A stretch of DNA of 59,394 nt from Sphingomonadales bacterium Ga0077559 (GTDB taxonomy: Bacteria; Pseudomonadota; Alphaproteobacteria; Sphingomonadales; Sphingomonadaceae): contig LNFK01000061.1 in NCBI GenBank assembly GCA_001464315.1, positions 1 to 59,394 of the forward strand, read 5' to 3'. The translations under genes were made by a program, and so were the position numbers. The notes beneath the pieces were generated by a model. The model did no database searches and was not told the origin of the DNA. It saw only the letters and a program-made list of their open reading frames with translations. Shown one piece after another: positions 1-59,394 of this stretch (the stretch's first letter is position 1; each line of letters starts with the position of its first letter).

Positions 1-1000
<1,000 letters not shown>

Positions 1001-1039
1001 GAGGTATAGGCTCGACAATTTGGACTGTCCAGCAAAGCC

Positions 1040-1072
1040 GCCGCCCGCGCTGGATAGCGCGGGCGGCGTTTT
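1040..1072. terminator. Strong GC hairpin, probable terminator
   Basis: GCCGCCCGCGCT (1040-1051) and AGCGCGGGCGGC (1056-1067) form a perfect 12-bp stem with a 4-nt loop. On the plus strand it is followed by GTTTTG. On the minus strand it follows the stop of the 760-aa gene (1075) and precedes a shorter T stretch. It lies between that gene and the thiC riboswitch and probably insulates the two minus-strand units. Confidence 0.7.
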
Positions 1073-1074
1073 GT

Positions 1075-3357
1075 TCATTCGGGTGGCAGCGTCATGTCCA
1101 AAGCGAAGGACGCGGTTTCATATCGGGAGAAATATCCATCGAGGAAACCGCTGCCAGCATGGTGTTTACCATGCACGCCGAGATGCACCGAGAATGTGCA
1201 TTTCGTATGCGGGCCGGATGGCTGGCCGTTCACAATGAACGGCCCCAACAGATAGCCGAATGTCCGGCTATCGGAAACCGCGAGGGTTACTTCACCTTCG
1301 TCGGCGACACCGCTGTCCAGTGGCCCCGAAGGGCCGTTCAGTCCGCGCTGCCACGATATGCCGAATTGACGCATGAACGAATTGTCGTCGATAGGGTCGA
1401 GCTTGGTGGTTACGCCTTCGTCGTGATAGGCCTTGAACCCGATGGAAAATGTTGAGTTCGGGTTACCCGACATGAACTGGCATTCGGCGTCGTTCTCGAT
1501 CCCGGTATTTCGCAGATCGACGATATCGGCCACGACCGCCCTGTTATTCACCCAGAAGATATGCGCGCAATCGGCGTAGGGAACATTGGCGGTATCGACC
1601 GCGTCGATCCAGCGGCGGAACTGGAAGGCTTCGGGATTGCCCGGCCCAGTTGCGCCATTCGGTTTGATGCGGACGCCACCCGGTCCGAATACTTCGAGTA
1701 CGACCATGAATTTGCCATTCAGAACCGTTTCAGCCGGATCGCTGCCGTCGGGATCGAAAAGCGCGGTGTTCCAGTGCTGGTGATAATCCACCCAGAACCA
1801 GTTTTTGCCATCGCCTTCATAGGGGAATTTATATAGCCCCTCTTGACCGCCGACATCTGATGGCGGGGCGGCCAGATCCTCGGTTGTCGCCTTTGTGCCA
1901 TCATAACGCTGCCACGGCACGCCGCCTTTCAAAGTCTGAAATGCGCCAATAGGTTGTCCCGAACCGTCGACCTTGCCAACTTTCAACCGGTAGTAGACGA
2001 CCTTGTCTTTGAGCAGGGGTGACGACCAGAGACGGAAGCTCAAGGTGGTGGCCCATGGGCAATCCTTCTGACTGGCTTCGGTTTCGCTATAGTCGTAGAG
2101 TCCCGAATTATCGACAAGAGCCGCTACCCGCGAGACGTCGGTTTGCGCCGGGAAGTTGAAATGTTTGGTGCTGCCTCCTCCGATATTCTGGAGGATGACA
2201 AAGGGAGTGCCATCGCCTTCATGCGGCGGTTTTGGCCCCTGCCCGCACGGCCGTGCTTTCGGACTGGTGGTGACCAGTTCGGCGCGTTCGCCCTGGCCGT
2301 AATAATCCTGGCCCGCGACGCCATTGTAAACCACGGTCCACACGCCATTGATCAACTGCTTCACACGATAGGCGTAACTGGTGTGGCAGTGATGGTGGAC
2401 ATGGTGGAACTGCCGCGGCCGCCAATAGCAGAAATCGAACTCGCCATCGGGTTGGATCGCAACTTCGCCGACCTTCTTCATCGTGCAATGGCAGAAATAG
2501 GCATAAAGATAGGGCCGCGCCTCGATAAACGCCTGCGCCCCGGCGCGCGGCATGGTCACCAGCGCCTGATAATCCTCATACAGACGTTCGGAGGCGTATG
2601 TCTGCCCCGGATCAAAGGGCTTAGCATTTGCGGTCAGGCTGGTCTGCCGGATTTTGCTGCGCCATTCGGGCGGCTCGGGTGGCAAGGGTTGTGGATTGAG
2701 CGCAACCCGGCCGATACGGTCAAACCCCTGCCAAGGCTCGGGTTCGGGCGGGCGCGGCCGGTCGATCTCGATCGGCACGCGCTGAAGCACGTCGCGCAGC
2801 CGATCGAGCAGGCGGTCGATATCGATCCACGGATGGTGGCAGCAGCATTCGCGCGCCCACACCTCGACCTTGCCGTCGCACAACGGCACACACCAACGCG
2901 GGAACAGCGCAGAGGCAAAGTCATTCGCGCGACTGGCGGCTTGCAGTCTGGCCGTAGTCGCAACACCGGCCAATGGCAGGCTAATGATATCGAGCCACCA
3001 GGGCCGACATTTGCGCACACGGCCGCTGACGCAGACGATCTCGCGCAACAGCAAAGTCCAGCGGTCCTGCGGCAGCAATATGCCGCGCTCACGCCAGCCG
3101 TCAATCACCTCGTCGAAACGGTAATGCAGTAGCGATTCGGGGTCGATAGTGGCGGGGTTTTTGACGTCGGGTCCGAAAGCCACTCGCGCGCCTTTTGGCG
3201 GGCTACCTTCCAGCTTGAGCGTGCCATTGATGACGGTACCCAGCTTACTGTCCGGTAAGTCATTTTTGCCGATGATATAGAGCGCCGCCGCCGGGGGTTG
3301 GGCCGATGCTTCAAGTCCTGCGAAATAGACGGATAATTCTGATTCCGATTTTGCCAT
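1075..3357 (-). CDS. Large protein of unknown function with an NPQPLPP motif
   Basis: I do not recognise a characterised family. The 760-aa product has no obvious signal peptide or membrane helix. An N-terminal part has Cys/His clusters (RECCCHHPWID), a linker with ALNPQPLPPEP (a motif I have seen in uncharacterised bacterial proteins), then FCHCTMKKVGE and the histidine-rich QFHHVHHHCHTSY. The C-terminal half looks beta-rich (GDGTPFVILQNIGGG, WVDYHQHWNTALFDPDG). The start at 3357 is chosen because a strong GAGGAGGAC lies just before this ATG; the frame stays open further upstream without a comparable ribosome-binding site. It stands alone, flanked by a terminator hairpin and an AT-rich stretch. 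Function unknown; metal binding by the Cys/His clusters is only a guess. Confidence 0.8.
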   Translation of the reverse strand: MAKSESELSVYFAGLEASAQPPAAALYIIGKNDLPDSKLGTVINGTLKLEGSPPKGARVAFGPDVKNPATIDPESLLHYRFDEVIDGWRERGILLPQDRWTLLLREIVCVSGRVRKCRPWWLDIISLPLAGVATTARLQAASRANDFASALFPRWCVPLCDGKVEVWARECCCHHPWIDIDRLLDRLRDVLQRVPIEIDRPRPPEPEPWQGFDRIGRVALNPQPLPPEPPEWRSKIRQTSLTANAKPFDPGQTYASERLYEDYQALVTMPRAGAQAFIEARPYLYAYFCHCTMKKVGEVAIQPDGEFDFCYWRPRQFHHVHHHCHTSYAYRVKQLINGVWTVVYNGVAGQDYYGQGERAELVTTSPKARPCGQGPKPPHEGDGTPFVILQNIGGGSTKHFNFPAQTDVSRVAALVDNSGLYDYSETEASQKDCPWATTLSFRLWSSPLLKDKVVYYRLKVGKVDGSGQPIGAFQTLKGGVPWQRYDGTKATTEDLAAPPSDVGGQEGLYKFPYEGDGKNWFWVDYHQHWNTALFDPDGSDPAETVLNGKFMVVLEVFGPGGVRIKPNGATGPGNPEAFQFRRWIDAVDTANVPYADCAHIFWVNNRAVVADIVDLRNTGIENDAECQFMSGNPNSTFSIGFKAYHDEGVTTKLDPIDDNSFMRQFGISWQRGLNGPSGPLDSGVADEGEVTLAVSDSRTFGYLLGPFIVNGQPSGPHTKCTFSVHLGVHGKHHAGSGFLDGYFSRYETASFALDMTLPPE

Positions 3358-3679
3358 GATGTCCTCCTCATCTAGATGAATGAGCGCGAAACGAACCATG
3401 CCCCGCTCGAGACGAGCGCGAAAACACCACCGGCAGATGAGCTGCTGGGCCGAAACAAGACATGAAGCGCAAACGCGCACTATGCGGCCCGACAAAGTCT
3501 GATTATTTAATTGCAAACTTTTGTCGAATAAAAGTTACCACAAACTCAGATTCAAACAATGATTAAACATGCACTTTGTCGCAATTTGATCTCGACTCAA
3601 CTTGGCATTTAAATAATCAATAATAACTATTTAAGTTTATATATTTAACTATAATATTAACCTATTACAGATACTGTAA
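3358..3679. other. AT-rich intergenic stretch ending at a gene-truncation junction
   Basis: The part from about 3500 to 3676 is much richer in A/T than the flanking genes, and I see no gene in it. Its right edge meets, at a TAA (3677-3679), a flotillin reading frame that lacks its N-terminal half. It may hold the promoter of the 760-aa gene, and it looks like a foreign or rearranged piece. Confidence 0.6.
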
Positions 3680-4402
3680 TTGGTTGCGGCTGAAGAACAG
3701 GTGAGCACCGCACGCGAAACCGAAATTGCCGATCGCGGCAAACGCATCGAGCTGATCGAAGCATCGAAAGAGGCCGAAGTCCGCGCTATCGGCGTCAAGG
3801 TGGAGGCTGAGGCCGAGAAGGAAGCCGCGAGCAACCGCGCCGACGCCATGCGTGTGGCCGCCGAAGGTGAGGCCGACGCCGAAAAGCTGCGCGCCGAAGC
3901 ATCGCGCATTCGCTTCGAAGTCGAAGCTGCTGGTCAGCGCGCGATCAATGAAGCGGCAAACCTGCTCTCTTCTGACCAGATATCGCTCCAGACCAAAATG
4001 GCGTTGCTGAAAGTATTGCCCGAGATCGTCCGCGAATCCGCCAAGCCGCTGGCGGCGATCGACTCGATCAAGATCGTGCAGGTCGACGGCATCACCCAAA
4101 ATGGTGGCGGTCGCGGCGGAAATGGTGGCAGCGGTAGTAGCGGCAATCTGGCGAGCGACGCGGTCGCCGCAGCCTTATCGTACCGCGCGCAAGCCCCCGT
4201 CATCGATGGTCTGATGAAAGAACTCGGGTTGGATGGATCATCGCTGGACAAGATGATTGCGGGCGGCACCGGATATCAGCCATCGTCCGTTTCTACAGAA
4301 CGGGATGACAAAACTCAGTCCGAGATTTTGCCCAAATTAAAAACTCGCAAAAACGCTCTGCCGAAAATTGCTTACGCTGACGAAGAGGACGGCACCGGTT
4401 AA
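3680..4402 (+). pseudogene. 5'-truncated flotillin / YqiK-type SPFH protein (C-terminal half only)
   Basis: The 240-residue frame begins directly after a TAA and opens inside the coiled-coil region of a flotillin: AAEEQVSTARE, VEAEAEKEAASNRADAMRV and AEGEADAEKLRAEA, followed by MALLKVLPEIVRESAKP and IDSIKIVQVDG, the usual C-terminal flotillin block. The N-terminal membrane hairpin and SPFH/band-7 domain (normally about 250-300 residues) are missing. Only a TTG is available as a start, without a clear ribosome-binding site. The tail after the Gly-rich stretch (GGGRGGNGGSGSS) contains a variant flotillin C-terminus. I read it as a decayed gene cut at the AT-rich junction; a short expressed soluble coiled coil is possible but less likely. 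Confidence 0.75.
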
Positions 4403-4418
4403 TCTAGGAAGGCCGTGA

Positions 4419-4805
4419 CTAGCCCCCCGAATCCATCGCCATCCAGAATATCGGCGAACTCGCCAACCGGATGAAGTTTTGTGCGAGCATGGGGTCAACG
4501 CTATCGCCGCTGGCGCGCATTACCGCCGAGATAGCCGCTTTGGCTCCGCCAAGCGCCGATTCGGCCTCGGCCAGCGTCGCAATCGCGACGATATGCGCGG
4601 CCACTTGGTCCATTTCGTCGCGCGGCGGGTTGCACGCGAGTTCGCCCTGCAAGATCCGCATCCATATCCGGTGGTGCAGCCCGTCAAGCTGTTCGACGGG
4701 CAAACCAGTTGATTGCGCCAGCTTAGAACCTATCCAGCTGGCGCGGCTTTCGCGGCTGTAACCTGCTTTTTCAGTTTGAAACTGCTCTTGCTGTGTGTGG
4801 ATCAT
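4419..4805 (-). CDS. Hypothetical protein, 128 aa
   Basis: I do not recognise this family. The product starts MIHTQQEQFQTEKAGYSRES and is mostly alpha-helical, with alanine-rich helices (AAHIVAIATLAEAESALGGA) and no signal peptide. It converges with the flotillin remnant, with 16 bp between their stops. Codon use resembles that of the surrounding chromosome, so I think it is a real gene, but nothing in its context points to a role. Confidence 0.55.
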   Translation of the reverse strand: MIHTQQEQFQTEKAGYSRESRASWIGSKLAQSTGLPVEQLDGLHHRIWMRILQGELACNPPRDEMDQVAAHIVAIATLAEAESALGGAKAAISAVMRASGDSVDPMLAQNFIRLASSPIFWMAMDSGG

Positions 4806-4869
4806 ATGCGCGCGCCCTTATTATGACGCCCGATATATGCCGCAAACGGCGTTGCCAAAGCGTTAAGCG

Positions 4870-5736
4870 TCAGAACGTATAACTAACACCCGCTGCAAGG
4901 AACCATTGGTCGGCATCACCGCGTATCGAAGTCACGGGTGATCGTTTGGCATCGCCCGTCAGTTTTGAATAGCTGACCAGACCAAATGCCCCCCATCCGC
5001 CATCTCGCGCATCGCCCGACAGATCGACACCGCCCAGGAGGGTGGCGCCATAGCTTTTCCAGCCGCTGTTCGCAGTGAACGTCGGTAATCCGCTGGCAAT
5101 GCTGCCCGGTGTGTCGATGCTGAAATAGGTGTCGGCGTAGTTATCATCAACGTGGACGGCAGATACGCTGAGATTGGTGAAGATCGCGGTCGACAATGGG
5201 GTCGAGTAGCTGATCGACGGGGTAATCAAACGCCCGCGATGCGTGCCGGTGACGTCCCACTGGATATCGCCAGAGACCGTGAGCGTATCATAAGGATTCA
5301 AAACCGCGCCGAAAGAGACACCGGTGGTGGCGCCAACTTCGACCGCGACATCCCTTTTGCCGAGGGCGCGGACGACGGGGTCCTTGATCTTGCTATTGCG
5401 GTCTAGCCTCACGCGGACGAGCGGTCCTGCGAGAAACTTCACGTTCCTGTCGCTGTTACCGTCGGCAATCAAGTCGGCGTACAAGCCAGGACCGCGCGCA
5501 CCGAAATCAATGCCGGCGACCGATCCTTGCGCCAATGGCGCAGGGAACATCGTGTAGTCATCCGAGCCTTCGTAGCTTGGGCCATAGCCAACGCCCACGC
5601 CCAGCGTGATCCAGTCGCCTGCAAACACGCCGCGATCGGGCGCGTCGGCTTTGGCGCTTTCTGCATCGGGTGCCTGCGCGTGCGCTGATGTTGCAGCAAG
5701 CGCGACGCCTGCGGCCAATATACTCAAAAATTTCAT
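4870..5736 (-). CDS. MipA/OmpV family outer-membrane protein
   Basis: 288 aa. It has a clear signal peptide (MKFLSILAAGVALAATSAHA), a GVGVGYGPSYEGSDDY block typical of MipA/OmpV, alternating beta-strands, and a C-terminal phenylalanine (AAGVSYTF) as expected for an outer-membrane barrel. MipA in E. coli is a scaffold linking murein synthase and hydrolase; many family members are simply porin-like. I moved the start inward to 5736, where GGGAGTT precedes the ATG and the signal peptide begins at once. It is a single gene here, with no cell-wall partner adjacent. Confidence 0.85.
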   Translation of the reverse strand: MKFLSILAAGVALAATSAHAQAPDAESAKADAPDRGVFAGDWITLGVGVGYGPSYEGSDDYTMFPAPLAQGSVAGIDFGARGPGLYADLIADGNSDRNVKFLAGPLVRVRLDRNSKIKDPVVRALGKRDVAVEVGATTGVSFGAVLNPYDTLTVSGDIQWDVTGTHRGRLITPSISYSTPLSTAIFTNLSVSAVHVDDNYADTYFSIDTPGSIASGLPTFTANSGWKSYGATLLGGVDLSGDARDGGWGAFGLVSYSKLTGDAKRSPVTSIRGDADQWFLAAGVSYTF

Positions 5737-5810
5737 CTGGAACTCCCTGTCATTTGCCAATGCAAACGAACGCACATTCAATTGGTTCCAGACGGGCGGC
5801 GCAATAGCGA

Positions 5811-6287
5811 TTATAGCATATATTTCATTTTGACCCGCTGGCTAACCTCGGCGGTATCGACAGGAAACGCCGCAGACTTGAACTTGGGCGGACCGGTGAC
5901 TACGGCGGGGTTGCGCGAAAAGCCGAAACCTTCTTTCGGCAAGAATACTGCCATGTCCATTTTGCTGTTGGCGTTTTCGTCGTGGAGCAACGCTACCGCA
6001 TACATGCCCTGACCCACGCCATCAAACGAGACATGCCCTGCATCGCGCGCCGCGACCTTGGCCCGCATACCCTTCGGGTCCTTGCTGCAATCGGGGAAGA
6101 ATTTCGGGTTCGCTGTGACGCAAACGAGCACATTGCCCTTCATGCTGCGCAAGCCATAGACGCTGACGTCAAGGGTTGACGTGGTCGGCGACGCGCTCGC
6201 GCTGATGCCCGAGAACGCCAGCACCCCAATTCCCAAGACCGAGGTCAGTGCCGCAAATCTTGTCCCAAAACCTGAAATATAATCCAT
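5811..6287 (-). CDS. DUF2141 family exported protein
   Basis: 158 aa. A signal peptide (MDYISGFGTRFAALTSVLGI through FSGISASA) leads a DUF2141-type domain with the blocks LDVSVYGLRSMKGNVLVCV, YAVALLHDENANSKMD and LPKEGFGFSRNP. The ATG at 6287 has GGGGGAA just before it. The gene lies in a different frame inside the 3' end of the upstream fatty acid hydroxylase, overlapping by 119 bp, so the whole signal peptide is dual-coding. Function of the family is unknown; it is expected in the periplasm or outer surface. The two genes are very likely co-translated. Confidence 0.8.
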   Translation of the reverse strand: MDYISGFGTRFAALTSVLGIGVLAFSGISASASPTTSTLDVSVYGLRSMKGNVLVCVTANPKFFPDCSKDPKGMRAKVAARDAGHVSFDGVGQGMYAVALLHDENANSKMDMAVFLPKEGFGFSRNPAVVTGPPKFKSAAFPVDTAEVSQRVKMKYML

Positions 6288-6933
6288 AGTTCCCCCGATA
6301 TGCATCGTGATGTTTCTGGTGATGCGTCGCTGTTATCAGCCAATTACCTAATTTGCCGTTAACCACAAATTTCGGAAACAATTCCCACCCCATATGGTTG
6401 GTGATGCCCATAACTGTCATCACGGCTAACACAAGCCCCAGAGCCCCGACATGAACGGGAATGATAAACACCAAAGCAGGGATTACAAAAGCGCCGGTTA
6501 GCGCCTCCCACGGATGGAAAGACATCGCCGCCCAGGCGGTCGGCGGCCGACTTTCGTGATGGACCGCATGGGCTTTCTTGAACCACCAAGGGCGGTGCAT
6601 CAGGCGGTGGGTCCAATAAAACCATGTGTCATGCGCGAACAGATACATGAAAACCGACAGTGGCAGGTACCAGAGCGGGTACGCGGCGAGATCGCGATAT
6701 ATCTGCGTCCAGCCATGCGTGTCCCATCCCCAGGCGACTATGCCAGCCGGAATACCGTAGATTGCGGCGGATAATAAAGACCAGTAAATCTCGCGATTCA
6801 TCTGCGGCTTTAGTTTGTCATATAGCCCCGGCCGTACCTGCCCCGTCAGCCAAAAGAAAAATCCGCTGGTCGCAAGATAGCGCACGCCAATAATCAGCGT
6901 CATAGCAAGAGCGGAGAGTAATGCAGCAACCAT
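6169..6933 (-). CDS. Fatty acid hydroxylase / sterol desaturase superfamily membrane protein
   Basis: 254 aa with about four to five membrane helices. The di-iron histidine motifs are complete: HDTWFYWTHRLMH, HAVHHES, NHMGWE and HHQKHH, followed by the conserved NYGLYFRFWDKICGT. Members hydroxylate or desaturate lipids, sterols or carotenoids using diiron and O2 at the membrane. After the conserved GTDLGL the frame continues for about 20 unconserved residues into the downstream DUF2141 gene, in another frame. That tail may reflect loss of an original stop. The crt operon is a few kb away, so a carotenoid substrate is conceivable, but the sequence does not establish it. Confidence 0.85.
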   Translation of the reverse strand: MVAALLSALAMTLIIGVRYLATSGFFFWLTGQVRPGLYDKLKPQMNREIYWSLLSAAIYGIPAGIVAWGWDTHGWTQIYRDLAAYPLWYLPLSVFMYLFAHDTWFYWTHRLMHRPWWFKKAHAVHHESRPPTAWAAMSFHPWEALTGAFVIPALVFIIPVHVGALGLVLAVMTVMGITNHMGWELFPKFVVNGKLGNWLITATHHQKHHDAYRGNYGLYFRFWDKICGTDLGLGNWGAGVLGHQRERVADHVNP

Positions 6934-7004
6934 GCGGACCGTTTAGTGCGGCAGCGACGCAGGTGCAATGATTGTCATGTTTCGAAGCGCAGCACGCCTG
7001 AACG

Positions 7005-7307
7005 ATGCCTTTTCAAACATGGTCGATGTCGATTCTGTCCAATGATGGGGTGAGGAAAACGCCTAGACGACTTTGCCATCGGGGCGGGACGTCGACTGCG
7101 CTGGCACTGACCAGCGCTCCGATGCCGTCAAATGTCGGCGGGGTGAGCTATGCATTAAATGCTGCGATGTATCGCGGGGAGCAGGCCATCGGCCTGTCAT
7201 TTGCTTACCGTGCCAATACCGAAAATCCGTTCCCAGTGACCGGAGGCGTCTCCTACGAGGGCGGCGACAGTATCGGCGCACCGGTCGGTGTCGCCGGGGA
7301 ATTTTGA
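7005..7307 (+). pseudogene. Remnant of a YadA-type trimeric autotransporter membrane anchor
   Basis: From about residue 30 the frame reads TSTALALTSAPMPSNVGG and then GGVSYALNAAMYRGEQAIGL, ending GAPVGVAGEF*. This is the C-terminal four-strand anchor of trimeric autotransporters, including the terminal phenylalanine. The stalk, the passenger and any signal peptide are absent; upstream residues look random. I conclude that a large adhesin gene was lost and only its anchor remains. A hairpin terminator (7366-7391) that would have served it is still in place. Confidence 0.65.
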
Positions 7308-7365
7308 GCAAATAGGGAACCGTTCGGGCGGCTTTGGTTAGTCTCCTTGGCATCCCGAAACGGTG

Positions 7366-7400
7366 CGGGCCGGAGCGCATGTTCCGGCCCGTTTCAGTTT
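7366..7400. terminator. Intrinsic terminator hairpin
   Basis: CGGGCCGGA (7366-7374) pairs with TCCGGCCCG (7383-7391), 9 bp with an 8-nt loop, followed on the plus strand by TTTCAGTTT. It sits after the YadA-anchor remnant (plus) and immediately past the stop of the MBL hydrolase (minus), so it may work for either strand. Confidence 0.7.
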
Positions 7401-8452
7401 AGCAGGTTTTTGGTCGTGAATTTACCCGTACCTGAAATGCTGATGACATCGCCGTCGTGCATGATTTTGATCGGGCCGGAGTAGCGGCTGGCGGCATCGC
7501 CGGTTAGCGCGAACTCCAGCGGTTTTGGCACCGATGGTACGATATGGGTGAAAGCGAGCATTCCGACATTGGCAGCTTTCGCAACATCAGCGGCCTGTTC
7601 GGGACTGATATGATAATTCTGGATGTCGGAGAAAATTTTGGCGCGGTTGGGGTGACCGACCTTTCGAGATGTGTTTTCCAGGATCTTGACCATGCGCTGT
7701 GACAGAAGTTCGCTGACGAAAAGGTCGCTGTCTTTGGCCGCTGCGGCCAAAGCGGGGGTGAAAGCGGTATCGCCGCTGATCGTGACGCTTTTGCCGTTCC
7801 AGTCGACGCGATAGCCCAAGGCTGGCTTGATCGGGTCATGATCGACAGCAAAAGCGGTGATTTTGATGCCGTCAGTGTCATAGACAACACCCGGCGATAC
7901 TGCCGCGCCGGTCATGCCAAAGCCCGATTGCGGAACGACCGCCTCGCCATGATGCGCAATGCGGTACGTGGAATCGATGCGGTAAACCGCGTTCAGCCCC
8001 TCGGTAATCTCCATCACGCCTTCGGGCCCGAATACCTGCAGCGGTGTTTTTGCGCTGCTCCCTGCCCAGCGTTGCAAGGTGAAAGGCCCAAGCCCTTCAA
8101 AATGATCGCTATGCAAATGTGTCAGCCAGACTCCCACGATCTTATCGAGCGGCATCCCCATCAGCGACAGATTGTTGCCCGATCCCCCGCCCATATCGAA
8201 GACGAATAGCTTGCCGCCTGCAATCACCACGGTGCAAGCGGCGGCCCGCTCGCGGCTGGGGAGTGGTGAGCCGGTGCCGCAAAAGCCGACATGGAGTTGG
8301 TCGGCGGACAATCCCGCCATGACATTGCGCGTCATCGCCGCATCAGCGCCGCGCTGTATCAGGTTCATCGCGATGGCGTCGCGTTTGACATAGCCGACAC
8401 CGCCTGCGACCCCAGCAACGCCAAGCGCCGCCCAAAGCCATTGTTTCCGCAT
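7394..8452 (-). CDS. MBL-fold metallo-hydrolase with N-terminal membrane anchor (RNase Z-like)
   Basis: 352 aa. An N-terminal hydrophobic segment (WLWAALGVAGVAGGVGYV) acts as signal or anchor. The metallo-beta-lactamase motif LTHLHSDHFEGL supplies HxHxDH. Further blocks are GFCGTGSPLPSRERAAAC, ISGDTAF and LAFTHIVPS. The arrangement resembles RNase Z / arylsulfatase-like hydrolases that appear as exported proteins in proteobacteria. An extracytoplasmic zinc hydrolase is likely; the substrate is unknown. It is a single gene, with the ParA-like gene ending 23 bp upstream on the same strand, so the two may be co-transcribed. Confidence 0.85.
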   Translation of the reverse strand: MRKQWLWAALGVAGVAGGVGYVKRDAIAMNLIQRGADAAMTRNVMAGLSADQLHVGFCGTGSPLPSRERAAACTVVIAGGKLFVFDMGGGSGNNLSLMGMPLDKIVGVWLTHLHSDHFEGLGPFTLQRWAGSSAKTPLQVFGPEGVMEITEGLNAVYRIDSTYRIAHHGEAVVPQSGFGMTGAAVSPGVVYDTDGIKITAFAVDHDPIKPALGYRVDWNGKSVTISGDTAFTPALAAAAKDSDLFVSELLSQRMVKILENTSRKVGHPNRAKIFSDIQNYHISPEQAADVAKAANVGMLAFTHIVPSVPKPLEFALTGDAASRYSGPIKIMHDGDVISISGTGKFTTKNLLN

Positions 8453-8475
8453 TGCCCCTCCCTCAAAGCGCGAAG

Positions 8476-9225
8476 TCAGTCCTTCACTTTGGATAGCTTA
8501 CGCTCGATTGCCCCTGATAGCATATGAAAAGCTTCACCCGCAGGCGAGCGGTGCGCAAACACGCCGACAGGCGAGCGGTGAACCGCCATTTGCTCGACTG
8601 CGCTCGCCATCGGAATACGCGGCCAATCGGGATTGGCGGACATGGCAGTGACATGCAGATTGCGCCTACGGTCGACCATCGAAAACACCGGCAGAAGCGG
8701 CGCGTGGCCCTTATGATATTCCTTCAAGTGTGCGACGACATCGTCAAGCGCCCGCTGCGACAAGGGCGACGGGATGACCGGTACAATGATGATATCGGCG
8801 GCGCGCATCATTTGCTCGGATGTTTCGGTTAGACCTGGCGGACAATCGAGAAAAATCCGGTCATATTGGTCGCTGATGCTTTCGACCAGTTTCGCCAGCC
8901 GCTTTTTTTTGCCGAGGCTGGCCAACAGCCCGTCGAGGCCGCGTAACGAAATATCGGCCGGAAGCAGGTCGAGGCCGGGAACTGCAGTTTTTTGAACAAG
9001 CTTGTCAGGTGACACATCGCGTTCGAAAACAGACCTGGCCCGCGCTTTCTTTTCGGGCTCATGGCCTAGAATGAAGCTCGCTGCCGACTGTGGATCGAGA
9101 TCCCACAGCAACGTCTTTTTGCCCCGCCGCAGTGCCGATTCAGCCGCCAGATTGACTGACAAGGTAGTTTTGCCAACCCCGCCTTTCAGGCTGTAAATCG
9201 CAACCAGTTTTGAATCCCGTGCCAT
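8476..9225 (-). CDS. ParA/MinD-type ATPase
   Basis: 249 aa. Deviant Walker A motif SLKGGVGKTTLSVNLA, switch I/Walker A' region LLWDLDPQSAAS and Walker B FLDCPPGL identify a ParA family P-loop ATPase. No ParB partner or parS-like repeat is seen nearby, so this is one of the orphan ParA-like proteins found in many alphaproteobacteria (possible roles: positioning of protein clusters or polar assembly). The start at 9225 gives MARDSKLVAIYSLKGGVGK, with GGGGGAG upstream; the longer open frame would run into crtY on the other strand. Divergent from crtY. Confidence 0.88.
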   Translation of the reverse strand: MARDSKLVAIYSLKGGVGKTTLSVNLAAESALRRGKKTLLWDLDPQSAASFILGHEPEKKARARSVFERDVSPDKLVQKTAVPGLDLLPADISLRGLDGLLASLGKKKRLAKLVESISDQYDRIFLDCPPGLTETSEQMMRAADIIIVPVIPSPLSQRALDDVVAHLKEYHKGHAPLLPVFSMVDRRRNLHVTAMSANPDWPRIPMASAVEQMAVHRSPVGVFAHRSPAGEAFHMLSGAIERKLSKVKD

Positions 9226-9331
9226 TTGCTGTTGCTCCCCCTTATGTACAAAAATGTCAATATTCGCGCCCTCATCACCCTTCCCCTTATGGAACAGTTC
9301 GGCTAGTGCCGCGCTCATGGCATCCGCCCCA

Positions 9332-10492
9332 ATGGAAAATATCAAATGTGATCTGGCGATAGTCGGCGGCGGCCTTGCCGGCGGACTGATCGCGCTTGCG
9401 CTCGCAAAAATGCGGCCCGAGCTGAAAGTCGTGCTGATCGAGAAGGACGAGCATTTCGGCGGCAATCATATCTGGAGCTATTTTGCCACCGACATCCTGC
9501 CCGAACATCGCTGGCTGACCGCGCCACTCGTGACCTATGGCTGGTCTGGTTATGAAGTACGTTTCCCAGGACATTCGAGGTCTTTGGACAATATCTATTA
9601 CAGCATCGAATCCGAACGGCTCGACTGGGTACTACGCAACAACCTGCCCGCTTCCGCTTTGATGACCGGCCGCGAAGTCAAATCAGTTTCGCCCCGACTG
9701 GTTGTGCTTGACGGCGCGCAGCGGATCAACGCAGGCGGTGTCATCGATGCGCGCGGTGGCGGCGATACGAACCACCTTGATTGCGGCTGGCAGAAATTTA
9801 CCGGCCAATTGATGCAATTGTCCGAGCCGCATAATTTGACCAAACCCATTGTCATGGATGCGACGGTCGATCAGCATGACGGCTATCGGTTCGTCTATGT
9901 CCTGCCCTTCGGCATGGACAAGGTGTTTGTCGAGGACACTTATTACAGCGACACGCCCACGCATGACGCGCAGCGATATCGCCAGCGCATCGCCGAATAT
10001 GCCGACACCAAGGGCTGGAAGGTCGAGCGAGTCGTCCGCGAAGAAAATGGCGTGCTACCCGTCGTGATGGGTGGCGACCTCGAAAACTACTGGGCGAGCG
10101 GAAGTGGGCGAACCGCCAAGGCTGGCGCGCGTGGGGCGTTTTTCCAGGCAGTAACGAGCTATTCGCTGCCCGACGCGGTACGCAACGCGATCTTTATCGC
10201 CGAGCAGACCGACCTCGACGGCGACAAGTTGAATATGGTCATGCGCCAGCGCGCGCAGGAGCATTGGCAGGACGGGAAATTCTACCGCATGCTCAATCGA
10301 ATGCTGTTCCGCGGCGCGGACACAAGTGACCGCTACAAGATTCTCGAACGGTTCTACAGGCTAAAGCCCGGATTGATCGAGCGCTTCTATGCGGGGAAGA
10401 CGACCGGCGGTGACAAGGCGCGCATTTTATCTGGCAAGCCGCCCATTCCCATCGGGAAAGCCATCACCGCGATCCGGAGCAAGAAGAAATGA
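9332..10492 (+). CDS. crtY: Lycopene beta-cyclase CrtY
   Basis: 386 aa. The N-terminal dinucleotide fold CDLAIVGGGLAGGLIALALA, the block GGNHIWSYF, DARGGGDT and EENGVLPVVMGGD are typical of bacterial CrtY, which cyclises both ends of lycopene to beta-carotene at the membrane. Start is uncertain: ATG 9332 (MENIKCDLAIVGG) fits the family, but an in-frame ATG at 9317 is also possible, and neither has a clear ribosome-binding site. First gene of the operon crtY-crtI-LOG-crtB; its stop overlaps the crtI start (ATGA). Confidence 0.93.
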   Translation: MENIKCDLAIVGGGLAGGLIALALAKMRPELKVVLIEKDEHFGGNHIWSYFATDILPEHRWLTAPLVTYGWSGYEVRFPGHSRSLDNIYYSIESERLDWVLRNNLPASALMTGREVKSVSPRLVVLDGAQRINAGGVIDARGGGDTNHLDCGWQKFTGQLMQLSEPHNLTKPIVMDATVDQHDGYRFVYVLPFGMDKVFVEDTYYSDTPTHDAQRYRQRIAEYADTKGWKVERVVREENGVLPVVMGGDLENYWASGSGRTAKAGARGAFFQAVTSYSLPDAVRNAIFIAEQTDLDGDKLNMVMRQRAQEHWQDGKFYRMLNRMLFRGADTSDRYKILERFYRLKPGLIERFYAGKTTGGDKARILSGKPPIPIGKAITAIRSKKK

Positions 10493-11973
10493 CGAAGACA
10501 GCGGCGATTATCGGTGCCGGTTTTGGCGGTCTGGCATTGGCCATCCGCCTGCAATCGGCGGGTGTTGCGACCACCATTATCGAAGCGCGCGATAAGCCGG
10601 GCGGGCGTGGCTATTATTGGGAGAAAGACGGCTTCACCTTTGACGGTGGGCCCACAGTCATAACCGATCCGCCCTGTCTTGAAGAGTTATGGAATCTGTC
10701 AGGCCACAAAATGGCCGACGATATCGAGTTGATGCCGGTGTTTCCGTTCTACCGGCTCAACTGGGCTGACGGCACGAATTTCGATTACTCAAACGATGCT
10801 GTCGGCTTGAAAGCCGAAATCGAGAAGCTGAACCCCGACGATGTAGAGGGTTACCGCAAATTCCTAGATTATTCGAAAGGCGTGTTCAAAGAAGGCTATC
10901 AGAAGCTCGGTTCTGTGGCGTTTCTCGATTTCGCCTCGATGATCAAGGCCGCCCCTGCGTTGATGAAATATCAGGCATGGCGCTCGGTCTATTCAATCGT
11001 GTCTTCTTACGTGAAAAACGAGAAACTGCGCGAGGCATTGTCGTTCCATACATTGCTCGTTGGCGGCAACCCGATGAGCACCAGCGCGATTTATGCGCTG
11101 ATCCACACTATCGAAAAAGAAGGTGGTGTCTGGTTTGCGAAGGGCGGCACCAACCGGCTGGTTGCGGCGATGGTCACGCATTTTGAGCGGCTAGGCGGCA
11201 CAGTACGATTGGGCGATGCCGTCGCAGAAATCGAAACGCGCGGCGACAAGGTTATCGGCGTGCGGACGAAATCGGGCTGGCGGATGGACTGCGATGTCGC
11301 GGCTTCGAACGGCGATTTGATGCACACTTACAAGGATTTGCTGACCAGCAACAAGCGCGGCGAGCGTGCGGCGAAGTCGCTGAACCGCAAAAGCTGGTCG
11401 CCATCTTTGTTCGTACTACATCTGGGTATCAAGGGCACCTGGCCGGGTATTCCGCACCATATGATCCTGTTCGGGCCGCGCTACAAAGGGCTGCTCGACG
11501 ACATTTACAAAAATGGAATTCTGCCAAAGGATTTCTCGCTCTATCTGCACCATCCGACGGTCACCGACCCAAGCCTTGCTCCAGAGGGTTGCTCGACCTT
11601 CTACGTGCTCGCGCCGGTTGCGCATATGGGCAAGGCACCACTCGATTGGGATGGCGATGTCGGCGAGGCGCTGAAAGAGCGAATTCTCGATGAACTCGAA
11701 CGCCGTTTGATCCCCGACATCCGGTCGCGGATCATGACCCAGTTTCACTACACACCAGCCGATTTTGGCCGCGATCTGTCGGCGCATCTGGGCAGCGCAT
11801 TCAGCCTTGAGCCAGTGCTGTGGCAAAGTGCGTTTTTCCGAGCGCACAACCGCGATGATGCCATTCCAAACCTGTATTTTGTCGGTGCAGGAACCCATCC
11901 TGGCGCTGGTATTCCAGGCGTCGTGGGTAGCGCGAAGGCGACCGCAGCGCTGATGCTGGAGGAAATGGCTTGA
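10489..11973 (+). CDS. crtI: Phytoene desaturase CrtI
   Basis: 494 aa, the normal length. FAD-binding N-terminus AAIIGAGFGGLALAIRLQSA with KPGGRGYYWEKDGFTFDGGP, and the C-terminal carotenoid-desaturase signature FVGAGTHPGAGIPGVVGSAK. It carries out the stepwise desaturation of phytoene to lycopene. Its ATG overlaps the crtY stop (ATGA), and its stop overlaps the TTG start of the LOG gene, so translation is coupled through the operon. Confidence 0.95.
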   Translation: MTKTAAIIGAGFGGLALAIRLQSAGVATTIIEARDKPGGRGYYWEKDGFTFDGGPTVITDPPCLEELWNLSGHKMADDIELMPVFPFYRLNWADGTNFDYSNDAVGLKAEIEKLNPDDVEGYRKFLDYSKGVFKEGYQKLGSVAFLDFASMIKAAPALMKYQAWRSVYSIVSSYVKNEKLREALSFHTLLVGGNPMSTSAIYALIHTIEKEGGVWFAKGGTNRLVAAMVTHFERLGGTVRLGDAVAEIETRGDKVIGVRTKSGWRMDCDVAASNGDLMHTYKDLLTSNKRGERAAKSLNRKSWSPSLFVLHLGIKGTWPGIPHHMILFGPRYKGLLDDIYKNGILPKDFSLYLHHPTVTDPSLAPEGCSTFYVLAPVAHMGKAPLDWDGDVGEALKERILDELERRLIPDIRSRIMTQFHYTPADFGRDLSAHLGSAFSLEPVLWQSAFFRAHNRDDAIPNLYFVGAGTHPGAGIPGVVGSAKATAALMLEEMA

Positions 11974-12551
11974 AGAGAATCGCCGTCTATTGCGGGTCAG
12001 CAACACCTGAAAACCCAATTTACATTATGGCCGCAGCAGAGGTAGGCCGGGCGCTCGCCACACGCGGCATAGGCGTTGTCTATGGCGGCGGAAGGCTTGG
12101 TCTGATGGGCGCGGTGGCTGACGCCGCGCTTCAAGCCGGCGGCGAGGTGATTGGCATCATTCCCGAAGCGCTGGTTGGCGCTGAAGTGGCGCATAAGGGC
12201 TGTACTGAACTCCATGTTGTTTCAGGCATGCACGAACGCAAGGCGCGGTTTACCCACATGTCCGATGGTTTCATCACTATCCCTGGCGGCGTCGGCACGA
12301 TGGACGAATTGTGGGAGGCGATAAGCTGGTCGCAATTGGGCTATCATAGTAAACCCGTTGGCGTTCTCAACGTCGCAGGCTTTTACGATCAACTCATCGC
12401 GTTCAACGAGAATATGATCGACGTTGGATTTATTCGTCCGCAGCATGCCGGGATAATGATCGTTGACGACGCGCTTGATGGTCTACTCGGCAAAATGGCG
12501 GCGTATGTGCCACACAAAAATATCTTCCAGATGAAAGCGGACGATCTTTGA
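11970..12551 (+). CDS. LOG family protein (cytokinin riboside 5'-monophosphate phosphoribohydrolase-like)
   Basis: 193 aa with the family signatures YGGGRLGLMGAVADAAL and PGGVGTMDELWE (PGGxGTxxE), and the catalytic arginine region MHERKARF. LOG proteins release free bases from nucleoside 5'-monophosphates (originally annotated as lysine decarboxylases). The start is TTG at 11970, overlapping the crtI stop (TTGA); a family-like N-terminus MKRIAVYCGSA supports it. Placement between crtI and crtB in a fully overlapping operon is notable, because it has no known step in carotenoid synthesis. Confidence 0.93.
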   Translation: MKRIAVYCGSATPENPIYIMAAAEVGRALATRGIGVVYGGGRLGLMGAVADAALQAGGEVIGIIPEALVGAEVAHKGCTELHVVSGMHERKARFTHMSDGFITIPGGVGTMDELWEAISWSQLGYHSKPVGVLNVAGFYDQLIAFNENMIDVGFIRPQHAGIMIVDDALDGLLGKMAAYVPHKNIFQMKADDL

Positions 12552-13492
12552 GCGACCGCGCCGCGCTAGTTGCCTTCGCGCAGGTAAGCATTTCGCGCGG
12601 GTCGAAATCATTCCGCTTCGCCAGCCGCCTGTTCGACAAGACAACGCGCGAGCGGGTGTGGCTTCTTTACGCCTGGTGCCGCAAATGCGATGATATGGCC
12701 GACGGGCAAGACCATGGCGGCGCGATGGAAGCGGTCGCCGATCCGATGGCGCGGCTCTCTATTATTCGCGAACTGACAACGAAAGCATTGGATGACGAAC
12801 CGACCGGCGAGCCAGCGTTCGATTGCCTCGGCGTCGTTGCGCGCGAATGCGGGCTGACAAAAAAGATGGCGGACGATGTGATCGAAGGCTTTGCACTTGA
12901 TGCCGCTGACTGGCACCCACGCCGCGAAACCGATCTGTACCGCTATTGCCATCATGTCGCAGGCGCAGTCGGCGTGATGATGGCCGTGGTGATGGGCGTA
13001 TCACCCGACGACGACGCAACGCTTGACCGCGCATGCGACCTTGGGCTGGCCTTTCAGCTCGCTAATATCGCGCGTGACATATCGGAGGATGATGTGGCCG
13101 GGCGCTGTTATTTGCCCGACGACTGGATGGCGATGCTCGAAATCGGTCCGGGTGAATTGATGAAGCCGCATAACCGCAAGAAATTGGCGCTAATGGGCCG
13201 CTGGCTGGCCGACGAGGCGGAGCAATATGAAGCCTCAGCGCGGGTCGGTGCGGCCGCTTTGCCCTTTCGCGCGCGCTGGGCCGTGCTGTCGGCGGCGGGC
13301 ATTTACGGCGAGATCGCCCGCAAGGTGCGCAGCGCCGGAGAACATGCGTGGGACCAGCGGATATATACCAGCCGCCCGGAAAAATTCCGCTGGGTCAGGA
13401 AAGCGTTTGTAGATGCCCTCGCCAATAATCCGCGCGATATGGACCGCGATAGCCTTTGGACTAGGCCTCGAACCCAAATCTCGTCATTCTGA
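12548..13492 (+). CDS. crtB: Phytoene synthase CrtB (squalene/phytoene synthase family)
   Basis: 314 aa. The two aspartate-rich motifs are present, DDMAD and the block NIARDISEDDVAGRCYLP, together with SFRFASRLFD and YRYCHHVAGAVGVMM. It condenses two geranylgeranyl diphosphates to phytoene. The start is TTG overlapping the stop of the LOG gene (TTGA), the second such TTG start in a row. Its stop codon TGA lies in the first arm of the palindrome at 13489-13550. Confidence 0.94.
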   Translation: MSDRAALVAFAQVSISRGSKSFRFASRLFDKTTRERVWLLYAWCRKCDDMADGQDHGGAMEAVADPMARLSIIRELTTKALDDEPTGEPAFDCLGVVARECGLTKKMADDVIEGFALDAADWHPRRETDLYRYCHHVAGAVGVMMAVVMGVSPDDDATLDRACDLGLAFQLANIARDISEDDVAGRCYLPDDWMAMLEIGPGELMKPHNRKKLALMGRWLADEAEQYEASARVGAAALPFRARWAVLSAAGIYGEIARKVRSAGEHAWDQRIYTSRPEKFRWVRKAFVDALANNPRDMDRDSLWTRPRTQISSF

Positions 13493-13550
13493 ACTTGTTT
13501 CAGGATCTTAATCAGCGATGCCGGAAGGTAAGACCCTGAAACCAGTTCAG
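13489..13550. repeat. Long imperfect palindrome between convergent crtB and cysQ-like genes
   Basis: The arm at 13489-13510 begins CTGAACTTGTTTCAGG. The arm at 13529-13550 is its reverse complement at 20 of 22 positions, with an 18-nt spacer between. The left arm supplies the crtB stop (TGA 13490-13492) and the right arm the stop of the minus-strand gene (13549-13547). I recall similar dispersed palindromes from sphingomonad intergenic regions. It probably acts as a bidirectional transcription terminator. Confidence 0.75.
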
Positions 13551-14356
13551 GGCGACGGTCTCAGCAGCTTAGCCGCTCGTCCCGCTAACCGCTCGACGGC
13601 TGCGTCATGAATGTCAGGCGCACAACAAATCAGGCCGAAATCGAGTGGTTCACGCTTGTTATAGACAATCGGCTTGCCAAGCGCATCGGTGACCACCGCC
13701 CCTGCCTCTTGCGCCACCAGATGCGCGGCTGCGATGTCCCACTCATTTCCCCAGCGCAGCGATGCGACCAAGTCAGCCCGGTCGCAGGCGACCATGGTCA
13801 TCCGCATCGCGATGCTGTTAGGCTTCGTCACGTTCACCAGATCATGGTCGAGTTTAGGCAAATCGTCGGCTGGAACGCGTGAGCCGGTGAAGTCTTGCCT
13901 TATGCTACCAGCCAGACGCTCCCCATTGCAGGTCACGCCCTCACCAGTCGCCGCGACCCAAAATTTGCCTTGGGCGGGCGCTGCCATCACCGCGAACGCA
14001 GGCTGTCCGTCGGCGATCAGCGCGACAGAAACGCACCAGCCACTGCGTCCGCGCACATAATCGCGGGTGCCATCGATCGGGTCAACCAGCCACAGCAACC
14101 GTGCATCGAGCCTTGCCGCATCGTCAACCGTCTCTTCGGAGAGCCACGCCGCCTCCGGCAATATCCCGCGCAACCGGTCGGTCAGCAAGGCATCGACCTC
14201 CATGTCGATGTCGCTAACCGGATTATTCTTGGCCTTTTCCCAAACTTTGGTATCGGGCGCTGCGCCATCCCGCCAGCTATTGAAGGCCAGCGCTGCTGCC
14301 TCCTGCGTGGCGGCGATTACCGCATCCCGGTCAAGCAGCCTCTCAGGCACCCGCAA
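13547..14356 (-). CDS. Inositol monophosphatase-family phosphatase, CysQ-like
   Basis: 269 aa. Metal-binding motifs of the IMPase superfamily are complete: WLSEETVDD, DPIDGTRDYVRG and GNEWDIAAAHLVAQEAGAVV. CysQ members hydrolyse 3'-phosphoadenosine 5'-phosphate from sulfate assimilation; the choice between CysQ and another IMPase cannot be made firmly here. Start: no ATG fits, and TTG 14356 or GTG 14350 are both possible. Either start overlaps the end of the upstream tldE/pmbA gene (stop at 14343), indicating translational coupling. Confidence 0.85.
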   Translation of the reverse strand: MRVPERLLDRDAVIAATQEAAALAFNSWRDGAAPDTKVWEKAKNNPVSDIDMEVDALLTDRLRGILPEAAWLSEETVDDAARLDARLLWLVDPIDGTRDYVRGRSGWCVSVALIADGQPAFAVMAAPAQGKFWVAATGEGVTCNGERLAGSIRQDFTGSRVPADDLPKLDHDLVNVTKPNSIAMRMTMVACDRADLVASLRWGNEWDIAAAHLVAQEAGAVVTDALGKPIVYNKREPLDFGLICCAPDIHDAAVERLAGRAAKLLRPSP

Positions 14357-15689
14357 TCATCATGCCGTCGATGCGCAGCGTCGGCACATTATTGCTGCGG
14401 ATGAATTCGAGATCATTGGCGGCGGTCATCGCCTTGAACATGTCCTTAAGATTACCCGCGATGGTAAATTCGCTCACTGGCCCCGCGATCTCGCCGTCGA
14501 TGATGAGGAAACCAGCCGCGCCCCGGCTATAATCGCCGGTAACAGGATTGACGCCTTGCCCGGCCAATTCGTGAATATAGATGCCATGTTTGATATCGGC
14601 CATAAGCTCGGCGGGGGACACGGTGCCGCCTTCCATATGCAGGTTCGAAGGACTGACGCCAGGTGCACCGCTGACGCCGCGGCTAGCATGGCCAGTTGGC
14701 TCCAGCCCCAATTGCCGCGCCGACGCGCTTTCCATCAGCCAGCCGGTGAGCACGCCCTTGTTGATGATCGAACGGCGCGCAGTGGGAAGACCTTCGCCGT
14801 CAAAAGCCTTCGAGCCAAGCCCGCGCTTGCGGTGCGGATCGTCGATGATCGAGATGCTGCTATCGAACAACTGCTTGCCGTTGGCATCGAGCAAGAAACT
14901 GGTCTTGCGCGCAATCGCCGAGCCTGAAATCGCACCAAGCAGGTGCCCAACAAACGAACTGCCAACGCGCGGGTCGAACACCAACGGCATCTGCCCGCTT
15001 TTGACTATCCCGGGATTTACGCGTTTCACCACCCGCTGACCGGCGCGTTGACCGACCGCAGCAACGTCGTCCAAATCGACAATATGCCGCGCCGAGTGCC
15101 AATCATAATCGCGTTCTTTGTCGTCTCCGTCACCGGCCAGCACGCTCGCCGAAATGACATAGCCAGAGGCCGATTTGACACCGGCAAATCCATGGCTCGT
15201 GGCAAGAGCAAAAATCGAGCGACTGGCGCTGGCTCCCGCTCCTTCGCTATTAGTCACGCCATATACTGCGCGCGCCGCATCTTCGCATTCCAACGCTGCT
15301 GCCCGCAGTTCGGCTGGGTCCGGGTCTTTGCCGTCATCCGCATCGAGATCGGGCAGATCGCCCTTCAACAACCGGTCTTGCGGCGCGAGGCCTGCATATT
15401 GGTCCTCGGGCGCTTCCTTAGCCATATCGATGGCGCGGGTGATCAGTCCGGCCAATATGGCGGGGTTCATATTCGAAGATGAAATGGTGGCCGACCGGTG
15501 CCCTACAAACACGCGCAGTCCGATATCCTCGCCTTCGGAGCGGGCCACATCTTCGAGCGCACCGAGCCGCACCTGAACCTCGGTCGAGGCGTCGCACACA
15601 TAAACAGCGTCGGCAGCGTCAGCACCTGCTTTGATGGCTTGCGATACGAGATTTTGCGCGCGATCAAGCGCTTCTTGGGGTTTCAACAT
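14343..15689 (-). CDS. TldE/PmbA family metallopeptidase-like protein
   Basis: 448 aa. Full-length PmbA/TldE with VRLGALEDVARSEGEDIGLRVF-type strands, GLGSKAFDGEGLP, HASRGVSGAPGVSPSNL and ELAGQGVNPVTGDYSRGAAG. TldD/TldE form a heterodimeric protease that matures modified peptides (for example microcin B17) and cuts CcdA. In E. coli TldE lacks the HEXXH metal motif carried by TldD, and none is seen here. No tldD lies in the window. The downstream cysQ-like gene overlaps it. Confidence 0.88.
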   Translation of the reverse strand: MLKPQEALDRAQNLVSQAIKAGADAADAVYVCDASTEVQVRLGALEDVARSEGEDIGLRVFVGHRSATISSSNMNPAILAGLITRAIDMAKEAPEDQYAGLAPQDRLLKGDLPDLDADDGKDPDPAELRAAALECEDAARAVYGVTNSEGAGASASRSIFALATSHGFAGVKSASGYVISASVLAGDGDDKERDYDWHSARHIVDLDDVAAVGQRAGQRVVKRVNPGIVKSGQMPLVFDPRVGSSFVGHLLGAISGSAIARKTSFLLDANGKQLFDSSISIIDDPHRKRGLGSKAFDGEGLPTARRSIINKGVLTGWLMESASARQLGLEPTGHASRGVSGAPGVSPSNLHMEGGTVSPAELMADIKHGIYIHELAGQGVNPVTGDYSRGAAGFLIIDGEIAGPVSEFTIAGNLKDMFKAMTAANDLEFIRSNNVPTLRIDGMMIAGA

Positions 15690-15736
15690 CCCACCCGCTT
15701 ACGCGCGGGTCAGATTTCGGTCAATCACGCGTGTTT

Positions 15737-16087
15737 TTAGAAAACCGTAAAAACGACTGCCAGAAGCACCGGAATAAGCAGCGCAGCCACCCATAATTTC
15801 ACGCGGTCCATCCCGAACTTTGTTTCAAGGTTGGCATCGCCAGGACGGTTTGCCTCCAAAGCCTTCCAGCGGCGTTCCATATTACGGCAAGCAGGGATGA
15901 CCATGGCAACGAAAACGACTAGCATGAAATAAGGCAGGATCGATGTGCCATCCGATTCCATTGCCGGTGAGGTTACAAAGATAAGCATCAACGTGTAGAC
16001 AACCAAGGCGACCGCGACATGATCGCTGATGCGTTTTGCGTAACTTTTATGTGCTCGGCTGTGCGTGGCCTGTTGGGCTCTTGCCAT
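15737..16087 (-). CDS. Small integral membrane protein, 116 aa
   Basis: I do not recognise a named family. There is a basic N-terminus (MARAQQATHSRAHKSYAKRI), then three hydrophobic helices: HVAVALVVYTLMLIFVT, ILPYFMLVVFVAMVIPAC and LWVAALLIPVLLAVVFTVF. The gene lies alone between queE and tldE on the same strand. Confidence 0.6.
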   Translation of the reverse strand: MARAQQATHSRAHKSYAKRISDHVAVALVVYTLMLIFVTSPAMESDGTSILPYFMLVVFVAMVIPACRNMERRWKALEANRPGDANLETKFGMDRVKLWVAALLIPVLLAVVFTVF

Positions 16088-16159
16088 AGCGTCTCTCCTT
16101 CTCTTCCTGCAGAGAGATTGTCACCATCTGCGCTGTGTTTCAAGCGGATTTACCAAATG

Positions 16160-16798
16160 TCAGGGCAGGCCCAAAATCTTGTGATTTTGCAACGACAAAC
16201 GCCATTTCGGGTGGTCCATAACAAAGCGCGTCGCCGCTTTAACGTTCAATGAATTCAGCCCGGCGTCGCCTGAGTCCATTGGTTGGATCAGGAAATTGGC
16301 GAAGTTCCATTGCTCCATTGCAGCTGTGTCGCTGCCCGGCTGCGGCCAGACCAGCTTTAGTTCGTCGCCTTTGTGTTGTATGACATTAGAGCCCGCTTTG
16401 GGGCTAATGCAGACCCAATCAATGCCGTGATGCGTAGCGATAGTGCCGTTGCTTTCGATGGCGATCGTGAAGCCATGCGCATTGAGCGCATCGACGATTG
16501 CATCGTCCACCTGCAGCATCGGTTCGCCGCCTGTCATCACGACATAACGACTTTCGGCGTCCGCGCCCCACAATTCGGCGACCTTGGCGGCCAGTACGTC
16601 CGCTTCATAGCGCCCACCATTTATCCCATCCATGCCGACAAAATCGGTGTCACAGAACTGGCAGATAGCGGAGGCGCGATCTTCTTCGCGGCCTGTCCAT
16701 AGGTTGCATCCGGCAAAGCGAAGGAACACAGCGCGGCGGCCTGCGTGGACGCCCTCGCCCTGCAAGGTCAGGAAAATTTCTTTGACGGCATAGCTCAT
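16160..16798 (-). CDS. queE: 7-carboxy-7-deazaguanine synthase QueE
   Basis: 212 aa radical-SAM enzyme that makes 7-carboxy-7-deazaguanine, an intermediate to queuosine and 7-deazaguanine. The cluster-binding cysteines are spaced CX14CX2C (C-NLWTGREEDRASAI-CQFC), the variant known from Burkholderia QueE instead of the usual CX3CX2C. Other blocks are FLTLQGEGVHAGRRAVFLRF, VMTGGEPMLQVD and CISPKAGSN. Start at ATG 16798 (MSYAVKEIFLTLQGEG); this ATG overlaps the queC stop (ATGA), so queC-queE is a coupled pair. Confidence 0.93.
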   Translation of the reverse strand: MSYAVKEIFLTLQGEGVHAGRRAVFLRFAGCNLWTGREEDRASAICQFCDTDFVGMDGINGGRYEADVLAAKVAELWGADAESRYVVMTGGEPMLQVDDAIVDALNAHGFTIAIESNGTIATHHGIDWVCISPKAGSNVIQHKGDELKLVWPQPGSDTAAMEQWNFANFLIQPMDSGDAGLNSLNVKAATRFVMDHPKWRLSLQNHKILGLP

Positions 16799-17478
16799 GC
16801 GTAAACGGTCGGGTCGGTTAGCCCGGCATCGGAAAAGCCCTTCGCGCGCAAGCGGCAACTGTCGCAGCGGCCGCAAGCCTTGTTGTCCGGCGAAGGGTCA
16901 TAGCAAGACCAACTCATCCCGGCATCAAGCCCCAATCGGGCAGCCTCAGCAGCGATGTCGGCTTTGCTCATGTGAAGCAACGGCGTATGGACTTTGAAGC
17001 CGTCACCCTCGACACCTGCTTTGGTCGCCAGATTGGCCATCGACTCGAACGACCGGATGAAGTCAGGGCGGCAATCGGGATAGCCCGAATAATCCAGCGC
17101 GTTGACGCCGATCCATAAATCGCGCGCACCTCGCGCCTCTGCCAGACCCAAGCAAAGCGAAAGGAATATCGTATTGCGCGCCGGGACATAAGTGACCGGA
17201 ATCGCGTTCTCCTCGACGCCTTCCTTGGGCACATCGATATCCGCCGTCAGCGCAGACCCGCCGAAACGAGTCAGGTCAAGCGGCAGGACGATATGTTCGA
17301 TGGCACCCAAATGCGCGGCGATGGTCGCGGCGCTTTCCAACTCAATCCGATGGCGCTGGTTATAATCGATGGTGAGCGCAATTAGCGCATAGCCCTCCTC
17401 TCGCGCTAACCCGGCAACGACCATAGAGTCGAGGCCACCGGACAGGAGGACGATGGCGGATTTGGAATTATTGGTCAT
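16795..17478 (-). CDS. queC: 7-cyano-7-deazaguanine synthase QueC
   Basis: 227 aa. PP-loop motif LLSGGLDSMVVAGLA near the N-terminus and the C-terminal zinc site SCYDPSPDNKACGRCDSCRLR (four cysteines). It converts 7-carboxy-7-deazaguanine to preQ0 with ATP and ammonia. It precedes and overlaps queE. No preQ1 riboswitch is recognisable in the short gap before it, which is followed upstream by tRNA-Arg. Confidence 0.95.
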   Translation of the reverse strand: MTNNSKSAIVLLSGGLDSMVVAGLAREEGYALIALTIDYNQRHRIELESAATIAAHLGAIEHIVLPLDLTRFGGSALTADIDVPKEGVEENAIPVTYVPARNTIFLSLCLGLAEARGARDLWIGVNALDYSGYPDCRPDFIRSFESMANLATKAGVEGDGFKVHTPLLHMSKADIAAEAARLGLDAGMSWSCYDPSPDNKACGRCDSCRLRAKGFSDAGLTDPTVYA

Positions 17479-17510
17479 TTTGAAAGCGTCTCTCGATGGA
17501 GAGAGGAAAA

Positions 17511-17587
17511 TGGTGCACCCGGAGCGATTCGAACGCCCGGCCCTCAGATTCGTAGTCTGATGCTCTATCCAGCTGAGCTACGGGTGC
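17511..17587 (-). tRNA. tRNA-Arg (anticodon ACG)
   Basis: Minus-strand sequence begins GCACCCGTAGCTCAGCTGG, has anticodon loop CTACGAA closed by TCAGA/TCTGA, a TTCGAAT T-loop, and ends GGGTGC-A-CCA with the CCA encoded. The acceptor stem GCACCCG pairs with CGGGTGC. ACG34 would be read as inosine after modification. Confidence 0.97.
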
Positions 17588-17636
17588 ACTGGAGCGCCGC
17601 TATTAGGAGCGGATTACCGCGCGCGCAACCCCTTTT

Positions 17637-20297
17637 CTAACCTTTTGCCAAAGCAGCCTGCGCCGCCGCAAGTCTGGCAATCGGTACGCGATAAGGCGAG
17701 GCGCTGACATAATCCAGCCCGACCTTTTCGCAGAATGCAATCGATGCAGGGTCGCCGCCATGTTCGCCGCAGATGCCGAGTTTGATGTCGGCGCGTGTGG
17801 CACGGCCCTTGGTCGCGGCGATTTCGATAAGCTGGCCGACACCTTCGACGTCGATGCTGACAAAGGGATCACGGGCGTAAATGCCCTTGTCGACATAATG
17901 CGTCAGGAAACGCGCGGCGTCATCGCGTGACACGCCCAGCGTAGTTTGGGTCAAATCGTTGGTCCCGAAGCTGAAAAACATTGCTTGTTCAGCGATTTCA
18001 TCGGCCATTAAAGCCGCGCGGGGAAGTTCGATCATTGTACCGACCAGATACTCGATTCGCTTACCCTGTTCGGCGAAGACAGCTTCGGCCGCCTTGTCGA
18101 CAACGTCCTTCATCAGTTCCAGCTCACGTCGGGTGCCAACCAGGGGAATCATGATTTCTGGAACCGGTGCGACAGCCAAGGAGCAGGCCGCCTCGAATAT
18201 GGCGCGCGCCTGCATTTCGTAAATTTCGGGATAGGTCACGCCCAAGCGGCAACCTCGGTGGCCGAGCATCGGGTTGACCTCGTGCAATTCGGCTGCACGC
18301 TGTTTGAGCACCTCGATGCCTACACCTGCAGCAGCCGCGACATCGGCAAATTCGGATTCCTCATGCGGCAGGAACTCGTGCAGCGGTGGGTCGAGCAGAC
18401 GGATCGTGACTGGCAAACCTGCCATCACCTCAAAAATTGCGGTAAAGTCCTTACGCTGTTCGGGTAGCAATTTATCGAGCGCTGCACGGCGGCCTTTCTC
18501 GTCATCGGCCAAAATCATCTGACGCACGGCGGTAATCCGCGCGGCATCAAAGAACATATGCTCGGTACGGCAGAGGCCAATTCCCTCTGCGCCGAAATCA
18601 CGCGCGGTTTGCGCGTCGAGCGGCGTTTCGGCATTGGCGCGGACTTTCATCCGGCGGCCAGCGTCGGCCCAGACCATCAAGGTACCGAAATCACCCACAA
18701 GTTCGGGCTGTAATGTCGGGACTGAGCCTGCCATCACTTCGCCGCTGGTGCCGTCGATGGTGATGATGTCACCCTCGACCAGTTTGCGGTCGCCGATCCG
18801 AAGAGTTTTGGCCCTGGCGTCGATCTGCAGACTGCCCGCGCCGGATACGCAAGGCCGCCCCATGCCGCGCGCGACCACCGCCGCGTGGCTGGTCATGCCG
18901 CCGCGTGCCGTCAGGATTCCCTTCGCCGCGTGCATGCCGTGAATGTCTTCGGGGCTGGTTTCGATGCGGACAAGAATGACCGCTTCACCCATTGCGTCGT
19001 GTTGTTCGGCGGTGTCGGCATCGAACACGATTTTGCCCGATGCCGCGCCGGGCGATGCTGGCAGGCCGCTGGTCAACACATCACGCGGTGCATCGGGATC
19101 AAGAGTCGGGTGAAGCAACTGGTCGAGCGCCATTGGATCGACTCGAAGCACAGCCTCATCCTTGGTAATGAGCCCGGATTCAGCCATATCGACCGCTATC
19201 TTCAGGGCCGCTTTAGCGGTGCGCTTGCCCGAGCGGGTCTGCAGCATCCAGAGCTTCTCGCGCTCAACGGTAAATTCGATATCCTGCATATCGCGGTAAT
19301 GCGTTTCGAGGATGGCGAACACATCAGCCAGTTGCCCGTACACTTCGGGCATCGCCTCTTCCATCGAGAGCGGCTTGGCCCCTGCCCGCTCACGCGCAGC
19401 CAGAGTCAAATATTGCGGGGTACGAATGCCAGCAACGACATCCTCACCCTGCGCATTGATCAAGAACTCGCCGTAATAGGCATTTTCGCCGGTGGCGGGA
19501 TCGCGGGTGAAGGCGACGCCGGTTGCCGATGTTTCGCCCATATTGCCGAACACCATAGCCTGCACATTGACCGCAGTGCCCCAGTCGCCGGGGATATTGT
19601 TCAGGCGGCGATAGACCTTGGCTCGGTCCGATTCCCACGAACCGAACACCGCGCCGACCGCGCCCCATAACTGGTCATGCACATCCTGCGGGAAAGGTTT
19701 GCCCCACTCCGCCTCAACCAGTCTCTTATATTCGGAGACCAAGGCTTTCAAATCATGAGCAGAAAGTTCGGTATCGAGATAATAGCCCTGATCTTCCTTG
19801 GCGACCTCGAGCGCTTCCTCAAACGCGCCATGGTCAAGCTCAAGCACAACATCGGCATACATCTGGATAAACCGGCGATAGCTGTCCCACGCAAAGCGCG
19901 CATCGCCGGATGATGTTGCGAGGCCTTCGACGGTAATGTCGTTAAGCCCCAGATTCAGAACGGTATCCATCATCCCGGGCATCGACACGCGAGCGCCGGA
20001 ACGGACCGAGACGAGCAACGGATTTGCGGGGTCGCCAAAGACCTTGCCCGTCACCTGCTCGATATGCGCGATGCCATTGGCGACTTCGGCGCGAACGCTA
20101 TCGGGAAAAGTCTGACCGTTGGCGTAATAAGCGCTGCACATTTCGGTCGTGATCGTAAAACCTGGGGGCACCGGGAGGCCAATAGAGGCCATGCCATCGA
20201 GGTTCGCGCCCTTGCCGCCAAGGATATTCTTGTTGCCGCGGACGGTTTCATCGCCGTCCGAAACACCGCCACCGAACCGATATACGTACTGGGTCAT
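17637..20297 (-). CDS. ppdK: Pyruvate, phosphate dikinase PpdK
   Basis: 886 aa, the usual length. It reversibly converts pyruvate, ATP and phosphate to PEP, AMP and PPi. N-terminal ATP-grasp domain (GGKGANLDGMASIGLPVPPGF), central swivelling domain with the phosphorylatable histidine in GGMTSHAAVVARGMGRPC, and the C-terminal PEP/pyruvate barrel with FGTNDLTQTTLGVSRDDAA and the catalytic cysteine in GICGEHGGDP. It is a single gene followed by tRNA-Arg. In heterotrophic sphingomonads it probably serves gluconeogenesis. Confidence 0.97.
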   Translation of the reverse strand: MTQYVYRFGGGVSDGDETVRGNKNILGGKGANLDGMASIGLPVPPGFTITTEMCSAYYANGQTFPDSVRAEVANGIAHIEQVTGKVFGDPANPLLVSVRSGARVSMPGMMDTVLNLGLNDITVEGLATSSGDARFAWDSYRRFIQMYADVVLELDHGAFEEALEVAKEDQGYYLDTELSAHDLKALVSEYKRLVEAEWGKPFPQDVHDQLWGAVGAVFGSWESDRAKVYRRLNNIPGDWGTAVNVQAMVFGNMGETSATGVAFTRDPATGENAYYGEFLINAQGEDVVAGIRTPQYLTLAARERAGAKPLSMEEAMPEVYGQLADVFAILETHYRDMQDIEFTVEREKLWMLQTRSGKRTAKAALKIAVDMAESGLITKDEAVLRVDPMALDQLLHPTLDPDAPRDVLTSGLPASPGAASGKIVFDADTAEQHDAMGEAVILVRIETSPEDIHGMHAAKGILTARGGMTSHAAVVARGMGRPCVSGAGSLQIDARAKTLRIGDRKLVEGDIITIDGTSGEVMAGSVPTLQPELVGDFGTLMVWADAGRRMKVRANAETPLDAQTARDFGAEGIGLCRTEHMFFDAARITAVRQMILADDEKGRRAALDKLLPEQRKDFTAIFEVMAGLPVTIRLLDPPLHEFLPHEESEFADVAAAAGVGIEVLKQRAAELHEVNPMLGHRGCRLGVTYPEIYEMQARAIFEAACSLAVAPVPEIMIPLVGTRRELELMKDVVDKAAEAVFAEQGKRIEYLVGTMIELPRAALMADEIAEQAMFFSFGTNDLTQTTLGVSRDDAARFLTHYVDKGIYARDPFVSIDVEGVGQLIEIAATKGRATRADIKLGICGEHGGDPASIAFCEKVGLDYVSASPYRVPIARLAAAQAALAKG

Positions 20298-20380
20298 CCC
20301 GCAGCCATTCCTTTTACTTGGCTTTATTGCTTGCCCGCCGTTGTGCAGTGCAGCGCATTGGAGTCAAGTATCGAAGGCGT

Positions 20381-20917
20381 TTATTTGCCGGATTTATTCG
20401 CAAACAACATGAAGCGCGCGAGCGGGCGTTTGAACGCAAGCAGATACAGGACGTGCATTATGACAAATGCCATCGCCAGGTTGGCCAGCAACTCGTGCGC
20501 TTCCTCATAGGCTTCGCCCGATTCATCCTCGCCTTCGCCGCCTTCGCGTTCCTCGCTTTCGCCAGAGAAAGAAAACGAGCTGAGCGAGGTCGGCTGCAGC
20601 GAGCGGCCATTGTCCATCATCACGCCAGTCGCGGTCGCACCGATGACCGAAATAGCGATACCCGCCAGCAACACGCGGCTAATTACTGGATTGGTCGCCA
20701 TGCCTTTCAAATGCAGATCCTTGAAAGACGGATAGAAGCGCTCCAGCCCCAATTGCGGGACGCCGCTCAGCGCCCAGATCAGGCGGAACAGGATGAACCC
20801 TGCAACGCCGTAGCCGAGCCAAGCGTGGATCAGCCCCATTTCAGCGGAAAAATAGGCGGCGAGAACGGTAAGCGCGAGGAAGGCATGAAAAATGCGGATG
20901 CGGTGCATGACGGCCAT
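20381..20917 (-). CDS. Cytochrome b561-like di-haem membrane protein
   Basis: 178 aa with four membrane helices and the histidines expected for b-type haem: HAFLAL in helix 1, LIHAWLGYGVAGF in helix 2, and AHELLANLAMAFVIMHVLYL in helices 3-4. A strongly acidic insert (SGESEEREGGEGEDESGEAY) lies between helices 3 and 4. It belongs to the bacterial/Ni-Fe-hydrogenase-type b561 group, which passes electrons through the inner membrane, often to an exported haem partner; no such partner is adjacent. Confidence 0.82.
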   Translation of the reverse strand: MAVMHRIRIFHAFLALTVLAAYFSAEMGLIHAWLGYGVAGFILFRLIWALSGVPQLGLERFYPSFKDLHLKGMATNPVISRVLLAGIAISVIGATATGVMMDNGRSLQPTSLSSFSFSGESEEREGGEGEDESGEAYEEAHELLANLAMAFVIMHVLYLLAFKRPLARFMLFANKSGK

Positions 20918-21013
20918 GATGGGGGTTTCCTTTGGAGAGGTAACTACCCAGACGCGCTTACGGGCATGGCCGCATTGATTGAGATCAATCGCCGCGAATA
21001 TAGGACAGGCGCG

Positions 21014-23314
21014 TTAGCCTTCGATTTTGGAGAAGTCGGCCACGCGGTGAACTGCATCACGGAACCTTGCAAGCAACCCTAATCTGAACGCCCGTTTGGC
21101 CGGGTCTTCGTCGTTCACCAAGACTTCTTCGAAAAAGCGGTCAATCGGTTCGCGCAATGTGGCGAGTGCCGCCATTGCGTCTTCGAACTGTTCGGCTTCG
21201 ATGGCTTTTTCGGCCTGAGGTTCTGCAATGTCTAGCGCGCCGAGCAATGCGATGTCGGCCGCGACCGCGCCTTCGGGAACCGTCCCTTCGGTACGGCCGT
21301 GATTACCGGCAATCGCGGTCCGCATTCCTTGATCGACGTCGACGAACGGGTCTTCTTCGCCGGTCTGCGGGATTTGCTGCTCGCTTGCGTCGGACATCGG
21401 TGCATCGGACGTTTTGTCGAGCACTGGCGATACCGGGTTCGATCCTTTGAGGATATTCGCCGCGCGTTTGTAAGCGCCGACCAAATTCGCGCCCTCGGCG
21501 GTTGTGATATAGATTTGCAATGCTTTGACCCTTGCCAGCAGCCGGATGAGATCGTCCTCACCGCCAAGGCTAAACACCGCATCGATCAAATCGTGCCGTA
21601 CCCCCGCTTCACGTTGCTGGACTTTGAGGCGGTCTGCGAAGAATGAGAGGAGATTATCAACAATTTTGGGAAGATTTTCAAGTGGTGCAGGGTATGCATT
21701 ATGCGGAACGTGCCAAGCATATTCGGCTCTAATTTCGTCCTGCGTCCTCATCCAAAACTTACGCTTCACCAAGTCGGTCATGTCGGATGAAGCATCTCCA
21801 AGCATAACTTGACCCGAAGTGACCGGCCACAGCGAAAACCTAATGTCGTTTGATTCAATCAAACGCCAGATGCCAATTGCAGCTCTCCGCAGAGCAAACG
21901 GGTCTTTTGAGCCAGTAGGATACTCTTCGATTTTGAAAAACTGGGAGATCGTGTCAAGCTTATCCGCCAAACTCACCGCGACGGTGACCGGCGCGGTGGG
22001 GACATCGTCGCCCTGCCCGACCGGTTTGTAATGGTCGCGGATTGCGTCGGCGACGGCGTCGCTCTCGCCTTGCGCGCGGGCGTAGTAGCCGCCCATGATG
22101 CCCTGCAATTCGGGGAACTCGCCGACCATACCGGTGACAAGGTCTGCCTTGCACAGCCGCGCTGCGCGTTCGGCGTCATCGGCGCTTGCGCCTTTAACGA
22201 TGCCCTCCTCCACCAGCCAGCGCGCCAGCTTGGCAACCCGCTCGACCTTGTCAGCTACAGTGCCTAGTTTCTCATGGAAGGTGATCTGCGACAGCTTCTT
22301 CGCCTGTTCATCAAGCGCGACCTTCAGGTCCTGCTCCCAGAAGAATTTCGCGTCGGACAACCGTGCCGCGAGCACCTTTTCATTGCCAGCAACAATCGCC
22401 GCACCACTGTCATTCGCCTCGATATTCGCGGTGCAGACAAATGCGTTGGCCAGTTTGCCGCTCACGTCATGGCAGACAAAATATTTCTGGTTCACTCTCG
22501 CAGTCAGCTGGATGACTTCTTGCGGCACCTCCAGAAACGCCGGATCAAAACGCCCGAGCATCGGCACCGGCCATTCGGTCAGCCCTGCATTTTCGGCAAC
22601 CAGACCTTCATCCTCGACCAAAATCAGCCCAGCCGCCTCGGAAGCCGCCTTCGCGCCATCTCGGATGATTGTGCAGCGTTCGGAGAAATGGACGATGACG
22701 TGGCACGCCCGCAACTTCTCGATATAGTCGCCCGCATTGCCGATGGTGATCGGGCCGCTGTGGTGGAAACGGTGGCCCATTGTCGCAGCACCGCTCACGA
22801 TGCCATCGATTTCGCACGGCACGACATCGTCGCCGAGCAACGCCACGATACCCTGCAAAGGACGAACCCAGCGAAGACTCTCGGTCGAAACGGACGCCGC
22901 ACCCCAGCGTTGCGATTTCGGCCAAGGGAACGCGCGAATAATCGCGGGGATGGCCTCAGCCAGAACATCGGCGGTGTCTCGGCCGGGCTTTTCTACGACA
23001 GCGAAATAGACGCCGTTTCGATCGACCAGTTGGTCCTGATTTAGGCCAGTCTTGCGGAGAAAACCGTCCATCGCCTGAGGCGGCGCGCCGATCTTTGGGC
23101 CCTTGGTTTCTTCGGCCACCGCCTCGGTCGCCAGCGGCAGGCCTTTGGCGATGAGCGCCAAGCGGCGCGGGGTGGCGAAGGTCTCGACGCTTTCCGCAGC
23201 AAGGCCAGCCTTTGCCAGCGCGTCGGTGAACAGGCGCGCGAGGTCTTCCTTCGCCTTTACCTGCATACGGGCCGGGATTTCTTCTGAGCGGAGTTCAAGC
23301 AGGAAGTCGGTCAT
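21014..23314 (-). CDS. glyS: Glycyl-tRNA synthetase beta subunit
   Basis: 766 aa. N-terminus [18 protein letters not shown], then [11 protein letters not shown] and the core [20 protein letters not shown] and [19 protein letters not shown], ending in an anticodon-binding-like domain with [11 protein letters not shown]. The start at 23314 is fixed by the ATGA overlap with glyQ and by family similarity. The part encoded at about 21640-21960 ([19 protein letters not shown] and following) is visibly more AT-rich in codon choice than the rest of the gene. The inserted acidic stretch at about 21370 ([19 protein letters not shown]) is not typical of the family. Confidence 0.95.
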
Positions 23315-24180
23315 GCCGCCCACCCGTTCTTTTCCATCCACGCCTGACAGCTGCCTTTGGCTAGGTCGCGGACGCGGCCCATGTAGCTGGCGCGTTCCTG
23401 AACGGAAATCACGCCGCGCGCCTGCAATAGGTTGAACAGGTGGCTGGCCTCAATCGCCTGATCATAAGCCGCCAAGGGAATGTTCGCCTCGATACAGCGC
23501 TTGGCTTCCGCCTCGGCATGTTCAAAGCCTTTGAACAATTGCGCGGTGTCGGCGATTTCGAAATTGTATTTGGAATGTTCCTGCTCGTTCTTCAGGAACA
23601 CGTCGCCGTAGGACACGCCGTGATTGTTGAATTTCAGATCGTACACGCTGTCGACGCCCTGAATATACATCGCCAGCCGTTCCAACCCGTAAGTCAGCTC
23701 ACCCGCAACCGGCTTGCAATCGAACCCGCCGACCTGCTGGAAATATGTGAACTGCGTGACTTCCATGCCGTCGCACCAGACTTCCCAGCCAAGTCCCCAA
23801 GCGCCAAGCGTAGGCGATTCCCAGTCGTCCTCGACGAAGCGGATGTCGTGCTTCAGCGGGTCGATGCCGATCGCATCCAATGAGCCCAGATACAGCTCCT
23901 GCAGGTTCGCAGGGCTTGGCTTCATGATCACCTGATACTGGTAATAATGCTGAAGCCGGTTCGGGTTTTCGCCATAGCGTCCATCGGTCGGGCGACGGCT
24001 GGGCTGCACATAAGCGGCATTCCAATGATCCGGCCCGAGCGAACGCAGCGCGGTTGCGGGATGAAAGGTCCCTGCCCCCATGCGCATGTCGTAGGGCTGC
24101 AGTATTACGCAGCCCTGCTTGCCCCAATAATCATGAAGCGTGAGGATCAGGTCCTGAAAGCTAAGCGGCGTGCCAGACAT
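23311..24180 (-). CDS. glyQ: Glycyl-tRNA synthetase alpha subunit
   Basis: 289 aa. Nearly invariant class II core: [57 protein letters not shown] and [20 protein letters not shown]. It forms the alpha2beta2 enzyme with GlyS. Its stop overlaps the start of glyS (ATGA), so the subunits are co-translated. Confidence 0.97.
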
Positions 24181-24273
24181 GGCCAGCCCTTGGCGGAGAA
24201 GCCGCGCTAAATCAAGGTTCTGGACGCGGATGCAGCATTTTGTCAGCCTCGCATATCTTTATGTAAGGTCTTA

Positions 24274-24302
24274 TTGACATATCCAGCGAATCGGTTTAGT
24301 AA
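24274..24302 (+). promoter_or_regulatory. Sigma-70-type promoter for the XRE/membrane-protein unit
   Basis: TTGACA (24274-24279) and TAGTAA (24297-24302) are separated by exactly 17 bp. They stand directly upstream of a perfect palindrome and about 35 bp before the start of the broken XRE gene. Confidence 0.7.
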
Positions 24303-24303
24303 G

Positions 24304-24316
24304 GTGTCCATGACAC
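24304..24316. promoter_or_regulatory. Palindromic operator GTGTC-CAT-GACAC
   Basis: A perfect palindrome lies just downstream of the -10 box, where a repressor would block transcription. Small XRE regulators of this type often bind near their own promoter, so this is the likely autoregulatory site of the now broken regulator. Confidence 0.6.
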
Positions 24317-24335
24317 AAAGACAGTATCACCTGAC

Positions 24336-24514
24336 ATGAAGAACCAGCTGAAAGTTCTGCGTGCGATGCGCAACTGGAGGCAGTGAACGCGATTGAGACC
24401 GGAAAGTACGACCCTTCGCTGCCGCTGGCGTTCAAGATTTCACGGCTGTTCGGACAGCCAATCGAGGAGATTTTCGATGACGGATTTGACGGAGGCCAGA
24501 ATGGCGAAGCTTGA
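24336..24514 (+). pseudogene. XRE-family small HTH regulator, broken by an internal deletion
   Basis: The first frame reads MKNQLKVLRAMRNW and then stops at a TGA. The rest of the usual 65-70-aa regulator continues at once in another frame: AVNAIETGKYDPSLPLAFKI followed by SRLFGQPIEEIFDDGFD. The missing middle is what family members have between the first and third helices (about 15 residues), so a deletion removed the recognition region and shifted the frame. The promoter and operator upstream remain. The downstream membrane-protein gene begins inside its 3' end. Confidence 0.8.
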
Positions 24515-25166
24515 AGACGAAGGCTCGAATGGCCGCAACGTTCTCTGGATGATACTGGCCGGACTTGGCATTGTTATGACACTGGGCGCCATAGCCGGTT
24601 TCATGGGCGAGCATCTAGCGGACGGCGGCGGCGAGCTCAGCAGTGTCGCCATTGCTGTGCTTATCAGTTTTGGCGCTATCGTTGCCGGCTTGACCTATGC
24701 AGTCTGGCGCAACATCCAAAATTTGAAGGCGAGCGGCGATCCAGTGACCAAACGCGAGAAGCTCAATCGCAATATCGTTGCGGTGTGCGGGCTGCTTGGA
24801 GGCGTGATCGGCATGATTTTCGCTGTATTTGGATTATTGCGATCGCCAGATAATGCCGAATTTGACCCCATTTCCTCGCTCTTTACCGGACCGATTCCAG
24901 TCGCGGCCGCCCTCGGGATCTTTTTTGTATGGACAGTAATCATGCCAGTGCTTGCATGGTTCTGGCACACGCGGGCGATCGACGAGCAGGAAGCCAGCGC
25001 CTATCGTGACGGAGGATATTATGCCGCATACGCCTATCTGATCCTCGCGCCAGCGTGGTGGCTGCTGTGGCGCGGCGGTCTGGTACCCGAGCCCGATGGC
25101 GTGGCCATCTTCATGATCTTTTCGTTGATCTGGTCCGCGGTCTGGTTCTGGAAAAAATACCGCTGA
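24477..25166 (+). CDS. Integral membrane protein of unknown function, 229 aa
   Basis: Starts MTDLTEARMAKLEDEGSNGR and has six predicted hydrophobic segments, including VLWMILAGLGIVMTLGAIAG, NIVAVCGLLGGVIGMIFAVF and AYLILAPAWWLLWRGGL. The short conserved-looking loop YRDGGYYAAYAYL lies before the last helices. The gene begins within the 3' end of the XRE regulator, suggesting they formed one unit in which the regulator controlled this protein. I do not recognise a characterised homologue. Confidence 0.75.
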   Translation: MTDLTEARMAKLEDEGSNGRNVLWMILAGLGIVMTLGAIAGFMGEHLADGGGELSSVAIAVLISFGAIVAGLTYAVWRNIQNLKASGDPVTKREKLNRNIVAVCGLLGGVIGMIFAVFGLLRSPDNAEFDPISSLFTGPIPVAAALGIFFVWTVIMPVLAWFWHTRAIDEQEASAYRDGGYYAAYAYLILAPAWWLLWRGGLVPEPDGVAIFMIFSLIWSAVWFWKKYR

Positions 25167-25218
25167 CAATCAGCAATTTATAGTTCAACTCTACATTTAC
25201 TTTTCTGGGAGAATCTTC

Positions 25219-26163
25219 ATGCGTACCTATTTGAAATCACTATTTACCGCGACTGCGTTGCTCGTTTTTGCACCGGCATTTGCCCAACAGGCGCCGACCG
25301 AAGCGCCAGCTGCTGTCGAGGCGCTTGACCCCGTCAAAGCTGCGGCGGCCGCCATGAAGGATGTCGACCCGGCTTTGTGGGTGGTCAAGGACGAAGACAC
25401 AACGATCTATCTTTTCGGGACGGTCCACATATTGAAGCCCGGCCTTGGCTGGTTTGACGAGGGCGTGAAGACTGCATTCGATGCATCAGACAAGCTGGTA
25501 TTGGAAATGGTCGAGCCTGCACCCTCCGAAAGCCAGGCACTGTTCATGAAACTGGCGATGGACCCGAATGGCAAGTCGCTGCGGTCGAAAATGACCGATG
25601 CCGACCGCGCGGTTTACGAAGCTGCGGTGAAAAAAATCGGGCTTCCGGTCGAAGGTCTCGATCCGTTCGATCCATGGGCCGCAGCGGTGACCCTGTCGGT
25701 TCTGACCATGCAGAAACAGGGTTTTGACATCAACAGCGGCGCTGAAAAGCAACTGACTGCAGCGGCTAAAGCTAGCAACAAGCCGATTGGCGGCGTCGAA
25801 ACCATGGAATTCCAGCTCGGTGTATTCGACACGATGCCCGAGGCCGAACAAATCCGCTTCCTTGTCGAAACCGCGAAGCTGACCGATGATTCAGGCAAGA
25901 TGATGGACCGGATGGTTGAACTTTGGAGCACGCCGGACCCCGACGGCCTAGGTCAATTGATGAACGAGGGCCTGACCAGCCGCGTTCTCTACGACGCGCT
26001 GCTCACCAAGCGTAATGCCAATTGGGCCAAATGGATTAGCGCCGAAATGGCAAAGCCTGGCACGACCTTTATGGCCGTCGGCGCAGGCCATCTTGCCGGC
26101 GCAACCAGCGTGCAGGCGTTGCTGCCCGCTTACGGCCTGACCGCGCAGCGGGTGGCTTATTGA
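25219..26163 (+). CDS. TraB/GumN family exported protein
   Basis: 314 aa. A signal peptide (MRTYLKSLFTATALLVFAPA-FAQ) precedes a TraB/PrgY/GumN domain with the family block TTIYLFGTVHILKPGLGWFD, GVETMEFQLGVFDTMP and a C-terminal FMAVGAGHLAGATSVQALL. Members are erythromycin-esterase/EreA-like or TIKI-like putative metalloproteases; the conserved GTVH and GAGH histidines fit metal binding. Expected in the periplasm. The CPBP protease gene starts 1 bp after its stop. Confidence 0.88.
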   Translation: MRTYLKSLFTATALLVFAPAFAQQAPTEAPAAVEALDPVKAAAAAMKDVDPALWVVKDEDTTIYLFGTVHILKPGLGWFDEGVKTAFDASDKLVLEMVEPAPSESQALFMKLAMDPNGKSLRSKMTDADRAVYEAAVKKIGLPVEGLDPFDPWAAAVTLSVLTMQKQGFDINSGAEKQLTAAAKASNKPIGGVETMEFQLGVFDTMPEAEQIRFLVETAKLTDDSGKMMDRMVELWSTPDPDGLGQLMNEGLTSRVLYDALLTKRNANWAKWISAEMAKPGTTFMAVGAGHLAGATSVQALLPAYGLTAQRVAY

Positions 26164-26164
26164 T

Positions 26165-26944
26165 TTGACCGACGATCTACTGGTTCAGACACCAATATCT
26201 GAGCTTCCCCAGCCCGTCGCTCCGCAAAACGGAGCGGCGGCAACGCCATTTCCAAAAATCTGGCCAAGCATTGGCTGGATTGTCCTGTATTTTGCGCTGC
26301 AAGGCGCTTTCACCGCACTGATGCTGGCGTACGGAATGGGCGGTGCTGACCCGGCAGGCATAAAGTCTGCTGCCGAAAGTCCGGTGGCGATTCTTTGGGG
26401 CTTGGTGATGGCCGCTGCGGTGCAATTGCTGCTGATGTCGCTGTATTTGCGTAAGCAGGGCCGTACCCGTTTGATTGGCCTCGACAGTTTTGGCCATATG
26501 CATCCATTGCGCGCGCTTGGGCTTGCGGTGGTTCTCGTCGTTGCAGCGATGATCTTCAATTATGTCTACGCAACCTATGTCATTCCCGGCATCGGAATGC
26601 AGGAGGACATGGCGAAAATGCTGGCCGCGATCCCGCGCACGCCGCTGAATATTATCGCCGGATTTACCGCGATCGCGATTGCTGCGCCGTTGGTTGAGGA
26701 GCTGCTATTTCGCGGGTTTCTGCAGAACGCGATTGCGAAATATGTGCCGATTTGGGCAGCGATCCTATTGTCGTCGCTTCTATTCGCATCGGTACATTTG
26801 CAACCTTATGCCATCCCCGGATTGATGTCGTTGAGCATCGCCTTTGGCTATCTCTACCATCGCACGGGGTCGCTGCGCATGAACATATTGCTGCATATGG
26901 CAAACAACGCATTCGCGTTGCTGATCACGCAGAGCATCAGTTAG
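26165..26944 (+). CDS. CPBP family intramembrane metalloprotease (CAAX-type)
   Basis: 259 aa with about seven membrane helices. Active-site motifs EELLFRGFLQN (EExxxR), ASVHLQPYAIPG and the last-helix NILLHMANNAFAL (HxxxN) identify an Abi/CAAX protease. The start is TTG at 26165, one base after the stop of the TraB/GumN gene, so both are likely translated from one message. Its stop overlaps the convergent S66 peptidase gene by 3 bp. Substrate unknown. Confidence 0.88.
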   Translation: MTDDLLVQTPISELPQPVAPQNGAAATPFPKIWPSIGWIVLYFALQGAFTALMLAYGMGGADPAGIKSAAESPVAILWGLVMAAAVQLLLMSLYLRKQGRTRLIGLDSFGHMHPLRALGLAVVLVVAAMIFNYVYATYVIPGIGMQEDMAKMLAAIPRTPLNIIAGFTAIAIAAPLVEELLFRGFLQNAIAKYVPIWAAILLSSLLFASVHLQPYAIPGLMSLSIAFGYLYHRTGSLRMNILLHMANNAFALLITQSIS

Positions 26945-27990
26945 ACTACGACCGGCTCCAGCAAACGAAGCGTTCCAGCATCAGCGTCAATTTCGGCCAG
27001 TCCGCCGACGGGCAGCGTAAATTGGTCGGTAATATGGCCGAACCAGGCGCCCTGATAAGCAGGCACTCCGAGTCCACCCAGATGCTGCGTCAAAACATCG
27101 TTGAGCGTAAAGCCGCCGAAGCTGCTGCCAGTGCTCACGCAATCGGTGCACTGACCGAAGACAACACCTTTCAGATTTTTTAGCACGCCCGCCTGACCCA
27201 ATTGGGTGAGCATCCGGTCAATGCGATATTCGGCCTCGCCAACATCTTCCAGAAACAGAATCGCACCGTCGAAGCTGGGGAGATAAGCTGTGCCGGCCAA
27301 AGCGGTCAGGACGGTCAGGTTGCCGCCCAATAATTTGCCTTGCGCCTTGCCCTTACCGCTACCCAAAACACGCGTGCGCCAGCGGCGTTGGACGAGGCGA
27401 TCTTCGCCGCCGTCGGGATTAACAAATGTCGGCGTTCCGGCCTCAAACGCGATGTTGCGAAAGCTGTCCCAAGACGATTTACCCCATGCGCTGCCCGCAT
27501 TGGGGCCGTGCAGGCTAACAAAGCCGCCCTTCGCCGCAATCGCCATGTGAAGCGCGGTGATATCGCTAAAGCCGGTGAGCAATTTGGGGTTGGCCCGAAT
27601 CATGTCCCAATCGAGAAAGGGGAGCAAACGCGCGCTACCCCACCCGCCGCGCACAGCAAATATGGCTTTGACGTCTTTGTCAGCAAACATCGCATTAACG
27701 TCGGCGGCGCGGTCCCTATCCGCGCCTGCAAGATAGCCATAGCGATTGAGTATATGCGGCGCGCGCTTGGGCTTCAGACCCATCGCGATGATGGCTTCTT
27801 CGACCAGCTGTATCTGAAATGGTTCGTCGCTGGCCGAAGCTGGCTCGATCAGGCCGACGGTGTCGCCAACCTTCAATCGCTGTGGTTTACGCGTTACCAT
27901 TGCTGATCGCGCGCGCGGTTGCGCCATAGCAGCCGGGGCCGACAGCAATGCCGCCAGCCCCGCCATGATTTGTCGTCTGTCGGGGGTCAG
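26941..27990 (-). CDS. S66 family LD-carboxypeptidase / MccF-like, Tat-type signal
   Basis: 349 aa if started at CTG 27990. The domain carries the S66 nucleophile block LLTGFSDITALHMAI, the glutamate region LFLEDVGEAEYRIDRML and the histidine region WFGHITDQFTLPVGG. Family members trim murein L,D-peptides or inactivate microcin C. With the CTG start the N-terminus reads LTPDRRQIMAGLAALLSAPA-AMA, a twin-arginine-like signal. GGAGG lies 7 nt before that CTG and the CTGA overlaps the stop of the upstream TonB receptor. The alternative is ATG 27966, which would lose the RR pair and has no ribosome-binding site. Confidence 0.85.
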   Translation of the reverse strand: MTPDRRQIMAGLAALLSAPAAMAQPRARSAMVTRKPQRLKVGDTVGLIEPASASDEPFQIQLVEEAIIAMGLKPKRAPHILNRYGYLAGADRDRAADVNAMFADKDVKAIFAVRGGWGSARLLPFLDWDMIRANPKLLTGFSDITALHMAIAAKGGFVSLHGPNAGSAWGKSSWDSFRNIAFEAGTPTFVNPDGGEDRLVQRRWRTRVLGSGKGKAQGKLLGGNLTVLTALAGTAYLPSFDGAILFLEDVGEAEYRIDRMLTQLGQAGVLKNLKGVVFGQCTDCVSTGSSFGGFTLNDVLTQHLGGLGVPAYQGAWFGHITDQFTLPVGGLAEIDADAGTLRLLEPVVV

Positions 27991-30968
27991 AACTTTACCT
28001 CCGCCTGAATGGTGAACGACCGTCCACGTGGGTCGGCCACGCGTGGTTCCCACGAGCTACCCGCGCCAGAATTACTGTCGTAGGTGATGGCGAACGGAGG
28101 ATCGGTGTTGAAGATATTCTTGATACCGCCGGTCAACTTGAACGCTTCGCTAATGCGATAGCTGGTCGACATATTGTACACGATATAATCCTTCACGCGG
28201 GCATTAAAATCAGGCCGCGCTGCGGATCCGGGTATGGCCGTGTTGTTCTTATATCCATTGCGGAAAATCTGCGACACCGAGAACATGAACGCGTCTTTCT
28301 CGAACGTCAGGAACGCATTATGCTTCCATTTCAGCCCAAGGTCGCCGCCATAAGTGAATATACCCAACAAGCTAGGCCCGTAAGGCGACGAAGGAAGGAA
28401 CTTTTCCTTTTTCTTGAGCAGGCGCGTACCATCCAGGCCGAGCGAAACGGAGCCACCTAATGCATCGAAACCTGCCCGCAGCGAAACTTCGAGACCTTGC
28501 GTCCGGCGCGATCCGATATTGTCGGCGCGGGTATCAAGCAAGGTGATGATGCCACCTGTACGCTGAACACGATCTGGGAAGTCGGCAATGTTATCGAGTA
28601 GCTGACGGATCGTTAGCGAACCGATCGTATTGTCCACCGCGATAGACCAGAAATCGAACGATGCGCTGATCCGGGATGCTGGCTGTAACACGACACCCAC
28701 CGAATATTGATCGGAGGTTTCGGGACCAAGGTTGAGATTACCCCCCGTCAGCGAGTCAGGCGTAATCGCATTGCACCCTGGCGTCACATTGACGACCCCG
28801 CCTGCCGGACAGGTTGTCGGGTCGGTAAGAGTATTGCCCGGATTCGGTGTCTGAGTAACTCCATTGAAAATCTGGTTGAACGCGGGAACGCGGAACCCGG
28901 TGTTGTACGACCCGCGGAACATCAACCAGTCTATTGGCTGGAATTTTACAGAAACCTTCGGGTTAATCGTTGAACCGAAACCGCTATAGTCATCGAGCCG
29001 GACAGCCGCTGTAATTTCGAGGGGTTCGAAAACAGGAACAAGCAATTCCCCATAGACAGCTTTCACCGTCCTGTTCTTTGGCGTCAGCGCGTTGACATTG
29101 TCGAACGCCACATTGAAAATATCGGGTTGCCCAGAGACGGCTGCTGGCGATCCGTTGAAACTATAGGTTTCTTTGCGATAGTCTGCACCCACTGCAACCT
29201 GAACCGACCCACCGGGAAGTTCAAACAGTGAACCTGAAACCGACGCATCGAACTGCTTCACCTCATACTGGCCGCCGTATAAGGTCACGCCTTCCGCCGA
29301 GATCGAATTCAATGCGGTAAGTGCTGCATCGGTCTGACCGACTGAAAACGGATTTAGAATACCGCTGTTCAGCAACCCGACTATGCCGGGTGCGGTTGCA
29401 CCGGGGGCAGTAGGAGCGCGCGGATCAAGCCCGCCGGAGACAGCCCCGGGCACGCCCGAGGCCGCTGCCGAAGCTGCGCTCGCGAAAATGCCGCGATAAT
29501 GGTAACCGGTGCCAAGAACCGACGACGTGTCGCTCTTTGCATAAGATCCGCCTGCACGATAATCCCAGTCGCCAAACAATGGCCCTTCAATGTTCATTCC
29601 AGCCCGGAATGTTTTGCTGTTCGTTTCATATTCGCGCGGGCCGCACGTAATACAACGCCAGCGATACGCGATCGGTCGACCGTAATTGCCGACGGCATCG
29701 ACTGTGCGGTCACCCGCCGGACCGACGGTGGGGAACACTGCCTGCAGGCGATCATAAATATCGTTATAGGTTGCCGCCGTGGTCCCGTTCAAAGGATAAT
29801 AGAGCGGCAAAGTGGTGTTATTGCCAGAATATTGGTTGTTCGAGAATCGCTTCGACGAATCTGCATCCGAACCGGTGACTTCTGCCGATATGCGGTGGTC
29901 GCCGAGCGCAATTGTCGCCTTGCCGAAATAGGTCAGCGTTTCCAGCGGTTGTTGCAGCGTGGCAGCGCGGCCGGTATCCCACGAACAGGCATAGCGTGCG
30001 CCTGGGATCGACCAAAGCACCTCATCATACGCCATTCCGCCGTCTACCGATCCGCATCCTGCACCGCCGGGCAGATCAAGAATGTTGATACCCCCATTTG
30101 CTGCGGTTGTTGCTCCGGCCTCAATCAGGTTCACGCCGGTCAGTAGCGAACCGGAAGGCGCAAAACGCGTATTTGCTGCGATTGGGAAAATGGTCGCTAT
30201 CGGCGTGCCGCGCGTATCGACTGACAAACCTCGGTTTGGCTGGTTGCCGTTCACGAAGTCACGGTCACGGCCGTAAAGAACGCCGTTCCAGCTTTTGCTG
30301 ACTGCGCCCATGATATTGAAACCCTGATCATCAAGGTCGCCATAGCCGGCGGTCGCCGACAGCCGATAAATCGGGCTATCGCCTTCTTCGGTAATATCGG
30401 TAAAGCCATTCAGCGAAAGGCCCTGAAAATTAGTTTTGGTAATGAAGTTGATCACGCCGCCAATGGCATCGGTACCGTAAATTGCCGACGCGCCATCTTT
30501 CAGAACCTCGATCCGTTCGATGGCCGCAAAAGGAATCTGGTTCACATCGACCGCACCGCCGCCAATACCGTGCGCCGCAACGCGCCTTCCGTTGAGCAGG
30601 ATTAAAGTCGACCCTGAACCCTGACCACGCAGGTTTGCTGCCGAAAGTCCGTTATTGCCACCACGCGCGGCACCGGAGACGACATCGGAGTTCGACGCAA
30701 GATTGTCCGCGCCATTGCCGTTGGTGGACAGGAAGCTGATAAATTGCTCGGGGCTGTTGATGCTCTCCCGTGACAGATCATCAGGCGTGATGATGTCGAG
30801 CGGCAGCGAGCTGTCTCTTGGATCGCGTTTTATCCGCGACCCAGTGACGATAATCGCCTTGCCTTCGTCCTCTGCAGTTTCGTCTGCAACCTGCGCCGGT
30901 GCCTCCTGAGCAAAGGCCGGCGCGGTCAGGCAAGTCGCCAGCAATAGCATGCCCTTTCGCTGAATCAT
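27987..30968 (-). CDS. TonB-dependent outer-membrane receptor
   Basis: 993 aa. Signal peptide (MIQRKGMLLLATCLTAPAFA), TonB-box region IIVTGSRIKRDPRDSSLPLD, plug domain with NLRGQGSGSTLILLNGRRVA and IERIEVLKDGASAIYGTDAI, and a long barrel ending SFTIQAEVKF. It imports an unknown ligand across the outer membrane with energy from TonB. The S66 peptidase is translationally coupled behind it (CTGA), which hints at a peptide-like substrate, but this is inference. Divergent from the Rrf2 regulator with 148 bp between them. Confidence 0.93.
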   Translation of the reverse strand: MIQRKGMLLLATCLTAPAFAQEAPAQVADETAEDEGKAIIVTGSRIKRDPRDSSLPLDIITPDDLSRESINSPEQFISFLSTNGNGADNLASNSDVVSGAARGGNNGLSAANLRGQGSGSTLILLNGRRVAAHGIGGGAVDVNQIPFAAIERIEVLKDGASAIYGTDAIGGVINFITKTNFQGLSLNGFTDITEEGDSPIYRLSATAGYGDLDDQGFNIMGAVSKSWNGVLYGRDRDFVNGNQPNRGLSVDTRGTPIATIFPIAANTRFAPSGSLLTGVNLIEAGATTAANGGINILDLPGGAGCGSVDGGMAYDEVLWSIPGARYACSWDTGRAATLQQPLETLTYFGKATIALGDHRISAEVTGSDADSSKRFSNNQYSGNNTTLPLYYPLNGTTAATYNDIYDRLQAVFPTVGPAGDRTVDAVGNYGRPIAYRWRCITCGPREYETNSKTFRAGMNIEGPLFGDWDYRAGGSYAKSDTSSVLGTGYHYRGIFASAASAAASGVPGAVSGGLDPRAPTAPGATAPGIVGLLNSGILNPFSVGQTDAALTALNSISAEGVTLYGGQYEVKQFDASVSGSLFELPGGSVQVAVGADYRKETYSFNGSPAAVSGQPDIFNVAFDNVNALTPKNRTVKAVYGELLVPVFEPLEITAAVRLDDYSGFGSTINPKVSVKFQPIDWLMFRGSYNTGFRVPAFNQIFNGVTQTPNPGNTLTDPTTCPAGGVVNVTPGCNAITPDSLTGGNLNLGPETSDQYSVGVVLQPASRISASFDFWSIAVDNTIGSLTIRQLLDNIADFPDRVQRTGGIITLLDTRADNIGSRRTQGLEVSLRAGFDALGGSVSLGLDGTRLLKKKEKFLPSSPYGPSLLGIFTYGGDLGLKWKHNAFLTFEKDAFMFSVSQIFRNGYKNNTAIPGSAARPDFNARVKDYIVYNMSTSYRISEAFKLTGGIKNIFNTDPPFAITYDSNSGAGSSWEPRVADPRGRSFTIQAEVKF

Positions 30969-31065
30969 ATAATGAAAAGAGGCTATTCCGCAGTTGCGTG
31001 CAATGCAACCGCCTAGTGGCCTCGCATCCCTGTAATTTTCTGGCGCTTCTTTTTAGCAACAGTGT

Positions 31066-31095
31066 TTGTCAACTTGCCGGGTTGAAAATCCCGGC
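31066..31095. promoter_or_regulatory. Candidate operator region between TonB receptor and rrf2
   Basis: A TTGTCAACT (31066-31074) is followed by the inverted repeat GCCGGG-8 nt-CCCGGC (31076-31081/31090-31095). The same TTGTCAACT 9-mer recurs at 31623-31631 before the yezD-like gene. A shared Rrf2 site is one explanation; chance is not excluded for a 9-mer. Confidence 0.35.
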
Positions 31096-31116
31096 GAGTC
31101 AGCGCAAAGATAGATT

Positions 31117-31554
31117 ATGCTATCGCAAAAGACCCGTTACGCCATTCGTGCGATGCAACATCTGGCTGATCATTATGGTCAGGGGCCAGTGCAGCTTGCC
31201 GACATTGCCGAGGCGCAAAAAATACCGCCTAAATTCCTGACGGTGATTTTGTCCGAATTGACGCGGTCGGGTTTGGTCGCGTCGCAGCGTGGCAAAGATG
31301 GCGGTTATTGGCTTGGCGTTCCGCCAATCGACGTGAGCTATGGCGATCTTATCCGCATTATGCGTGGTTCGCTGGCGCTGGTTCCATGCGCAAGCCGCTA
31401 CGCACATGAGCGGTGCAAGAACTGCGTCGAGGAAGAAAATTGCCGGACGCGCGCCTTAATGCTTCAGGTCCGCGACAAGACAGCCGATTTGCTCGACGGC
31501 ATCAACCTGTCGGACAATGTCGAAGCCGACGCCTATTTGCAGGCCGCTGAATAA
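31117..31554 (+). CDS. Rrf2 family transcriptional regulator with four C-terminal cysteines
   Basis: 145 aa. Rrf2 winged helix: MLSQKTRYAIRAMQHLADHY, then IPPKFLTVILSELTRSGLV and SQRGKDGGYWLG. Cysteines 91, 100, 103 and 109 (VPCASRYAHERCKNCVEEEN) resemble the iron-sulfur or thiol-sensing region of IscR/CymR relatives, though the spacing differs from IscR. Lying between two TonB-receptor genes and next to a YezD-type gene, it probably senses sulfur or redox state and controls these neighbours. Confidence 0.88.
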   Translation: MLSQKTRYAIRAMQHLADHYGQGPVQLADIAEAQKIPPKFLTVILSELTRSGLVASQRGKDGGYWLGVPPIDVSYGDLIRIMRGSLALVPCASRYAHERCKNCVEEENCRTRALMLQVRDKTADLLDGINLSDNVEADAYLQAAE

Positions 31555-31622
31555 TCCAAAATCAGGATAGCGCACAAACAGAACCTTTCGGCGCTGAAAG
31601 GAAAAACGAGCGCCGAATCATA

Positions 31623-31652
31623 TTGTCAACTAAAATGCTTGAGTTTAAGCAT
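31623..31652. promoter_or_regulatory. Candidate operator upstream of the yezD-like gene
   Basis: TTGTCAACT (31623-31631) is followed by the perfect inverted repeat ATGCTT-GAGTTT-AAGCAT (31635-31652). It lies about 50 bp before the start of the yezD-like gene and may be an Rrf2 or other sulfur-regulator site. A second inverted repeat, CCTTTC-6 nt-GAAAGG (31584-31601), sits 30 bp downstream of the rrf2 stop. Confidence 0.4.
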
Positions 31653-31700
31653 CTGCATCGGACAAGGGCGGACAAACTGCTCTTCCAATAAGGGGTGCCT

Positions 31701-31874
31701 ATGACCGATGAACCACAAGAGCGGCCACCGGAGACAGAAAAAGCGTCGTCTCCCGAGCCAATCCGCGCGGTGCTTGACGCGCTCGCCAAGCTCCGTTTCG
31801 GCGCGATCCAGTTGACCGTACACGAGGGCAAACTCGTCCAGGTCGACGTCACCGAACGTCAACGCTTTACCTAA
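31701..31874 (+). CDS. YezD-like small protein (DUF2292 family)
   Basis: 57 aa: starts MTDEPQERPPETEKASSPEP and has the DUF2292 core IRAVLDALAKLRFGAIQLTV followed by HEGKLVQVDVTER. AAGGGG stands 6 nt before the ATG. The family is small and uncharacterised; from memory, members are often found near sulfur-acquisition genes. Here it sits between an Rrf2 regulator and a TonB receptor, 74 bp before the latter, and is probably in one operon with it. Confidence 0.8.
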   Translation: MTDEPQERPPETEKASSPEPIRAVLDALAKLRFGAIQLTVHEGKLVQVDVTERQRFT

Positions 31875-31948
31875 CTGAATTTTCTTCCTCCTAGTCCTAG
31901 AGGCAGACCGGACGACCGGATGCATCTGTTTTTTTCGAAAGAAAACAC

Positions 31949-34381
31949 ATGCGATTTCGTCCCATCGGGCCTTCGTTGGCTCTTATTACTCTTTTGTCTT
32001 TATCCACCCCCGCATTCGCCGAATCGGGCATCGAGGCAGCGCCTGAACAAGATACGCGTTCATCCGCTGGAACAGGCGATACCGACGCGCCCGAGGAGAT
32101 CGTGGTCAGCGCGCGTCGCCGTCAGGAAACTGCTCAGGACATACCGATCGCGGTATCGGTGGTGGGCGGTGACCAGATTGACAATACCGGCAGCTTCAAC
32201 GTCGGGCGGTTGCAGCAATTGACGCCGACCTTACAATTTTACTCATCCAATCCCCGCAACACCTCGGTCAACATTCGTGGTATCGGCGTGCCGTTCGGCC
32301 TAACCAATGACGGTATCGAGCAAGGCGTCGGCATTTATGTCGACGATGTCTATTATTCGCGCGTTGCCTCGGCCACATTCGATTTTCTCGATGTCGCACA
32401 AATCGAAGTGCTGCGCGGACCGCAAGGCACGCTTTACGGCAAGAATACCACCGCAGGCGCGATCAACATCACCACACGCCAGCCGACCTTTGATCTGGAA
32501 GGACGTGCCGAGGTCAGTGTCGGCAATCTGAATTTCAAACAGGCGAAGGCGTCGATATCCGGGCCATTATCGGATACCGTTGCAGCGCGACTGGCGCTGT
32601 CGGGCACGAGCAGGCGCGGCACGATCTTCAATGTAGCGAGCGGTAACTGGATTAACGAGCAAGACAATATCGGCCTTCGCGGACAATTATTGTGGCGGCC
32701 CAATGATAATCTGGATGTCACGCTTGCAGGCGACTTGAGCGTTCAGAACCCCGAATGCTGCGCGCAGATTTATGTGCGCACTGGCGCAACGCAGCGCGCA
32801 ACCGCGCGCCAATATGCGGCGCTTGCTGCCGCGCAAAACTACCGCGTTATCAGCACCAATCCATTTGACCGGCTAACTGATGTCGATGCCGACCTGAACG
32901 CGCGGAACGAACTGGGCGGCGCTGCACTGAATATCAAATGGGATACCGGCGCCGGCACATTTACCTCGGTCACGGCGTGGCGATATTGGGACTGGGTGCC
33001 TGCTAACGATCGTGATTTCACTGGCCTTCCAATTACAACCAAATCCAACAATCCGTCGCAGCAGGAGCAATATACGCAAGAATTCCGCTATGCGCAGTCG
33101 GGCGACAGTTTTGACTTCCTTATCGGTGCTTTCGCCTATCATCAGAAGATCCGGACGCAAGGTATTCAAGAACAGGGGCCGGCGGCTAGCCGCTGGCTCC
33201 TGACGGGAGCATTGGCGAACGATCCGTCGGTACTAAACGGCCTGACTGCGCGCAACGACATCCGCCTCGACAATACCAGCGCCGCCTTGTTCGGGCAGGT
33301 CAGTTGGAAACCGGTGGATGGTTTGACCGTTCAACCAGGCTTCCGCGTCAATTATGACAAAAAAGCAGGGTTGTATGATTCGGTGGTGACCAACGGCGCC
33401 GGGCAAATGGTGACCTTTGCGAGCACCGACCCGCGAATTGTCGCACAACGCAGTGTGCTGTCACCGCAGCGTTTTGAACCTAGGTTCAGCGACTGGAATT
33501 TCAGCTACGACCTGACGCTGAGCTACGAAGTCGCTGCCGACATCCTGGCCTACACAACCTATTCCAAGACATTCAAATCGGGCGGCATCAATCTGAACGG
33601 AGTGCCTAATGATGCGGCGGGTAACCCCATTTTAGCAGCGGGCGTGGTCAAGCCGGAATCGGTCAATCATTATGAGGTTGGCTTCAAAGCGCAATTCCTC
33701 GACCGCAAAGCAACGTTGAACCTGTCCGCCTTTCGCACCGGCATCAGCGATTATCAGGCGCTGGTAACCAACGGCCAGTTAGGCGTCCTTCGCGGCTATC
33801 TCGCCAATGCCGACAAGGTCCGCTCACAAGGTATCGAAGCCGACTTTTCGCTACGGCCGAGCGAGCGGTTTAATGTCTATCTGAATGGCACTTATGTCGA
33901 TGCCGACTACCGCAGCTTCGCCGATGCTCCCTGCCCACCCGAACTGTCGGGCGGCGGCACCGGTACGTCGATTGCCGCGCCGGGCGTCCCTGGCAATAGT
34001 CCAGCCAACTGCGATATATCTGGACAGCGCTTGCCCGGCGTATCGAAATGGTCGTTCTCTTATGGTGGCGAGATCAATGCCCCTACCAAGATTCTTGGGC
34101 GGGAAGGGCAGATTTATGTCGGCATTGACGGCAATTACCGCAGCGGGTTTTCATCCAACCCTACGCCTTCGATTTACACCAATATCGGAGGCTACGCGCT
34201 GACCAACTATCGTGTCGGATTCAGGACCGACAGCGGGCTCAATCTGTTTGGCTACGTCCGCAACTTGTTCGATGTCGATTATTTCGATCAACTCGCTGTG
34301 CCGTCGGGTAACACCGGGCTGATTGTCGGCCAGCCCGGCGATCCGCGGACCTATGGTATCACTTTGGCAGTAACCTTCTGA
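31949..34381 (+). CDS. TonB-dependent outer-membrane receptor
   Basis: 810 aa. Signal peptide (PSLALITLLSLSTPAFA), TonB-box-like EEIVVSARRRQETAQDIPIA, plug domain with NIRGIGVPFGLTNDGIEQGV and QIEVLRGPQGTLYGKNTTAG, and a barrel ending DPRTYGITLAVTF. It belongs to the sphingomonad class of receptors often annotated as iron-siderophore receptors, but the Rrf2/YezD/TauE neighbourhood suggests a sulfur compound as ligand (inference). Confidence 0.93.
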   Translation: MRFRPIGPSLALITLLSLSTPAFAESGIEAAPEQDTRSSAGTGDTDAPEEIVVSARRRQETAQDIPIAVSVVGGDQIDNTGSFNVGRLQQLTPTLQFYSSNPRNTSVNIRGIGVPFGLTNDGIEQGVGIYVDDVYYSRVASATFDFLDVAQIEVLRGPQGTLYGKNTTAGAINITTRQPTFDLEGRAEVSVGNLNFKQAKASISGPLSDTVAARLALSGTSRRGTIFNVASGNWINEQDNIGLRGQLLWRPNDNLDVTLAGDLSVQNPECCAQIYVRTGATQRATARQYAALAAAQNYRVISTNPFDRLTDVDADLNARNELGGAALNIKWDTGAGTFTSVTAWRYWDWVPANDRDFTGLPITTKSNNPSQQEQYTQEFRYAQSGDSFDFLIGAFAYHQKIRTQGIQEQGPAASRWLLTGALANDPSVLNGLTARNDIRLDNTSAALFGQVSWKPVDGLTVQPGFRVNYDKKAGLYDSVVTNGAGQMVTFASTDPRIVAQRSVLSPQRFEPRFSDWNFSYDLTLSYEVAADILAYTTYSKTFKSGGINLNGVPNDAAGNPILAAGVVKPESVNHYEVGFKAQFLDRKATLNLSAFRTGISDYQALVTNGQLGVLRGYLANADKVRSQGIEADFSLRPSERFNVYLNGTYVDADYRSFADAPCPPELSGGGTGTSIAAPGVPGNSPANCDISGQRLPGVSKWSFSYGGEINAPTKILGREGQIYVGIDGNYRSGFSSNPTPSIYTNIGGYALTNYRVGFRTDSGLNLFGYVRNLFDVDYFDQLAVPSGNTGLIVGQPGDPRTYGITLAVTF

Positions 34382-34502
34382 TGAAATGCCTAAACTGCTG
34401 CTTTTGCGCAGCCAACAAAATACACAGGCGTAATGCTATAGCTAAAGCAGAAACTTGGCATTATGCCTCTGCAGACGGCGGCACACAAACGGCGAGACCC
34501 GG

Positions 34503-35279
34503 ATGATCGAGTTTATTAGCAATATCGACTGGGCTTCGGTCGCGCCTTATATCGCGGTGGGCTTTGCTGCGCAGCTGGTTGACGGCGCTCTTGGCATGGC
34601 TTTTGGCGTCATTTGCAGCACATTGCTGGTAAGTGTTATGGGTGTTCCGCCTGCGCGCGCCTCGGCTGGTGTCCACTTCGTCGAGATGTTCACAACCGGC
34701 GCGTCGGGTATCAGTCATGTGCTTCACAAAAATGTCGACTGGAAACTGTTCAGCCGGATTGCCATTCCGGGTGTTATCGGCGGCTGTACTGGCGCCTATC
34801 TGCTGGCCAGCATCCATACCGAAGCAGCGCGGCCGTTCGTGATGGGTTACCTGACGCTGATCGGTTTCTATCTGCTCTACAAGGCTTGGGACTTCACGCA
34901 TGAGCATAAGCCGCGCGATCCCAAAGTGACGATGCCGTTGGGCCTAATTGGAGGATTTCTCGATGCGTCGGGCGGCGGTGGCTGGGGACCTGTTGTCACA
35001 TCGAACCTACTTATCCAGGGGTCTGACCCAAGGCGAACGATTGGCACGGTCAACACCGCGGAATTTTTTCTGACCGTCGCGGTGTCGATTACATTCATCC
35101 TCACCATCGGCCTCGAAGCATTTACCGTGGTTACCGGCGGGTTGCTCATTGGCGGACTTCTCGCAGCACCCTTTGGCGCCCTGGTCGCCAAGCGCATTCA
35201 ACCTCGCTTGCTGCTGTTCGCCGTCAGCTTCGTTCTGATCGCCACCAGCCTGTTCAGCCTGTACAAGGCGCTTGCCTGA
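34503..35279 (+). CDS. TauE/SafE (TSUP) family sulfite/sulfoacetate-type exporter
   Basis: 258 aa with seven to eight membrane helices. Two-fold repeat features GFAAQLVDGALGMAFGVICS and GGFLDASGGGGWGPVVTSNL are the TSUP signatures. Members move sulfite, sulfoacetate or related organosulfur anions across the inner membrane. Start placed at ATG 34503 (MIEFISNIDWASVAPYIAVG). It follows the second TonB receptor by 121 bp on the same strand; together they may form an organosulfur uptake and sulfite-disposal group. Confidence 0.88.
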   Translation: MIEFISNIDWASVAPYIAVGFAAQLVDGALGMAFGVICSTLLVSVMGVPPARASAGVHFVEMFTTGASGISHVLHKNVDWKLFSRIAIPGVIGGCTGAYLLASIHTEAARPFVMGYLTLIGFYLLYKAWDFTHEHKPRDPKVTMPLGLIGGFLDASGGGGWGPVVTSNLLIQGSDPRRTIGTVNTAEFFLTVAVSITFILTIGLEAFTVVTGGLLIGGLLAAPFGALVAKRIQPRLLLFAVSFVLIATSLFSLYKALA

Positions 35280-35390
35280 GCCAAGGACAAAGCTTGCATT
35301 TGTGCCGCCCCCCGCATATAGGCGCGCGCTTGCCGTTCGTGGACATCCCTGGAGGCGTGGCGGCAAAGGTAAATTTATTGGAGAAATATC

Positions 35391-36014
35391 ATGAGCGATC
35401 AGCTGACACTGTCGGCCGAGACGCGCGAACGGGCTGGCAAGGGAGCCTCCCGCGAATTGCGTCGTCAAAACCGGATACCCGCCGTTATCTATGGCAACAA
35501 GCAAGACCCCGAACTTATCCATGTCGAAGAAAAGGCGCTCATCAAACTGCTGATGACCGGCCACTTTTCGAACAGCCTGGTTCAGATCGACCTCTCTGGC
35601 AAACAGCAGATGACGATTCCAAAGGACGTCGCTTTCCATCCAGTGACTGATCGCCCGACCCATGTCGACTTTCTGCGCATCGTTAAGGGTGACAAGGTCG
35701 AAGTCAACGTGCCCGTCGTGTTCATCAACGAAGAAGCATCGCCAGGCCTGAAGCGTGGCGGCGTTTTGAACATCGTTCGCCACGAACTCGAACTGATCTG
35801 CGACAACGACAAGTTGCCAGATGACATCCAGATCGATGTGTCCGGTTTCGACGTCGGCGATTCGATCCACATCAGCAACGTTAAGTTGCCCGCTGGTTCG
35901 GAAAGCAAGATCACCGACCGCGACTTTACCATTGCGACCATCGTTGCACCATCGGCGATGAAGTCGAGCGATGGCGATACGACAGTTGACGGCGAAGGCG
36001 AAGCCGAAGCTTAA
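35391..36014 (+). CDS. rplY: 50S ribosomal protein L25/general stress protein Ctc
   Basis: 207 aa. N-terminal L25 domain ([20 protein letters not shown] through [16 protein letters not shown]) binds 5S rRNA; the C-terminal TL5/Ctc domain ([40 protein letters not shown]) is the long form typical of alphaproteobacteria. GGAGAAATATC precedes the ATG. It is followed by a GC hairpin and then pth, the common rplY-pth order. Confidence 0.96.
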
Positions 36015-36020
36015 TATTAC

Positions 36021-36050
36021 CTCCGGGGCGCTGGTTTCGGCCCGCCCCGG
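36021..36050. terminator. GC hairpin between rplY and pth
   Basis: TCCGGGGCG (36021-36029) pairs perfectly with CGCCCCGGA (36042-36050) around a 12-nt loop, followed by TATTTCC. Without a true T-run it is more likely an attenuator or mRNA-stabilising hairpin than a full terminator. Confidence 0.55.
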
Positions 36051-36074
36051 ATATTTCCGCGAGGATATACCGCG

Positions 36075-36650
36075 ATGCAATTATGGGTAGGCCTTGGAAA
36101 TCCCGGTGCCACCTATGCGATGCACCGGCATAATATTGGCTTCATGGCGATTGATGCGCTGGCCGAGATCCACGAACTACCAACGCCAGCGAAGAAATTT
36201 CAGGGCTGGGTCCAAGAGCTTCGGCTCGGTTCCGAAAAGATCGTCTTGCTGAAGCCCGCAACGTTCATGAACGAAAGCGGCCGCAGCGTTCGCGCCGCGA
36301 TGGACTTTTATAAGCTTCAACCCAAAGACGTCACCGTATTCTACGACGAACTCGACCTTGCGCCGTTTAAAGTGAAGGTCAAGATTGGTGGCGGCGCGGC
36401 CGGCCATAATGGCATCCGCTCGATCACTGACCATATCGGTGCAGACTTTAGGCGGGTCCGGCTCGGCATCGGTCATCCCGGTGACAAAAACCGCGTGACC
36501 AGCTATGTGCTCGGCAATTTCCATAAGAGCGAGATAGACGATCTTGCGGACTTGCTTGGTGTTGTGTCGGTGGAAGCAGATTGGCTGGCCAAGGGCGACG
36601 ACGTCCGTTTCATGAATGATGTCGCCATGCGGTTGCAGGACGAACCATGA
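36075..36650 (+). CDS. pth: Peptidyl-tRNA hydrolase
   Basis: 191 aa. GLGNPGATYAMHRHNIGFMA carries the catalytic histidine; KPATFMNESGRSVRA, VFYDELDLAPFKVKVK and GGGAAGHNGIRSITDHIG are the other family blocks. It recycles peptidyl-tRNAs that drop off ribosomes. Its stop overlaps the start of the following SEDS-like gene (ATGA). Confidence 0.96.
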   Translation: MQLWVGLGNPGATYAMHRHNIGFMAIDALAEIHELPTPAKKFQGWVQELRLGSEKIVLLKPATFMNESGRSVRAAMDFYKLQPKDVTVFYDELDLAPFKVKVKIGGGAAGHNGIRSITDHIGADFRRVRLGIGHPGDKNRVTSYVLGNFHKSEIDDLADLLGVVSVEADWLAKGDDVRFMNDVAMRLQDEP

Positions 36651-37489
36651 AGTCCGGCGCGCTGCCTAATAAGGTTCCGCGCCTCACCTTCTTCGCATTC
36701 GGTTCGCTGCTCACGATATCTTGCAGCTCCCTGGCGATCTGGCTTTCAGGCGGCAGCTCAGCGATGGCGATTGGCAACCTGGCGGGCTGGGGGATTGGCC
36801 TCGTGGCCGCCAGCGCAATCCTAGTTATACCAAAAATTCCCAAGGCCGCCGAAATTGTCTTTGCCGTCATGATTGTTGCCTTGGCTGCAACTTTTGCTGA
36901 CAGTGGGTTGTCGGGTGTGAATCGCTGGATATCGATTGGGCCACTTCGCGCGAATATCGCGGCGCTGTTCCTCCCCGCATTTGTTGCGATCCTCTGTGCG
37001 AGACAAACGCGCCCGTCCTTAGCGACGCCAGTGTGGCTTTCCGCTATGTCCTTGCTGGTTGCGCAGCCCGACGCATCGCAGGCGACTGCGCTTGCAATTG
37101 CAGCCCCGCTGCTTTTCTCAAACTGGCCATCCAAATGGCGATGGCCGGTGCTGGTCGCAACCGCAACGCTAGCGGCGATAAGCTGGCTGCGACCCGATCC
37201 GCTTCAGCCAGTGGCCGAAGTTGAAGGAATCATTAAGCTGATGTGGCAAATCTCCCCGGCTCTGGCAGCGGTGGGACTGGCGGCGCTTGCTGCAACAATC
37301 ATTGCGGTTCGGCGGGCCGATATATCGGCAGCCGCACTTGCGGCATATTGCGCCGTTGTCGCCGCGATTTCTGCCTTTGGCCATTTTCCGGTGCCGCTAG
37401 CCGGATCGGGTATCAGCTTTCCGTTGGGTTGGTGGCTGGGTATCGCAATCGTGCTTCGCAGCCACCAGAATGAAGAAGCAAAAACATAA
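36647..37489 (+). CDS. Small SEDS-like (FtsW/RodA-related) membrane protein lacking the catalytic loop
   Basis: 280 aa with roughly eight membrane helices. GVNRWISIGPLRANIAALFL (residues 90-109), LLVAQPDASQATALAIAAPL (136-155) and FPVPLAGSGISFPLGWWLGI (247-266) line up in order with the RodA blocks GSRRWIDLGIISLQPSE, IIQPDFDAAIAYAF and IPLPFVSHGGSS seen at 49851-50963 in this window. The large periplasmic loop that holds the catalytic aspartate and the LPE-HTDF segment is replaced by a short LRPDPLQPVAEVEGIIKLMW. Length is well below the usual 370. It may be a non-catalytic SEDS relative. It is translationally coupled to pth (ATGA). Confidence 0.65.
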   Translation: MKSGALPNKVPRLTFFAFGSLLTISCSSLAIWLSGGSSAMAIGNLAGWGIGLVAASAILVIPKIPKAAEIVFAVMIVALAATFADSGLSGVNRWISIGPLRANIAALFLPAFVAILCARQTRPSLATPVWLSAMSLLVAQPDASQATALAIAAPLLFSNWPSKWRWPVLVATATLAAISWLRPDPLQPVAEVEGIIKLMWQISPALAAVGLAALAATIIAVRRADISAAALAAYCAVVAAISAFGHFPVPLAGSGISFPLGWWLGIAIVLRSHQNEEAKT

Positions 37490-37490
37490 T

Positions 37491-38006
37491 ATGCAACGCG
37501 TCCTGATCATTGGTCCTTGTGGATCGGGGAAATCAACCTTGGCGCCTATTTTGAGTGTGCGTCTGAATCTACCTGTCTTCCACATGGACCAACTCAACTG
37601 GCGGCCGGGTTGGGTTGAAAGCAGCAAAGATGAAATCCGCGAAAAGCTCGCTGGCATCGTCGCAACAGACCGTTGGCTGATTGACGGCACTTATGGCGGA
37701 ACGCTGACCGAGCGGTTGGTTCACGCGGATACTGTCATCTATCTAGATTATCCTATCCACCTGTGTGTTGCGCGCCTCATTCGGCGCATCTTGAAATATC
37801 GGGGCCGCAGCCGTCCAGACATGACCGAGGGGTGCCCCGAACGCTTTGACCTAGGATTTCTGATTTACCTGATGCGCTGGAACAGCGGCCCGCGCGTGCG
37901 CTTGGAAGCGAAGTTGAAGGGGCATGAGGACAAAATTATCCGGCTCGGTAGTCCGGATGAACTCGAAAATTGGATGGACTCACTTCCCCTCAAGACATTA
38001 TCATGA
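37491..38006 (+). CDS. P-loop kinase, DNA topology modulation protein (FlaR-like)
   Basis: 171 aa from ATG 37491 (MQRVLIIGPCGSGKSTLAPI); an in-frame ATG at 37470 overlapping the previous gene would add seven residues. Walker A GPCGSGKST, then FHMDQLNWRPGW, WLIDGTYGGTLTERL, YLDYPIHLCVARLIRRI and the lid RGRSRPDMTEGCPERFD match the adenylate-kinase-like FlaR/topology-modulation group. The true substrate of this group is not established. Confidence 0.82.
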   Translation: MQRVLIIGPCGSGKSTLAPILSVRLNLPVFHMDQLNWRPGWVESSKDEIREKLAGIVATDRWLIDGTYGGTLTERLVHADTVIYLDYPIHLCVARLIRRILKYRGRSRPDMTEGCPERFDLGFLIYLMRWNSGPRVRLEAKLKGHEDKIIRLGSPDELENWMDSLPLKTLS

Positions 38007-38038
38007 CGCAGTAAACGCGTTTTGAGAGAGGATCGCTT

Positions 38039-39034
38039 ATGCCCCCCGTTTCGGAAATCAACCGCAGGGCGCTGCTTGGCGGCGCTGCCGCGCTGACCGC
38101 CGCAACCACGATTGCATCGTCGTCGGTCGCCCAAACCGGTGCACCAAGCTTGAAAGGCAAATCGATCCTTATTACCGGAAGCTCGTCGGGCTTCGGCTAT
38201 GACGGGGCGCTGCATTATGCGCGTTTGGGTGCAAAGGTCATCGCCTCGATGCGCGGCCTGCCCCGGCCCGAAGCCGACAAGCTCAAGGCCGAAGCGGTAA
38301 AAGAGAAGCTTGATATTTCGATAATCGAAATCGACGTTACCTCGGATGAACAAGTCGCAAAGGGTGTCGCTGAAGCCGAGCGCATTGCCGGCGGCGCGCT
38401 CGATATCCTCGTGAACAATGCAGGCGTCGGCTATGCCGGCCCAATCGAGCTTCAGGATATGGAAGCGACCAAGCTGATTTTCGACACCAATGTCTATGGT
38501 CCGCACCGCATGGCCCGTGCGGTGCTGCCTGCGATGCGTAAGGCCAAAAGCGGTCTGATTTTCAACATCTCGTCGCAGCTTGGCCGGGTGATTGTGCCAT
38601 CAGCGGGGCATTACTCGCCGACCAAATTTGCATTGGAAGCGATGAGTGAGGCGATGGCCTATGAGCTTGTCCCGCATAATATCGAAGTCTGCGTCATCCA
38701 GCCCGGCGGTTATCCGACCAAAGTATGGGTCAACCGCAATGTCCTTGCCAAGCAGTTGAAAGACCGGCTCTCGCCCGAACAGGCCGCCGCCTACCCAGCC
38801 TTGGTATCGCGCATGGGCGCGGAGGATGGCTCTGGCCGGAGCGCCGATCCAATGGACGTGCCGCGCGCCATCGCTGAAATCGCGGCGATGTCCGCTGGCA
38901 CAAGGCCACTGCGCCGCGCGGTGCATCCGGGAGGCAAACCGCAGGAGGCGATCAACAAGGTTTCATCCGAAACGCAGGTCGCGATGCTCGGCAATTCACC
39001 TTTTGGACCGTGGGTGAAGGCGGTTTATGATTAG
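38039..39034 (+). CDS. Short-chain dehydrogenase/reductase with Tat-type signal
   Basis: 331 aa. N-terminus MPPVSEINRRALLGGAAALT is a twin-arginine signal (RR at 9-10) ending near SSSVAQ, unusual for an SDR. The Rossmann fold follows with ITGSSSGFG (46-53), NNAGVG (126-131), serines at 178-179 and the catalytic Y192-SPT-K196. A folded SDR with bound NAD(P) could be exported by Tat to the periplasm. Substrate unknown. GAGAGAGGATCGCTT precedes the ATG. Confidence 0.85.
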   Translation: MPPVSEINRRALLGGAAALTAATTIASSSVAQTGAPSLKGKSILITGSSSGFGYDGALHYARLGAKVIASMRGLPRPEADKLKAEAVKEKLDISIIEIDVTSDEQVAKGVAEAERIAGGALDILVNNAGVGYAGPIELQDMEATKLIFDTNVYGPHRMARAVLPAMRKAKSGLIFNISSQLGRVIVPSAGHYSPTKFALEAMSEAMAYELVPHNIEVCVIQPGGYPTKVWVNRNVLAKQLKDRLSPEQAAAYPALVSRMGAEDGSGRSADPMDVPRAIAEIAAMSAGTRPLRRAVHPGGKPQEAINKVSSETQVAMLGNSPFGPWVKAVYD

Positions 39035-39047
39035 TCGCTATGCACCG

Positions 39048-39320
39048 CTATTTGAGCGTCATGAAGCTCGCAAAGGCGAGGTCGATGGCAAGTAATGAAG
39101 CGGCCACCGCACTGGCCAAGGCTGCCCTGCGGTTTCTGATCGCGTTGCGGTTTATGGCGACTATGACGCGGTTGAGATCGTGATAGTCGAACTTTTCCGA
39201 AGCATGGACCCTGTGGAGCAAATTGGCACTCGCCTGATACCAGAACCACGCGGCAAGCGCGGACGCGACGATGGTCGCAAAATCTAGTAAGATGCCGAGG
39301 CCGAATAGCAACTGTTCCAT
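39048..39320 (-). CDS. Small membrane protein, 90 aa
   Basis: MEQLLFGLGILLDFATIVAS opens a first helix; a basic central part (HRVHASEKFDYHDLNRVIVA) is followed by a second helix (AALASAVAASLLAIDLAFAS). No family recognised. It lies convergent with the SDR gene (13 bp between stops) and divergent from ychF. Confidence 0.55.
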   Translation of the reverse strand: MEQLLFGLGILLDFATIVASALAAWFWYQASANLLHRVHASEKFDYHDLNRVIVAINRNAIRNRRAALASAVAASLLAIDLAFASFMTLK

Positions 39321-39388
39321 TTCGCTCCCCTTTTACGATTTGGGGCGCTAAAGGCGCTCGTCCAGTCCAAGTCAAGAGTAGATCAAAA

Positions 39389-40489
39389 ATGGGTTTCAAA
39401 TGCGGTATTGTCGGGCTTCCCAATGTCGGAAAGTCTACCTTGTTCAACGCGCTGACGCAGACCGCGGCGGCGCAGGCTGCTAACTATCCATTCTGCACGA
39501 TTGAGCCGAATATCGGCAATGTCGCGGTGCCCGATCCGCGGTTGCAGACCATCGCCAAGATCGGCGGAAGCCAGAAGATTATCGAAACCCAGTTGGGATT
39601 CGTCGATATCGCTGGCCTTGTGCGCGGCGCGTCGAAGGGAGAAGGTCTTGGCAACCAGTTCCTCGGCAATATTCGTGAAGTTGATGCCATCGTCCATGTG
39701 CTTCGCTGCTTCGAGGATGATGACATCCAGCATGTCGACAACAAGATCGACCCGATTTCGGATGCCGAAACGGTCGAGACCGAGTTGATGCTTTCGGACC
39801 TGGAAAGCCTAGAAAAGCGTGTTCCAAACTTGATTAAAAAGGGCACGCAGGGCGACAAGGAAGCCAAGGCCAGTGGCGTCGTTTTAAGCCGTGCGCTCGA
39901 TTTGCTGCGCGAAGGCAAGCCTGCGCGGTTGACCAAACGCGACGATGCCGACGAAGAACGCTTGTTCCAGCAGGCGCAATTGCTGACGGCAAAGCCCGTG
40001 CTGTATGTGTGCAATGTCGAGGAAGCCAGCGCGGCCAATGGCAACGCGCTGTCGGCCAAGGTTTTTGAAAAAGCGAAAGCCGAGGGGGCCGAGGCCGTGG
40101 TTGTGTCTGCGGCTATTGAGGCAGAAATTTCTACGATGCCACCCGAAGATCGCGAAGTTTTCCTCGAGGACTTGGGCCTCACCGAAACCGGCCTAGCTCG
40201 CGTCATTCGTGCTGGGTACGAATTGCTCCACCTCATTACCTTCTTCACCGTCGGCCCCAAAGAGGCGCGTGCGTGGACGGTCCACACAGGCGACACCGCG
40301 CCTAATGCGGCAGGTGCAATCCACAGCGACTTCGAAAAGGGCTTCATCCGCGCCGAGACAATGGCGTACGAGGATTATGTCCAATATAATGGCGAAGCCG
40401 GTGCCAAAGAGGCTGGCAAATGGCGATCGGAAGGTAAGGATTATCTCGTCAAGGACGGCGACATAATGCTGTTCCGGTTTAATGTCTAA
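39389..40489 (+). CDS. ychF: Redox-regulated ATPase YchF (Obg-like)
   Basis: 366 aa. G1 GLPNVGKSTLFNALT, G3 FVDIAGLVRGASKGEGLGNQ and the Obg-like NxxE replacement of G4 (CNVEEASAANGN) match YchF/OLA1. The C-terminal TGS domain (TFFTVGPKEARAWTVHTGDT and DYVQYNGEAGAKEAGKWRSE) is intact. It is an ATPase acting at the ribosome and in stress response. Convergent with merR, stops overlapping by 4 bp. Confidence 0.97.
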   Translation: MGFKCGIVGLPNVGKSTLFNALTQTAAAQAANYPFCTIEPNIGNVAVPDPRLQTIAKIGGSQKIIETQLGFVDIAGLVRGASKGEGLGNQFLGNIREVDAIVHVLRCFEDDDIQHVDNKIDPISDAETVETELMLSDLESLEKRVPNLIKKGTQGDKEAKASGVVLSRALDLLREGKPARLTKRDDADEERLFQQAQLLTAKPVLYVCNVEEASAANGNALSAKVFEKAKAEGAEAVVVSAAIEAEISTMPPEDREVFLEDLGLTETGLARVIRAGYELLHLITFFTVGPKEARAWTVHTGDTAPNAAGAIHSDFEKGFIRAETMAYEDYVQYNGEAGAKEAGKWRSEGKDYLVKDGDIMLFRFNV

Positions 40490-40899
40490 CGTACCAGCGG
40501 CTCATCAAACGCGGCAATAATAGGACACGGCCCCACGTCGCTGGTGGCACATTCGGTCGCGAGATTTTCCAGAACGGCTCGGGCCTGGGCCAGTTCGGCG
40601 ATCTTTACATCAAGTTCGGCTATTCGCTGAAACGCAAGCTCACGCACGCTTCGCCGGTCGCTGCTGGCGTCCAGCCGCAAGAGCTCGGCAATCTCGTTGA
40701 GCTTGAAACCTGCTTTCTGTGCGGAGCGGATGAAACGAAGTCGCTTGAGGTCGGTTTCGTCATAATAATGAATGCCCTTACGAAGACCGGACTGGCGACC
40801 CGGCGGCTTGGGCATCAGGTTCGACCGCTGATAAAAGCGCACGGTTTCAACGCCCGTTCCAGCCGCAATGGCAAGTTTGGAAATTGTATATGCAGTCAT
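40486..40899 (-). CDS. MerR family regulator with two of three mercury-type cysteines
   Basis: 137 aa. MerR winged-helix start MTAYTISKLAIAAGTGVETV followed by RFYQRSNLMP, coiled coil, then a C-terminal effector loop with C117 and C125 (LATECATSDVGPCPIIAAF). The family's mercury sensors use C82, C117 and C126; here position 82 is arginine in ASSDRRSV and no other cysteine exists. The effector is therefore probably not mercury, or binding is altered. The divergent neighbour is a glutaredoxin-membrane fusion, and the intergenic promoter is mer-like, so the protein very likely controls it. Confidence 0.88.
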   Translation of the reverse strand: MTAYTISKLAIAAGTGVETVRFYQRSNLMPKPPGRQSGLRKGIHYYDETDLKRLRFIRSAQKAGFKLNEIAELLRLDASSDRRSVRELAFQRIAELDVKIAELAQARAVLENLATECATSDVGPCPIIAAFDEPLVR

Positions 40900-40901
40900 G
40901 C

Positions 40902-40932
40902 TTGACTCCGTACCATAGTACGGATGCTACCT
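40902..40932 (+). promoter_or_regulatory. MerR-type promoter/operator with 19-bp spacer
   Basis: TTGACT (-35, 40902-40907), then the perfect dyad CCGTAC-CATA-GTACGG (40908-40923), ATG, and CTACCT as a poor -10 (40927-40932). The -35/-10 spacing is 19 bp, the over-long spacing MerR activators correct by twisting DNA. The -35 hexamer and dyad arms match the mer operator of Tn501/Tn21 as I know it. Confidence 0.85.
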
Positions 40933-40958
40933 GAAGCGCATATATCGCAAAGAAAGTT

Positions 40959-41720
40959 ATGAAAATGGCCCAAATCGATTCGAAAATCGCCGACATTCAC
41001 CGCATGGTGATGCCAACACATATCTGCCCTTACGGCCTGAAAGCGCGGCATTTGCTCAAGCGCAAAGGCTATATGGTCAACGACCACTGGCTCGAAACCC
41101 GCGAGCAGACCGACGCGTTCAAGTCCAAACATGATGTCAAAACCACGCCGCAGATCTTCATCGGTGGCAAACGGATTGGCGGCTATGACGATCTGCGGCG
41201 CCATTTCGGCCTTAGGGTTCCAGTCGACGGCGAAACCAGTTACCGGCCGGTCATCGCGCTATTTGCGATGACTGCACTGATTGCCATGGCGGTAAGCTAC
41301 GCTGTCATGGCGACGCCCTTTACTGAGCATGCAGCAATGTGGTTCATTTCGCTCAGCATGTGTGTGTTGGCATTGCTCAAGTTGCAAGATATCGACAAGT
41401 TCGCGACGATGTTCCTGAATTACGACCTGCTAGCCAGACGCTGGGTCCCTTATGGATATATTTATCCGTTTGCCGAGGGACTGGCTGGCGTGCTGATGAC
41501 CGCAGCGATTTTGAACTGGGTTTCAATCCCGCTTGCTTTGTTCATCGGCGGTATCGGTGCGGTATCGGTTTTCAAGGCAGTCTATATCGACAAACGCGAA
41601 CTGAAATGCGCCTGCGTTGGTGGTGGCAGCAATGTCCCGCTGGGCTTTATTTCATTGGCGGAAAATCTGGGCATGATCGTCATGGCAATTTGGATGGTCC
41701 TTCAAGCCGGAGCGACGTGA
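40959..41720 (+). CDS. Glutaredoxin domain fused to a MauE/DoxX-like membrane domain
   Basis: 253 aa. Residues about 12-85 are a glutaredoxin-type thioredoxin fold: HICPYGLKARHLLKRKGYMV (single active-site cysteine C23 in CPYG), KTTPQIFIGGKRIGGYDDLR. Residues about 97-250 form four membrane helices with ALLKLQDIDKFATMFLNYDL, PYGYIYPFAEGLAGVLMT and, near the end, LKCACVGGGSNVPLGFISLA with C217 and C219. This resembles MauE/DoxX redox-associated membrane proteins. The likely role is passing thiol electrons across the membrane or handling a soft metal or thiol compound. It is expressed from the mer-like promoter controlled by the divergent MerR. Confidence 0.85.
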   Translation: MKMAQIDSKIADIHRMVMPTHICPYGLKARHLLKRKGYMVNDHWLETREQTDAFKSKHDVKTTPQIFIGGKRIGGYDDLRRHFGLRVPVDGETSYRPVIALFAMTALIAMAVSYAVMATPFTEHAAMWFISLSMCVLALLKLQDIDKFATMFLNYDLLARRWVPYGYIYPFAEGLAGVLMTAAILNWVSIPLALFIGGIGAVSVFKAVYIDKRELKCACVGGGSNVPLGFISLAENLGMIVMAIWMVLQAGAT

Positions 41721-41750
41721 CTCGACCCGGTGCCCCCCGGGGAGCATAAG

Positions 41751-43358
41751 TTACTCCTCGTCCGGGTCTTTGACCTTGAACGGATCGGTAACCGCCGGTT
41801 GGACTGGCAGCGGCTGACGCGGCAGCGTTTTGGCGCTGTTCGCGGATTGCCAGAGCATGCCTGCCATCACCACGGCAGCCTGCCGCATGTCCTCGGCCTT
41901 GAGATGGTCGAACGTGTCGGCATTGCTGTGGTGGGTGCGGGTCGAGTAATCAAGCGGGTCCTGAATGAACTGGTACGCCGGGACGCCGACCGCTTGCATG
42001 AAAACATGGTCGGTGCCGGACGTATCGGCAGCGACAACGCGGCTGGCGTCCATACCCGAAAATGGCGAGAGCCATTCCTTCAGCAGCGGCACGGCGGCAG
42101 CATTGCCTTCTGCATAAATGCCGCGAAATTTGCCCGAGCCATTGTCCATGTTGAAATAAGCTTTGAGGTCATTGTAGCCCGGCTGCGGAATGATCGGGTA
42201 ACGGTAAGTCCAGTCGTAAAAGGCTTCGAGACCTTTGGGATCGATACCCGGCTTTGGTTCACGGCGGGCGAGATATTTTTCGGTGTAGGCGCGGCTGCCG
42301 ATCAGACCTTGTTCTTCGCCCGACCAAAGTGCGAAACGAATGGTGCGCTTGGGCGTGCCCATGCGTTTCAGGATGCGTGCGGCTTCCATCACCACTGCGC
42401 TGCCCGCCGCATTGTCGGTCGCGCCGTCGCCGGCTACCCAGCTATCAAAATGCGCGCCTGCCATGACATAGCCCGCTTTGGGATCGCTGCCCGGGATTTC
42501 AGCAATAATATTATAGCCATTGCGGTCGCTATCATCGAAACGAACGTTGTTTTCGAACTCTATCACTGGCTTGCGCCCTGTCTTGGTCAGACGAACAAGG
42601 CGGCGATAGTCTTCCGCTGAAAGCTCAATACCCGGCAGGTTGAGCGTGCGTTCGGTGCGGAAGTTATAACCAGCGCCATGCACAAGCTTGCCATCGCGGT
42701 AGGACATCCGCACCCAGCCGATTGCGCCTTCGGCCTTCAGGAAGGCATCAAGCTTTTCGACAAATTCGACGCGCCTCAACCGCGCATTCAGTTCCTCCGG
42801 ATCATATTCGGGCTGGTCGAACGCATCGAGCTTGCCCAGTTCTTCGCTGGACCAGCGGCGAAACGCAGCCTTGTCCGGCTCCGAACCGGTGCCGGGCATC
42901 GAAATCATCACGACCTTACCCGCCAGCTTGCCCTTATAATCGCTGAAATGGCGCAGTTTCGTCATCGGCGCGACGATGACTTCACCCGACAGCATGCCAT
43001 TGGTCGGCGGCGTCCACGCAACCGGGATTGCGGTCAGTTGCAGCGGACGAGGCACAGTCATCCGCGCGCTGGAAGAGACGATTTCCCAGCCGCGCCCAAA
43101 ATCGAAAGCATCGCGGCGAACATTTTGCAGGCCCCAGCCTGTGAACTTGTCGATGGCCCATGATTCGGCGCGGCGCATTGCGGGCGAGTTCGTCAACCGC
43201 GGCCCGATATCGTCGGTCATTTCCTGAGCAAGGCTCATGACCTGCGACCGGTTCATGCCTTCGTCAACTAGGCGGTTGGTTTCATCCACTTGCGCGAAGG
43301 CTGGCATGGCGGTGGCAAGCGCAGTCAAAGACAGCGCAGCAAAATACTTTCGAATCAT
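41751..43358 (-). CDS. M28 family zinc aminopeptidase, exported
   Basis: 535 aa. Signal peptide MIRKYFAALSLTALATAMPA-FAQ. A PA-domain-like insertion (LSGEVIVAPMTKL, KLAGKVVMISMPGTG) precedes the M28 core. The zinc ligands are all visible: GAHFDSW, GDGATDNAAGSAV, WSGEEQGLIGSRAY, YFNMDNGSGK and THHSNADTFDHL. Expected in the periplasm or secreted, removing N-terminal residues from peptides. Start at 43358 has GGGGAG upstream. Confidence 0.92.
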   Translation of the reverse strand: MIRKYFAALSLTALATAMPAFAQVDETNRLVDEGMNRSQVMSLAQEMTDDIGPRLTNSPAMRRAESWAIDKFTGWGLQNVRRDAFDFGRGWEIVSSSARMTVPRPLQLTAIPVAWTPPTNGMLSGEVIVAPMTKLRHFSDYKGKLAGKVVMISMPGTGSEPDKAAFRRWSSEELGKLDAFDQPEYDPEELNARLRRVEFVEKLDAFLKAEGAIGWVRMSYRDGKLVHGAGYNFRTERTLNLPGIELSAEDYRRLVRLTKTGRKPVIEFENNVRFDDSDRNGYNIIAEIPGSDPKAGYVMAGAHFDSWVAGDGATDNAAGSAVVMEAARILKRMGTPKRTIRFALWSGEEQGLIGSRAYTEKYLARREPKPGIDPKGLEAFYDWTYRYPIIPQPGYNDLKAYFNMDNGSGKFRGIYAEGNAAAVPLLKEWLSPFSGMDASRVVAADTSGTDHVFMQAVGVPAYQFIQDPLDYSTRTHHSNADTFDHLKAEDMRQAAVVMAGMLWQSANSAKTLPRQPLPVQPAVTDPFKVKDPDEE

Positions 43359-43460
43359 AAAGCTCCCCAGCTCAAATGGAAACCGGCACCATCCACTGCC
43401 GGGCCTGATATGCAAGGACATGACGCTCATTTTCTGCCAACGACATCAGGCTTCGGCGAA

Positions 43461-45284
43461 CTATTTTCGTCCGAAGAGCTTTTCAACGTCGCCCAGTGCT
43501 AATTTCACCCAAGTCGGCCGACCATGATTGCACTGCCCGCTATGCGGGGTGACCTCCATTTCGCGGAGCAAGGCATTCATTTCGGGGACTGACAACACAC
43601 GGCCTGCGCGGACTGAACCGTGGCAGGCCATCGTCGAGGCGACGTGGTCGATGCGTTCCTTCAGGGACAGCGCTACGTCATAAGCAGCGAGATCGTCGGC
43701 AAGGTCTTCTACAAGCCCTTTTGCATCGCCTTGCCCAAGCATCGACGGCGTAGCGCGGACCAGCATTGCCGCAGGGCCGAAGCGTTCCAGTTCGAGACCG
43801 AAGGCGGACAATTCTTTCGCCCGTGTTTCCAGACGGTCGCAGGCAGGTTCGTCGAGTTCGACCACTTGCGGCAGCAACAGGGCCTGCGATGGCACCGAGC
43901 CGCCCGCTGCCGCCATCGCAGCACGCATCCGTTCCAACACTAGTCGTTCGTGCGCAGCATGTTGGTCGACGATGACAAGGCCATCTTCTGCTTCGGCGAC
44001 GATATAGGTGTTCGCCACCTGCCCGCGCGCGACGCCGAGTGGGTAGCGGCGGCTTTCAGGAACAGGCTCGGCGGCTTCGGCTGCCCGTCCCATAAGCGGG
44101 GCGAGGTCTTCGTTCTGGACGGTAAAGTCGCCTCGATGTTCGGCAAGTGACGGAAATGGCGAGCGCGCTGCGTAATTGCCTTGATAGGCTGTGTAGGGCG
44201 CTGCAAAGATGTCACCTTGTGCGGTGCGTATTGGTTCCTGCTGCCAAGCCGCCAGCGCGTCCGCCGATGGCCGCTGCACGCTGCGAAAGCCCGATTGGTC
44301 GAGAGCATGGCGCAGGCCCGAGACGATCATGCCGCGGATCAGCGCCGGTTCGCGAAAGCGTACCTCGGTTTTGGCCGGATGGACATTCACATCAACCTCG
44401 GTCGGCGGCAAATCAAGGAACAGGGCAACCACAGCATGCCGGTCGCGCGCAAGCATTTCGGCATAGGCGCCTCGCACCGCGCCGATCAGCAGCCGGTCCT
44501 TTACCGGGCGGCCGTTAACGAACAGAAATTGATGGTCGGCAACGCCGCGATTATAGGTCGGCAGGCTCGCGATGCCGCCCAGCTTTATGCCTTCGCGTTC
44601 GAAATCAAGGCCGACGCTGTTGTCGATCAATTCGCCATTGGTCAGCGCGGCAACGCGCTCGGGGCGGCTCATCCCGACCTGAACTGCCAATGTCCGACGT
44701 CCATCATGCTCTACCGTAAAGCCGATATCCGGCCGCGCCATCGCCAGCCGCTTCATTGTGTCGAGCGCCGCAGCATATTCGGCACGCGGGCTACGCAGGA
44801 ATTTGCGGCGTGCGGGGACATTGCCAAACAGATTTTCGACGCGGACGCGCGTTCCAGGCGGCACAGAGGCAGGGCCTTCACGTGCGAGCAGGCCATGATC
44901 GACAATACGCTTCCAGCCCTCAGCGGAACCTCCTGAGCTTGTCGAAGGACGGCTTTCCAGTGTCATCCGCGATACACTGGCAATCGATGGCAAGGCTTCG
45001 CCACGAAAGCCCAACGTTGAAACCATTTCGATATCTTCGTCAGGTAGTTTCGACGTTGCATGCCGCTCCAGCGCCAATGCCATATCGGCAGACGACATGC
45101 CGCATCCATCATCGGTTACTTCAATCAGATCTATCCCGCCAGACACAAGACGAACGGCTATGTTCCGCGCGCCCGAGTCGATGGCATTTTCAACCAGTTC
45201 CTTCAACGCGCTAGCCGGTCTTTCGACCACTTCACCGGCAGCAATCCGGTTGACCAAATTTTCCGGGAGTCTTCTTATTGACAT
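43461..45284 (-). CDS. mutL: DNA mismatch repair protein MutL
   Basis: 607 aa. N-terminal GHKL ATPase: RLPENLVNRIAAGEVVERPA, LVENAIDSGA, DDGCGM and TLGFRGEALPSIASV. The C-terminal domain carries the endonuclease motif DQHAAHERLVLE together with ACHGSVRAG and CNHGRPT, so this is the nicking-type MutL common in bacteria without MutH. Start ATG 45284 (MSIRRLPENLVNRIAAGEVV) fits the family. Residues 112-119 (RPSTSSG) are encoded by a repeat-like insert (44932-44949). Divergent from mreB. Confidence 0.96.
   Translation of the reverse strand: MSIRRLPENLVNRIAAGEVVERPASALKELVENAIDSGARNIAVRLVSGGIDLIEVTDDGCGMSSADMALALERHATSKLPDEDIEMVSTLGFRGEALPSIASVSRMTLESRPSTSSGGSAEGWKRIVDHGLLAREGPASVPPGTRVRVENLFGNVPARRKFLRSPRAEYAAALDTMKRLAMARPDIGFTVEHDGRRTLAVQVGMSRPERVAALTNGELIDNSVGLDFEREGIKLGGIASLPTYNRGVADHQFLFVNGRPVKDRLLIGAVRGAYAEMLARDRHAVVALFLDLPPTEVDVNVHPAKTEVRFREPALIRGMIVSGLRHALDQSGFRSVQRPSADALAAWQQEPIRTAQGDIFAAPYTAYQGNYAARSPFPSLAEHRGDFTVQNEDLAPLMGRAAEAAEPVPESRRYPLGVARGQVANTYIVAEAEDGLVIVDQHAAHERLVLERMRAAMAAAGGSVPSQALLLPQVVELDEPACDRLETRAKELSAFGLELERFGPAAMLVRATPSMLGQGDAKGLVEDLADDLAAYDVALSLKERIDHVASTMACHGSVRAGRVLSVPEMNALLREMEVTPHSGQCNHGRPTWVKLALGDVEKLFGRK
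44932..44949. repeat. Small repeat-like insert inside mutL
   Basis: The 18-mer CCTGAGCTTGTCGAAGGA is a motif I recall from dispersed intergenic repeats in sphingomonads. Here it is read through on the minus strand as PSTSSG in a loop of the MutL ATPase domain, where relatives have a shorter, different sequence. Origin from a mobile repeat is inferred. Confidence 0.5.
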
Positions 45285-45437
45285 CCGCGCGGTCCTAGCC
45301 CAAGCGCGCAGCCCAAGCGACTCCTTAATCGTTCGCAATCCAGCCAGATACCTGTTTCGAAAAACAGCAAATTCCGCTAGGACCGCGCGATTGTTCGGGA
45401 CGTGCGCGCCAGACTGGATTTGGGTGGATAAAGATAG

Positions 45438-46478
<1,041 letters not shown>

Positions 46479-46490
46479 GGCGAAGCAAGG

Positions 46491-47393
46491 ATGGCGCCGC
46501 CACCACATCGGCGCCCTGGATTTTCCCGGAAGGCGCAATATGGCCTGTTCGCGACCTATGTGATCGCGATTGCAGGAACGGTGGTGGCTGCGCTGTTGCT
46601 GGTGATTTCGGTTGCCGACCCGTCCGGATTTTCAGCTTTGCGAGCGGTCGGCGCAGAAATTACAGCGCCCGTGGCGCGCTTCTTCAACAGCATCCGCCGG
46701 ACCGGAAAAGACATTGGCGGCAATATGTCAGCCTATTTCGACGCGGCATCCAAAAATGTCGCATTGACCAAACAAGTCAGGGCCAACCGCACGCGATTGA
46801 TAGAGGCAAACGCCTTGCGCGTTGAAAACGCACGCCTGCGCGGTTTGCTCCGCCTGCAGGACGACGCGATTGAGCAAGTTGCCGTCGGCCGCCTCATCAG
46901 TTCGACCGCATCAAGCACCCGGCGCGTTGCGACCCTTTCCATTGGCTCAAACTACGCAGTACAACGTGCGCAACCGGTACGCGGGCCATCAGGATTGATC
47001 GGACGGGTTATCGAGACCGGACCGACTACCGCGCGCATCCTGTTGATTACCGACGCCGAAAATCTCGTTCCCGTGATGCGCGCTAGCGATGGGTTGCCAG
47101 CCTTCTCAACAGGGCTGGGCAACGGGCTTGTTGTTATCAAGCCGCTTAATCTTGGCGAAAGCCCCTTCAAGGTGGGCGACATTATCGTCACATCGGGTAA
47201 TGGCGGTCTGTATCAGCCCAATATTCCGTTTGCGCGCGTCGTCCGCCGCACCAATGAAGGCGCGCTCGCGCGGCCGCTCGCAGACCCGGCCAACACGCCT
47301 TTTGCTGTTGTGATGAAGGCCTATAAGGGCGAAGCGCGTGAGGCGCAGCAGGCGGTCGCCCCCGATGGCGCAACGCGTGAGGCAGCAGAGTGA
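46491..47393 (+). CDS. mreC: Rod-shape-determining protein MreC
   Basis: 300 aa. One membrane helix (LFATYVIAIAGTVVAALLLV), a coiled coil (RANRTRLIEANALRVENARL) and the MreC beta domains (GSNYAVQRAQPVRGPSGLIG, LLITDAENLVPVMRASDGL, VGDIIVTSGNGGLYQPNIPF). It is the periplasmic scaffold of the elongasome that activates MrdA/RodA. Starts 12 bp after mreB; its stop overlaps the mreD GTG start (GTGA). Confidence 0.95.
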   Translation: MAPPPHRRPGFSRKAQYGLFATYVIAIAGTVVAALLLVISVADPSGFSALRAVGAEITAPVARFFNSIRRTGKDIGGNMSAYFDAASKNVALTKQVRANRTRLIEANALRVENARLRGLLRLQDDAIEQVAVGRLISSTASSTRRVATLSIGSNYAVQRAQPVRGPSGLIGRVIETGPTTARILLITDAENLVPVMRASDGLPAFSTGLGNGLVVIKPLNLGESPFKVGDIIVTSGNGGLYQPNIPFARVVRRTNEGALARPLADPANTPFAVVMKAYKGEAREAQQAVAPDGATREAAE

Positions 47394-47944
47394 AACGCCC
47401 CGTCCCGGTCCTTCGCCTGCCGCTGCGCCCCGGCCGCGAATATGAAAGCCGTTTCGACCGCGAACAATCGATGCTCAAAATGCTCGCAATCCCGATTGCG
47501 TCTATTGTACTATTTTCGATGATTACCACGCTGCCAGTGCTCACCACCCAGCCCATCCTGCCGCCCTTCGGATTTATGATGCTCCTGGCATGGCGGTTGA
47601 TGCGGCCGGGGTTGCTGCCAGTCTGGTCGGGCGTGCCGTTTGGCCTTGTGGACGATATGTTCAGCGGCCAACCCTTCGGCAGTGCGGGCGTATTATGGTC
47701 GCTCGCAATGCTGACCATTGAATTCATCGATTCGCGCGCGATCTGGCGGGACCATATTCAGGACTGGCTGATTGCATCGCTGCTGATCGTCATCATACTT
47801 CTGGGCGGCCTGTGGATATCCGCGCTAGCTCATGCCGCGCCAAATCCGCTGGTTTTATTGCCGCAAATCATCCTGTCGATATTGCTATATCCGCTGGTGG
47901 TGCGAATATGCGCGCGTCTGGATAGCTGGCGACTGGCAACATGA
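47390..47944 (+). CDS. mreD: Rod-shape-determining protein MreD
   Basis: 184 aa with five to six membrane helices (MLKMLAIPIASIVLFSMITT, PILPPFGFMMLLAWRLMRPG, LLPVWSGVPFGLVDDMFSGQ). Small membrane partner of MreC. GTG start inside the mreC stop and ATGA overlap with mrdA show tight translational coupling. The sequence is weakly conserved as usual for MreD; position supports the call. Confidence 0.9.
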   Translation: MKRPVPVLRLPLRPGREYESRFDREQSMLKMLAIPIASIVLFSMITTLPVLTTQPILPPFGFMMLLAWRLMRPGLLPVWSGVPFGLVDDMFSGQPFGSAGVLWSLAMLTIEFIDSRAIWRDHIQDWLIASLLIVIILLGGLWISALAHAAPNPLVLLPQIILSILLYPLVVRICARLDSWRLAT

Positions 47945-49854
47945 AAATCGAAAAGCAGGTTACTTCAGGACAGCTCGATTTCACCTTCACCCGCCGCGCG
48001 ATGTTCATCGGCGGTGTGCAGGCGACAATTGGCGCGGTCGTTGCCGCACGCATGTCCTATATCGCGGTCGCCGACAACGAAAAGTATAAGCTGCTCGCCG
48101 AAAGCAACCGCGTCAACCTGACAATCATTCCGCCGCGCAGGGGCTGGTTTATCGACCGCACTGGCAAGCCGATTGCCAATAATCGCTCGGATTTCCGCGT
48201 AGATATCATTCCCGATCGACTGGTGAACAAAGAAGCGACCATTGCCACGCTGGCCGAATTATTGTCGCTCGATTCCGATGAGGTCGACCGGATCAACCGA
48301 GAACTGAAATCAGCTCAGGGTTTCCAGCCGGTTCAGGTCGCCGACGGCCTCGACTACGAACGCTTTGCTGCCGTCAGCGTCCGCCTGCCCGACCTTCCCG
48401 GCGTCAGCCCGCGTCAGGGCTATTCGCGTTATTATCCAACCGGCGCGGCGGTCGGGCATTTGATTGGCTATGTCGGAACCGTTTCAGCGGAAGAATATCA
48501 AAAGAATAAAAACCCGTTGCTGATCACACCCGGGTTCAAGGTCGGAAAGGACGGACTTGAAAAAACACTCGAGCAAAAATTACAGGGCGAGCCCGGAGCC
48601 AAACGGACTGAGGTCACCGCCCGTGGGAAGATTGTTCGCGAACTGACGACCAGGCCGGACACGCCGGGTAAGCCGGTGCAGCTCACCATCGATATCGACC
48701 TGCACAATTATGCCGCTCGGCGGCTTGGTCTTGAATCTGGGTCTGTCGTGATCTTCGATTGCCTGACCGGTGATATCCTGACGATGGCATCGATGCCGTG
48801 CTATGACCCAAACAGCTTTTCCGATGGCATTGGCCGCATCGAATGGAAGATGCTCAATTCCGACGACCACATCCCAATGCTCAACAAGGCGTTGCAAGGT
48901 TTGTATCCACCCGGTTCGACGCTCAAGCCAATGGCCGGTTTGGCCATGCTCAAGAACGGTGTCGATCCGGAGGAGCGGGTCAACTGTCCGGGCGGATACC
49001 GCCTTGGCAATCGCGTGTTCAAATGCCTCGGGCGCCACGGCCTGATGGACATGAAAAGCGCCATCATGAAAAGCTGCAACACCTATTTTTATTCGATGGC
49101 GCACCGCATCGGTTATGATGCGATTGCTCCTGCTGCACGCGAGCTTGGACTTGGTCAGGAATTCGAGCTGCCTTTTCCGTCGCAACGTTACGGAACGGTT
49201 CCCGACAGCGCATGGAAAAAGCGCAAATATGGTCAGGATTGGACCGCGTCGGACACGCTGAATGCGGTCATTGGTCAGGGCTATATTATTTCCAGTCCAT
49301 TTCAGCTGGCATTGATGAGCGCCCGCATCGCTTCGGGCCTCAGTATCCAACCCGAAATATTGCTAAAAAGACGTACTGCACCGACGCCGCTTTCTTTCCC
49401 GAAGGAGCATCTCGACGTGGTGCGCGAAGGAATGAATTTGGTCGTGAATGGCGCTGGTACAGCCGTGCGCAGCAAGCTGTTGCTGGACAATATCGCGATG
49501 GGCGGAAAAACCGGGACCGCACAGGTCCGCCGCATCGAAGGCTCGCAGCGGGGACAATCCGGCGCGTGGAAATATCGCGACCACGGCCTTTTCGTGTGCT
49601 TCGCGCCGGTTGATCAGCCGCGTTACGGGGCCGCAGTCGTTATCGAACATGGCATGGGCGGCGCGCGCGCAGCAGCGCCGATTGCCAAGGACGTTCTGAC
49701 CTTCATCTACGACCGCGAACAGGCGATGGCGTCGCTCGAAGCGCTGGAGGCCGGCTGGGGCGGTACTATCGAACAGCGCATGGCGGCAAAATATAACGCC
49801 TTCCAAGGCCAGCCCGCCCCCGTGCCGCCAACCGATCCGACCGCGCCGATATGA
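47941..49854 (+). CDS. mrdA: Penicillin-binding protein 2 (peptidoglycan DD-transpeptidase)
   Basis: 637 aa class B PBP. N-terminal membrane helix (MFIGGVQATIGAVVAARMSY), pedestal domain with RRGWFIDRTGKPIANNRSDF, and transpeptidase with PPGSTLKPMAGLAML (SxxK), KSCNTYFYSMA (SxN) and GGKTGTAQV (KTG). It cross-links side-wall murein in elongation together with RodA, whose gene overlaps its stop (ATGA). A proline-rich tail (QPAPVPPTDPTAPI) closes the protein. Confidence 0.97.
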   Translation: MKIEKQVTSGQLDFTFTRRAMFIGGVQATIGAVVAARMSYIAVADNEKYKLLAESNRVNLTIIPPRRGWFIDRTGKPIANNRSDFRVDIIPDRLVNKEATIATLAELLSLDSDEVDRINRELKSAQGFQPVQVADGLDYERFAAVSVRLPDLPGVSPRQGYSRYYPTGAAVGHLIGYVGTVSAEEYQKNKNPLLITPGFKVGKDGLEKTLEQKLQGEPGAKRTEVTARGKIVRELTTRPDTPGKPVQLTIDIDLHNYAARRLGLESGSVVIFDCLTGDILTMASMPCYDPNSFSDGIGRIEWKMLNSDDHIPMLNKALQGLYPPGSTLKPMAGLAMLKNGVDPEERVNCPGGYRLGNRVFKCLGRHGLMDMKSAIMKSCNTYFYSMAHRIGYDAIAPAARELGLGQEFELPFPSQRYGTVPDSAWKKRKYGQDWTASDTLNAVIGQGYIISSPFQLALMSARIASGLSIQPEILLKRRTAPTPLSFPKEHLDVVREGMNLVVNGAGTAVRSKLLLDNIAMGGKTGTAQVRRIEGSQRGQSGAWKYRDHGLFVCFAPVDQPRYGAAVVIEHGMGGARAAAPIAKDVLTFIYDREQAMASLEALEAGWGGTIEQRMAAKYNAFQGQPAPVPPTDPTAPI

Positions 49855-50963
49855 ACGCTATCGTCCCGCAACCCATTGCCAATCTTCCGTGGCGGATCAT
49901 TATAATTTTGATGGCGCTCGTAGGCTTTGGCGCGACGGTGCTCTATTCTGCGGCGGGGGGAAGCTTCGAGCCGTGGGCGGGCAAGCATGTTGTACGCTTT
50001 CTGCTTTATCTCGCGATGGCGCTGGTCATGTCACGGCTGTCGTTGGATTTCTGGAAGAATATCACCTTCCCGGTGTATCTCGTTCTGCTGATTATGTTGT
50101 TGGCGGTCGAGCTCATGGGCTTTGTCGGCGGCGGTAGCAGGCGCTGGATCGACCTTGGTATCATTTCGCTTCAGCCGTCCGAGTTGATGAAGCCGGTGAT
50201 GGTACTGGCGGCGGCGTGGTTTTTTGATCGGTTACCACCAAACAGGATTTACGGTTTTGACGCAGTCTGGCCGGTCGTGGCTTTACTCATCCTGCCTAGC
50301 ATATTGGTCATCATCCAGCCCGATTTCGACGCCGCCATTGCTTATGCCTTTGGGCTCGGAGTGGTAGCGTTCATGGCGGGGTTACCGCTAATATACTTCA
50401 TCGGAGCCGCCGGTTCGGTCGCTGTCATCGCGCCGCTGGTCTATTTTTTCGGAATGAAGCCGTATCAGCAGGACCGGGTGCTGATCTTCCTCAACCCGGA
50501 AAATGACCCGCTCGGAGCAGGCTACCATATTACCCAATCGAAAATCGCGATTGGTTCGGGCGGAATCTTCGGCAAAGGCTTCGGCAATGGTACGCAGAGC
50601 CACCTTGATTATTTGCCCGAGGGTCATACCGATTTTGTCTTCGCAACCATGGCCGAAGAATGGGGAATTATCGGCGGTTTCTTCATTCTGGGGCTTTACT
50701 TCCTGCTCATGCGCTGGGGAATGAATGTCGCGATGGAAAGCAAGACGCGTTACGGCCAGTTGGTCGCGGCGGGCCTGACGTGCACGATCTTCTTCTACAT
50801 AATGATCAACCTACTGATGGTCGTGGGCCTCGCTCCGGTTGCCGGTATTCCCTTGCCATTCGTAAGTCATGGCGGCTCTTCAATGCTGACGATGATGATC
50901 TGTGTCGGAATCATCATGTCGATCGAGCGCCATCCCGGCGCCAAGCGCGGCCAATTCAACTAG
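49851..50963 (+). CDS. rodA: Peptidoglycan glycosyltransferase RodA (SEDS family)
   Basis: 370 aa, ten helices. GSRRWIDLGIISLQPSELMK, LVIIQPDFDAAIAYAFGLG, the catalytic-loop region FLNPENDPLGAGYHITQSKI with GSGGIFGKGFGN, LPEGHTDFVFATMAEEWGI, and IPLPFVSHGGSSMLTMM are all intact. It polymerises lipid II in the elongasome with MrdA. Last gene of the operon. Confidence 0.97.
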   Translation: MNAIVPQPIANLPWRIIIILMALVGFGATVLYSAAGGSFEPWAGKHVVRFLLYLAMALVMSRLSLDFWKNITFPVYLVLLIMLLAVELMGFVGGGSRRWIDLGIISLQPSELMKPVMVLAAAWFFDRLPPNRIYGFDAVWPVVALLILPSILVIIQPDFDAAIAYAFGLGVVAFMAGLPLIYFIGAAGSVAVIAPLVYFFGMKPYQQDRVLIFLNPENDPLGAGYHITQSKIAIGSGGIFGKGFGNGTQSHLDYLPEGHTDFVFATMAEEWGIIGGFFILGLYFLLMRWGMNVAMESKTRYGQLVAAGLTCTIFFYIMINLLMVVGLAPVAGIPLPFVSHGGSSMLTMMICVGIIMSIERHPGAKRGQFN

Positions 50964-51051
50964 GCGAGTTATCGTGCGCTTGACAAAAGCGCCGAATCCC
51001 ATCAAAGGCGGCGCTCCAAACGGCGCTGGACATCTGGACGCGCCTTAATGG

Positions 51052-51127
<76 letters not shown>

Positions 51128-51502
51128 TTTTTTCAATGGCTTATATTAAATAAGAAATTGGAATTTTCTACCCGACTACCACATAGCTACCACGTTATGG
51201 GGTAAGCTGTGGGATACAGAATTGCATTACAATATCCCAGGTCGCCAAGCTAACTGCGGCAGCACCTTCAAATGGACTAGTGCGAACGGCGAGTTTTGGG
51301 CCGTCTCCTGCCTGTCCGGTCCCGATCGCGATATCCCGGAAAGCCGCACTTCGTTGAAGCGAAAAGCTTCGTTAGGACTCGACAACAATTCGAATGTCCG
51401 GATGCTCCGACGAAAGGGCCAACAGCGGCTGTTCGTTCAAGTTCCCCTTCGGGGCCGTTTTAGGCCGGCGCCAGGAGCCTGATCGGCAACAGCATTGGTG
51501 CT
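51128..51502. other. Intergenic stretch after tRNA-Lys, no gene seen
   Basis: The first 100 bp are AT-rich (TTTTTTCAATGGCTTATATT and onward) and contain the tandem-like ACTACCACATAGCTACCACG. The remainder is GC-rich without a convincing reading frame; an 86-codon open frame (51222-51482) has no family-like sequence. It may be a scar of a former insertion next to the tRNA. Confidence 0.5.
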
Positions 51503-52942
51503 TCAATCAAGTGCGCTTGCGAAGTCCAGGAGGATCGCGGTGGAGATCAGGCCGAAGAAGATCATCGCCACGACCAGTGCCACGATCCGCACCACGCCCG
51601 GCCTCAGTGGCGCGTCGAGCAACCGGCGGTTGAGGCGGATCAGCAGCCCCGAATAAAGGAACATCATCAGTGCCGAGACCGAGCCTGAGATGACCAGCAG
51701 CAGCAGCGGCTGGGACATGCCTGCGACGATCAACAGGACGCCGAGCGCAACCACGGTCCAGACGATGATGGCGTATACCGCGCTTTCGCTCCGGCCCGTT
51801 CTGTAGCTGGTGTGCACCACGTCCGCTGCCAGCCGACCGGTTACATCGACCACGCCGACCGCAACCATGAACAGGGAGAAGGCGCCGACAATCCAGAAGA
51901 AGCGGCCGAACCAGCCGCCGACACGCTCCGACAGAAGCTCGCCTTGCAGCGCTAGGAACGAAATGTCGCGCGGCAGATCCTCGCGGCCGCCGAGCAGGAC
52001 GTGCGCCAGCAGCGAAGTGAACAGGATGGTGGCCAATGTGATCGCCACGAAGGTCGCCAATTGCTCAATATTGGCAAAGCGCCACCACGCGCGCCAACGC
52101 TCAAGCGCCTCGGGATCGGGCACGAACCGCCAGCCAGTGCCCGGCGTCGCGATCGGCTCACCGAGCAGCGGGCTCTCGATCCGAGAAGCATGGGCTCCCA
52201 TACCGAGCCCCTTGTCCCGGATCCAGTTAGACTGACACAGGTTTGCAGGGCCGCCGGCGCCAGCGAAGGCGATCGCGCTGAGCAGAAGCGCCCAGCCGAG
52301 CTCGGTCACCGGCCAGGCCGGCTGCGCGATCATAGCCGGAGCTTCGGCCCATGCACCGGCTGGAATCGCGAACACGACAGCGACAACGATCAGAACGACG
52401 ATCGCGGCCGCCTTGATCGACTGGGTTCGCTCAAGTGTGCGATAGACGATCGGCGACAAAGTTAGGATCAGCCCGACCGCGATGAGGATGCCGATCGCGA
52501 TCCACCGCACCTCGCCGCCGACCAAGTAGCTGATCATCGTCGCCGAACTGGTCGCCCAGCCCGGCCACAAGGTGACCATCCCTGTCATCAGCACGAAGAT
52601 GAGACCCCAATGGCGACCGAGGCGGCTGAAGCCGGTCAGCACGGTCTCTCCAGTCGCCAGCGTGTAGCGCTCGATCTCCATATTGAGGAAATATTGCAGC
52701 GCGATCCCGATCATCGCCGCCCATAGGAAGACTAGGCCGACCTGGCTCGCAATATAGGGGAATAGGATGAACTCGCCCGAGCCGAGCCCCGCTCCGGAGG
52801 CGACGATGCCGGGGCCGATGATATGCCGCCACGACGCTGGCGGTTCTGGCAGTTCGGCAATCCTGAGCGGCGCGAGCGCACCGGAATGACTGGAAGAGGC
52901 GAGACGCGCGCCCGCAGAATCGTCGATGGCATCGTCGGTCAT
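51503..52942 (-). CDS. Nramp-superfamily transporter lacking the DPGN and MPH metal motifs
   Basis: 479 aa with about eleven membrane helices. The first helix reads GPGIVASGAGLGSGEFILFP where metal transporters have DPGN, and helix 6 reads AFAGAGGPANLCQSNWIRDK where they have MPH. The overall fold and length fit Nramp relatives, some of which (NRMT-type) have lost these residues and move other ions; substrate here is unknown. Start at 52942 has a strong GGGGGGAAAC upstream. GC is visibly higher than in neighbours and the gene stands isolated among mobile debris, suggesting transfer. Confidence 0.82.
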   Translation of the reverse strand: MTDDAIDDSAGARLASSSHSGALAPLRIAELPEPPASWRHIIGPGIVASGAGLGSGEFILFPYIASQVGLVFLWAAMIGIALQYFLNMEIERYTLATGETVLTGFSRLGRHWGLIFVLMTGMVTLWPGWATSSATMISYLVGGEVRWIAIGILIAVGLILTLSPIVYRTLERTQSIKAAAIVVLIVVAVVFAIPAGAWAEAPAMIAQPAWPVTELGWALLLSAIAFAGAGGPANLCQSNWIRDKGLGMGAHASRIESPLLGEPIATPGTGWRFVPDPEALERWRAWWRFANIEQLATFVAITLATILFTSLLAHVLLGGREDLPRDISFLALQGELLSERVGGWFGRFFWIVGAFSLFMVAVGVVDVTGRLAADVVHTSYRTGRSESAVYAIIVWTVVALGVLLIVAGMSQPLLLLVISGSVSALMMFLYSGLLIRLNRRLLDAPLRPGVVRIVALVVAMIFFGLISTAILLDFASALD

Positions 52943-53104
52943 GTTTGTTTCCCCCCGGCTTGCAACTTTCGCGATGTTCTGCGCCCAGGCGGGTGGTGTC
53001 AACCCAATCCGGAAGTCAGCTAAGGGTGCGGTTAGCGGACGTGAACGAGCCGAAAATCCAGAGCAAGACACACGTCACCTTTTCAGTCTTTCAACTCGCC
53101 GCCT

Positions 53105-53380
53105 AAGATAATCTGGCTAGTTTTTCTTATGTATGTGCGGTTCCCGTTGTCGATGTGAAATGTTGAGGGTCTGCTATTCAAGCGCGGCATAGACGTCTGC
53201 CATGAGACAGTGCGGGATTGGTGGAAAAGGCTTGGGCCAATGTTTGCTGGCGAAATTCGGCGGCAGCAATTGTCGCGCATACGAGGCTTCATGAACGAAC
53301 GGCGGCATGCGGGATCAGCTTGCGAGCATTGGAACGACGGAGATTGGGCGCGAACCAGAACGACTGTAAATGGGCCGTGA
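53105..53380 (+). pseudogene. IS6-family transposase remnant (N-terminal part)
   Basis: In one frame, interrupted by a TGA at 53156-53158, the translation is KIIWLVFLMYVRFPLSM-*-NVEGLLFKRGIDVCHETVRD followed by WWKRLGPMFAGEIRRQQLSR and IRGF. This is the N-terminal part of IS6-type DDE transposases, where relatives have arginine at the stop position (CGA to TGA). After IRGF the similarity is lost, so the DDE catalytic core is missing. No terminal inverted repeats seen. Confidence 0.75.
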
Positions 53381-53787
53381 GCTGACATTCCGCTATCCCG
53401 GCCGATCGGTTAATTATCAAACACGAAGTCGTCGTTGCGGGCACCGGCAAACGCATGCTGATAAAATTAACCGAAACATCTGGCAAAGCTATGTGCGAAA
53501 AAGCTTTGAACCGGCTCTTCAACCATCGCAAACGCCACATCTGATCCAGTATAAGAATATTCTCTCAAAAAAGCACTCCGCTCTTGGACCTGCGCCACGA
53601 TGTTGGTTTCAGGACAATATAAAATGAGATCGGGATTGAAAATCCAGGTGTCGATATGCGATAAACGGCGATGCATCCGTTACCGCCAACCGCCGTAGTT
53701 GCGTTATCGTAATGCCTATCGGCAATGTTAAGACTGTAGAAAGCGAAACCCGCACATAGTGTATGAAGTTGAGCAGAGGTCGCACTC
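53381..53787. other. Gene-poor stretch with an unassigned 52-codon open frame
   Basis: A frame at 53386-53544 reads HSAIPADRLIIKHEVVVAGT and GKRMLIKLTETSGKAMCEKA before its stop; it looks protein-like but has no start codon near its beginning and I cannot assign it. It may be the tail of a lost gene. The rest, up to the subtilase start, shows no gene and is comparatively AT-rich. Confidence 0.4.
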
Positions 53788-56169
53788 ATGAGTAGCAAAA
53801 TAAAGAGACGTAAAGTCGGAGTTGGGACTTCAATCATCTTTGCAATTTCGCTTTCGGCTTGTGGAGGTGGCGGGGTAAGCTCGACCCCGGTCCCTCCAAT
53901 TGTAGTTGCGCCACCTGCCCCGCCCCCACCTTCGCCATCACCACCACCTCCTCCTCCTTCTACAGCGAATTTTGCCACTGCTGAATTCAACCGGTCGGAC
54001 GGTCCGGGGTATCACGGTGCTATTGCGGCATATCAAGCAGGTGCGACTGGAGCGGGCGTCACGGTAGGCGTTATTGATTCCGGTATTGATCCAAACAGCC
54101 ATGAATTTACCGGGCGAATTCATCCGTCATCGGCCGATGTTACGACAGGCGGGCGTGGCCTTGGCGATGACGATGGTCATGGCACAGCGGTAACACGCGT
54201 GCTGGCGGCAGCAAAAGACAATCGCGATATGCACGGCATCGCTTACAATTCTATGATATTGGCGTTGCGAGCCGACCAGCCCGGTAGCTGTACAACAGCG
54301 GATCCGGGCGAACAGGAAGCCAATTGCTCTTTTTTCGATTCTGCCATTGCGACCGGCATTAATCGCGCAGTCGACACAGGTGCGCGGGTTATAAATATTT
54401 CGTTGGGTGGACCCGCTGGCGCGACGCAGTCAATGCGTGCAGCCGTCGATCGTGCCACCCGGGCTGGCGTCGTGATTGTCGTTTCAGCTGGAAACGAGGG
54501 TAACGATGTTAATCCCAAATATGACCCCAATAACCCCAGCCCCTTCTCACAGTCCATCGTCGCGACTGGCAACGGCCTCGTAATCATCGCTGGTTCGGTT
54601 AACGACCAAGGCGCTATTTCGGATTTCAGCAACAAGGCTGGGGCATCTCAAAATGTCGTACTGTCGGCGCTTGGCGAAGGCGTCTGCTGTGTCTATGAAA
54701 ACGACGAAATCCTGAGGTTTCAGGAAAACGGTCAGACCTTCGTACGTGTGTTTAATGGCACCTCATTTTCGGCGCCGCAAATTGCGGGAGCTGCCGCTTT
54801 ACTTGCACAAGCGTTTCCAAACCTGAGCGGCAGACAGATTGTCGATCTACTTTTGACGCGTGCCCGCGATGCAGGTGACGCCGGAACCGATGCGGTTTAC
54901 GGGCGAGGCATATTGGACATCGCCCGTGCTTTTGCACCTGCCGGAACAACGTCGCTTGCCGGGACGACATCGATTGTGCCGCTAGACGGTAACGGCGGAA
55001 CGACGTCGGGGCCAATGGGCGATGTCGCAATGACAAACCGTCCAGTGAATGCGGTGATACTCGACAGCTATGGACGGGCATATGACATCGATCTTGCGCA
55101 TGGCTTGAATGCAACCGCGCCGCGACTTCGCCTGACGCCCGCATTGGTCAATCAAGGCCGGTCAATCAGTGCGTCTGCCGGTACGACCCAGATTGCATTC
55201 TCGATCAGCGAAAGCAGTGCTGGCGGCGCCAATATCGTGACTTTAGCCTTGTCCAGCGGCCAGGAACGGCAGGCACAGATTTTGGCAGGGCGAGTAAGCG
55301 CGGCAATCGCCACGGATACTCGGTTCAGCGTCGGTATCCGGCAAACGGCGGCAAGCCAGGTTGTCGCATTACAGAATATGGCAAGTGGTGCATTTCTGAC
55401 TGCAAGTGACGCAAGGCTTGAAGGCGGATTTGAACGGAATCCCAGCGATTCCTTTGCGCTTCGCCAATCCTTTGGCTCCTTTGGGTTGACCGCAAGTGTC
55501 GAACGCGGCGAGTCTAGATTACATGAACGCGCAAGCGCCGAGTTCGTTCGAAACAGCAACAATCTATATCCCTATTCAACATTGGGCATGTCGCTTGACC
55601 GGCAGATTGGGCCGGCGAAACTTGCCATTGGTGCAAGCTGGATGCGCGAAAATGAGACCATCTTGGGCGCGCGGTTTGCAAATTTCATCGGGCAGGGCGG
55701 CGCGCGCAGCCTGTTCATCGATGGCAATGGCCAAATGCAATTGGGGAGTAAATGGACATTTGGCGCCGCTTGGCGGCAGGGTTGGACCTATGCAAATTCT
55801 GGCGCCTCGATTTCAGGAGAGAGCCTGCTCAAAACCAATGCGTTTTCATTCGATGTTACGCGCGCCGATGCCTTCGGGTTCGGCGACCGGCTGGCATTTC
55901 GGATCGCGCAACCTTTGCGTGTCGCGAGTGGCGGCCTCGCACTCAACGTGCCGGTGGCGTATGACTATGCGACGCTGACGCCTTCCTTCGGCGTTCGCCG
56001 TTTCGGCCTTGCACCTAGTGGGCGCGAAATTGCCAGTGAAGTCGCTTGGTTGTTGCCGATTAGCGGCGGTTATTTCTCTTCGAACTTATTCTGGCGGCAG
56101 GAGCCGGGCCATTTTGAAAATACGCCCGATGACGTTGGCGTGGCCTTCAGTCTGCAATTCGAATTTTAG
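53788..56169 (+). CDS. Subtilisin-like (S8) serine peptidase autotransporter with lipobox
   Basis: 793 aa. N-terminal signal ending in a lipobox (LSAC, Cys25) followed by GGGG and a long proline-rich linker (residues 33-58). The S8 domain carries all three catalytic residues: VGVIDSGID (D97), DDDGHGTAV (H131) and FNGTSFSAP (S326), with the oxyanion Asn in SAGNEGND. The C-terminal part (about 430-793) is beta-rich and ends VGVAFSLQFEF, consistent with an autotransporter-type barrel. It is probably displayed on the outer surface. Codon use fits the genome, but the flanks are mobile debris. Confidence 0.88.
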   Translation: MSSKIKRRKVGVGTSIIFAISLSACGGGGVSSTPVPPIVVAPPAPPPPSPSPPPPPPSTANFATAEFNRSDGPGYHGAIAAYQAGATGAGVTVGVIDSGIDPNSHEFTGRIHPSSADVTTGGRGLGDDDGHGTAVTRVLAAAKDNRDMHGIAYNSMILALRADQPGSCTTADPGEQEANCSFFDSAIATGINRAVDTGARVINISLGGPAGATQSMRAAVDRATRAGVVIVVSAGNEGNDVNPKYDPNNPSPFSQSIVATGNGLVIIAGSVNDQGAISDFSNKAGASQNVVLSALGEGVCCVYENDEILRFQENGQTFVRVFNGTSFSAPQIAGAAALLAQAFPNLSGRQIVDLLLTRARDAGDAGTDAVYGRGILDIARAFAPAGTTSLAGTTSIVPLDGNGGTTSGPMGDVAMTNRPVNAVILDSYGRAYDIDLAHGLNATAPRLRLTPALVNQGRSISASAGTTQIAFSISESSAGGANIVTLALSSGQERQAQILAGRVSAAIATDTRFSVGIRQTAASQVVALQNMASGAFLTASDARLEGGFERNPSDSFALRQSFGSFGLTASVERGESRLHERASAEFVRNSNNLYPYSTLGMSLDRQIGPAKLAIGASWMRENETILGARFANFIGQGGARSLFIDGNGQMQLGSKWTFGAAWRQGWTYANSGASISGESLLKTNAFSFDVTRADAFGFGDRLAFRIAQPLRVASGGLALNVPVAYDYATLTPSFGVRRFGLAPSGREIASEVAWLLPISGGYFSSNLFWRQEPGHFENTPDDVGVAFSLQFEF

Positions 56170-56300
56170 TGGGACAAAGCTTTTCGTCCCAAAACAAAAG
56201 AGCGTCGGAATTGGTCTCCATCTTACAAAATTACAGTCTGTTTGGATCTACTAGGATCTTGGCAAATTAGGCGCAATGTAAGCTTAGTCTTGCGTGGTGA

Positions 56301-56432
56301 GGTCAGCCCCGCTTTTCATGGGGCAGCGCTAATCTCGTTGATCCAAACGAAACCCGCAAAGCATATGTCGCAGCATTACGCGCTGCCGATGCGCATGACC
56401 TTGCACCGCTCATAGCGTTTTCTCGCTCTTAA
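56301..56432 (+). pseudogene. C-terminal fragment of a Fic-domain 'mobile mystery protein B'
   Basis: Frame following a TGA reads GQPRFSWGSANLVDPNETRK and then AYVAALRAADAHDLAPLIAF ending SRS*. This matches the C-terminal tail of the Fic-type mobile mystery protein B, usually paired with an HTH protein A on mobile elements. The catalytic HPFxxGNGR motif and everything upstream are missing, so it is a remnant. Confidence 0.6.
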
Positions 56433-56476
56433 TGCGCATATGCGTGGCAGATGCATCCGAAGATTTTAGACGCTCA

Positions 56477-56764
56477 TCAAGGCAGCACGAAGCTGGAGAT
56501 CAGCCGCAACCCGGAAATGTCGATCCACGCCCGCTTGGCGGCGCGAATAGCCTGTTGAGTCACCAACCAGCGCGGATGCCTGCGGCCAGAAGGTCTATCA
56601 CTGCGCCAGCTGCGCGCAGTCACGAGCAAGTGGGCATGGGCCAGGACTTCGCCCGGCTTGTAGTGGATGGCCCAGTCTGCAATCATGCCCTGACTTGGGA
56701 GGTGTTCGTTGCAGAATGTCTTGACGTGATGTTTCCAATCGCTTGGATACTTCTCCGGCGGCAA
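56477..56764 (-). pseudogene. MobA/MobL-type relaxase fragment
   Basis: 95 codons: PPEKYPSDWKHHVKTFCNEH, LPSQGMIADWAIHYKPGEVL and AHAHLLVTARSW resemble the MobA/MobL (TraA-like) relaxase domain, including the HAHLL histidine motif. The N-terminal catalytic tyrosine region and the helicase part are absent. It marks the former presence of a conjugative or mobilisable element. Confidence 0.65.
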
Positions 56765-57018
56765 GCTGAGAATTGTTCATCAATCTTAGCAACGGAAAAA
56801 TTTTGACGGGAGATGTCAGATGAGTTGAAGGCGATCGCGTCGGCGTTCAACTGGCGAGCCAGTCTCCATTCTGCAATTCACTAATGGTGCATTGCAATAG
56901 AGCGCAGTCCGACAGGCTTTAAAAATTAGTTTTACAAGGCATCTCTCCATCAAAGGATGGAACGATGCAACTCGTCTGCTGTTCTCACCGTGTCGCGGAA
57001 GCTGCGAGGAAAATCATC

Positions 57019-57942
57019 ATGCTGGATTGTTTAATCGTTGGTGCCGGGCCGGCAGGCTTGACCGCTGCCATTTATCTAGCCCGTTTTCATTTAAAAGTCG
57101 CGATTGTCGATGCCGGTCAAAGCCGGGCGCTTTGGATACCCGAAACCCATAATCACGCAGGATATCCCGACGGGATCAGCGGCCCGGCATTGCTTGACCG
57201 GATACGGCAACAGGCCGTGCAATATGGCGCACAGATTTGGAATGGGCGGGTTTCCGAACTCGGCAAGGAAGATAGCGTTTTTACGGTAAAATATGGTGAT
57301 GATAAGATTAAGACGTTGAATGTTTTGCTCGCCACCGGGGTAGTCAATCGGCGTCCAAACATGGATGACGATCTGCACGAAAAGGCACTCGCCTCAGGCG
57401 GATTACGCTATTGTCCGATATGCGATGGTTATGAGGTTACCGACAAGAAAGTTGCCGTCATCGGAACGGGTAAGCGCGGTTTGTCAGAGGCGGAATTTCT
57501 ACGCAGCTATACCCGCGATGTCACGCTTATCAGTTCTGACGGACCGCATGACTTCGACACTGATCAAGAAAGTGCTGCAACACGGCTGGGCATTGAATTG
57601 GTGGATGGACCCGCTAAAATTGAGCGATTAACGGACAACGGTGTCGTTGTTAGCGTTGGAGAAAGCGAACTTAGTTTTGCGTCGATTTATCCGGCCATGG
57701 GGTCAGATGTGAATAACATGTTGGCCAAAATGCTTGGCGCGAGATGCGGTGAAGATGGCGGAATTTCAGTCGACACCCACCAACGAACATCCGTACCAGG
57801 GCTATATGCCGCTGGGGATGTTGTGATCGGTCTCGACCAGATCAGCCATGCGATGGGTGAAGGCGGCGTCGCGGCAGTCACCATCCGAAACGACATCGCC
57901 AAAAGCCGGTCACTTTTAAGGAACGGCGGCGACGGAAGATAA
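57019..57942 (+). CDS. Thioredoxin-reductase-like FAD-dependent oxidoreductase
   Basis: 307 aa. FAD-binding LIVGAGPAGLTAAIYLARFH, the redox centre GGLRYCPICDGYEV (CxxC), NAD(P)-binding VAVIGTGKRGLSEAEFL and the C-terminal FAD block GLYAAGDVVIGLDQISHAMG. The GxGxxG second half (GTGKRG) departs from the TrxB pattern, and family members with CPICDGYE are often thioredoxin-reductase-like proteins of unknown partner. Start at 57019 (MLDCLIVGAGP, GAGGAAA upstream) fits the family; ATG 56965 would add 18 residues. No thioredoxin gene adjacent. Confidence 0.85.
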   Translation: MLDCLIVGAGPAGLTAAIYLARFHLKVAIVDAGQSRALWIPETHNHAGYPDGISGPALLDRIRQQAVQYGAQIWNGRVSELGKEDSVFTVKYGDDKIKTLNVLLATGVVNRRPNMDDDLHEKALASGGLRYCPICDGYEVTDKKVAVIGTGKRGLSEAEFLRSYTRDVTLISSDGPHDFDTDQESAATRLGIELVDGPAKIERLTDNGVVVSVGESELSFASIYPAMGSDVNNMLAKMLGARCGEDGGISVDTHQRTSVPGLYAAGDVVIGLDQISHAMGEGGVAAVTIRNDIAKSRSLLRNGGDGR

Positions 57943-58021
57943 TTGATTTACCGCTCACATCCGGGATGGCACCCGCTAGACCCTATCCGTCGAGCATCCG
58001 CCAAGCGAAATGAGTTGCGTG

Positions 58022-58132
58022 CTAGAAGTAAGCAACGAGAATGAGGTCGTCGGTGCGGCATTGCTTCGTACGGCGGGCAAACCGATGCACGGCACCGTCT
58101 ACTTTTGACAACGAGCATTCGATTGCCCGGCT
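58022..58132 (-). pseudogene. Possible IS5-family transposase C-terminal remnant
   Basis: The minus-strand frame AIECSLSKVDGAVHRFARRT and KQCRTDDLILVAYF* aligns weakly with the IS5-type ending IERxFxRLKxFRxIATRYDK. Several conserved positions (the Glu of DDE, then spaced Arg/Lys) fit, others do not. Treat as tentative. Confidence 0.3.
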
Positions 58133-58188
58133 GAAATTATGAGGCCTTTGCAGAATTATTTTAATGGTTTGCGAGACTACACTGACTT

Positions 58189-58808
58189 GTGCAGCCTGTT
58201 CTGGTCGATGGAGAAGCTAAATTGCTCGAAGGCGTGACCGACGGCAATCTGTGCATCACCGACAGCTGGCCAGGGCAAATGCGGACCGTCTGGGGCGACC
58301 ATGACCGGTTTTCCAGACCTATTTCACCACGTATCCTGGCAAATATTTTACCGGTGACGGGTGCAGCCGCGATGAGGACGGATATTACTGGATTACCGGC
58401 CGAGTCGATGATGTGATCAACGTTTCGGGCCACCGCATGGGCACCGCCGAAGTAGAAAGCGCGCTCGTCGCGCATGCTAAAGTCGCTGAGGCAGCAGTGG
58501 TCGGCTTTCCGCACGAGATCAGGGGACAGGGCATCTACACCTATGTCACGCTCAACGCCAACGAGGAGGAAACACCCGAAATTCGCGCCGACCTGATCAA
58601 ATGGGTCCGCCATGAAATCGGCCCCATTGCAACACCCGATGTCATCCATTTTGCGCCGGGCCTCCCCAAGACACGGTCGGGCAAAATCATGCGCCGGATC
58701 CTGCGCAGGATTGCCGACGGCGATGTGTCCAACCTGGGGGACATACCGACGCTTGCCGATCCGTCGGTCGTTGAATATTTAGTGGAATCTCGTACCGTCG
58801 CGATATGA
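58189..58808 (+). pseudogene. acsA: Acetyl-CoA synthetase fragment with a frameshift (C-terminal third)
   Basis: The frame [20 protein letters not shown], then [20 protein letters not shown], breaks at a run of four T (58309-58312). One extra T would restore [19 protein letters not shown]. From there [40 protein letters not shown] and [20 protein letters not shown] follow in the second frame to the stop at 58806. The remaining two thirds of the ~650-aa enzyme are missing, so the gene is dead. The lysine acetylation site of ACS (SGKIMRR) is retained. Confidence 0.85.
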
Positions 58809-58962
58809 CGGTCCATGGAGCCTCAGCAATAATCTAAAGACCGTCATTGTTGTTGTCGCGGCGTCATAAGCGGAATTCGCGCTACGACCCTAGCCAAAAC
58901 TGCATGCTAACAAATGTCAAATGCGCGTTGCGTCGGGATTTTATGCGGTCTAGGGCAAGGGC

Positions 58963-59394
58963 ATGCGGGATTGTTCTCAATGCGTTGTCCGAAACCGGGC
59001 TATATGTGCGGCACTGACGCATGACGAACTTGACGCTCTCAGCCAGTTCGGACGAAAGCAACGCGTCATCCGGGGCCAGACATTGGTTTGGGAAGGCGAT
59101 GACTCGCTTATTGTTGCGAATGTCATTTCTGGTGTTCTCAAAGTATCGATGAGTATTTCAGACGGCCGCGAACAGATTGTCGGTGTGGTTTTTCCAGGCG
59201 ATTTTATCGGCAGGCCTTTCGGGCAGCAAAGTCCTTATAGTGTCACTGCGCTCAACGACGCCGAATTGTGTATTTTTTCGCGATCGAACTTTGACGCATT
59301 TGCGCGAAGTCACCCGGCGCTTGAGCATAAATTGCTCCAACGCACGCTGGAAGAACTGGACCGAGCCCGCGAATGGATGCTGCTGCTTGGCAAA
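58963..59394 (+). CDS. FNR-type Crp/Fnr regulator, N-terminal 144 residues (partial)
   Basis: Starts MRDCSQCVVRNRAICAALTH with cysteines 4, 7 and 15, and a fourth at 103 (AELCIFSR), the arrangement for an oxygen-sensing [4Fe-4S] cluster in FNR/FnrL. The cyclic-nucleotide-like barrel follows (GQTLVWEGDDSLIVANVISG, VVFPGDFIGRPFG) and the dimerisation helix begins at the window's right edge; the DNA-binding HTH lies outside. It likely activates microaerobic genes. Confidence 0.88.
   Translation, partial: MRDCSQCVVRNRAICAALTHDELDALSQFGRKQRVIRGQTLVWEGDDSLIVANVISGVLKVSMSISDGREQIVGVVFPGDFIGRPFGQQSPYSVTALNDAELCIFSRSNFDAFARSHPALEHKLLQRTLEELDRAREWMLLLGK

What the first reader, a model, noticed from the sequence alone, without database searches (positions are those of the whole stretch)
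40486..41720. Mer-like operator controlling a glutaredoxin-MauE fusion through a MerR that lacks one mercury cysteine
Sequence shows: divergent genes, a promoter with a 19-bp spacer and the dyad CCGTAC-CATA-GTACGG like the Tn501/Tn21 mer operator, and a MerR with C117 and C125 but no C82 equivalent. No merT, merP or merA lies nearby; the target is a single fusion of a CPYG glutaredoxin and a four-helix membrane domain with a CAC motif. Family knowledge: MerR activates by twisting over-spaced promoters. Inference: a membrane thiol-redox or soft-metal response unit that reuses the mercury regulatory logic for another signal.
Basis: partly seen in the sequence, partly recalled or inferred. Interest (0 to 1): 0.7.

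Follow-up and report, generated by a model that had tools for sequence, protein, structure and literature searches.

The report
Mercury-style switch wired to copper-type genes
This is a two-gene unit, found in many bacterial genomes, in which a relative of the mercury sensor, sitting on a mercury-type DNA switch but lacking one of the mercury-binding residues, appears to turn on a membrane redox protein and, in relatives, a tiny metal-binding peptide and copper-type genes instead of mercury genes.

Summary
A mer-type operator lies between a divergent MerR and a Grx-MauE fusion, and it is the only exact dyad in the genome. Two details change: conservation favours a 20-bp spacer, and the model has five membrane helices.

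The unit is conserved. In 297 genomes of the order, 95 MerR genes of this clade occur; 82 have the operator within 60 bp. All 86 distinct divergent MerRs of the clade that I aligned carry C117, C125 and Arg82; two Tn501-type MerRs before merT have Cys82. No fusion site has merT/P/A in the flank held (0 of 82). The clade is sister to Tn501 MerR, not CueR.

The operator also drives an unannotated 25-35-residue peptide ending CxCxxCTCxxCxC (13 genes), Met/His-rich proteins and, in one genome, a copper ATPase followed by a multicopper oxidase. Elsewhere the fusion sits beside CsoR-type repressors, DUF411 or CopD. Its S. meliloti ortholog is SmGrx3 (SMa0280), published as of unknown function.

Best reading: a mer-lineage sensor retuned to a soft, probably monovalent metal (Cu(I)/Ag(I)). 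The ligand is untested and Hg(II) is not excluded.

The parts
40486..40899 (-). merR-like regulator, 137 aa; R82 codon 40654-40656, C117 codon 40549-40551, C125 codon 40525-40527
   Evidence: ORF; Pfam MerR_1 and MerR-DNA-bind over cut-off; C117/C125/R82 alignment
40902..40907 (+). -35 hexamer TTGACT
   Evidence: sequence; conserved in relatives
40908..40923 (+). mer-type operator dyad CCGTAC-CATA-GTACGG
   Evidence: exact, unique in the genome; conserved across 82 fusion loci
40928..40933 (+). probable -10 element TACCTG, 20-bp spacer (19-bp reading would be CTACCT 40927-40932)
   Evidence: A invariant 82/82 and T 70/82 at the matching positions; position in window
40959..41720 (+). Grx-MauE fusion, 253 aa; the next in-frame ATG is at 40965
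   Evidence: ORF; Pfam; 82 full-length rows aligned
40980..41207 (+). glutaredoxin domain (residues 8-83); H21, C23-P-Y-G26, cis-Pro T63-P64
   Evidence: AlphaFold model and PDB matches to glutaredoxins; H21, C23, P24, G26, T63, P64 invariant in 82 rows
41244..41714 (+). membrane domain, five predicted helices (96-117, 123-143, 163-182, 186-210, 229-252)
   Evidence: AlphaFold model, mean pLDDT 87; Pfam MauE 125-248
41607..41615 (+). C217-A218-C219 motif in the loop between helices 4 and 5, predicted cytoplasmic side (inference)
   Evidence: invariant in 82 of 82 full-length rows; local pLDDT low, 58-68

Best explanation
The locus is a self-contained soft-metal stress unit built on mer regulatory wiring. 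A MerR-lineage dimer sits on a mer-type dyad inside an over-long promoter and, when loaded with metal at C117/C125, untwists it so that the Grx-MauE gene is transcribed. In this clade the third mercury ligand (C82) is replaced by an invariant Arg and the Cys loop has the CueR length (C-x7-C). The most likely inducer is therefore a two-coordinate soft metal, Cu(I)/Ag(I)/Au(I) before Hg(II). The product is a membrane-anchored monothiol-type glutaredoxin whose C23 and the C217/C219 pair probably lie on the same, cytoplasmic side. I propose that it passes thiol/GSH chemistry or GSH-bound metal between the cytosolic glutathione pool and the membrane domain, so protecting thiols or moving metal out. 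In relatives the same operator adds a mini-metallothionein, Met/His-rich proteins or Cu efflux/oxidase genes. Shown: anatomy, conservation, regulon composition, phylogeny. Inferred: untwisting activation, ligand identity, topology and biochemical role of the fusion.
For: Operator exact and unique in the genome. 95 clade MerRs in 83 of 297 genomes, 82 of 95 with the operator within 60 bp, outward-facing; eight of the other 13 keep a dyad with 1-2 mismatches before the fusion or the peptide, two of them compensated palindromes. R82, C117 and C125 in 86 of 86 distinct divergent clade MerRs, C-x7-C in 85; two Tn501-type MerRs have C82 and C-x8-C. Clade 98/92, sister to Tn501 MerR 90/86, apart from CueR/ZntR. 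No merT/P/A match in the flanks of 82 fusion sites. Mini-MT: 10 of the 11 genomes hit with one peptide as query (itself from an operator locus; the 11th is a weak 35% match) carry the dyad upstream, two of them not found by the operator scan; 13 genes in all have the dyad start 56-76 bp before the ATG. Copper links: orphan operator with its -35 88 bp before a Cu P-type ATPase over TIGR01511 cut-off, followed by multicopper oxidase and CopB, preceded by a CusA/CzcA-family pump; Met/His-rich proteins (MPGM, DHSMHGM repeats) under the operator; fusion adjacent to CsoR-type repressors with C-x24-H-x3-C, DUF411, DUF305 or CopD in non-operator loci and beside cueR, copper oxidase and cupredoxin in Paracoccus. 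H21, C23, C217 and C219 invariant in 82 rows. Own genome: no CueR or MerA over cut-off, no CsoR family match.
Against: Nothing was measured. In the window's own genome no copper gene lies beside the unit; two Cu-ATPase genes there have no exact dyad, so the copper case rests on relatives. Known monovalent sensors carry Ser at this position, not Arg (PMC11591864, passages). Several units I opened are bare two-gene cassettes without copper genes. SmGrx3 is listed as heat-shock induced and its mutant showed no phenotype (PMC6315971, passages). CsoR-family repressors can sense non-metals (recalled), and the pump beside the G030 operator is of a family that also includes Czc-type exporters. One clade MerR (G601) has lost the -35 and has no fusion. 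Loss of C82 also occurs in other MerR lineages (L057, L058, L063, L075), so it does not by itself mark a copper sensor.
Confidence: 0.6

Rival explanations
1. A reduced mercury or organomercury response: the MerR still senses Hg(II), held linearly by C117/C125, and the Grx-MauE protein protects thiols or carries Hg(II), replacing merT/P/A.
For: Closest relatives are mercury MerRs and the operator is that of mer operons. The window MerR lacks the C-terminal CCHH that is proposed to stop CueR answering Hg(II) (PMC6899792, abstract and passages; window MerR ends ...FDEPLVR).
Against: The third Hg ligand is invariantly Arg (86 of 86). No merT/P/A match beside 82 fusion sites and no MerA over cut-off in the own genome. 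The operator regulon includes Cu ATPase and multicopper oxidase genes in G030.
Confidence: 0.2
2. A thiol-redox or electrophile sensor: the two cysteines respond to oxidants, disulfide or glutathione stress and the fusion is a membrane deglutathionylating system.
For: The output is a glutaredoxin fold. Recombinant SmGrx3 has low deglutathionylation activity and its gene is listed under heat shock (PMC6315971, passages).
Against: Co-regulated outputs are metallothionein-like peptides and copper-type proteins, which do not fit a pure oxidant response.
Confidence: 0.12
3. A divalent thiophilic metal such as Cd, Zn or Pb is the signal, and the peptide is a Cd/Zn metallothionein.
For: CxC-type peptides can bind Zn or Cd (general knowledge); MerR-family selectivity can be relaxed (PMC11591864, passages); a CusA/CzcA-family pump lies upstream of the G030 operator.
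Against: The third Cys used by ZntR/CadR-type sensors is absent; no ZntA-type gene was seen directly under the operator in the 16 sites read; most recognisable neighbour genes are copper types.
Confidence: 0.06
4. The pair is a chance neighbourhood and the dyad a relic.
For: Some fusion genes lie elsewhere without the operator, and one clade MerR (G601) has a damaged promoter and no fusion.
Against: 82 of 95 clade MerRs have the operator adjacent; compensated palindromes; spread over plasmids and orders.
Confidence: 0.02

Closest known systems
Tn501/Tn21 MerR-merT mer operon
   Same: Divergent MerR; -35 TTGACT; dyad CCGTAC-N4-GTACGG; over-long promoter; closest lineage
   Different: No merT/P/A; Arg for C82; Cys loop one residue shorter; probably 20-bp rather than 19-bp spacer (19 bp in Tn501 recalled)
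CueR-copA/cueO copper regulon
   Same: Two-Cys site with C-x7-C; Cu ATPase and multicopper oxidase among targets in one relative
   Different: Different lineage, Arg not Ser at position 77, no C-terminal CCHH, mer-type operator instead of the CueR box (CueR box recalled)
SmGrx3 (SMa0280) of Sinorhizobium meliloti
   Same: Same CPYG Grx plus MauE protein; its pSymA locus has the R82 MerR and a two-mismatch operator
   Different: Published as an atypical glutaredoxin of unknown function; no regulator or metal link is given in the passages I read
Bacterial metallothioneins (SmtA, MymT, PmtA; recalled)
   Same: Very small Cys-rich peptide with CxC motifs, metal-type regulator
   Different: 25-35 residues, C-terminal CxCxxCTCxxCxC-stop, no Pfam or NCBIfam match for the one tested, mer-type operator

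Membership tests
Mercury MerR (TIGR02051 equivalog) | Model score over curated cut-off | tested here: not met
   103.3 bits against cut-off 150.85
Mercury MerR (TIGR02051 equivalog) | Three Cys ligands C82, C117, C126 | tested here: not met
   R82 in place of C82; second loop Cys at 125
Mercury MerR (TIGR02051 equivalog) | mer operator dyad | tested here: met
   exact CCGTAC-N4-GTACGG after TTGACT, shared with the L066 (one mismatch) and L090 merR-merT loci
Mercury MerR (TIGR02051 equivalog) | controls merT/P/A | tested here: not met
   target is Grx-MauE; 0 of 82 fusion sites have a merT/P/A match in the flank held
Mercury MerR (TIGR02051 equivalog) | Hg(II)-induced activation | not testable with these tools
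   needs reporter assay
CueR (TIGR02044 equivalog) | Model score over curated cut-off | tested here: not met
   80.7 bits against 147.4
CueR (TIGR02044 equivalog) | C112/C120 with seven residues between | tested here: met
   C117-x7-C125; 85 of 86 clade members
CueR (TIGR02044 equivalog) | Ser at position 77 | tested here: not met
   Arg at the aligned position
CueR (TIGR02044 equivalog) | C-terminal CCHH | tested here: not met
   protein ends AAFDEPLVR
CueR (TIGR02044 equivalog) | Cu(I) binding | not testable with these tools
   needs purified protein
SmGrx3-type Grx-MauE protein | N-terminal Grx with CPYG plus MauE domain | tested here: met
   Pfam over cut-offs; same architecture read from pSymA
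SmGrx3-type Grx-MauE protein | Deglutathionylation activity | not testable with these tools
   reported low for SmGrx3 (PMC6315971, passages)
VKOR/DsbB-type four-helix oxidoreductases | fold match of the membrane domain | tested here: inconclusive
Metallothionein (peptides of relatives) | match to a curated family model | tested here: not met
   one 35-aa peptide (L119): 0 Pfam and 0 NCBIfam families at E 1

The most novel reading that the evidence does not exclude
Within the mercury-MerR lineage a distinct sensor class (R82, C-x7-C) answers a monovalent soft metal while keeping the mer operator. It runs a 'mer without mer' regulon of a membrane glutaredoxin (SmGrx3 type), an undescribed roughly 30-residue metallothionein and, in some genomes, copper-type Met-rich or efflux genes, using Arg rather than the Ser known so far at the position that sets mono- versus divalent selectivity. 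The direction of the change (from Hg to Cu or the reverse) is not settled by the unrooted tree.
Probability: 0.55. Interest if true: 0.75.

Novelty: new variant of a known kind. Interest (0 to 1): 0.62.

Why it matters
It gives a concrete, testable function for SmGrx3/SMa0280, described in print as unknown with a mutant that shows no phenotype: test that mutant under Cu, Ag, Au and Hg. It also offers a natural experiment in how MerR sensors choose a metal, since DNA recognition stays fixed while one ligand position and the loop length change. And it points to a family of roughly 30-residue metal-binding-type peptides, unmatched in Pfam and NCBIfam where tested, that came to notice here through the shared operator.

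Tried and rejected
Considered and rejected. (1) A plain degenerate mer operon: rejected because mer-gene matches are absent beside 82 of 82 fusion operator sites. (2) CueR membership: rejected on score, residue, tail and tree. (3) A chance dyad: rejected.

Rows dropped. In one search the G048 hit (35% identity, another family) was not counted as a mini-MT. In one search one of 83 fusion rows, under 225 aa, was left out, and the window is counted twice among the 82 (itself and L070). In one search sites identical over 60 bp each side were merged, while overlapping class-level loci remain listed more than once. In some searches identical MerR proteins were merged and matches under 90 residues left out (L126 has a shorter one). 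In one search loci with a dyad-like match of up to 3 mismatches were skipped, among them L039, whose match looks like chance. In one search the cut at 94 bits was mine. In one search a purine-rich stretch before the ATG was a condition of the script.
Full report
What is there. The window carries two divergent genes 59 bases apart, merR 40486-40899 (-) and a 253-residue Grx-MauE fusion 40959-41720 (+). A ychF-like ORF overlaps the far end of merR by four bases and a peptidase-like ORF follows the fusion on the other strand (these two names are recalled from the translations). Between the pair lies TTGACT 40902-40907 followed at once by CCGTAC-CATA-GTACGG 40908-40923. The 22-base pattern with up to 3 mismatches is expected 0.04 times in shuffled windows and occurs here with no mismatch; its only other listing is the same dyad read on the other strand. 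In the whole genome (G000, 2.86 Mb, 99.8% complete) the exact dyad occurs once; three other places match with one mismatch and were not studied further.

The regulator. Pfam places it in MerR_1 and MerR-DNA-bind. Against NCBIfam its best model is the mercury MerR equivalog at 103.3 bits, under the cut-off of 150.85; CueR scores 80.7 against 147.4. The best solved relative is the mercuric regulator 5crl. C117 and C125 align with the loop cysteines. The C82 position is Arg82. The two cysteines are separated by seven residues as in CueR, against eight in the Tn501-type proteins.

Conservation. I searched TTGACN-CCGTAC-N4-GTACGG, at most one mismatch, in 297 genomes of the same order: 81 have it. 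The backward control pattern gave eight single hits by my count of the same table, against 99 listed sites. Over the class, 21 of 387 have it. I read DNA around these sites and classified 129 sites: 82 precede the fusion, 76 of them with a divergent adjacent MerR. By source, 77 of 93 order-level and 5 of 36 class-level sites precede the fusion; the class-level list repeats some loci. A separate search with the MerR protein over 297 genomes of the order gives 95 genes of at least 94 bits (48% identity or more) in 83 genomes; 82 of the 95 have the operator within 60 bp, pointing away. Of the other 13, eight keep the dyad with one or two mismatches before the fusion (six) or the peptide (two), including CCGGAC...GTCCGG and CTGTAC...GTACAG, which change both arms together; three have the operator 0.8-1.4 kb away; one is at a contig end; and one (G601) has a dyad with two changes in one arm, no -35 and no fusion.

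The residue switch. Among the distinct divergent MerRs at operator sites that I aligned, 86 have R82, C117 and C125, 85 of them with C-x7-C. The two others (L066, L090) have C82 and C-x8-C, and both stand before merT, which starts 67 bases from the -35 start. Fusion sites with merT, merP or merA matches in the 1.5-2.5 kb held: 0 of 82. All 22 listed sites with such matches (fewer distinct loci) lack the fusion. In a tree of 49 sequences the 26 rows of this kind, window included, form one clade (98/92) next to Tn501-type MerR (90/86), and CueR and ZntR fall elsewhere (92/84). The root is arbitrary and the long branches (ZntR, CueR, 4ua1) are unsure. Some co-directional MerRs of another lineage also lack C82 (L057, L058, L063, L075), so the loss of C82 alone proves no new metal.

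Promoter spacing. Across 82 fusion promoters position 28 from the -35 start is A in all and position 27 is T in 70. The commonest hexamer at 26-31 is CTATAT (37 of 82). In the window the -10 is TACCTG at 40928-40933. The transcription start has not been measured.

The regulon beyond the fusion. Thirteen operator sites in 13 genomes precede a small gene with a ribosome-binding-like stretch and ATG 56-76 bases after the dyad start, coding 25-35 residues and ending CxCxxCTCxxCxC-stop. A search with the L125 peptide found 11 of 297 genomes. Ten are convincing, and all ten have the dyad upstream; eight were already known from the operator scan and two (G642, G687) were not, and in G642 the dyad is intact but the -35 is not TTGAC. 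The eleventh, G048, is a weak hit in another family. The search missed three genes that the operator led to (G646, G595, G047). Pfam and NCBIfam have no match for the one peptide tested, and the protein database lists six clusters of 32-35 residues without Pfam domains. In L134 the peptide gene and the fusion follow one operator. In G120, G571, G642, G646, G687 and G047 peptide and fusion genes lie under separate copies in one genome.

Copper connections. In G030 an operator with no adjacent MerR has its -35 88 bases before a P-type ATPase over the TIGR01511 copper cut-off (583.5 against 397). The ATPase is followed by a multicopper oxidase over the TIGR01480 cut-off and a CopB start, and the operator is preceded by a CusA/CzcA-family pump. 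The only clade MerR listed for that genome is the R82 protein next to its other operator. Met/His-rich proteins without a Pfam family over cut-off (two tested) follow the operator or the first gene in L061, L079, L122, L125 and L144. Fusions without the operator were read in 20 loci (a 21st, L044, is truncated). Six have a CsoR-family gene immediately upstream, two of them confirmed by Pfam, with C-x24-H-x3-C read by eye. One has DUF411 and one CopD upstream. Four have DUF305 upstream (two scanned) and five near-identical loci have it downstream (one scanned). Three have nothing recognisable (the CsoR copper fingerprint is recalled). In a Paracoccus plasmid the fusion is in a run with cueR, copper oxidase and cupredoxin. 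On other plasmids the MerR-fusion pair is a bare cassette (Sphingomonas L045, S. meliloti L046, Shinella L048, Legionella lytica L049), and in L047 DUF305 and a heavy-metal ATPase are within 6 kb. Their operators match with 0 mismatches in L045, L047, L048 and L051 and two in L046 and L049; L050 has none. These are the loci I opened, not a random sample.

The link to SmGrx3. S. meliloti 1021 pSymA carries the same kind of protein and an R82-type MerR with TTGACTCTGTACCATGCTACGG between them (that record has no gene table). The review PMC6315971 (passages read) describes SmGrx3, SMa0280, as a CPYG glutaredoxin with a MauE domain, with low deglutathionylation activity, no mutant phenotype and unknown function; its table lists heat shock as inducing. 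That SMa0280 is the gene at this place is my match by architecture.

How it probably works. Shown: the regulator, operator, over-long promoter and target, their conservation, and a regulon of metal-type genes. Inferred from the MerR family: metal-loaded MerR underwinds the promoter. Inferred from residues: PMC11591864 (passages, citing Changela 2003) states that Ser marks monovalent and Cys divalent MerR sensors at this position; Arg is a third state. CueR's rejection of Hg(II) was proposed to need a C-terminal CCHH (PMC6899792, abstract and passages), which is absent here, so Hg(II) stays possible. My order of likelihood is Cu/Ag/Au, then Hg, then redox stress, then divalent metals.

In the own genome no CueR-family or MerA-family protein exceeds its cut-off and no CsoR-family protein is found (these models pass their cut-offs in 1, 1 and 6 of 14 control genomes), while two copper ATPases exist away from any exact dyad. 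The unit could therefore be the cell's only cytoplasmic sensor of these kinds; this is weak evidence, because other sensor types were not examined.

Novelty. The parts are known kinds (MerR switch, Grx-MauE protein). The combination, the invariant Arg82 class on a mer operator, and the small peptide family were not found in the papers searched.

Noticed in passing
L110, L115, L119, L123, L125, L127, L134, L143, L149, L153, L195, L198, L241 (operator-proximal): A family of 25-35-residue peptides ending CxCxxCTCxxCxC-stop under the mer-type operator; the one tested has no Pfam or NCBIfam match.
   Followed up: yes
L204 (S. meliloti 1021 pSymA 152500-164000): The SmGrx3-type gene (SMa0280 by architecture) has an R82-type MerR and a two-mismatch mer-type operator; the published function is unknown.
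   Followed up: yes
L125 from about +187 of the operator; L144 from +32; L061, L079, L122: Met/His-rich proteins of roughly 450-490 aa (MPGMxMP or DHSMHGM repeats), two of them tested without a Pfam family over cut-off, follow the operator in some genomes.
   Followed up: partly
L114 and L116, directly after an orphan operator: Small membrane protein of 155-179 aa with a His-rich N-terminus (GHSHG / GHAHQHG), weakly like DUF6010 below cut-off, under an operator without adjacent MerR.
   Followed up: partly
L122, about 60 bases after the -35 start: A small ORF that starts with a run of His codons (read by eye, not listed by the script) precedes the Met-rich gene.
   Followed up: no
G080:C1:3423232-3423561: A partial fusion copy (query residues 11-120) with an in-frame stop near an operator at 3423682: possibly a decaying second copy.
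   Followed up: no
L052, L053, L056, L057, L058, L063, L064, L065, L071, L077, L078: In other alphaproteobacterial families a MerR 37-42% identical to the window's lies co-directionally 50-62 bases after the same operator, several with mer-gene matches in the flanks; L057, L058 and L063 lack the C82 equivalent as well.
   Followed up: partly
L060, 0 to +1335 from the operator: An operator copy precedes an ORF that looks like an MFS transporter (by eye), a target of unknown meaning.
   Followed up: no
L239 (G601:C19 436500-441500): The one clade MerR in the order sample whose promoter has lost the -35 and that has no fusion beside it.
   Followed up: partly
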